DNA from: a virus
DNA length: 24,734 nucleotides
IMG/VR virus record: IMGVR_UViG_3300022074_000355
Span: 1 to 24,734 of that record
Direction: 5' to 3' (one strand)
Every line of letters begins with the position of its first letter. Position 1 is the first letter of the stretch. The translations under genes and the position numbers were made by a program. Shown piece by piece: positions 1 to 24,734 of the stretch. The notes below the pieces were generated by a model, which worked only from the letters and a program-made list of their open reading frames with translations, searched no databases and was not told the DNA's origin.

Positions 1-399
1 GGATTGTAGAGCAGTCTTTACTTTTAGATGGTGCCCGTGAGCTACATCAATGCAAAGAAAACTAACTCCCATTCTGACCAGAGCGGAGGCGCGTTCTAAA
101 CAGTCCTCGCCTACGCCAATTGCTGCTCCGACAAATTCGCCACGACTGATAACTTCCATCACGGCCCGGACTTGATCTTCGATAGAATTATATCTGTGAA
201 TAATTCCGACTCCACCGGCAAAACTCATCGCTTGGGCCATGTTGATGCCTGTGACGGTATCCATGGGGCTAGAAATAATTGGCAGACTGAAATCACCAAC
301 ATTCTTTAGGTTTTGCTTAATTACGATGTCTTTCCGAGTCATAACTTCTGAATACTTAGGCACCAAAAGCACATCGTCGAAACTCAGTGAGTTTTTCAT
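1..399 (-). CDS. IMP dehydrogenase/GMP reductase family protein (partial, N-terminal 133 residues)
   Basis: The visible 133 residues show the IMPDH/GMPR TIM-barrel start: FDDVLLVP near residue 8, PIISSPMDTV near 40, GGVGIIHR near 62 and DVAHGH near 118. In ordinary IMPDH a CBS-domain pair is inserted after the IIH segment; here the chain passes directly into the GAAIGVG strand, so there is no CBS insertion. This matches GMP reductase or a CBS-less IMPDH. The catalytic Cys loop, which would help separate the two, lies beyond the left edge. IMPDH converts IMP to XMP; GMPR converts GMP to IMP. Either would adjust the purine pool. The start ATG overlaps the stop of the zinc-ribbon gene (ATGA) with GGAG about ten bases upstream. 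Family assignment is firm; the reaction is not settled. Confidence 0.9.
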   Translation of the reverse strand, partial: MKNSLSFDDVLLVPKYSEVMTRKDIVIKQNLKNVGDFSLPIISSPMDTVTGINMAQAMSFAGGVGIIHRYNSIEDQVRAVMEVISRGEFVGAAIGVGEDCLERASALVRMGVSFLCIDVAHGHHLKVKTALQS

Positions 400-674
400 T
401 CTTCGTAAGCTCCATACTTTTCTTCAAGATGCTTTGCAAATTCTTCAGTGATCTTCTTAGCTTTGCCCCAACATTCTGGGCAATACAGCCGAACTACCTC
501 TTCTTCGCCGTGAACCACGACACTCCAAGTCATGGCCATCTCTTTATCTGTCTTGTCATAAGGCTTATCACAAGTTAGACACTCACTCGGCAATTTATTA
601 AACAAAGCTACTTGTTCTTCCACTTCTTGAGCGCCCTTGTTTTTAGCCATCGCTCGTCGTTGCTTTCTATTCAT
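396..674 (-). CDS. Small zinc-ribbon protein, function unknown
   Basis: A 92-residue basic protein starting MNRKQRR. It carries two cysteine pairs, CLTC near residue 32 and CPEC near residue 65, the spacing of a four-Cys zinc ribbon, followed by a charged C-terminal helix. I chose ATG at 674 because GGAG lies seven bases upstream; a TTG at 680 would add two residues without a better site. The gene follows dUTPase closely (the dut stop is at 677-679) and its own stop overlaps the IMPDH/GMPR-like start, so the three are probably co-translated from the promoter at 1440-1468. A nucleic-acid or protein-contact role would suit the fold, but I do not recognise a named family. Confidence 0.8.
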   Translation of the reverse strand: MNRKQRRAMAKNKGAQEVEEQVALFNKLPSECLTCDKPYDKTDKEMAMTWSVVVHGEEEVVRLYCPECWGKAKKITEEFAKHLEEKYGAYEE

Positions 675-676
675 TA

Positions 677-1138
677 TCAATCTCCAGTAGATCCAAGAGC
701 ACCATCACCGCGAGCACTAATAGTAATAGGCCACCAGTCATAGATGTTGTCATTAGAAGTCTCCACAAATCTTACGGGTACAACAGGGACTACCACACCT
801 TGTGCAATCTTATCTCCTGCTCGGACAACTTGCCGTGTAGTTCCGATGTTGTGCAGGTTGACAAAGACTTCTCCATCATACCCTGAATCTACAACACAAG
901 CTCCAACAACAAGCTGCTTCTTTGCAGCGTTTCCACTGCGGTTCATAATTTGCATCATGTAGCCATGTGGAATACCAAACTTCAAGCCAGTGGGCAAGAT
1001 AACACTTTGTCCCGGCTCAATACCAACTGAATGAACAATATCAGTTGGGTTGTATTTAAGGTCCAAGCCAGCATCCGAGGGGTTGGCCCGAACAGGCTTA
1101 TGATTGCAGTGCGGTAGCGCAAAGTATTCTAGCATCAT
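677..1138 (-). CDS. dut: dUTP pyrophosphatase (dUTPase)
   Basis: Hydrolyses dUTP to dUMP and pyrophosphate, keeping uracil out of DNA and feeding thymidylate synthesis. All five motifs of the trimeric dUTPase family are visible in 153 residues: SDAGLDL (21-27), RSGNAAK (67-73), VVDSGYDGEV (82-91, with the catalytic Asp), GDKIAQ (108-113) and the C-terminal P-loop-like RGDGALGSTG (143-152). Length is normal for the family. Motif 2 reads RSGNAAK instead of the usual RSGLAxK, a mild change. The start is ATG at 1138 or 1135; the first overlaps the upstream stop as ATGA. Its product, dUMP, is the ThyX substrate encoded about 10 kb away in the same window. Confidence 0.95.
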   Translation of the reverse strand: MMLEYFALPHCNHKPVRANPSDAGLDLKYNPTDIVHSVGIEPGQSVILPTGLKFGIPHGYMMQIMNRSGNAAKKQLVVGACVVDSGYDGEVFVNLHNIGTTRQVVRAGDKIAQGVVVPVVPVRFVETSNDNIYDWWPITISARGDGALGSTGD

Positions 1139-1416
1139 GAGCCACCCCGTGCTGCATCTGAGAGGGAGTTGAAGACATTTACAAATTGATCGATGTCCAT
1201 ATCCTTCTTCATCATTCGATAAGCCTTAACAGTCATCGAGATCTCTTCCTTTGTGAGCCAGCCTTGCTCCTTAAAGTCCTTGCGAAGTTCACGCTTCTGC
1301 TCAGCATAAGGTTCGATAGCATCCTCAATTGCCTTAAGGCTCTTGATGTACTCAATCATTTTCTCCGTCTTTTCATCACGGACTTGTTCTACAATAGCGG
1401 TTTCATTACCAAACAT
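1135..1416 (-). CDS. Small helical protein, function unknown (weakly GapR-like)
   Basis: A 93-residue, highly charged, mostly helical protein. The start is ATG at 1416 because GGAGG sits six bases upstream; an upstream TTG at 1428 would place that site inside the gene. The middle (about residues 20-70) has a long amphipathic helix, a Gly-Trp turn and a second basic helix. This arrangement loosely recalls the GapR/DUF2312 DNA-binding family, but I see no decisive motif and regard that as speculative. It is the first gene after the near-perfect promoter at 1440-1468, and its stop overlaps the dut start, so it heads a four-gene operon with dut, the zinc-ribbon gene and the IMPDH/GMPR-like gene. 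Confidence 0.75.
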   Translation of the reverse strand: MFGNETAIVEQVRDEKTEKMIEYIKSLKAIEDAIEPYAEQKRELRKDFKEQGWLTKEEISMTVKAYRMMKKDMDIDQFVNVFNSLSDAARGGS

Positions 1417-1439
1417 TCTAACCTCCAAGTTATGTTTAT

Positions 1440-1468
1440 ATTATATCCCATCAGGGCAAATTTGTCAA
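1440..1468 (-). promoter_or_regulatory. Consensus sigma70-type promoter for the dut operon
   Basis: Read on the minus strand: -35 TTGACA (1463-1468), 17-bp spacer, -10 TATAAT (1440-1445), exact consensus in both hexamers. It lies in the short gap between the UvsE gene (ends 1484) and the gene starting at 1416, and is followed by a GGAGG ribosome binding site. Confidence 0.85.
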
Positions 1469-1483
1469 GCACAAAAACAAAAT

Positions 1484-2416
1484 TTATGCTGCTGCTCGAT
1501 TCATAAGTTCACGAAGAGCAAATACTCCTTGCTCTTTGTGCTTGCACTCACACATAATGTGCAGGGCGTGACCGTAAGTATCAGGCGCTGACCAGTATGA
1601 ATCAGAGTGTGCTTGTGGTTTAATTTTGGTGCTGTTGTGCTCCTCAGCCCGTGACTGAGAATAATGAACAACAGGGATAACATCTTGTGGCCAAGTGCTC
1701 ATGGCCAATTCCAATGCTTCGCGCTCTGTCTGCCCACCTGTGCAGAAACGATGGTGGTGATAGTCGAACACAATAGGGATGCCGATGCGCGAGTGAACAT
1801 AGTCAAACAAATGCTTTGTAGACCACATTGATGCCTTATCATCATTCTCCACGGTCAAGCGCTTCTGCGTGTTCTCGTTGAGGCGATAGAAGTTCTTACA
1901 CCAACGCTTTGCTGTTCCTTCGAAGTCTCCACCGTATGTGCCGCCAACGTGAATGTTGATCTTGGCCCACGGCGTTGCTGGCAAGCCCATCAAGTCAAAG
2001 ATCTCTGATTGGTCGTTCAATTCCTTGATGGTCTTCTCCACCACGCTCTGCTTTGGTGAACCCAAAACATTGAACGGGCCGGGGTGTGTTGTGATACGCA
2101 TACCGTGCTGTTTTGCAAAGTCACCGCATTTCTTGAGCGTAGCCTTAATCTCTTGATAATCAGGCAACTCCTCTAGGCGATACTCGGATGACCATGGAAA
2201 CAAATTAGATGTCAGTCGGAAAAATGCAAACCCATGATCGAGATTCCATTGTAGAATCTTGTACAGGTCTTTGCAGTTTAGCAATCCTAGCTCTGATGCG
2301 TAGGGTAGCCCCTTCGCTCTAAATGTTCGTTGGATCATCCCCCGGTTCGTCGTAATCCGCTTGGACTTCGGCAGGTTGGAGAGTGTCATATTCATACATG
2401 CATAGCCTAAATTCAT
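1484..2416 (-). CDS. uvsE: UV damage endonuclease, UvsE/UVDE family
   Basis: UVDE enzymes nick DNA 5' to UV photoproducts, starting an excision pathway independent of UvrABC. The 310-residue TIM-barrel protein shows family hallmarks in order: RLTSNLFPWSS near 68, THPG near 110, INIHVGGTYG near 153, VENDD near 189, FDYHHHRF near 217 and HYSQS near 251. These carry the metal-binding His/Glu/Asp set. Length is close to bacterial UvsE. The start ATG at 2416 is preceded by AAGGAGG five bases away. It has its own promoter (2439-2467), and a long inverted repeat covers its ribosome binding site (separate entry). A role in repairing phage DNA after sunlight exposure is inferred. Confidence 0.93.
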   Translation of the reverse strand: MNLGYACMNMTLSNLPKSKRITTNRGMIQRTFRAKGLPYASELGLLNCKDLYKILQWNLDHGFAFFRLTSNLFPWSSEYRLEELPDYQEIKATLKKCGDFAKQHGMRITTHPGPFNVLGSPKQSVVEKTIKELNDQSEIFDLMGLPATPWAKINIHVGGTYGGDFEGTAKRWCKNFYRLNENTQKRLTVENDDKASMWSTKHLFDYVHSRIGIPIVFDYHHHRFCTGGQTEREALELAMSTWPQDVIPVVHYSQSRAEEHNSTKIKPQAHSDSYWSAPDTYGHALHIMCECKHKEQGVFALRELMNRAAA

Positions 2417-2464
2417 AGTGCCTCCTTTTTATAAATATATTATAACACAACTTGAGGCACTATG
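2414..2464 (-). promoter_or_regulatory. Inverted repeat sequestering the uvsE ribosome binding site in read-through RNA
   Basis: On the minus strand CATAGTGCCTC (2464-2454) is followed, after a 29-base loop, by its perfect complement GAGGCACTATG (2424-2414). The second arm contains part of the Shine-Dalgarno sequence and the whole AUG of uvsE. The first arm includes the dnaE stop codon. The promoter -10 lies in the loop, so mRNA starting near 2432 lacks the first arm and has an open start site, while mRNA read through from dnaE can form the 11-bp stem. The repeat is seen directly; the regulatory effect is inferred by analogy with phage T4 genes such as e and soc. Confidence 0.7.
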
Positions 2465-2467
2465 CAA
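2439..2467 (-). promoter_or_regulatory. Promoter for uvsE, overlapping the end of dnaE
   Basis: Minus strand: -35 TTGCAT (2462-2467), 17-bp spacer, -10 TATAAT (2439-2444). The -35 lies across the dnaE stop codon. A TG dinucleotide one base before the -10 gives an extended -10 (TGTTATAAT). The predicted start, about seven bases below the -10, falls in the loop of the inverted repeat. Confidence 0.75.
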
Positions 2468-5400
2468 GTGCTTTCCACGTTTTAAATGCTCGACCACGGG
2501 TAGAAAATCCCCATTCTACACTATATTGCGGACGAATCATGTAAGGTTTATTTACCTGAATATTATCGCCACCGTTCAAATCGACACCCCAACATCGGAT
2601 CCGAATGTTGCTAGAGTTAGAATCGGTTGCCTCGACAATTAAATAGTCTTTGCCATTCTTAGTCTTCTTGGGCACGATCTTGCGCGGAATCAACCAAACG
2701 ACCTGTAGGTCTGGATCGTACTCAGAGATGGGAGGGATCGCCATGGCATCGAGTTTGTTCATAATATCGTCATTGATAACTTTATTAATTGGGAACTGCC
2801 CGGTCAGATCAACCAGTGATTGAATCTTTTCTTCTTCAGTAAAGTCACCCTCTGGAGCATACAATTCAATATTCTCCTCAAGGTTCTTGACTTTCCGTGG
2901 CCGGTCTACTGCAACTGCTGACCAGAAGTGCTTCAAGCCAGTAAAGCGATTGTCCATCAATGGGTTGAGAGTGCCAGAACGAACAAGTACATCAAGAGAC
3001 TTTTTATTGAGTTTTGAATATCGCATCTCTTCATTGAAGATAAAATCTTCAATCGACTGAAACGGGCGACCGATAAACACTTGATCAATGGCTGAATCAC
3101 CTAGGCCCTTAATAGAAGTAAGCGGCTGAATCAAACGCTTGCCATCTTCACTAATTTCCCAGACACGTCCAGAAGTGTTAATATTCAGTGGCTCAATCTC
3201 GAAACCAAACTGCTTGGCGATTGCGATTGCCTTCTCTTTGCGCGTCTCAGGCTCTTTATCCAAGAACGCTGCCATCCAGCACTCTGGGTAGTAAGTCAGG
3301 AGCCATGCACACTGGAACGAGATCATAGAGTACGACACAGCGTGTGACTTGTTGAAGCCATAACCTGAGAAGTATTCGAAGGTCTGCCAAAGTCGTTCTG
3401 CTTCGGTTTCTCTCATACCCTTCTCAAGACAGCCTGCAATAAATTTACCATGCAGTGCCATCTTAACCTTAGCGGCTTTACCTGTTCCCTTCTTTGTTAG
3501 AACCTTACGGAGCATGTTACCTTCATCAAGAGTCAAGTCCTTACCCAGCTTGTGGGCCAACATAGCAATTTGCTCTTGGAAGATAAGGAAACCGTTTGTC
3601 TCCTCAGTTACTTCGCGGTGCATATCATTGATATATTTGACCATACCGGGATTGCTGCGAGTCTTCACGAAGTCCTTATCAACATTCGCTGACAGAGGAC
3701 CGGGACGGAAGATAGAAGTGATAGCTGAAATATCAATTAGATTCTTCGGCTTAACTTGCTTACACAGGTTTTGTGCTCCAGACTCTGTGAACTGAAAGAC
3801 TCCAGCCCACTTGCCCTTTTGGAACACCGATTCGTAGACCTTCTGGTCATCAAAGTTGATGACATCAGGATGAAGATTCTTATTATAGTAATCCATAACA
3901 TCCTTGAATGATGGTTCTGCGACACCCTCATACCGATGCAGAACGTGACGAATCGCGCCCTCGATCATACGGAGAGTGGAGAGTCCCAGAAGGTCAAACT
4001 TGATAAAGCCCATAGGCTCTAGATGGCGAACATTCTGCCCTTCCGACCAAGGTGTCTGTCGGACATCCTTGGAAGAAATTAGCGGCATGTGATAGTCCAA
4101 ATTCTCTGCAATCACAACTCCACCAGCATGACGCGAACAAGAGCGTACTTGTCCATAGAGCGTATCAACGTGTGTTGCAACTTGCGGATACTTACGAAGG
4201 AAAGATTGTAGAGTCGTTGAGAACTCTTTAACTTCTTCGAAAGTTGGTGTGTAGACACCGGCCTTAATGCCGTGCTTCTTCTTAGCAGCGGTTGTGGCCT
4301 CGTACATCATCTTTCCAGTGACGGCGTTAACCTCTTGGAAAGGAATATCGTAAAGTTTAGAAATATCTTTAATTAACGATTTCAACTGGAGGGTATTCCA
4401 GTTGGAGATCGGGGCTACAACATCATTGCCCCACTTCTCTACTAGAAGCTCCTTCAGTTCCATTGGCTCGGCTACATCGTAGTCAATATCTGGATAATCG
4501 GTCGCATCAGCACGAAGGAAACGTGCAAACTGAAGTCCATACTTGAGAGGATCGACTTGTGTAATATCCAGCGCATAAGCGACTAGTGAGCCAGCAGCAG
4601 AACCACGACCGGGACCAGAAAGCATAACTTCATTAGTGATAGTTGTAATTTCATTCATGGTCAAGAAATACTTAGAGAAACCACGATCTGCGATAACAGA
4701 AAGCTCCATCTCTAGACGCTCAGTATACTCTGAGTCCTCATGCAGGTTCTTGGCTCGCAGCCCTTCAAAACAAAACTTACGAAGGGCAGAGTCTGCTGTC
4801 TCACCAACCGGAATCACAAAGTCAGGCAGACGAACAGTGTTATCTGGCATAAATTTATCGATTCGCTCATGAGCGATCTGATGTGTTGTGACTAGAGAAT
4901 CGTACACCAGCCGATCATCATATTCAACGCCACACTGCTCCGAATACTTCTTGTAGGACTCCCACATCTGGTTGCCATTCTTAGGATACAATTCGTACCC
5001 AATCTCGTCTACGTCCACGGGAAGTTCACTGTCTTCTGCCCACTGCGGACGGCCTTTGCCAAGCCAACCAAGGCGCTTGTAGAGTTCACGATCTTTCCAA
5101 GCAGTAGGGTTCGGATAGTGTGAGTCAGCCGTTGAAATAAGCTTGAGATCAAACTCTTCTGCAATTTGAATGATATATTTGTTAAGCTCATGCTGCTCAG
5201 GGATGTTGTTCCACTGTAGCTCACCGTACCAACGGTCGCCAAAGATAGATTGCATCCGCGCTGTAACGCTCCTCATGGCCTCTAGAACAGCTTTGCTACC
5301 TTGCTCCCGGTTCTCCCAGTAGCAGCCAGCGTAAACGCCTCCAAGGCACGCAGAGGACGCAATGATACCCTCGTTGTACTTCTCCAACAAGTCAAAGTCG

Positions 5401-5891
5401 ATACGAGGGTATCGATAGAAGTTCTCGGACTGATATGACTCCGAGATCAATTTAAACAGGTTATTCAAGCCCTCTTGATTCTGAACCAAAAGGACAAGAT
5501 GCCGACGGCGATTAAGAATATTCCGGGCCGCTTTCTTAGAAGCAGCCTCGTCTTCAACAGTCGCACCAGAAGTTTCTTCTTTCTTCGCGGCGCGAGCTGC
5601 CTTCTTGTCCTGCATAATTTTATCATATTCTTTTCGCCATTCGGCAACTGACGGGATAAAATAAGCTTCGCAGCCAAAAATAGGCTTAAACTCCTTCCCT
5701 TCGGCTTGCATTTTCTTGGCATGCAGAACTTGCCAAGCCAAACCGTTCATATTGCCATGGTCCGTAAGTGCCAATGCATCCATGCCATTATCATAGGCAA
5801 AGTTCATGTGCTCCTGCGGATAACCAAGGCCATCGAAAATAGAGCCTGCAACGCTGTGCGCGTGCAGACCGACAAATGGAATCTTGCTCAT
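2460..5891 (-). CDS. dnaE: DNA polymerase III alpha subunit (family C replicative polymerase)
   Basis: A 1143-residue DnaE-type polymerase, close in length to the E. coli subunit. The N-terminal PHP domain has LHAHS (9-13), ALTDHGNMNG (40-49) and FGCEAYF near 72. The palm domain has GPGRGSAAGS near 426 and the catalytic PDIDYD (467-472), with the third Asp in KFDLLGL near 631. Further family blocks follow: SRHAGGVV near 586, FRPGPLS, FQEQIAMLAHKLG and YGFNKSHAVSYS. The C-terminus ends in a probable OB fold. A Lys/Ala/Glu-rich insertion at about 95-125 looks like a surface linker. The start ATG has AGGGGG six bases upstream, with a promoter at 5909-5937 in the preceding gene. It coexists with an unrelated family A polymerase at 21212-22399. 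Confidence 0.97.
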   Translation of the reverse strand: MSKIPFVGLHAHSVAGSIFDGLGYPQEHMNFAYDNGMDALALTDHGNMNGLAWQVLHAKKMQAEGKEFKPIFGCEAYFIPSVAEWRKEYDKIMQDKKAARAAKKEETSGATVEDEAASKKAARNILNRRRHLVLLVQNQEGLNNLFKLISESYQSENFYRYPRIDFDLLEKYNEGIIASSACLGGVYAGCYWENREQGSKAVLEAMRSVTARMQSIFGDRWYGELQWNNIPEQHELNKYIIQIAEEFDLKLISTADSHYPNPTAWKDRELYKRLGWLGKGRPQWAEDSELPVDVDEIGYELYPKNGNQMWESYKKYSEQCGVEYDDRLVYDSLVTTHQIAHERIDKFMPDNTVRLPDFVIPVGETADSALRKFCFEGLRAKNLHEDSEYTERLEMELSVIADRGFSKYFLTMNEITTITNEVMLSGPGRGSAAGSLVAYALDITQVDPLKYGLQFARFLRADATDYPDIDYDVAEPMELKELLVEKWGNDVVAPISNWNTLQLKSLIKDISKLYDIPFQEVNAVTGKMMYEATTAAKKKHGIKAGVYTPTFEEVKEFSTTLQSFLRKYPQVATHVDTLYGQVRSCSRHAGGVVIAENLDYHMPLISSKDVRQTPWSEGQNVRHLEPMGFIKFDLLGLSTLRMIEGAIRHVLHRYEGVAEPSFKDVMDYYNKNLHPDVINFDDQKVYESVFQKGKWAGVFQFTESGAQNLCKQVKPKNLIDISAITSIFRPGPLSANVDKDFVKTRSNPGMVKYINDMHREVTEETNGFLIFQEQIAMLAHKLGKDLTLDEGNMLRKVLTKKGTGKAAKVKMALHGKFIAGCLEKGMRETEAERLWQTFEYFSGYGFNKSHAVSYSMISFQCAWLLTYYPECWMAAFLDKEPETRKEKAIAIAKQFGFEIEPLNINTSGRVWEISEDGKRLIQPLTSIKGLGDSAIDQVFIGRPFQSIEDFIFNEEMRYSKLNKKSLDVLVRSGTLNPLMDNRFTGLKHFWSAVAVDRPRKVKNLEENIELYAPEGDFTEEEKIQSLVDLTGQFPINKVINDDIMNKLDAMAIPPISEYDPDLQVVWLIPRKIVPKKTKNGKDYLIVEATDSNSSNIRIRCWGVDLNGGDNIQVNKPYMIRPQYSVEWGFSTRGRAFKTWKALA

Positions 5892-5908
5892 ATTTACCCC
5901 CTGTTTAT

Positions 5909-5937
5909 ATTCTAAGCGTTTTTGATTGCGTTGTCAA
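5909..5937 (-). promoter_or_regulatory. Promoter for dnaE
   Basis: Minus strand: -35 TTGACA (5932-5937), 17-bp spacer, -10 TAGAAT (5909-5914). It lies inside the last codons of the small coiled-coil gene; the -10 overlaps that gene's TAG stop. The dnaE ribosome binding site follows directly. Confidence 0.75.
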
Positions 5938-6097
5938 CAATTTTCATGACATTATCAATTGTCTCACGATGTTCGTGTGGAAACGTAAGATTCATGATGT
6001 CAGAACGAACACGGCCCAGCGCCATCTCAAGTTTTTGCTGTCGTGTCTTGGCTTGCTCCAACTTTTCAAAAAGCTGCATTTTAGTCATTGTCGCCAT
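5912..6097 (-). CDS. Small coiled-coil protein, function unknown
   Basis: A 61-residue protein, helical almost throughout, with a heptad-like N-terminal half (KMQLFEKLEQAKTRQQKLEMAL) and a second helix near the C-terminus. The ATG at 6097 is preceded by AGGAG at a good distance, and the gene overlaps the end of the nucleotidyltransferase-like gene by 17 bases. Its 3' end contains the dnaE promoter. It sits directly upstream of dnaE, so a link to the polymerase is possible, but nothing in the sequence shows one. I do not recognise a family. Confidence 0.7.
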   Translation of the reverse strand: MATMTKMQLFEKLEQAKTRQQKLEMALGRVRSDIMNLTFPHEHRETIDNVMKIVDNAIKNA

Positions 6098-6935
6098 TAT
6101 CTACTCCTATTGGGTTAAGTTCTCTATACGAGATAATTAGTTTGCCGGGATGTCGCATTTCGTTTTTCTCCTCAGATGCAAGAAACTCACAATACGAATC
6201 CCAGTTGTCTATTTTGTGATACCAAGGGATCTCTTGCCCCTCACTATCTATTATAACACACTTGAACACTTTGTCAAGGGAAAAGTTATCCCTAAAGTAT
6301 TCTTTTTCATTGTCCAGTTCTTGCCCGAACAATAAACTGTTTTCAATCTTCTGGAACTTTTCTTTGATCGAATCAAATTGTTCAGAGTTGAATGTAAAGC
6401 CTAAAAAGTCGCCAGTAGCCACAGATTTGTTGTTATGCGTGAGAAAGAAGTTTTCTTTTTTAATTATATCAACACGGTGTGGCCTCAGCGAACTAGGTGG
6501 ATAAACTGCATGCGGAAATGCCACATAAAACAAAGATGGCTCCAACCACTTACTTATACCAGCACCAATTGACTTGGCCACTGACGCTCCCCTCATGATT
6601 GACCACGATATACAATATTCTTTGTTCTTGTGCTCAATCGGGCATGGAACATAAAAGATAGGAAGCAAAGTTCTCTTATTAGACGGGAATCTTACCTTTC
6701 GTTTTAGCCAAACTGGGTCTTGGATGTAGTCGCCTAAGCGGTGCCTGATAAGCGGAGTGGTGTCGTCATTGGCAACAATCCAAATTGTCTTACAGCCCGC
6801 ATACGCACATTCCAAAACGGCACGCTCCACGGCATAATAGTTTGGAGCAATCGGCATTAAGCTATCATGCCAGTCCATCCTAAAATCCATGGGCTCCGTA
6901 ACAAGAGGAACGATGCCAATCATGTGTTTAGTCAA
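6081..6935 (-). CDS. Nucleotidyltransferase-like (GT-A-like fold) protein, uncertain
   Basis: A 284-residue protein I cannot place firmly. The N-terminus has an alternating strand/helix pattern: a hydrophobic strand MIGIVPLV, then LMPIAPNYYAVERAV, then AGCKTIWIVANDDTTP near 47-61. This resembles nucleotide-sugar pyrophosphorylases, where a 'P-x-x-x-R-x-hydrophobic' helix precedes 'AG-x-x-x-hydrophobic-hydrophobic-hydrophobic'. The usual GxGTRL loop is not seen, so the activity is doubtful. The start is probably TTG at 6935, with GAGG four bases upstream and a stop/start overlap with the preceding gene; the next ATG (6923) is too far from that site. A consensus promoter lies inside its 3' end (6250-6277). 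It closes a tight cluster with the Rossmann-like, CPBP and glutaredoxin genes. Confidence 0.7.
   Translation of the reverse strand: MTKHMIGIVPLVTEPMDFRMDWHDSLMPIAPNYYAVERAVLECAYAGCKTIWIVANDDTTPLIRHRLGDYIQDPVWLKRKVRFPSNKRTLLPIFYVPCPIEHKNKEYCISWSIMRGASVAKSIGAGISKWLEPSLFYVAFPHAVYPPSSLRPHRVDIIKKENFFLTHNNKSVATGDFLGFTFNSEQFDSIKEKFQKIENSLLFGQELDNEKEYFRDNFSLDKVFKCVIIDSEGQEIPWYHKIDNWDSYCEFLASEEKNEMRHPGKLIISYRELNPIGVDNGDND
6250..6277 (-). promoter_or_regulatory. Promoter inside the nucleotidyltransferase-like gene
   Basis: Minus strand: -35 TTGACA (6272-6277), 16-bp spacer, -10 TATAAT (6250-6255) preceded by TGT. Both hexamers are exact consensus although the sequence is also coding. It would drive the small coiled-coil gene and dnaE. 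Confidence 0.6.
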
Positions 6936-7795
6936 AATGCCTCGCTTATCTTAGATAAATAGCCTTTGGGCAAACTTAATTGCTGCACAAGCTGATCTGT
7001 GGTATCGTGATTGAACTCAAATCTATCATCAGGCTGATAATATCTCCTTGCATCACTCTCTATGACTCTCTGGGCTGGCTCTACTTTTACAGAATAGTAT
7101 TTATACCTTTCTGGATTGTTGACGTCCCGACCGTTGCGTGCTCCCCTAATGCCAGCCCCTTTCATCATTTCCGTGACTTTAAATTTAACCATGGTGTCAG
7201 AAAAGTTAAAATCGTTGACTTCTTCGTCTGTAAGATAAGATATAGCAACCAAATCTTTTAGATTTCGATTATCTGAACGGTCTGTTGGATAAAAGATAAT
7301 CTCTTTTACAAAGTCTTCATCAGAGTGGAGATGTAATACACCATGGCTACATCCACTACGAACGTTGACCCAATCAAGAACTCTATTTTTGCCTTTCGTT
7401 TCCTTTTTGATTCGAGGTAGGCCTGATACTTTTTCATCGTCGAAGATCACCAATTTATTAAAGTTAAATTTTACATTTCTAGAGTGTTTTGTGATAACCG
7501 ATAGCTGGCTATCCTCCACTCTTGCGCTTGCGGCGTTATCTGCCATCGGTAGTAGACCAGAAAGACCTAGAAAAAAGTGCAATCTGGCCCACAACTCGCT
7601 TTTTCTGTGATTTTGGTCTGGATTTGCACCCAAAACTCTTAAATTTTCATGTTTCAGCTTATCGAACCTGAATGGAACTCGCTTTTCAATGTAAATGACT
7701 GGTAGTTCATTGTTGTATGCGTATAAAAATGCCTCTAGTGTGCCGCCTATGACAATTATATCTTTGTCATAAACATGACGCTCTAAATTAGGCAT
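6932..7795 (-). CDS. Uncharacterised protein with Rossmann-like N-terminus
   Basis: A 287-residue protein of unknown function. Near the N-terminus DIIVIGGTLEAF followed by LPVIYIEKR looks like a beta-alpha-beta dinucleotide-binding start, with GGTLEA in place of the usual GxGxxG. That could mean FAD/NAD binding, or only a similar fold. The rest has mixed charged segments, including an HLHSDEDF stretch and a basic RGARNGRD stretch, with no motif I know. I place the start at ATG 7795, which overlaps the CPBP stop (TAATG); a TTG at 7816 would add seven residues but has no binding site. It overlaps the next gene by four bases, so it is likely translated with it. Confidence 0.7.
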   Translation of the reverse strand: MPNLERHVYDKDIIVIGGTLEAFLYAYNNELPVIYIEKRVPFRFDKLKHENLRVLGANPDQNHRKSELWARLHFFLGLSGLLPMADNAASARVEDSQLSVITKHSRNVKFNFNKLVIFDDEKVSGLPRIKKETKGKNRVLDWVNVRSGCSHGVLHLHSDEDFVKEIIFYPTDRSDNRNLKDLVAISYLTDEEVNDFNFSDTMVKFKVTEMMKGAGIRGARNGRDVNNPERYKYYSVKVEPAQRVIESDARRYYQPDDRFEFNHDTTDQLVQQLSLPKGYLSKISEAF

Positions 7796-8253
7796 TAAAT
7801 TACCATTAACAGACAAGCCACAGCGTTATTAGTACAATGAGCAACGATTGACGATCTAATATCGCCTGTTTCTAGCCGAAGCCATCCCAAGAACAAACTC
7901 AGAGGCAGTAAACCGAAAACATGAAGCGGATCAAGGTGAACCAGCGCAAACAAAATCGAGGTAAAGACCCATGTTCTCTCAGGGGATAAATACCTAGACA
8001 CTAATCCCCAGCCCCACTCACGGAAAATCAGCTCCTCAATTGGAGGGATAACGAAGATGATAAACATAAATAAGATCGCTTGCAATGGACCGATACCATT
8101 GGCAAAAAACTCAGAAACAATTCCAAGCTCTTGTGGTTTAAGGCTCGGAAATGCCTGTGCTAGCTTTGTGACCGCTAGCGATGGAATAAGGCTAATTGTT
8201 GCACCACCTAAAAGCGCTACCGTATAAGGGGTTGGGGTAAATCGCTTAATCAT
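7795..8253 (-). CDS. CPBP-family intramembrane metalloprotease (CAAX protease/Abi-like)
   Basis: CPBP proteins are membrane-embedded metalloproteases. This 152-residue protein is mostly hydrophobic with about four to five membrane segments and holds the three family signatures: EELIFR (73-78, the EExxxR motif), FALVH (102-106, FxxxH) and HCTNN (139-143, HxxxN). All predicted metal or catalytic residues are therefore present. It is short for the family and consists of little but the core. Bacterial relatives process prenylated peptides or protect against bacteriocins; the substrate here is unknown. The start overlaps the glutaredoxin stop (ATGA) and lacks a clear ribosome binding site, suggesting translational coupling. 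Confidence 0.87.
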   Translation of the reverse strand: MIKRFTPTPYTVALLGGATISLIPSLAVTKLAQAFPSLKPQELGIVSEFFANGIGPLQAILFMFIIFVIPPIEELIFREWGWGLVSRYLSPERTWVFTSILFALVHLDPLHVFGLLPLSLFLGWLRLETGDIRSSIVAHCTNNAVACLLMVI

Positions 8254-8591
8254 GGTGATTTAACCAACTTTTGGATCTGAAGGCGGATCTTATCATATTG
8301 GCTGCGTAAGATATCGACCTCTCTATGGAGAACTTCGATCCTGCCCTCGCTGGTCGAGCCAAACTTCATCAAGTCGTCACAACCTCCGATAAACTTGTTT
8401 CCCAAAAATACCACTGGGACTGTTGCTTGACCAGTATCTTCAATAATCATCTGGCGTAAGTTGCTGTCCTTAGACACCTCAATTGTGTGTAGACTAGCAC
8501 CTAGTTCGTTCGTTACATAGTCTCGCGCTTTAATACAATAAGGGCATGTGTCCTTGATGTACATCTTAAAGACCGTTTCTTCAGTTCGCAT
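8250..8591 (-). CDS. Glutaredoxin with C-terminal coiled-coil extension
   Basis: A thiol-disulfide oxidoreductase of the thioredoxin fold. The 113 residues contain the dithiol active site CPYC (16-19), the cis-proline segment TVPVVF near 57 and the glutathione-contact segment GGCDDL near 69. A usual glutaredoxin ends near residue 80; this one has about 33 extra residues forming a charged helix with heptad spacing, probably for binding a partner. Glutaredoxins often supply electrons to ribonucleotide reductase, and the class II enzyme at 12068-13924 is a possible client (inferred). AGGAG lies upstream of the ATG at 8591, and both ends overlap neighbouring genes. Confidence 0.9.
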   Translation of the reverse strand: MRTEETVFKMYIKDTCPYCIKARDYVTNELGASLHTIEVSKDSNLRQMIIEDTGQATVPVVFLGNKFIGGCDDLMKFGSTSEGRIEVLHREVDILRSQYDKIRLQIQKLVKSP

Positions 8592-9075
8592 TTTTCTTTC
8601 TCCTGTCTAATTGTAAAAAAGACAAATATTCTTCTGGGAGGTTATCATAGTAATTAGTTTTGTGAAGTGTTTTACTAGCTCGATTTAACACTTTTCGATG
8701 GGCCACGTTAACCATGAAATACGGACTAAGTGATCGTGGGTTATATCCCTCGACTGCCACATCGTCGTTCGGGTTAAAGCATATGTTTTTATATTGCTTG
8801 AGGCCCTTGAATTTTAACAATTTATTTACAAAGACTTGAAATTGCTTTGTTTGATCAGCAGGTATATCCTCTTTGATAATAAACACTGCACTTTCGAAAT
8901 TTGATTTTTCAAAATCTTCGATTAATTGTGATAGGCCTTTTTCGCCTACCTCTGCAATCATTAATTTATTTGATTCAAGCTCAGGTCTCGCAAATGGACA
9001 CACTGCTTTGCCAGAAAACTCAGGTCTTCTTTCACTCAAGACCTCTTTGATGTAATGTTTAACTTTTTCTTGCAT
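8581..9075 (-). CDS. DUF1415-like protein
   Basis: A 164-residue protein with CPFA at residues 26-29 followed by a basic/polar run, and in the C-terminal half NPDD-type and RSLSPYFMVNVAHR segments. The order and spacing resemble the DUF1415 family, which has CPFA near the N-terminus and an 'RSPYP-x-hydrophobic-x-L-x-R' block later. The match is by eye and distant. No biochemical role is established for the family as far as I know. The gene overlaps the glutaredoxin start by 11 bases and is itself overlapped by the end of the DUF4385 gene. The CPFA cysteine next to a glutaredoxin gene hints at redox chemistry, but that is only a suggestion. Confidence 0.7.
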   Translation of the reverse strand: MQEKVKHYIKEVLSERRPEFSGKAVCPFARPELESNKLMIAEVGEKGLSQLIEDFEKSNFESAVFIIKEDIPADQTKQFQVFVNKLLKFKGLKQYKNICFNPNDDVAVEGYNPRSLSPYFMVNVAHRKVLNRASKTLHKTNYYDNLPEEYLSFLQLDRRKKNAN

Positions 9076-9565
9076 CCTGTGATTCTCTGAACTGTCTTTT
9101 CATTTTAAGGTAGGTGTTATTCTCTCTCGCCAACTTCCACGTCTCTCGAAAGATAACCGCTGACTCTGCCTTTTCACATGTCATGGCATCTGGCTCTTGT
9201 GGCAGAACTGTGCCGTCTGCTGCATACTTCTTACCGTCTCGATGGTTAGCATAGCGACGGGCGCGGGTAAAGCCCATGTGAAGGAACTTCTTGGCCATGT
9301 CTGCCCCTACAAAGTCGCCCTCTGCCAGAAAATTAAGAAACATAGAATAAATTTTCTGTGATGATACTTCCGCTTCCTCAGGAGTCTTGAAGCGCCAATG
9401 TGCACAAATCTCCGATTTGTATGGCTCGCAGATAAGAACACCCTGTTGTCCTCTGCCAATATTATATAGATATGGATTCTCTCGATAATCTACTTCTGGA
9501 TTCCACTTGTGAAAATACTCCTGCATTTGAAGCTTTTCAATGTTTGCGTCATGTAGTCGTCCCAA
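9059..9565 (-). CDS. DUF4385 family protein
   Basis: A protein of about 168 residues recognised by the DUF4385 blocks: NPYLYNIGRGQQGVLICEPYKS, then HWRFKTPEEA, then the signature GDFVGADMAKKFLHMGFTRARRYAN, then RDGKKY. The family is common in phages and bacteria and has no assigned function; the strongly conserved basic and aromatic residues suggest nucleic-acid or nucleotide contact (inferred). The start is uncertain. TTG at 9565 has GGGGG four bases upstream; an earlier TTG at 9583 overlaps the small membrane peptide gene, and the first in-frame ATG lies about a dozen codons further in. A possible promoter lies at 9591-9619. Confidence 0.85.
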   Translation of the reverse strand: MGRLHDANIEKLQMQEYFHKWNPEVDYRENPYLYNIGRGQQGVLICEPYKSEICAHWRFKTPEEAEVSSQKIYSMFLNFLAEGDFVGADMAKKFLHMGFTRARRYANHRDGKKYAADGTVLPQEPDAMTCEKAESAVIFRETWKLARENNTYLKMKRQFRESQDARKS

Positions 9566-9576
9566 AGTACCCCCTG

Positions 9577-9693
9577 TTAACAATTATAAAAACATAACCC
9601 GATTGCGATCAGAATGCAAGTATTAATTATCGCTTGTTTTATTACCCCGGCTACTGTGTAAGCTAGGATCTTGTTTTTTATCGCTTGTTTCAC
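9577..9693 (-). CDS. 38-residue membrane peptide
   Basis: A very short gene read from GTG at 9693 to TAA at 9577-9579, filling a gap that otherwise has no gene. The start overlaps the upstream stop (TAGTG), and AAAGG lies about seven bases before it. The product has a basic N-terminal half with KQAI, then a hydrophobic C-terminal stretch (AIINTCILIAIGLCFYNC) long enough for one membrane pass. The KQAI coding segment occurs twice, through a 13-base direct repeat. No family is recognised. Reading frame, overlap and ribosome binding site support it, but a gene this short could arise by chance. Confidence 0.5.
   Translation of the reverse strand: MKQAIKNKILAYTVAGVIKQAIINTCILIAIGLCFYNC
9591..9619 (-). 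promoter_or_regulatory. Possible promoter for the DUF4385-to-dnaE gene group
   Basis: Minus strand: -35 TTGCAT (9614-9619), 17-bp spacer, -10 TATGTT (9591-9596). The -35 is the same variant as at the uvsE promoter, but the -10 is weaker. A TATAAT further downstream lacks a partner -35 at the right distance. Confidence 0.4.
9628..9691 (-). repeat. 13-base direct repeat inside the small membrane peptide gene
   Basis: AAACAAGCGATAA occurs twice on the minus strand in the same reading frame, just after the start codon and again 18 codons later, producing a repeated KQAI. It may reflect a local duplication that helped create this mini-gene. Confidence 0.6.
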
Positions 9694-9923
9694 TACTCAG
9701 CCTTTACTTTCTTTAGCCATGTGTGGTCCAAAGGCCATTCAATAATTTGGCCCCCTGTTGTCACACCTTTGATCTTAAGGTAAAACCCATTATGGGGTGG
9801 CGGATTGCACCCAAGACTCATGTCATACATCAGTACAATAGAACCTTTCTTAACTTTAGCGCCACCTGTATCCACGCCTTTTTTCAGGACTTCAAATTTA
9901 TCACCTTTCTTGTATGGATTCAT
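9693..9923 (-). CDS. Small protein, function unknown (possible SH3-like fold)
   Basis: A 76-residue protein rich in Gly, Lys and Val. It has an alternating pattern (KKGDKFEVLKKG, VKKGSIVLMYD, NGFYLKIKG, HTWLKKV) that suggests a small beta barrel, such as KOW/SH3-like domains found in many phage proteins. No family signature is recognised. The start overlaps the upstream stop (ATGA) with only a weak GGTGAAG site, so it is probably coupled to the gene before it; its stop overlaps the GTG of the membrane peptide gene. Confidence 0.7.
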   Translation of the reverse strand: MNPYKKGDKFEVLKKGVDTGGAKVKKGSIVLMYDMSLGCNPPPHNGFYLKIKGVTTGGQIIEWPLDHTWLKKVKAE

Positions 9924-10123
9924 TCTTCACCAAACTCAGATAACAAATACTCTTTTGCATCTCGGGCTTCTGCTCCAAAGTTTGCCCACTTTGTGATCTC
10001 ATCAAGGATCTCACTGTGGTCTGCAATTGCAACGGCCTTATCAAGATAAAGTTCAATAGTCGCTTGCGCCTTTGCTTCTTTTGCTTCGAGTTCTAGGATA
10101 ACTGCTTTTAACATCTTATTCAT
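9920..10123 (-). CDS. Small helical acidic protein, function unknown
   Basis: A 67-residue Ala/Glu-rich protein predicted to be almost wholly helical, with a first long helix (about residues 3-35) and an acidic C-terminus ending FGEE. GGAG lies upstream of the ATG at 10123, inside the repeated junction sequence found between genes of this cluster, and both ends overlap neighbours by four bases. No family recognised. Confidence 0.7.
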   Translation of the reverse strand: MNKMLKAVILELEAKEAKAQATIELYLDKAVAIADHSEILDEITKWANFGAEARDAKEYLLSEFGEE

Positions 10124-10135
10124 TCTTTATTCTCC
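10120..10135 (-). repeat. Gene-junction repeat, copy 1
   Basis: Minus-strand GGAGAATAAAGAATGA: ribosome binding site, stop of one gene and start of the next in one 16-base unit. Nearly the same as the copies at 10344-10359 and 10576-10591. Confidence 0.6.
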
Positions 10136-10347
10136 TCTCGGAATACGCCTTTCTCTTCTATCAACAATTTAGCTCTAAACATCTCGCTCAATATTCTCCA
10201 AGGCTTTGGTGCTGCCTTCTGAACTGTCGTCTTAAAGTACGACTTGAGCCATCTATCGTGTGCCCAGCGTCCCAGCCAAGAAGAATTCTCAAGTCTGGGA
10301 ACTACCACCACACCAGACTCCGTTCTAAGAAACAGAGTCTTTTTCAT
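10120..10347 (-). CDS. Small basic protein, function unknown
   Basis: A 75-residue basic protein with many Trp and Arg residues in the middle (SWLGRWAHDRWLKSYF) and a helical C-terminus ending EENKE. GGAGA lies eight bases before the ATG at 10347, in the cluster's repeated junction motif. The gene overlaps the end of the preceding gene by 23 bases. The Trp/Arg pattern could suit nucleic-acid or protein binding; no family recognised. Confidence 0.65.
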   Translation of the reverse strand: MKKTLFLRTESGVVVVPRLENSSWLGRWAHDRWLKSYFKTTVQKAAPKPWRILSEMFRAKLLIEEKGVFREENKE

Positions 10348-10579
10348 TCTTCGCTCTCCATCTTGCCCATCGACCTTCCCTTGCTACCTCCACTTTCCAG
10401 CCACCAGCCTCTTCAAGAGTGTCAATGCGAGTCTGACTGTGACGAACATCTGCGGCAAACCACTGGACCCAGCAGTGGTTATATGCATCTTTTTTCGCGA
10501 CATACCCGAGCACAGTGCGCTCCCGAGTTCCAAGACTGGTTAGTCGCACTAAATCACCAACTTCCATTCTGACTTTCAC
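10325..10579 (-). CDS. Small beta-rich protein, function unknown
   Basis: An 84-residue protein beginning KVRMEVGDLVRLTS and followed by VLGYVAKK and CWVQWFAADV, a pattern typical of KOW/SH3-like barrels in phage accessory proteins. The C-terminal tail is basic. The start is GTG at 10579 (GTGA overlap with the upstream stop), with GGAG eight bases before it as at sister junctions; an ATG at 10567 would remove four residues. The last residues run past the next gene's start in another frame. In a neighbouring frame the same bases would end in ESEE, matching the ENEE end of the preceding gene, so the tail may have been altered by a small frame change (inferred). Confidence 0.65.
   Translation of the reverse strand: MKVRMEVGDLVRLTSLGTRERTVLGYVAKKDAYNHCWVQWFAADVRHSQTRIDTLEEAGGWKVEVAREGRWARWRAKNEKDSVS
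10344..10359 (-). repeat. Gene-junction repeat, copy 2
   Basis: Minus-strand GGAGAGCGAAGAATGA, differing from copy 1 at three positions and from copy 3 at two. It holds the ribosome binding site and start codon of the 75-residue gene. Confidence 0.6.
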
Positions 10580-10591
10580 TCTTCGTTCTCC
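10576..10591 (-). repeat. Gene-junction repeat, copy 3
   Basis: Minus-strand GGAGAACGAAGAGTGA, the junction between the 55-residue and 84-residue genes, with a GTG start in place of ATG. Related but looser versions occur at 10740-10755 and 9920-9935. Confidence 0.6.
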
Positions 10592-10743
10592 ATGGAATCA
10601 AGATATAGAAACAACTCTTCTTCAAATTTAAACATAGCAGCCCTAAAATGCAGAGCCCTCTCGAAAGAGCGGTCACGCTTCTTGGCTTCTCTGAATGCTT
10701 CTCTGAGTTCCATGATTAAAAGAGTCAGGTCAGGTGATTTCAT
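10576..10743 (-). CDS. Small helical protein, function unknown
   Basis: A 55-residue charged, helical protein (MKSPDLTLLIMELREAF at the start, MENEE at the end). The frame stays open upstream to 10860, but that would overlap thyX by 131 bases. ATG at 10743 has a GAAGAG site at the usual distance and overlaps the thyX stop by only 14 bases, so I use it. No family recognised; it is probably translated with thyX. Confidence 0.65.
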   Translation of the reverse strand: MKSPDLTLLIMELREAFREAKKRDRSFERALHFRAAMFKFEEELFLYLDSMENEE

Positions 10744-11524
10744 TCTTTGCTCTTCGGTAAGCCCCAACCGCAGCAGGCCACAGCCCTTCTGCAATTTCCA
10801 AGCAAGCCTCAGCCATCTTTTGAATCTCCCATTGAGCCCCTTCGTGTGTGCGGAGGTCAATAAACTTTAGAAGATTGTTCAGGTTGACTGTGCCATAATA
10901 CTCGGTGTACATGTTCTGCGGCAGAACACCACGGGCTTGCTCTCGACAGACGCCTGCTTCAATCAACTTGTTATAAAGTTCCAAACTACATTGGTTGTGG
11001 AACTGAACAGCGTCATCAGCGAGAAAAGAGTGCATCGAGAACATCTCGAAACCATCAAGTTCAACCTCTGGGTTGATCAACTCGTCAGCGTTTGATGCCT
11101 GTCGGTTGGACTCGTGCTGTGTTCTAAACCCATGCGGCTCATAGAACTTGATATTTACATCAGTGTATCGACGAGAAATTTCGTTGTAGCTCCAAGTACG
11201 ATGGCGGTGATGCTGACTCCTAACGAACAGTGGAACAAGAAAACGAAACGTAACAACATTATGTTCAAACGTCGAGGTGTGACGGTGCTTGACCAAGTAG
11301 TTAATGAGTTTATGATCTTTTTCATCTAACTTCTCCTTGTGCTTGCCGAAGCTAACACGGGCGCTGTTCACAATTGTGAGGTCAGATCCCATGTGCTCTA
11401 CATAGTCTACACGACCGATTCCGTCTCCATATAAGTCAATACTTTTTCTTACAAAATTAGTCGCCGCTGGAACTGTAGCAGCTAGCCATTCTCTCTTTGT
11501 TCTATATGCATCTGCGTCGCTCAT
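10730..11524 (-). CDS. thyX: Flavin-dependent thymidylate synthase ThyX
   Basis: Converts dUMP to dTMP with methylenetetrahydrofolate, FAD and NADPH. The 264-residue protein has the defining ThyX motif RHRTWSYNEISRRY at 107-120, an exact fit to RHRxxSxNExSxRY, preceded by a His-rich SQHH stretch. Further on it has the REQARGVLPQ segment and NLNNLLKFIDLR, where the substrate-binding Arg residues lie in the family. Length is typical. GGAGGGG lies just upstream of the ATG at 11524, and the start overlaps the DUF3310 stop (ATGA). With dUTPase and the deaminase in this window it gives the phage its own dTMP route. Confidence 0.97.
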   Translation of the reverse strand: MSDADAYRTKREWLAATVPAATNFVRKSIDLYGDGIGRVDYVEHMGSDLTIVNSARVSFGKHKEKLDEKDHKLINYLVKHRHTSTFEHNVVTFRFLVPLFVRSQHHRHRTWSYNEISRRYTDVNIKFYEPHGFRTQHESNRQASNADELINPEVELDGFEMFSMHSFLADDAVQFHNQCSLELYNKLIEAGVCREQARGVLPQNMYTEYYGTVNLNNLLKFIDLRTHEGAQWEIQKMAEACLEIAEGLWPAAVGAYRRAKNEIT

Positions 11525-11736
11525 TTCCCCTCCAAAAACTCAATCTGTCTCTGTACATACCATTTTGCTTTTTCTAAGTCTTCAATGGCGTTGTTGCTTT
11601 TCTTTCCTGCTCGGATAATGTACTTAATCGCATTCCCGAGAGAAAAGTTTAAGTCGTATGCCTCAATAATCTTAATGGCTTCGTAAGTATTATCTTGTCC
11701 ACCATAATGATCTGGGTGATCCACCGTCTCAGGCAT
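11521..11736 (-). CDS. DUF3310 family protein
   Basis: A 71-residue protein that matches DUF3310 almost end to end: DHPDHYGG near the start, YEAIKIIEA, then LGNAIKYIIRAGKK, then EDLEKAKWYVQRQIE. The domain is widespread in phages, and the T7 gp1.7 nucleotide kinase is, to my knowledge, a member; whether this short form is a kinase cannot be told here. ATG at 11736 has GGGGG upstream and overlaps the previous stop (TGATG); a GTG at 11739 is a less likely start. Position just before thyX fits a nucleotide-metabolism role. Confidence 0.9.
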   Translation of the reverse strand: MPETVDHPDHYGGQDNTYEAIKIIEAYDLNFSLGNAIKYIIRAGKKSNNAIEDLEKAKWYVQRQIEFLEGK

Positions 11737-12008
11737 CACGCCCCCACAGAGGCCATGATATAATTGCGCTCGACAAGATAAAACTTGTTGTCAACGATTT
11801 CAATCTCTTGAACAACATGTGTCGGAACAACCACGACATCCCCATGCTTGTACTCTTCATGGGGATCCAGAACAACTGAAACTGCCTTGAAAGGCTTTTG
11901 GGCTGGTCGGTAATCTTCGGGGAGAGCAATAATGCTCTCCTCCTTCTTTTCTTTTTTATCAAAGCTAAGATCAATCTCGATCCAGCTATTCTTTGGCTCT
12001 AAAACCAT
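11736..12008 (-). CDS. GroES-like (chaperonin-10-like) protein
   Basis: A 90-residue protein with a GroES-like strand order. An N-terminal strand (NSWIEIDLSF) precedes a charged loop and SIIALPE. Then come KAVSVVLDP, HGDVVVVP and the closing KFYLVERNYIMASV, which parallels the 'GD-hydrophobic-V ... lv-E-x-dI-LA' end of co-chaperonins. If so it could cap the host GroEL to help fold phage proteins, as T4 gp31 does. The mobile loop that contacts GroEL is short and not clearly recognisable, so function is tentative. ATG at 12008 is chosen because GGAG lies upstream at proper spacing; an ATG at 12020 has no site. A promoter stands at 12035-12063. Confidence 0.75.
   Translation of the reverse strand: MVLEPKNSWIEIDLSFDKKEKKEESIIALPEDYRPAQKPFKAVSVVLDPHEEYKHGDVVVVPTHVVQEIEIVDNKFYLVERNYIMASVGA
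11921..11940 (-). other. Hairpin within the GroES-like gene
   Basis: Perfect 8-bp inverted repeat, GGAGAGCA and TGCTCTCC around a 4-base loop. It lies in coding sequence for the segment ESIIALP. It may be incidental or may affect mRNA processing; nothing else supports a role. Confidence 0.4.
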
Positions 12009-12034
12009 AGTGAACTCCATTGGATTGTTTATAA

Positions 12035-12063
12035 ATTATAACTCATTGCGTTGCGAAAGTCAA
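12035..12063 (-). promoter_or_regulatory. Promoter for the GroES-like/DUF3310/thyX operon
   Basis: Minus strand: -35 TTGACT (12058-12063), 17-bp spacer, -10 TATAAT (12035-12040), in the short gap after the nrdJ gene. It is followed by GGAG and the start at 12008. It is the nearest strong promoter to thyX and the run of overlapping small genes beyond. Confidence 0.8.
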
Positions 12064-12067
12064 GAAA

Positions 12068-13924
12068 TTATTTGATTTCGCACGCACCGCCTGCACAAGC
12101 CAACTCGCCCTGTAGATCAGTATCGTCTTGCATCTCGACAACACCAGTAAGATCCACGGAAAGCAGAGACTTAAGCATTTCGTTATAAGTGTCCACATCA
12201 CAATCCTCAAAAGGCGCTTGCTTATAGGTGTGGTCAGAGTGTGGAAGAACAGACAAACCGTTATATGTTCCACGGTTTTCCCACATCCACTCACCAACCT
12301 CGTCCCACTCGTCTTCCTTAATTGTGACAGTTGCACTCACATTGTGCGTATTTTGACCCTTGCTGTGCCCTGCCTTGACCCACTCAACACTTACCTTCTT
12401 GACGCGCTCAAGCATCTCTAGGGCCGTCTCAGAGCGTGTGATGGCACCTTCTGGAGCCTTCTGGGGGGCGGAGATCACTGCGGTATCATGTGGTCGGAAA
12501 TACTCATCCTCCACAAGCTCTGGGTGATACTGAGCAAGATACTGATAAATTGCCTCGTTCTTACCCACTCGAATACGACGGATATAGTAATCATTGTGCC
12601 ATGCATGGATGCCGGATGAAGTTCCAAGTGTCAAAGACGTGGTTCCAGCAGGCTTAACACAAGTTGTTCGTGCTGCTGGTCGAATACCAAGTAGCTCTGC
12701 TGCTCGCTTGTTCTCTGCTTTTACCACCTTTGCAGCAGCCTTCATATCTAGATCAAGCACCTTACCTGACGCAATACCAGTCATAGAGACGCCGATAAGA
12801 GAGTCTTTCTCTGTGTTACGCTGCCACACTGGTCGTAGGTAGTGAAAGTCTGTGTAAGAAGCCTGTAGTGTTCCGATGAATGAGGCAGCGCGAACTCGAT
12901 CCTCATACTCTTCCTGACTTTCCACATTGGAAACATTAACCTCAGTCAAATTACAGAACTGGAAGGGTCGCAAAGCAATCTCACAACATGGGTTTGTTCC
13001 CCAATCTTTATCGAATGTAAAGTAGAAACCGGGCTCACCTGCACCACTTGCTCGAACTCGCTCCCAAACATCTTGGAAAAACTCCTTGGTCACAATGTGT
13101 CGCATAAGAACGATAGAGTTGTTTGCTCGTCCACGCTGCGGGTTAGTCTCCCACCAACTACCTGCCTTGCAAGCAATCATCTCATCATCGTCTGCGGAGA
13201 AGAGGGAGATAAGAGCAGCACGACGGATACCGCCTGCTAGCACCGCATCAGCGATGTGGCAGATCATATCATGAACCTCAATCGGACTTAATTTATCGCC
13301 ATTCTCCTTCATATCGAGAACACCGCGCAACTTAACAAGACACTCGCGAAGAGGTTGTGGTCCGGGTGCTTTACCGCCAGAAGTCACTAAACTAGCGCCC
13401 TTAGGACGGATATCAGAGAAGTCAAACCGAATCTTCGAAGTACCCTTGAAGTAAGATGATACAAGAGCCTTTACAGCATCAGCCCAGCCTTCGATGGAAT
13501 CAGAGATAAGATAGCGATAAGTACGCTTGCCGCTTGGCTTGCGGATTTCTGGTAGCTGCTCGACATGATGGGTCTGAACAGAGTATCCAACACCAGTGCC
13601 TCCAAGAAGAAGAAACATGGTTTCGCTGAATGCGCGAACATCATCAATTGGCATATAAGCACAATTGAACACTCGGTTTGGTGCAACCTCAATAGGCTTT
13701 CCACCAAACTGCATCGACCTCATAGAAGGCAAAACTTTCTTTTCATAAACAAATTTATAAGCCGCCTCGATCTCGTCTTTGAGATGGGGAAACTTCTTAA
13801 TGTGCATTGACTTGTTACGGTCAACCAATTCGACAAATGTCTCACGACGATACTTATCCTCCAAGTATCGGGCATACTTCATGTGTACTGTGATGTCTGA
13901 CAAGATCTCTGATGATAATTCCAT
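12068..13924 (-). CDS. nrdJ: Adenosylcobalamin-dependent (class II) ribonucleotide reductase
   Basis: Reduces ribonucleotides to deoxynucleotides using a B12-generated radical, so it needs no oxygen and no second subunit. In 618 residues the expected cysteines are visible: Cys88 in FNCAY, the radical Cys313 with Glu315 in NPCCE, Cys324 eleven residues later in FCNL (its spacing to Cys313 matches the Lactobacillus enzyme), and the C-terminal redox pair CAGGAC (610-615). LLGGTGVGYS near 106 and RPKGASLVTSGGKAPGP near 173 are further family blocks. It is shorter than the 739-residue Lactobacillus protein. AAGGAG precedes the ATG, which overlaps the helicase stop (TAATG). The host must supply cobalamin. 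Confidence 0.96.
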   Translation of the reverse strand: MELSSEILSDITVHMKYARYLEDKYRRETFVELVDRNKSMHIKKFPHLKDEIEAAYKFVYEKKVLPSMRSMQFGGKPIEVAPNRVFNCAYMPIDDVRAFSETMFLLLGGTGVGYSVQTHHVEQLPEIRKPSGKRTYRYLISDSIEGWADAVKALVSSYFKGTSKIRFDFSDIRPKGASLVTSGGKAPGPQPLRECLVKLRGVLDMKENGDKLSPIEVHDMICHIADAVLAGGIRRAALISLFSADDDEMIACKAGSWWETNPQRGRANNSIVLMRHIVTKEFFQDVWERVRASGAGEPGFYFTFDKDWGTNPCCEIALRPFQFCNLTEVNVSNVESQEEYEDRVRAASFIGTLQASYTDFHYLRPVWQRNTEKDSLIGVSMTGIASGKVLDLDMKAAAKVVKAENKRAAELLGIRPAARTTCVKPAGTTSLTLGTSSGIHAWHNDYYIRRIRVGKNEAIYQYLAQYHPELVEDEYFRPHDTAVISAPQKAPEGAITRSETALEMLERVKKVSVEWVKAGHSKGQNTHNVSATVTIKEDEWDEVGEWMWENRGTYNGLSVLPHSDHTYKQAPFEDCDVDTYNEMLKSLLSVDLTGVVEMQDDTDLQGELACAGGACEIK

Positions 13925-15300
13925 TATTGTTCTCCTTCTGTCTTTTTCTTACTGCTATCTCTAAATTTCTTGTATTTTTCTTTGAGGATTTGACTTTGAT
14001 CTTTAGAAGTCAAAGCTGACTGTTCCTCACCAGTTGGTTGCAAAACTTCAATCTGAACATTTGCCGTTTTCATAGATATCGGATATACAAGGCCATCAGG
14101 CCCATTTCTGTTTTTAGCTACAAAAATTCTTCCTGTGTCGTTTTGCTTGTCCTCTACCGTTCTCGATAGAGAAAAAATAAAGTCGGACACAAAACATTTG
14201 TTAAAAGCCTCTGAGATGGATTCCATAGTGATAACTTCTGCATTGAGTCCTGACCTGTTGGTTTGGGATGCTGTCCAGACTGCACAATCAAATTCCTGTG
14301 CGAGCCCTCGCATCTCTTCATAAATAGACTCCAACTCATGTCTTTTCTCACTTTTCCCAGAAATTGGCCGCAACAAATCGCCATAGTCAATGATGACCAT
14401 GTTAGGATTGATATCTCTCATCCTTAGTTTTTCCAAGTGCGTCCGTAAAGACCGTGATGATGCGGATTTAGTAGGATACTCTTTTACAATCAAAACTCCA
14501 TCCATATCTTGAACCTGCTCATAAATTTCTTCTTTAAAAGAGTGTAGTTGGTTCAAAGGAATTTTCGTAATACAAGAGTCATATCTACTTGCAATCACAG
14601 TATCAGATAGTTCCAAAGTATAATGTACTACAGTCTTGCCCAACTTGACGGCTTGAGATCCTAAGTGGACCAAAACCATTGACTTGCCTGCACCGGTAGG
14701 TGCAATAACAACGCCAAGCTCCCCTTTACCAAGACCACCTCGGCAGAGATCATCGATATCCTGCCAACCTGTAGAGATTGGGCTTCGAGCTTTAATCTCG
14801 AACCTTTTTTCAAAGTCCTTCAAATAATCGTATCCGAAATCTGAAGGATCACCCAATTTAATTGCATCATTGATAACTTTCGCAATCTCATCAAAAGACG
14901 ACTTCTCAAGCAGTGGAACTGACTTGATCATCGCTTCTTTTAATTTTTGTTTGCGACAAAAATCAAGTGCAATATTTTTTGTATACTCTGATCCGCTAAC
15001 CTGCGAGTCGTGAATGCGAGCAAAGTAATTACGAAGCTGCTGCTGTGTTGCAACATTCTCGTCCTCCAAGTCTGCACGGATAATTGAGATCATTGTCTTG
15101 TATGTGGGGTGAACCTCATACTTTTCACGATACTCAAAAATCTTCTTTACAAATACTCGAAGATAACGCAACTCCAAGAAATTAATGTCCAACACTTCCA
15201 TGATCTGATCCGCAAACGGACGATCTTGAAGAATCATCTGACACAAAGTCTCTTGAAAGTCTTTGCCATATTTACTAAAGCTTGGTGCTTCTTTACTCAC
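13924..15300 (-). CDS. DnaB-like replicative helicase
   Basis: A hexameric RecA-fold helicase that unwinds DNA ahead of the polymerase. The 458-residue protein has an N-terminal helical domain (to about 160) and a helicase domain with APTGAGKS (Walker A, 200-207), the YTLELS catalytic-Glu block near 227, MVIIDYGDLL (Walker B, Asp305), TASQTNRSG near 343 and the KNRNGPDG arginine-finger region near 396. The order is that of the DnaB/T4 gp41 family. The C-terminus is a Lys/Glu-rich tail. The start is GTG at 15300 with GGGGG upstream; an out-of-frame ATG beside it is followed at once by a stop. A promoter lies at 15320-15348. No helicase loader is recognised in the window. Confidence 0.94.
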   Translation of the reverse strand: MSKEAPSFSKYGKDFQETLCQMILQDRPFADQIMEVLDINFLELRYLRVFVKKIFEYREKYEVHPTYKTMISIIRADLEDENVATQQQLRNYFARIHDSQVSGSEYTKNIALDFCRKQKLKEAMIKSVPLLEKSSFDEIAKVINDAIKLGDPSDFGYDYLKDFEKRFEIKARSPISTGWQDIDDLCRGGLGKGELGVVIAPTGAGKSMVLVHLGSQAVKLGKTVVHYTLELSDTVIASRYDSCITKIPLNQLHSFKEEIYEQVQDMDGVLIVKEYPTKSASSRSLRTHLEKLRMRDINPNMVIIDYGDLLRPISGKSEKRHELESIYEEMRGLAQEFDCAVWTASQTNRSGLNAEVITMESISEAFNKCFVSDFIFSLSRTVEDKQNDTGRIFVAKNRNGPDGLVYPISMKTANVQIEVLQPTGEEQSALTSKDQSQILKEKYKKFRDSSKKKTEGEQ

Positions 15301-15319
15301 ATAACCCCCGCAGATTATT

Positions 15320-15348
15320 AATATAGCCTATCTAGGCCTCGTTGTCAA
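15320..15348 (-). promoter_or_regulatory. Promoter for helicase and nrdJ, with a palindrome in its spacer
   Basis: Minus strand: -35 TTGACA (15343-15348), 17-bp spacer, -10 TATATT (15320-15325). The spacer holds a perfect palindrome, GCCTA-TC-TAGGC (15326-15337), directly between the two hexamers, a classic place for a repressor. The -35 overlaps the last codons of the exonuclease gene. Confidence 0.8.
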
Positions 15349-16313
15349 GCGACTTGTTTATTTTTTTCGACCAATCCTCGTAGCATCGCCATAAGCTCGG
15401 ACCAATCATAAGAACCAAAACCATGCTCGACAGAGTTTCGCTTGAGTTCTGTTGCATTTAGTTCAAATTCAAAATTGTCTAGGGCATAGTTGATTTTACC
15501 GCGACCTTGAACCGAAATGCTTGGGGGAGTAAGATTCATAACTTTGTAGTTTGTCTCTACTGTATCCCATTCTTCAACAACATTGTTGTAAAACTTGACC
15601 TTGCTATCAACGTTGGCGCAAAAGTCGTGTACCTCGGACAACGTGTGCATCTTATCTTCAATCAAGAAGTCAAGACGCTTAGAGATGGTTGCAAGACCTG
15701 CCCCCCGAATACCTGCCAAATTATCGGACTTATCACCTGCGATGGCCCGTGCAATAACAAAATTTTCCGGCGAGATTCCGTATTCTTCAATCACTGTGTT
15801 CTTTGTCCATGCCTTCTTTTGGATCGGGCGATAAAGAACTGTTTCTTCGTCGAGCAACTGTAGAAAGTCTTTATCTGAGGATACAATTACTTTCTGGCAA
15901 CCCTTGAACTTTGGAGAACCAACGACCATCGAAATAATGTCGTCTGCCTCCACCCGGTCAAGCATCAACTGCATCACTGGCATCTCATTCAACATCTCCA
16001 TAAGGATACGCTGTTGCCATACCATATTTTCTTTCTCAGACTGCTTGGTCATACCCTCAACCTGATAATTCTTTCGCAGTGGCTTGCGGCCCTGCTTATA
16101 CTCCTTAACTGTTTGACGACGCTTCTGCGAGCCTCCAGCCCCATCCCAACAAATGATAACTTGGTCTGGCTTTGACTCTCGCATCAATTTCTTGACCGAG
16201 TTTAGAAAGCCAACCGTACCTCCGATTGGGTTACCGTTAGTGGAAATCATTGGATTAACAATGTAATTCCTGATAAACATATTAAGTGCATCGATGATTA
16301 GAACGCGCTTCAT
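15345..16313 (-). CDS. 5'-3' exonuclease/flap endonuclease (RNase H-like, T4 Rnh/T5 D15 type)
   Basis: Removes RNA primers and 5' flaps from lagging-strand fragments. The 322-residue FEN-family protein shows the metal-binding acidic motifs in order: LIIDALN (5-11), VIICWDG near 53, VEADDII near 121, SSDKDFLQLL near 145, and GDKSDNLAGIRGAG near 193, which begins the helix-hairpin-helix (H3TH) region. Length fits the T4/T5 enzymes. AGGGGGAG lies three bases before the ATG. The gene overlaps the deaminase end by 32 bases and has its own promoter inside that gene (16330-16358). It would complement the family A polymerase, which lacks a 5' nuclease domain. Confidence 0.95.
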   Translation of the reverse strand: MKRVLIIDALNMFIRNYIVNPMISTNGNPIGGTVGFLNSVKKLMRESKPDQVIICWDGAGGSQKRRQTVKEYKQGRKPLRKNYQVEGMTKQSEKENMVWQQRILMEMLNEMPVMQLMLDRVEADDIISMVVGSPKFKGCQKVIVSSDKDFLQLLDEETVLYRPIQKKAWTKNTVIEEYGISPENFVIARAIAGDKSDNLAGIRGAGLATISKRLDFLIEDKMHTLSEVHDFCANVDSKVKFYNNVVEEWDTVETNYKVMNLTPPSISVQGRGKINYALDNFEFELNATELKRNSVEHGFGSYDWSELMAMLRGLVEKNKQVA

Positions 16314-16716
16314 TTACTCCCCCTGATACTTTATAACATCCAATTGTTTGATTGTCAACTGAGTAGTATACTCTTTTGACACCTACATGACTTAAAACTT
16401 CATGACACATGTTGCACGGAATCGATAAACAAAGATTGCCTTTGTGATTCACACGAACAACATATAAGTCGGACCCGTTTGTTTTCTCACGAGACACACC
16501 AAGGACCGCACCTATTTCAGCATGAATGGTAGCCGGTCCTCGATGACGGGCACGAAACTTCTGTGCCCATTGTTTAAATTTGTTTCTGTTGTTCGACCAG
16601 CTAATAACCGAGCCACCTTTTACCAAGATGGCTGCGTGTTTGTGATGCTGATCTGAAGTTAACGCTAGCCTCTTTGCCAGATCAACATACCTCTTATTAC
16701 GTCCTGTAATAAGCAT
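16282..16716 (-). CDS. Cytidine/deoxycytidylate deaminase family protein (probably dCMP deaminase)
   Basis: Zinc-dependent deaminase of 144 residues with the catalytic pair TIHAEIGAVLG (zinc His and proton-shuttling Glu) and PCNMC (two zinc Cys). The order and spacing fit the cytidine-deaminase superfamily. Given the phage setting with thyX and dut, conversion of dCMP to dUMP is the likeliest reaction, but an RNA/tRNA or free-nucleoside deaminase is not excluded; the allosteric site of T4 Cd is not evident. AGGGGG lies four bases before the ATG, and this site is covered by a long inverted repeat around its promoter (16717-16760). Confidence 0.88.
   Translation of the reverse strand: MLITGRNKRYVDLAKRLALTSDQHHKHAAILVKGGSVISWSNNRNKFKQWAQKFRARHRGPATIHAEIGAVLGVSREKTNGSDLYVVRVNHKGNLCLSIPCNMCHEVLSHVGVKRVYYSVDNQTIGCYKVSGGVNEARSNHRCT
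16330..16358 (-). promoter_or_regulatory. Promoter for the exonuclease gene
   Basis: Minus strand: -35 TTGACA (16353-16358), 17-bp spacer, -10 TATAAA (16330-16335) preceded by TGT. It is inside the 3' part of the deaminase gene and just before the exonuclease ribosome binding site. Confidence 0.65.
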
Positions 16717-16760
16717 AAGACCCCCTGATCATTTATATAGTATCATGATCAGGGAGCCTT
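16717..16760 (-). promoter_or_regulatory. Inverted repeat sequestering the deaminase ribosome binding site in read-through RNA
   Basis: In minus-strand RNA AAGGCUCCCUGAUCAU (16760-16745) can pair over 16 consecutive positions, two of them G-U, with AUGAUCAGGGGGUCUU (16732-16717); the loop has 12 bases. The second arm contains the AGGGGG ribosome binding site and ends at the base before the AUG. The -10 of the promoter (16737-16742) lies in the loop, so a transcript starting near 16730 lacks the first arm and stays open. There is no U-run after the stem, which argues against a simple terminator. The design is the same as at uvsE. Confidence 0.7.
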
Positions 16761-16765
16761 GTCAA
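16737..16765 (-). promoter_or_regulatory. Promoter for the deaminase gene
   Basis: Minus strand: -35 TTGACA (16760-16765), 17-bp spacer, -10 TACTAT (16737-16742). The hexamers flank and partly sit inside the inverted repeat described separately. Confidence 0.75.
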
Positions 16766-16776
16766 GTACAAAAAAA

Positions 16777-17055
16777 TTAAAGTCTGATTACAAACCTTGG
16801 ACCACGCCTATGGCGATGGTGCCTATGATGATGCACACTGCGAACAACGGTGCGCGGGACGTTTCTACAAATTACAACTCTCTTGAAGTGCCCTCGTACC
16901 CAAATCCCTCGTCTATTATAGTGACCGGCAACGTACTGCTTTTGGACAGAACATACCTTTTGCACTACCGTCGTTTGAACTGTGTGTGCTTTGGCTTCGG
17001 GTGTGAACCCGAACATCAATCCCAAAGCAATGAAAAAAGAAAAAATAAACTTCAT
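16777..17055 (-). CDS. Secreted His-rich cationic protein, function unknown
   Basis: A 92-residue protein with a clear Sec signal peptide: a Lys at position 2, a hydrophobic core (FIFSFFIALGLMFGF) and an AKA cleavage site near residue 23. The mature part of about 69 residues is very basic, has two cysteines (35 and 63) that could form a disulfide, a YVAGHYNRRGIWVRGHF repeat-like segment, and a His-rich run near 75-83 that may bind metal. It would act in the periplasm or envelope of a Gram-negative host. GGAGGG lies upstream of the ATG. It lies between recA and the deaminase gene with no obvious promoter of its own. A run of seven T follows the stop. Confidence 0.8.
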   Translation of the reverse strand: MKFIFSFFIALGLMFGFTPEAKAHTVQTTVVQKVCSVQKQYVAGHYNRRGIWVRGHFKRVVICRNVPRTVVRSVHHHRHHRHRRGPRFVIRL

Positions 17056-17106
17056 AATGAGCCCTCCAAAAGCTACTTGTCTTTATTAGACGACTAAAAA
17101 CAAAGT

Positions 17107-18228
17107 TTATTCATCTTCTCCATCAATATCATAAAATTCTTTTGCGTCAACCTCTTTCTTCTCAAACTTTAAGATAACTTCTTCTTCCATAATCTGTAGA
17201 ATACGGTTTCTAAATTTATCATCTTGCAGCTTCTTCATCCATGTGGCAGATTGGAACTTCTCTTCTGAGCCGTCCTCATGTTTCAGTGTAAACCATGCTC
17301 CTGCATTAGTGATATACTGAGAAGACTTTACAGCCTCCAACCAAGACTCTTCGTCCTGAATCTTGACATCATCGCCAGCCCACATAATCTTGAATGTACA
17401 CTCTCTTGCATCAGACCCAAATCGGGACTTTTTAATTTTCGCTTTCACCTCAGTACCAACACGGAAGCCTTTGTCATCATATAGATAGCTAGCCTTACCT
17501 CGTCTCGCTGTCAGCCAGATGCGAAGAGAATAGGCGTAGATTGCGGCCTTTCCACCGGGGGTGAAATAAGGCTCCAGACGCGCTTCTGCGATGTTACTTG
17601 TAATGTTCGTTTTTAGCTGATTAAGAATCAGCAAGGTTGATTGCGAATTAGCAATTGGCACTGTTAGCTTAGAGAAACCTTTTGATAGGATTCGCGGCTT
17701 TACTGCCATACTAGAGAGCGGATTGAAATCTCCTTCTAGATCTGTGATAGCTGGGGTCATAGCCAAAGAGTCCCAAATAAAGAGCATTCGGTTTTCGTTA
17801 CCGGCCAAAAGCTCTTCAATGGTTTCCAAGACAAACTCAACTGACTGTGCTTGAATATAAAGTAAATTTTCAATATCACAGCCAGCGTTTGCCAAGAAAT
17901 CTGGGTCAACAGCAGACTCAGAGTCGAAATAGACAACATCAATACCCATCTTCTGAGCGTTGCCTGCGATCTGAGCTGCCATGTAAGACTTACCCGAAGC
18001 TGAAAGTCCAGCAATCTCGCTGATCTTACCGATAGGAATACCAGCGTACTTGCCTCGACAGATAATTGAATTTAGCCACCTTGAGCCGGTCGGAATCCAC
18101 TCTTTAACTTCTGTTGGGTTTGTCCCAGCCAAGTCGTGGGCGACCTGCTCACCAGCCTTCTTATTAATAATCTTTCGCATATCTGCGATAGAAAGCTTGC
18201 CTGCTTTTTGCTTCTTAGCTCTTGCCAT
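17107..18228 (-). CDS. uvsX: RecA/UvsX-type recombinase
   Basis: Forms filaments on ssDNA and drives strand exchange in recombination-dependent replication and repair. The 373-residue protein shows GLSASGKS (Walker A, 74-81), YFDSESAVDP near 100 with the catalytic Glu, LFIWDSLAM (Walker B, Asp153), the ILNQLKTN segment that opens loop L2, and YFTPGGKAAIYAYSLRIWLTA following it. The overall pattern is closer to T4 UvsX than to bacterial RecA, and the acidic C-terminus resembles that of other recombinases. The start ATG follows the previous stop directly (TAAATG) with GGTGGA upstream. It works with the gp32-like SSB encoded 1.4 kb upstream. Confidence 0.95.
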   Translation of the reverse strand: MARAKKQKAGKLSIADMRKIINKKAGEQVAHDLAGTNPTEVKEWIPTGSRWLNSIICRGKYAGIPIGKISEIAGLSASGKSYMAAQIAGNAQKMGIDVVYFDSESAVDPDFLANAGCDIENLLYIQAQSVEFVLETIEELLAGNENRMLFIWDSLAMTPAITDLEGDFNPLSSMAVKPRILSKGFSKLTVPIANSQSTLLILNQLKTNITSNIAEARLEPYFTPGGKAAIYAYSLRIWLTARRGKASYLYDDKGFRVGTEVKAKIKKSRFGSDARECTFKIMWAGDDVKIQDEESWLEAVKSSQYITNAGAWFTLKHEDGSEEKFQSATWMKKLQDDKFRNRILQIMEEEVILKFEKKEVDAKEFYDIDGEDE

Positions 18229-18696
18229 TTATCGTTCCACCGTCAAGTAGCCGTTAGGCGTTTGAACTGAAACTGTCCAGCCAGACAGAGGATGAACCTC
18301 GCGGCGCAACTGCTCAACTGGAATATCAAACTCTGCCGAAAGATTGGTATATCCTCGCTTGTGATCGTACTTCTCAGTAGAGTGGTCAATCCAGCCATAA
18401 TTCCAGTGGTTTTCTTCAATAACCTCTGCAACAAAGTCTGTGAATGCCTCGTCACCTCGCTCGTAATCATCTAGCAAGCCCTCAGTCCGCATCTCCTCTA
18501 GAATCTCGTTACCATTACGGTACAAGACGCCTTCGGTGATAGCCTCGGCAAGAGTATAAGCAAAATTAGTTTCGCTCATAGCAGTCTCAATGTGAGTCTC
18601 GTTAAAGTGGAAAACGTCGCAGCCATCTTCGTAACTGAAGTTAACCTTGGCGTCATCTGCCACTCCAAGTGATCGAATCTTCTTATATAAGCTCAT
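18229..18696 (-). CDS. Hypothetical acidic protein upstream of the recombinase gene
   Basis: A 155-residue acidic protein. I start it at ATG 18696 because AAGGAGG lies four bases upstream and the ATG overlaps the previous stop (TAATG); a longer reading to 18744 would run into the membrane-protein gene. The N-terminus is LYKKIRSLG, followed by a DDAKVNFSYEDGCDVFHF strand segment and long acidic helices (AEAITEGV, FVAEVIEENHW). No known motif is seen. Its tight junction with the recombinase gene suggests co-expression and possibly a recombination role, but this is only context. Confidence 0.75.
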   Translation of the reverse strand: MSLYKKIRSLGVADDAKVNFSYEDGCDVFHFNETHIETAMSETNFAYTLAEAITEGVLYRNGNEILEEMRTEGLLDDYERGDEAFTDFVAEVIEENHWNYGWIDHSTEKYDHKRGYTNLSAEFDIPVEQLRREVHPLSGWTVSVQTPNGYLTVER

Positions 18697-18887
18697 TATT
18701 CCTCCTTGTAGTAATTTGCAAAGCCCATGAATGTTGGTGCCCAAAGGCCAACAAAAAGAGCAAGTCGCTGTGATTGCTCAACATCTCCATCACCAGATCC
18801 CCAAATTACAATGGAGCTTGCGATGGAAAAGAGGGTTGCCACAAGAAAAGAATTAGAAATGGTGCTGTTCTTCTCTAAAATATTCAT
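18696..18887 (-). CDS. Small two-span membrane protein
   Basis: A 63-residue protein with two hydrophobic spans (SFLVATLFSIASSIVIWG and LALFVGLWAPTFMGFANYY) separated by a short acidic polar loop (GDGDVEQSQR), so both ends are probably on the same side of the membrane. GGAGG lies upstream of the ATG. Similar small proteins occur in other phages as far as I recall, with no assigned role. It belongs to a run of three small envelope-type genes between ssb and recA. Confidence 0.75.
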   Translation of the reverse strand: MNILEKNSTISNSFLVATLFSIASSIVIWGSGDGDVEQSQRLALFVGLWAPTFMGFANYYKEE

Positions 18888-18909
18888 TTTTTCCTCCGAT
18901 TAAATTGTT

Positions 18910-18933
18910 GAGGCATCTTTAAACCCATGCCTC
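18910..18933 (-). promoter_or_regulatory. Intergenic hairpin between the two membrane-protein genes
   Basis: Minus strand GAGGCAT, 10-base loop, ATGCCTC: a perfect 7-bp stem. The sequence after it is not a clean U-run, so it is more likely an mRNA end/processing element or weak attenuator than a strong terminator. It shares its stem core with the hairpins at 19258-19282 and 2414-2464. Confidence 0.5.
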
Positions 18934-18948
18934 CCTGCGGTCGGGGGA

Positions 18949-19236
18949 TCACTCCGCGATTTCTGCGGTTGTAACTTCCGTAATGTCTAGTTCCTCATCA
19001 GAGGGCAAGTTTGTTGGATCAGCGATTACTACAATCTCCTCAACAATCCCGTCACTATTAATTTCAGCAGAGACTTCAACCAACTCGGTTGGGGTCGCAG
19101 TGGTTGCGACGGTCTCTGTGTTATTAGTGTCACTAGGACCAATTGATGTGACCCAGCCACCCCAGACAACTGTAAACATAGCGATTAGCACTACTGCAAC
19201 TGTAGTTGTCAAATTAGACTTATTTTCTTCACTCAT
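18949..19236 (-). CDS. Single-pass membrane protein with acidic Thr-rich tail
   Basis: A 95-residue protein. After a short polar N-terminus comes one membrane span (TTTVAVVLIAMFTVVWGGWV, about 10-29), then a 65-residue tail rich in Thr, Glu, Val and Asp with no Cys and almost no basic residues. With the charge bias it is probably inserted N-in, with the acidic tail in the periplasm. AAAGGATG lies before the ATG. No family is recognised. An envelope role such as exclusion of other phages or lysis control is possible but unsupported by a motif. Confidence 0.75.
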   Translation of the reverse strand: MSEENKSNLTTTVAVVLIAMFTVVWGGWVTSIGPSDTNNTETVATTATPTELVEVSAEINSDGIVEEIVVIADPTNLPSDEELDITEVTTAEIAE

Positions 19237-19257
19237 AATAACATCCTTTTAAATTAA

Positions 19258-19282
19258 GAGGCACCTGTTGACCCTGTGCCTC
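19258..19282 (-). promoter_or_regulatory. Intergenic hairpin after the lipoprotein-like gene
   Basis: Minus strand GAGGCAC, 11-base loop, GTGCCTC, followed by the T-rich TTAATTT. A 7-bp stem with a weak U-tract: possibly a leaky terminator/attenuator lowering expression of the genes beyond. Confidence 0.5.
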
Positions 19283-19297
19283 CCCGTGGGTCACGAA

Positions 19298-19573
19298 TCA
19301 GCTACCAGTAGAGCCAGAGTCACCAGTCTCGGTTGTAGTAACCGTGCCAGTGTCAGAACCCGTATCGCCAGTCTCGACGGGGGTTGTCACAGTCTCAGTG
19401 GTATCCTCTGTGGTATCCTCTGTGGTTTCAGTGGTGGTTTCCGTAGTCTCCGTGGTTTCAGTAGTCTCGGCAGGCTCGTCTGAGGAGCAGCCGGTCATCA
19501 TACTGATACCAAGGATAAGAAAAACACCGGCCACCGCACCAAAGAGGTGGTCGCGATTTACAAAATTGAACAT
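19298..19573 (-). CDS. Lipoprotein-like protein with Glu-Thr-Thr repeats
   Basis: A 91-residue protein. A hydrophobic segment (LFGAVAGVFLILGISMM) ends in MTGC at residues 26-29, a plausible though imperfect lipobox with Cys29 as lipid anchor. The rest is low-complexity: many ETT/EDTT units, then Gly/Ser/Thr/Asp, with no Lys or Arg after the signal, so it is a flexible acidic stalk. AAGGAG stands before the ATG, nine bases after the ssb stop. Phage lipoproteins of this size often act in superinfection exclusion or as outer spanins; it lacks the coiled coil and proline-rich look of spanins, and no function can be assigned. Confidence 0.78.
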   Translation of the reverse strand: MFNFVNRDHLFGAVAGVFLILGISMMTGCSSDEPAETTETTETTETTTETTEDTTEDTTETVTTPVETGDTGSDTGTVTTTETGDSGSTGS

Positions 19574-19582
19574 TATTTCTCC

Positions 19583-20335
19583 TTAAGCGTTCATTAGTTC
19601 ATTAAAAGCACTATCAACCGAAGTTGTTGTGCTATTGCTGTCATACTTGATAACATCATCACCAGCGGAGTCTTCACCAGCCAGCCACTCATCGAGCATG
19701 GTCTGGATCTCCTCTGGAGACTTGCGTGGGAACAGACCGTCAAAGTCTGGAATACTCGCAAGCAATTCGGCACACTTCTCTGGTCCGCCGATGGCATCAT
19801 CACACAGAGGTGAAGTGCGGCGTCGTGGAGTCAGGGTAGTCTGCGGGAACTGCGCTCCCGGTGGCTTACCGTACTTGAGAACAAGATCGGTGCCACCCTC
19901 AACGTCCGTGATGTCTCCATACTCGGGGTTGAGAACAAGGTTCAACAATTCCTGATATGCCATCTTGCCGAAGCCCCAGATACGGACTCCCTTCTCTTCT
20001 TCTCCGCGAACAAGCACGGGGGCGAAGAAACGCTGACGGGCCATAAGATTCTTGGCCATCTTAATTGAGTCCTCGGTGCCTTCCTTGAACAACTGACGAA
20101 CAAAGTCGTTCAGTGGGTCTTCAACGCCGAAGTTACGCTTCGGTGAAAGGAAACCGGGGTTCTTACCCAAGTTATAGTGGAACCAATACTCCTTGAAGGG
20201 GTCGCCATCCGCTGTTGGAACAATACGAATTGTTTGCTCACCATCTTGTGGACGCCAGAAAGAAGAATCCTTCTTCTCGCCTCGGCTTTGCAGTGCATCA
20301 AGCTTTGCACGCATCTTGTTTAGATCAATAGCCAT
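19583..20335 (-). CDS. gp32-like single-stranded DNA-binding protein
   Basis: Coats ssDNA during replication and recombination. The 250-residue protein has the T4 gp32 layout: a basic N-terminal segment (NKMRAKLDALQSRGEKK), a core with TIRIVP and PFKEYWFHY (about 36-54), SPKRNFG near 64, and an acidic C-terminal tail (GEDSAGDDVIKYD) of the type that recruits partner proteins. In T4-type relatives a zinc site uses His and Cys residues around this core; here SPK and PLND stand where CPK and CPxC would be expected, so the zinc site appears lost. AGGAG lies about nine bases before the ATG. A leader hairpin at 20361-20384 and a promoter at 20562-20590 precede it. Confidence 0.88.
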   Translation of the reverse strand: MAIDLNKMRAKLDALQSRGEKKDSSFWRPQDGEQTIRIVPTADGDPFKEYWFHYNLGKNPGFLSPKRNFGVEDPLNDFVRQLFKEGTEDSIKMAKNLMARQRFFAPVLVRGEEEKGVRIWGFGKMAYQELLNLVLNPEYGDITDVEGGTDLVLKYGKPPGAQFPQTTLTPRRRTSPLCDDAIGGPEKCAELLASIPDFDGLFPRKSPEEIQTMLDEWLAGEDSAGDDVIKYDSNSTTTSVDSAFNELMNA

Positions 20336-20360
20336 TTTCTTTTTCTCCTATTAGTAAAGT

Positions 20361-20384
20361 TAGAACAGCAAATTTCCTGTTCTA
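20361..20384 (-). promoter_or_regulatory. Hairpin in the ssb leader
   Basis: Minus strand TAGAACAG, 8-base loop, CTGTTCTA: a perfect 8-bp stem beginning right after the stop of the tubulin-like gene and about 25 bases before the ssb start. T4 gp32 binds a structure in its own leader to limit its synthesis; this hairpin could act similarly or mark an mRNA 3' end. No U-run follows. Confidence 0.5.
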
Positions 20385-21215
20385 CTAGCTTTGAATTAAA
20401 GGACTGTGGGCAGTTAAGTACCCATAATCCCTGTTATAGTCAGTAGCAAAAACTCCGAAAGAGATACTCATGTTTTCGTCTGATAATTTCTCTTTCATTT
20501 GAGAAGTGATCTGTTTGTGCAGACCGCTTTCCGTTTGAAGTCTCTCCTTACTGATGCTATAAATATAACCCTTTTCTCTCACGTTGTCAAGTGGAAAAAA
20601 CAAATTTTCCTGATTTTTTTCGATATCGTAGATACCAATTGTATAAATTCGCTTTGTCTCACCCGGCTCACTCAACGATCCCATAACAGGGTCTGAATTT
20701 TTATAAACATTTATCATGTGCATAGTGGACACAATAAAATCATTTAGTTTCTTATGATAACCCATAATTGGAACATTGTCAAGGATATTTTCTAACTGAG
20801 CGTTGCTGACCAGACAGACTCCCCTGATTTGTCCCGAACGAGCGTACTCTTGGAGCACATTGTATGTTACGCGCTCGTGCATCTTTTTTACTTCGCTCAA
20901 CAACTCCACGTCGGGGCGAATGTACAAAATAGTAATTTTACATGTTTGGTGGATTTGCTCCATAATTCGTAGTGACAGACCAGAGATATCCCCAGAGCCA
21001 CCAATAACAAGAATCGTGTCTCCACTAACTCCCTTGAAAAGCTCTTCAAACGACGGGGCACTGGCCTCGTACTCTTCTGGTCCCGGTTGTGCTTGTACAT
21101 TATAACAGTTCTTGCCAACCATGTCAACATCAATTTTAAAAATTGTGTACTGTGGGTATCGCGCAAAGTCATCTGCAATGGCGCAACCCGCCTTTCCTAG
21201 TCCAATAACGTTCAT
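20385..21215 (-). CDS. Divergent tubulin/FtsZ-like protein (tentative)
   Basis: A 276-residue protein with a pattern resembling the FtsZ/tubulin GTPase domain. It starts with a glycine-rich strand-loop-helix (NVIGLGKAGCAIADDF). At 66-79 GDTILVIGGSGDISG corresponds to the strand and G-box GGGTGTG/S of the family. ITILYIRPDVELLSEVKKMHERV then parallels 'hydrophobic-x-V-V-x-x-P-F', and GVCLVSNAQLENIL parallels 'L-I-V-I-P-N-x-x-L'. The G-box is unusual and no clear T7 loop is seen, so GTPase or polymerising activity is uncertain. The start overlaps the polymerase stop (ATGA) and a consensus promoter lies at 21317-21345. An unrelated Rossmann-type protein is the main alternative. Confidence 0.6.
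   Translation of the reverse strand: MNVIGLGKAGCAIADDFARYPQYTIFKIDVDMVGKNCYNVQAQPGPEEYEASAPSFEELFKGVSGDTILVIGGSGDISGLSLRIMEQIHQTCKITILYIRPDVELLSEVKKMHERVTYNVLQEYARSGQIRGVCLVSNAQLENILDNVPIMGYHKKLNDFIVSTMHMINVYKNSDPVMGSLSEPGETKRIYTIGIYDIEKNQENLFFPLDNVREKGYIYSISKERLQTESGLHKQITSQMKEKLSDENMSISFGVFATDYNRDYGYLTAHSPLIQS
20562..20590 (-). promoter_or_regulatory. Promoter for ssb, inside the tubulin-like gene
   Basis: Minus strand: -35 TTGACA (20585-20590), 17-bp spacer, -10 TATATT (20562-20567). It lies about 230 bases before the ssb start, so the mRNA would carry a long leader containing the hairpin at 20361-20384. Confidence 0.7.
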
Positions 21216-22399
21216 AGATTTAATGCCCTCAAGCTTCCAAAGTCTTTGCCAGCCTTCACGTTGACCAAAAACTTGCCCAACGCAGTGTTGGAAAACTCTT
21301 CAACCAGCATGGGTATATTATAACGCTCTTCGTATGACATGTCAAGCACAATATTATCGTGGATTGTAAAAGCAATGTGAGTCTGCATACCCTGCAACAT
21401 TTTGTGAACTTTAATTACCTGTCGAAGAACAAGGTCTGCTGTGGTGCTTTGGATAATATAATTTAGTGCGTGCTTGCGATCAGCTTCAATCTCTCGGCCA
21501 AACATGGTCTTAACAGAACCGTTTTTCCAATATAATTGTCGAACCTTGTCTCGATCATAATACTTGGATAGATATGGGTTAGTTTTATTATCATCGTAGA
21601 GCCACGAGAAGAACCTCTGCTTAGCCTCGTCGCGGGTTGTACCTTTAGGGAACAGGTTATGCATGTTCCAGTCATGGATGTCTTCTAGGGGTGTCTCAGC
21701 GCCTCCTAGAGCCATTAGCGTCCGCAGTTCGGCTGCGTTGAAATCAAGCTCGACAAACCACCCATTAGTCGGTCGCACGATAGAGCGAAAGTCCTTATCC
21801 ATTGTCATGATAGGGAAGGATGCCTTCTGTGTTGTAAGGCGTCCTGTCTTGGTTCCGTCGATGTTATAGCGACAAAATGGGTCAATCTGTGCAAACTTCT
21901 TCATTGCTTGTCGATACTTGGGCACATGGGCCTTGTGTGATAAGCTAGACACGTCCACACTTAGCTTTTGTCGCCTAATTTTAGACATTACCTTCGTCAA
22001 CTCGACCATATGGTCATAGTTTTCTGGTTTTTCGTAAGTTTCGAACACATATTCGGTGATTTTATTGCGAATATCGCAGTATTGCATGAGGAATTGCCTT
22101 GGAACAAGATCAAAGAAACAATTATCGTTCAAATCTACCTTTGACAGCACAAATGAACGATAAAACGCCTTCAACTTGTCCTCGACAATTGTCCAGTCGT
22201 CAATTAGGTGAGCTGGACAAACGTCATTAAGGCTCCTACCTCCGCAGTAAAGATGAGCGTACTCAACATCGCTTTCTTCCAAATACTCAGCATACTTCCA
22301 CGTTTTAGTGAGACCTTTCGGCAGGTCTCCAAAGTAGAGCTTTCCATCACTATATACTCCTACACATTCGCCCTTATCGTCGAGCGTTTGAAAATACAA
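21212..22399 (-). CDS. Family A DNA polymerase, polymerase domain only
   Basis: A 395-residue Pol I-type enzyme. The conserved blocks are present: TGRL (185-188), motif A LDFNAAELR (218-226, catalytic Asp219), motif B with Arg256, Lys260, Phe264 and Tyr268 at the exact four-residue spacing of the O-helix, TMFGREIEADR near 298, and motif C HDN (347-349, catalytic Asp348; the usual HDE has Asn in place of Glu). The first 140 residues show no 3'-5' exonuclease motifs, so it should lack proofreading. Phe264 corresponds to the Phe of E. coli Pol I. The start is TTG at 22399 with GGGG upstream; no good ATG lies nearby. It probably acts in gap filling or repair beside DnaE. Confidence 0.93.
   Translation of the reverse strand: MYFQTLDDKGECVGVYSDGKLYFGDLPKGLTKTWKYAEYLEESDVEYAHLYCGGRSLNDVCPAHLIDDWTIVEDKLKAFYRSFVLSKVDLNDNCFFDLVPRQFLMQYCDIRNKITEYVFETYEKPENYDHMVELTKVMSKIRRQKLSVDVSSLSHKAHVPKYRQAMKKFAQIDPFCRYNIDGTKTGRLTTQKASFPIMTMDKDFRSIVRPTNGWFVELDFNAAELRTLMALGGAETPLEDIHDWNMHNLFPKGTTRDEAKQRFFSWLYDDNKTNPYLSKYYDRDKVRQLYWKNGSVKTMFGREIEADRKHALNYIIQSTTADLVLRQVIKVHKMLQGMQTHIAFTIHDNIVLDMSYEERYNIPMLVEEFSNTALGKFLVNVKAGKDFGSLRALNL
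21317..21345 (-). promoter_or_regulatory. Consensus promoter inside the family A polymerase gene
   Basis: Minus strand: -35 TTGACA (21340-21345), 17-bp spacer, -10 TATAAT (21317-21322), exact in both hexamers although within coding sequence. It would start mRNA about 95 bases before the tubulin-like gene. Confidence 0.75.
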
Positions 22400-22412
22400 T
22401 TTAAACCCCGTT

Positions 22413-23705
22413 TTAGTAAAAAACTTTCTTGATACTCTTGGCTTTTCTTTTTATAACTTCTTCAGGTGTCAGCTTATCTTTGCCTGACATTGCCTGCCGC
22501 ATCTTCTCACTCGCGTGATATAGAGAACCGTTATAAAACTCAACCCCCGAGAACTTTACTCTAGTATAACGCATCGCTTCTCGTGTGTCAAGTGTTTTTT
22601 GTATATCTTTCGCCACCCTTATAATGGCCGTCTCCGCAGGGGTCGAATAATTAAGTCCGGTTTCCTTGTTTCGAACCTTAATAAATAGTTCCAACCACCT
22701 GCAATCGCTATAGCATTCGTTAAGCTTTTGCAAAGTAATTGGCGAACGTCCATATGATACCCTATTAGTAACGTTTGGATGAAATGTCTCTTTTTGGACG
22801 ATTGGGTTATCGGACACAAATTGATTGTATAGACTCACAAGGTAAAGCTTTAAATTTTCTATCTCTTTTGTCGATGTTTGAACAAAAAATTTATTTACGA
22901 TATCATCAACGCTTTCTACATCTTGATATTGTTTCGCATACTCGATCATTTGTGGCGAGTTCATATTTGCGACCAGTCTCCAAGGGACGTTCTTGTCCAC
23001 CATAAATCCATATTGATTGGCAGTTCTACGAAATTGTTGAAAATTTGGACTGTTAATAAACTCAATCTTTGGCTCATCTTCGCTATAGCTCAGAGACTGA
23101 ACATCGATGCACAAGCCGCTTGCCATTGGGCCAAGATGACGACTTAACATAAATGCACTTCTAGTAAAAGGCGCTTTGTACACATTCAGCAAATAGTAAG
23201 ACATTTCCCTCAGAAAATCATTCATATCAAGTATGTCGTCAGTCATGTTATTGTCTGCCAAGTAACGAACAAAAGAATTGTAGAATGATTTTTGCAACTC
23301 TCTATACGCATCTCGAATCGACATATAGCCTTTTACTGCCTCGATCTCTGATAGAAACGGGTCGTCTTCTTGCAAATTGCCGAATCTAATTTGCAACAAA
23401 TACTCTGTTTGGAACTCTTTAAATGCGTCGGCAACAAAATTTAAAACCAACACAGAGTTCTGCTTTGTCCTCAACGGCTTCATATACGGAACATATGGCT
23501 CGATTGGTTCTGAAATATCACTAGTGTTGATTCTGCCAACAAATGCCCTCTCAGCCCACCAAAAATCAACAGTCCCAGCGGGCAAGAAACCTTCCCTAGT
23601 GGCTTCATACTGCTCGGGTGAAAAGGCTCTAGATTTGTATTCGGTCCTGTTAGTGTACAACTCACGGGACGACATTGTATTTTTTGCTTTTATTTTATCT
23701 GGCAT
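22413..23705 (-). CDS. Probable phage structural protein, function unknown
   Basis: A 430-residue soluble protein with no signal peptide or membrane span and no enzyme motif that I recognise. It has many aromatic and Asn/Gln residues and segments such as NQYGFMVDKNVPWRLVANMNSP and PFTRSAFMLSRH. The C-terminus is strongly basic (VIKRKAKSIKKVF). I call it structural because of its size, composition and pairing with the equally large gene before it, not because of a motif. GGGGAG lies six bases before the ATG at 23705. Its 3' part holds the promoter for the polymerase gene, the usual arrangement here. Confidence 0.7.
   Translation of the reverse strand: MPDKIKAKNTMSSRELYTNRTEYKSRAFSPEQYEATREGFLPAGTVDFWWAERAFVGRINTSDISEPIEPYVPYMKPLRTKQNSVLVLNFVADAFKEFQTEYLLQIRFGNLQEDDPFLSEIEAVKGYMSIRDAYRELQKSFYNSFVRYLADNNMTDDILDMNDFLREMSYYLLNVYKAPFTRSAFMLSRHLGPMASGLCIDVQSLSYSEDEPKIEFINSPNFQQFRRTANQYGFMVDKNVPWRLVANMNSPQMIEYAKQYQDVESVDDIVNKFFVQTSTKEIENLKLYLVSLYNQFVSDNPIVQKETFHPNVTNRVSYGRSPITLQKLNECYSDCRWLELFIKVRNKETGLNYSTPAETAIIRVAKDIQKTLDTREAMRYTRVKFSGVEFYNGSLYHASEKMRQAMSGKDKLTPEEVIKRKAKSIKKVFY
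22563..22591 (-). promoter_or_regulatory. Promoter for the family A polymerase gene
   Basis: Minus strand: -35 TTGACA (22586-22591), 17-bp spacer, -10 TATACT (22563-22568). It is inside the 3' end of the 430-residue gene. It marks the switch from the probable structural genes to the replication genes. Confidence 0.7.
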
Positions 23706-23719
23706 AGTCGTCTCCCCTA

Positions 23720-24734
23720 CTAACTAGAGTCTTCTGGGCAATCACCACCCGAATCTGCTTTAACACTGTCATTGTCACTGAACCCGTCTCCGTTAGTTTC
23801 AAACCTTGCTTTGAAGGATGTCTTGTAGACACCGGATTCAATGTAACTAGATACATTAATAATTGTGTGATATCCACCAAGGCCCATGATATTAGAAAGA
23901 GATCCCCTGTTATGTGGAACGCCAAACGATTCAGTATAGCCAAGCCCGAACGGATTTAGATAGAATTGTGTGCCGGGATAGAAAAAGGTATTACCCATCA
24001 TTTCAACATCGACTTCATACACATCAGATAATTGCAGAATAGGATTGAATCTTCCAGAATTTTCCAAACGTGCTTGTCTTAAGAATGGCTCATTTGTCTT
24101 TGAAAAATTAACGTTTAACAACAAACCACGATCTCGACCGATAATCAAATGTTTTATACCACGGTCTAAATCTTGTTCCTTAGGTGTTTGTTCCACACCC
24201 TCCCGCTTTTCTAGTTGTGGGCCACCCGGAATGCCCGGATAGACTAGTCCAGCTTTTGACTGCATGTGCAGTACAACATAATGATAGTGTTCTGACAATT
24301 GTTTGTCTGCGGATCCATAATTAAACAAAGGATTAATGTTATTAATCGTATCCATATTCACTCTAGTGGTGACAGCAAATTTATCTCCTTTCGCTACGAC
24401 AGGATCACTACCGTCGCTAAGGGCTGGGGCTGTTAAGTATGTGCTTCTTAGTCGTCCGTTTGTTTGTTGGATATCCTCAAAACACTCTTTGCCCAAGGCA
24501 GTAATTACTAGATCGTGCATCAGATCTTTTAAGAATGATTTAAAGTTGTAAACTGTAAGCTGCTGTTTGATCACCTTGCGATGAAAAAAGTCCGTGAATG
24601 CTCTTAGACCGACTGGAATATCAGCAATGTTTATCGTCTCGATGTTTCCAGTACGCGGATCTGTAAACTGCATTGGACCCATTAAGAGCCTTAGTTTTTC
24701 TATCTCAGCTCTATTAAATGAATACTTTTTCCTG
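23720..24734 (-). CDS. Probable phage structural protein (partial, N-terminus beyond the right edge)
   Basis: At least 337 residues; the reading frame stays open through the last base of the window, so an ATG at 24682 is probably internal and the true start lies outside. The visible part begins KKYSFNRAEIEKLRLLMG and continues with FTDPRTGNIETINIADIP, then GLRAFTDFFHRKV, and towards the end has glycine- and aromatic-rich segments (GNTFFYPGTQFYLNPFGLGY, NIMGLGGYH) that look like an extended beta structure. The tail is acidic (GFSDNDSVKADSGGD). No catalytic motif is seen. A virion role (baseplate, neck or internal protein) is a guess from composition, size and pairing with the next gene. Confidence 0.7.
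   Translation of the reverse strand, partial: RKKYSFNRAEIEKLRLLMGPMQFTDPRTGNIETINIADIPVGLRAFTDFFHRKVIKQQLTVYNFKSFLKDLMHDLVITALGKECFEDIQQTNGRLRSTYLTAPALSDGSDPVVAKGDKFAVTTRVNMDTINNINPLFNYGSADKQLSEHYHYVVLHMQSKAGLVYPGIPGGPQLEKREGVEQTPKEQDLDRGIKHLIIGRDRGLLLNVNFSKTNEPFLRQARLENSGRFNPILQLSDVYEVDVEMMGNTFFYPGTQFYLNPFGLGYTESFGVPHNRGSLSNIMGLGGYHTIINVSSYIESGVYKTSFKARFETNGDGFSDNDSVKADSGGDCPEDSS

Follow-up and report, generated by a model that had tools for sequence, protein, structure and literature searches.

The window, by which we mean the whole IMG/VR virus fragment of 24,734 bases analysed here, carries nearly all of its genes on the minus strand. The hairpin under study precedes a gene that the preliminary description had called a deaminase, and this identification was confirmed by a match to PF00383 (1.3e-10) and by an invariant HAE...PCxxC zinc motif. 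The 144-aa product also matched phrog_174 (2.5e-13), and its nearest solved chain was 4p9c, a deoxycytidylate deaminase. A Megablast search with 6 kb of the window among 50,697 phage records gave no match, and the window UvsX was at most 37% identical to the nearest UvsX of a cultured phage. No family of Rfam 15 matched the window above its gathering score. The features discussed below are listed in Table 1.

Table 1 Genes and predicted control elements of the window.
Feature	Position	Strand	Remark
Deaminase gene, 144 aa, dCMP-deaminase family	16282..16716	-	HAE and PCxxC zinc motifs, profiles
5'-3' exonuclease gene, downstream of deaminase	15345..16313	-	
Upstream 92-aa ORF, co-directional	16777..17055	-	its transcription would enter the hairpin
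-35 element TTGACA	16760..16765	-	last base is the first stem base; TTGAC in nearly all related elements
5' arm AAGGCUCCCUGAUCAU	16745..16760	-	upstream of predicted transcription start
Loop gauacuauauaa, 12 nt, contains -10	16733..16744	-	fold
-10 element TACTAT, extended -10 TG, 17-nt spacer	16737..16742	-	within the loop
Predicted transcription start	16730	-	from promoter geometry, 7 nt past -10
3' arm AUGAUCAGGGGGUCUU	16717..16732	-	fold
Shine-Dalgarno AGGGGG	16721..16726	-	4 nt before AUG; all bases paired in read-through RNA
uvdE sister element, arms CAUAGUGCCUC/GAGGCACUAUG	2414..2464	-	11 Watson-Crick pairs
uvdE element promoter	TATAAT 2444-2439 in 29-nt loop; weak -35 TTGCAT 2467-2462	-	

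The whole intergenic element between the 92-aa ORF and the deaminase gene is TTGACAAGGCTCCCTGATCATGATACTATATAAATGATCAGGGGGTCTTATG, and the minus-strand RNA at the site reads UUGAC[AAGGCUCCCUGAUCAU]gauacuauauaa[AUGAUCAGGGGGUCUU]AUG, where single brackets mark the arms and gauacuauauaa is the loop. The hairpin (minus strand 16760-16717) consists of 16 contiguous pairs, two of them G-U, closed by a 12-nt loop; its second arm covers AGGGGG and ends flush with the deaminase AUG (16716-16714), exactly as described beforehand. The -10 had likewise been placed in the loop and the -35 at the foot of the other arm, where TACTAT and TTGACA were indeed found. The fold had a z score of -5.6, and none of 200 shuffles equalled it. 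From the spacing of these elements we infer an active promoter whose start would fall within the 3' arm, giving a leader of 14 nt; the 5' arm lies upstream of that start and would therefore be missing from the gene's own mRNA. Codons 2-8 of the deaminase (window 16713-16693, minus strand) contain another hairpin, a perfect one of 8 bp, CUUAUUAC AGGAC GUAAUAAG; it is kept in the 98% relatives L002 and L003 and absent from more distant orthologs.

Stem length by itself is weakly unusual: a stem of at least 16 pairs occurred somewhere in 4 of 100 shuffled windows, and chance pairing could be aided by the C-rich complement that any G-rich Shine-Dalgarno (SD) sequence easily finds. The survey drew on related phage DNA totalling 2.02 Mb, namely loci retrieved by UvsX and UvdE searches and whole or partial records, and gave 228 non-redundant sets, in each of which a TTGA promoter (9 or more of 12 matches) precedes an SD and a start codon. 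The arms paired at -17.5 kcal/mol or better in 40 sets, against 2.65 expected when the downstream arms were swapped among sets. The element exceeds swapped as well as shuffled controls, a comparison of the kind suggested in the preliminary description for inverted repeats that span a promoter and end in an SD. When a sequence collection was scanned for promoter, SD and T-rich spacer, the hairpin was present at 8 of 40 unique viral sites (0.76 expected by swapping). The sites with a hairpin include L222, a dUTPase by eye, and L218, another deaminase. The same pattern matched 22 times in 391 clostridial genomes, with the hairpin, by inspection, only at the match of the seed genome; the promoter-SD-T-spacer pattern alone thus does not create a hairpin. 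Given the swap null, this clostridial result, and the covariation and recurrence at deaminase orthologs described below, chance pairing is hardly credible. It is the joint placement, with the end flush with the AUG, the -10 lying in the loop, the -35 at the stem foot and the SD within an arm, together with the conservation, that excludes it.

A general bacterial device is not claimed. A pattern scan of bacterial genomes gave pairing arms at 45 of 117 sites, against 5.3 on swapping, but complementary arms are selected by the pattern itself, and a -35 is missing from most of these sites; when a full promoter was required, only the seed among the 22 clostridial matches carried the hairpin. Single near-perfect copies of the whole element, with TTGACA, a -10 in the loop, an SD arm, a T-run and ATG, were seen in the bacterial genome records L307, L373, L267 and L364, e.g. 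TTGACAAAGCCTCCTTTGGCACATTATAATGAATGTGCTAAAGGAGGTTTTTCATG.

An alignment-based search for the deaminase returned 80 loci, of which 40 were non-redundant in upstream sequence. The promoter was present at 30 of these 40 and the hairpin at 22 of those 30, and the arm sequences were unrelated among the 22; the deaminase gene is the steadiest associate of the promoter-in-hairpin. At six deaminase loci (L415, L421, L423, L431, L434, and L437), a plain terminator-like hairpin with no recognisable -10 in its loop lies just upstream, which may be a forerunner of the element or a degenerate remnant of it.

Twelve orthologous hairpins at the deaminase junction were aligned gap-free for covariation. In this set of related sequences, in which neither the cell counts nor the orthologous loci are independent events, a standard pair was found in 92.2% of cells and both sides had changed in 10 of the 16 pairs. 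Sliding the partner by 1-3 columns lowered pairing to 37-53%, and no shuffle attained the observed covariation score. Between the window and L002/L003, both arm changes preserve pairs and all 16 are kept; the 5' arm of these relatives, AAGACCCC, turns both G-U pairs into canonical ones and makes a perfect 16-bp palindrome. The stem is thus kept by compensatory change, in support of the earlier reading, and the rebuilding of the hairpin with different letters in related phages shows that the device is under selection.

A near-perfect dyad centred on the -10, and perfect in L002/L003, would also be the expected appearance of a DNA operator at which a dimeric repressor binds across the -10. However, no half-site is common to the orthologous loci or to the two sites of the window, and the end of the stem is set by the SD or the AUG, not by a fixed distance from the promoter. 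Moreover, mismatches on the coding strand were G-U in 39 cases and A-C in 13, the two being treated alike in stem finding. A DNA palindrome offers no reason for such a bias, whereas RNA of that strand does, and the excess points to selection on the RNA of this strand, not on symmetric DNA. We accordingly consider an operator very improbable.

Strong promoters are present upstream of the hairpin on the minus strand, and read-through into it is therefore expected. RNA polymerase coming from the uvsX side would transcribe both arms, so that the stem would form, the SD would be buried, and the deaminase would not be made from read-through mRNA. By contrast, polymerase that initiates at the embedded sigma-70-type promoter, with the loop as its -10, would begin inside the second arm; the first arm would never be transcribed, and the short leader would offer a free AGGGGG. 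The predicted cost of opening the SD (GGGGG core) in the window was 17.8 kcal/mol in read-through RNA versus 2.2 in the gene's own transcript, modelled as starting 7 nt past the -10, which agrees with the earlier claim that the SD is buried only in RNA entering from upstream. The medians were 13.3 and 2.0, respectively, for 40 hairpin elements, versus 2.3 and 1.6 for 172 promoters without a hairpin, a contrast partly built in because the elements were picked by pairing energy. On these models, the embedded-promoter hairpin probably restricts translation of the deaminase to the gene's own mRNA; the gene would be insulated from upstream transcription and its level set by its own promoter. We infer both the silencing and its purpose from fold and layout. 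A promoter of the sigma-70 type would not confer late timing; insulation from upstream transcription, or shut-off once such promoters are silenced later in infection, would both fit.

Other promoter-like sequences were seen in these genomes. Coding sequences of the window, those of the polymerase-like and neighbouring genes, contain five near-perfect promoters of the TTGACA-17-TATAAT type (22591, 21345, 21127, 20782, and 20590, minus strand). The sequence ACTATTTA is enriched 5' of ORFs in G001, G003, and G008 (loci L164-L189), with window copies at 22689 and 2647 (minus strand), and CTATTTA was found upstream of ORFs 10-12 times with 0.6-0.9 expected. In a 184-kb relative, ACTATTTA, a candidate late-promoter motif, is strongly strand-biased and does not occur in the roughly 30 kb that surround the deaminase.

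In many relatives a U-run follows the same stem, and read-through would probably be stopped at transcription too. By the d'Aubenton-Carafa score (threshold d > 0), 19 of 41 elements but none of 80 controls exceeded the threshold. The spacer between SD and start codon was 63% T in the hairpin elements, compared with 32% in other promoter genes and 29% in ORFs of at least 100 aa, which suggests a terminator role in many members. T-tailed terminator-like hairpins numbered 118 in the related DNA, and in 30 of them the loop held the -10 of a promoter with 9 or more of 12 matches. In the class before the exonuclease gene (L022, L023, L024, L026, L028, L038, L047, and L053), TTTTACTTT or TTTTTT comes after the stem and a separate SD after that, so that the element there would be a promoter inside a terminator and not a means of hiding the SD; with the SD outside the stem, sequestration is not the common denominator of all members. 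These results speak for a rival reading by which the stem would chiefly terminate the uvsX unit, as an intrinsic terminator with the promoter of the next unit embedded in it, and the SD overlap would be a by-product of compaction. In the window, however, the U-tract is broken (UCUUAUGCUUAUU) and d is -16.8 (-8.1 in L002). In addition, L112, L120, L019, and the class at a 72-74 aa ORF have no U-run yet carry the SD in the stem, and by inspection the SD lies within an arm in essentially every deaminase-class member. We thus regard a chiefly terminating stem as unlikely. A working terminator, which the preliminary description had set against its own reading, holds in part for the relatives and fails for the window. 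A terminator for the opposite strand was rejected, as no U-run lies past the stem on the plus strand.

Since the window stem is under the terminator threshold, its role is best read as silencing of translation, and the window element would mainly block translation of read-through RNA. We conclude from these comparisons that one architecture probably provides two blocks to read-through, one of translation and one of transcription, in a mixture that varies by member. A bolder and rather doubtful view is that the elements form a single composite class of about 50 bp, a promoter in a terminator in a ribosome-binding site, which ends one unit and starts the next with a relay of polymerase between them. 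After releasing its RNA at the U-run, a polymerase that remained on the DNA could begin again at the promoter of the same hairpin; restarting after termination, at promoters close by, is known from work in vitro (PMC6978380).

Within the window, the device was found only at the deaminase site and at uvdE. The uvdE stem has 11 pairs, whereas 400 shuffles of its 5' side gave at most 8; the earlier observation of two unrelated stems with the same logic in one window is supported in this respect. Its conservation is partial: the stem is kept in L084 but lost in L085, whose protein is 83% identical, and uvdE as an equally conserved site was therefore only partly borne out. The distant uvdE genes L119, L122, L134, and L159 carry stems of their own. 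The further suggestion that such silencing is a general rule in this phage did not hold, as the stem accompanies 1 of 12 strong promoters of the window and about 2 of 35 in the 184-kb relative. The device is tied to particular loci, namely the deaminase, the 5'-3' exonuclease, uvdE, and the 72-74 aa ORF. Relatives that lack the deaminase (L006, L008, L022, L023, L024, L026, and L028) have an equivalent hairpin in front of the exonuclease, at the corresponding position in the gene order. The 72-74 aa ORF, which is zinc-ribbon-like, is preceded by a promoter-in-hairpin of its own (L012 11620, L019 7090, L022 8197, L025 7489, and L028 5545), whose stem includes the SD and lacks a U-run.

These findings suggest that read-through silencing of the T4 style is not confined to the late genes of T4 relatives. 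In uncultured marine phages the layout appears to have been rebuilt many times, with sigma-70-type promoters, at genes of nucleotide metabolism and repair, often fused to a terminator. Its signature, an inverted repeat with a -10 at its centre and an SD at its end, can be scanned for genome-wide; reading such phage genomes as plain operons would lead to wrong predictions of expression, and the element may serve as a compact insulated expression part for engineering.

In T4, hairpins over the SD or AUG of e (lysozyme), soc, 49, and I-TevI silence long early transcripts, and late promoters in or beside the 5' arm yield translatable mRNA without that arm; similar hairpins precede segB and Aeh1 mobE (PMC3014915, PMC2988022). 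The window shares with these the pairing of its SD in the predicted fold of the read-through RNA and, by its geometry, a promoter placed for a transcript that would lack the 5' arm. In T4, however, the promoter is mostly a late one and the effect is one of timing, whereas the window has TTGACA-17-TACTAT, the type of the genome's other promoters, so that the T4 reason of an early transcript and a late promoter does not carry over. No copy of the T4 late motif TATAAATA was seen 5' of ORFs in G001, G003, G008, or the window. Unlike in T4, the -10 is here the loop itself, many relatives have a terminator-grade U-run, and the genes encode nucleotide and repair enzymes in phages not close to T4 (UvsX 37%). 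In the transposase genes of IS10, IS50, and IS200, read-through RNA folds over the ribosome-binding site, and internally started RNA lacks one arm; their arms are the ends of mobile elements, whereas here they belong to a gene promoter and no transposon end was seen. With intrinsic (Rho-independent) terminators, about half of the related elements share a GC-rich stem and a U-run, but here a sigma-70-type promoter occupies the loop and usually the SD of the next gene the 3' arm, and the window member fails the terminator score. In the open-access literature, no equivalent was found described for promoters within terminators in phages. Taken together, the logic is known from T4; the new features are a promoter of the sigma-70 type, the merging of the device with a terminator, and its recurrence in uncultured marine phages.
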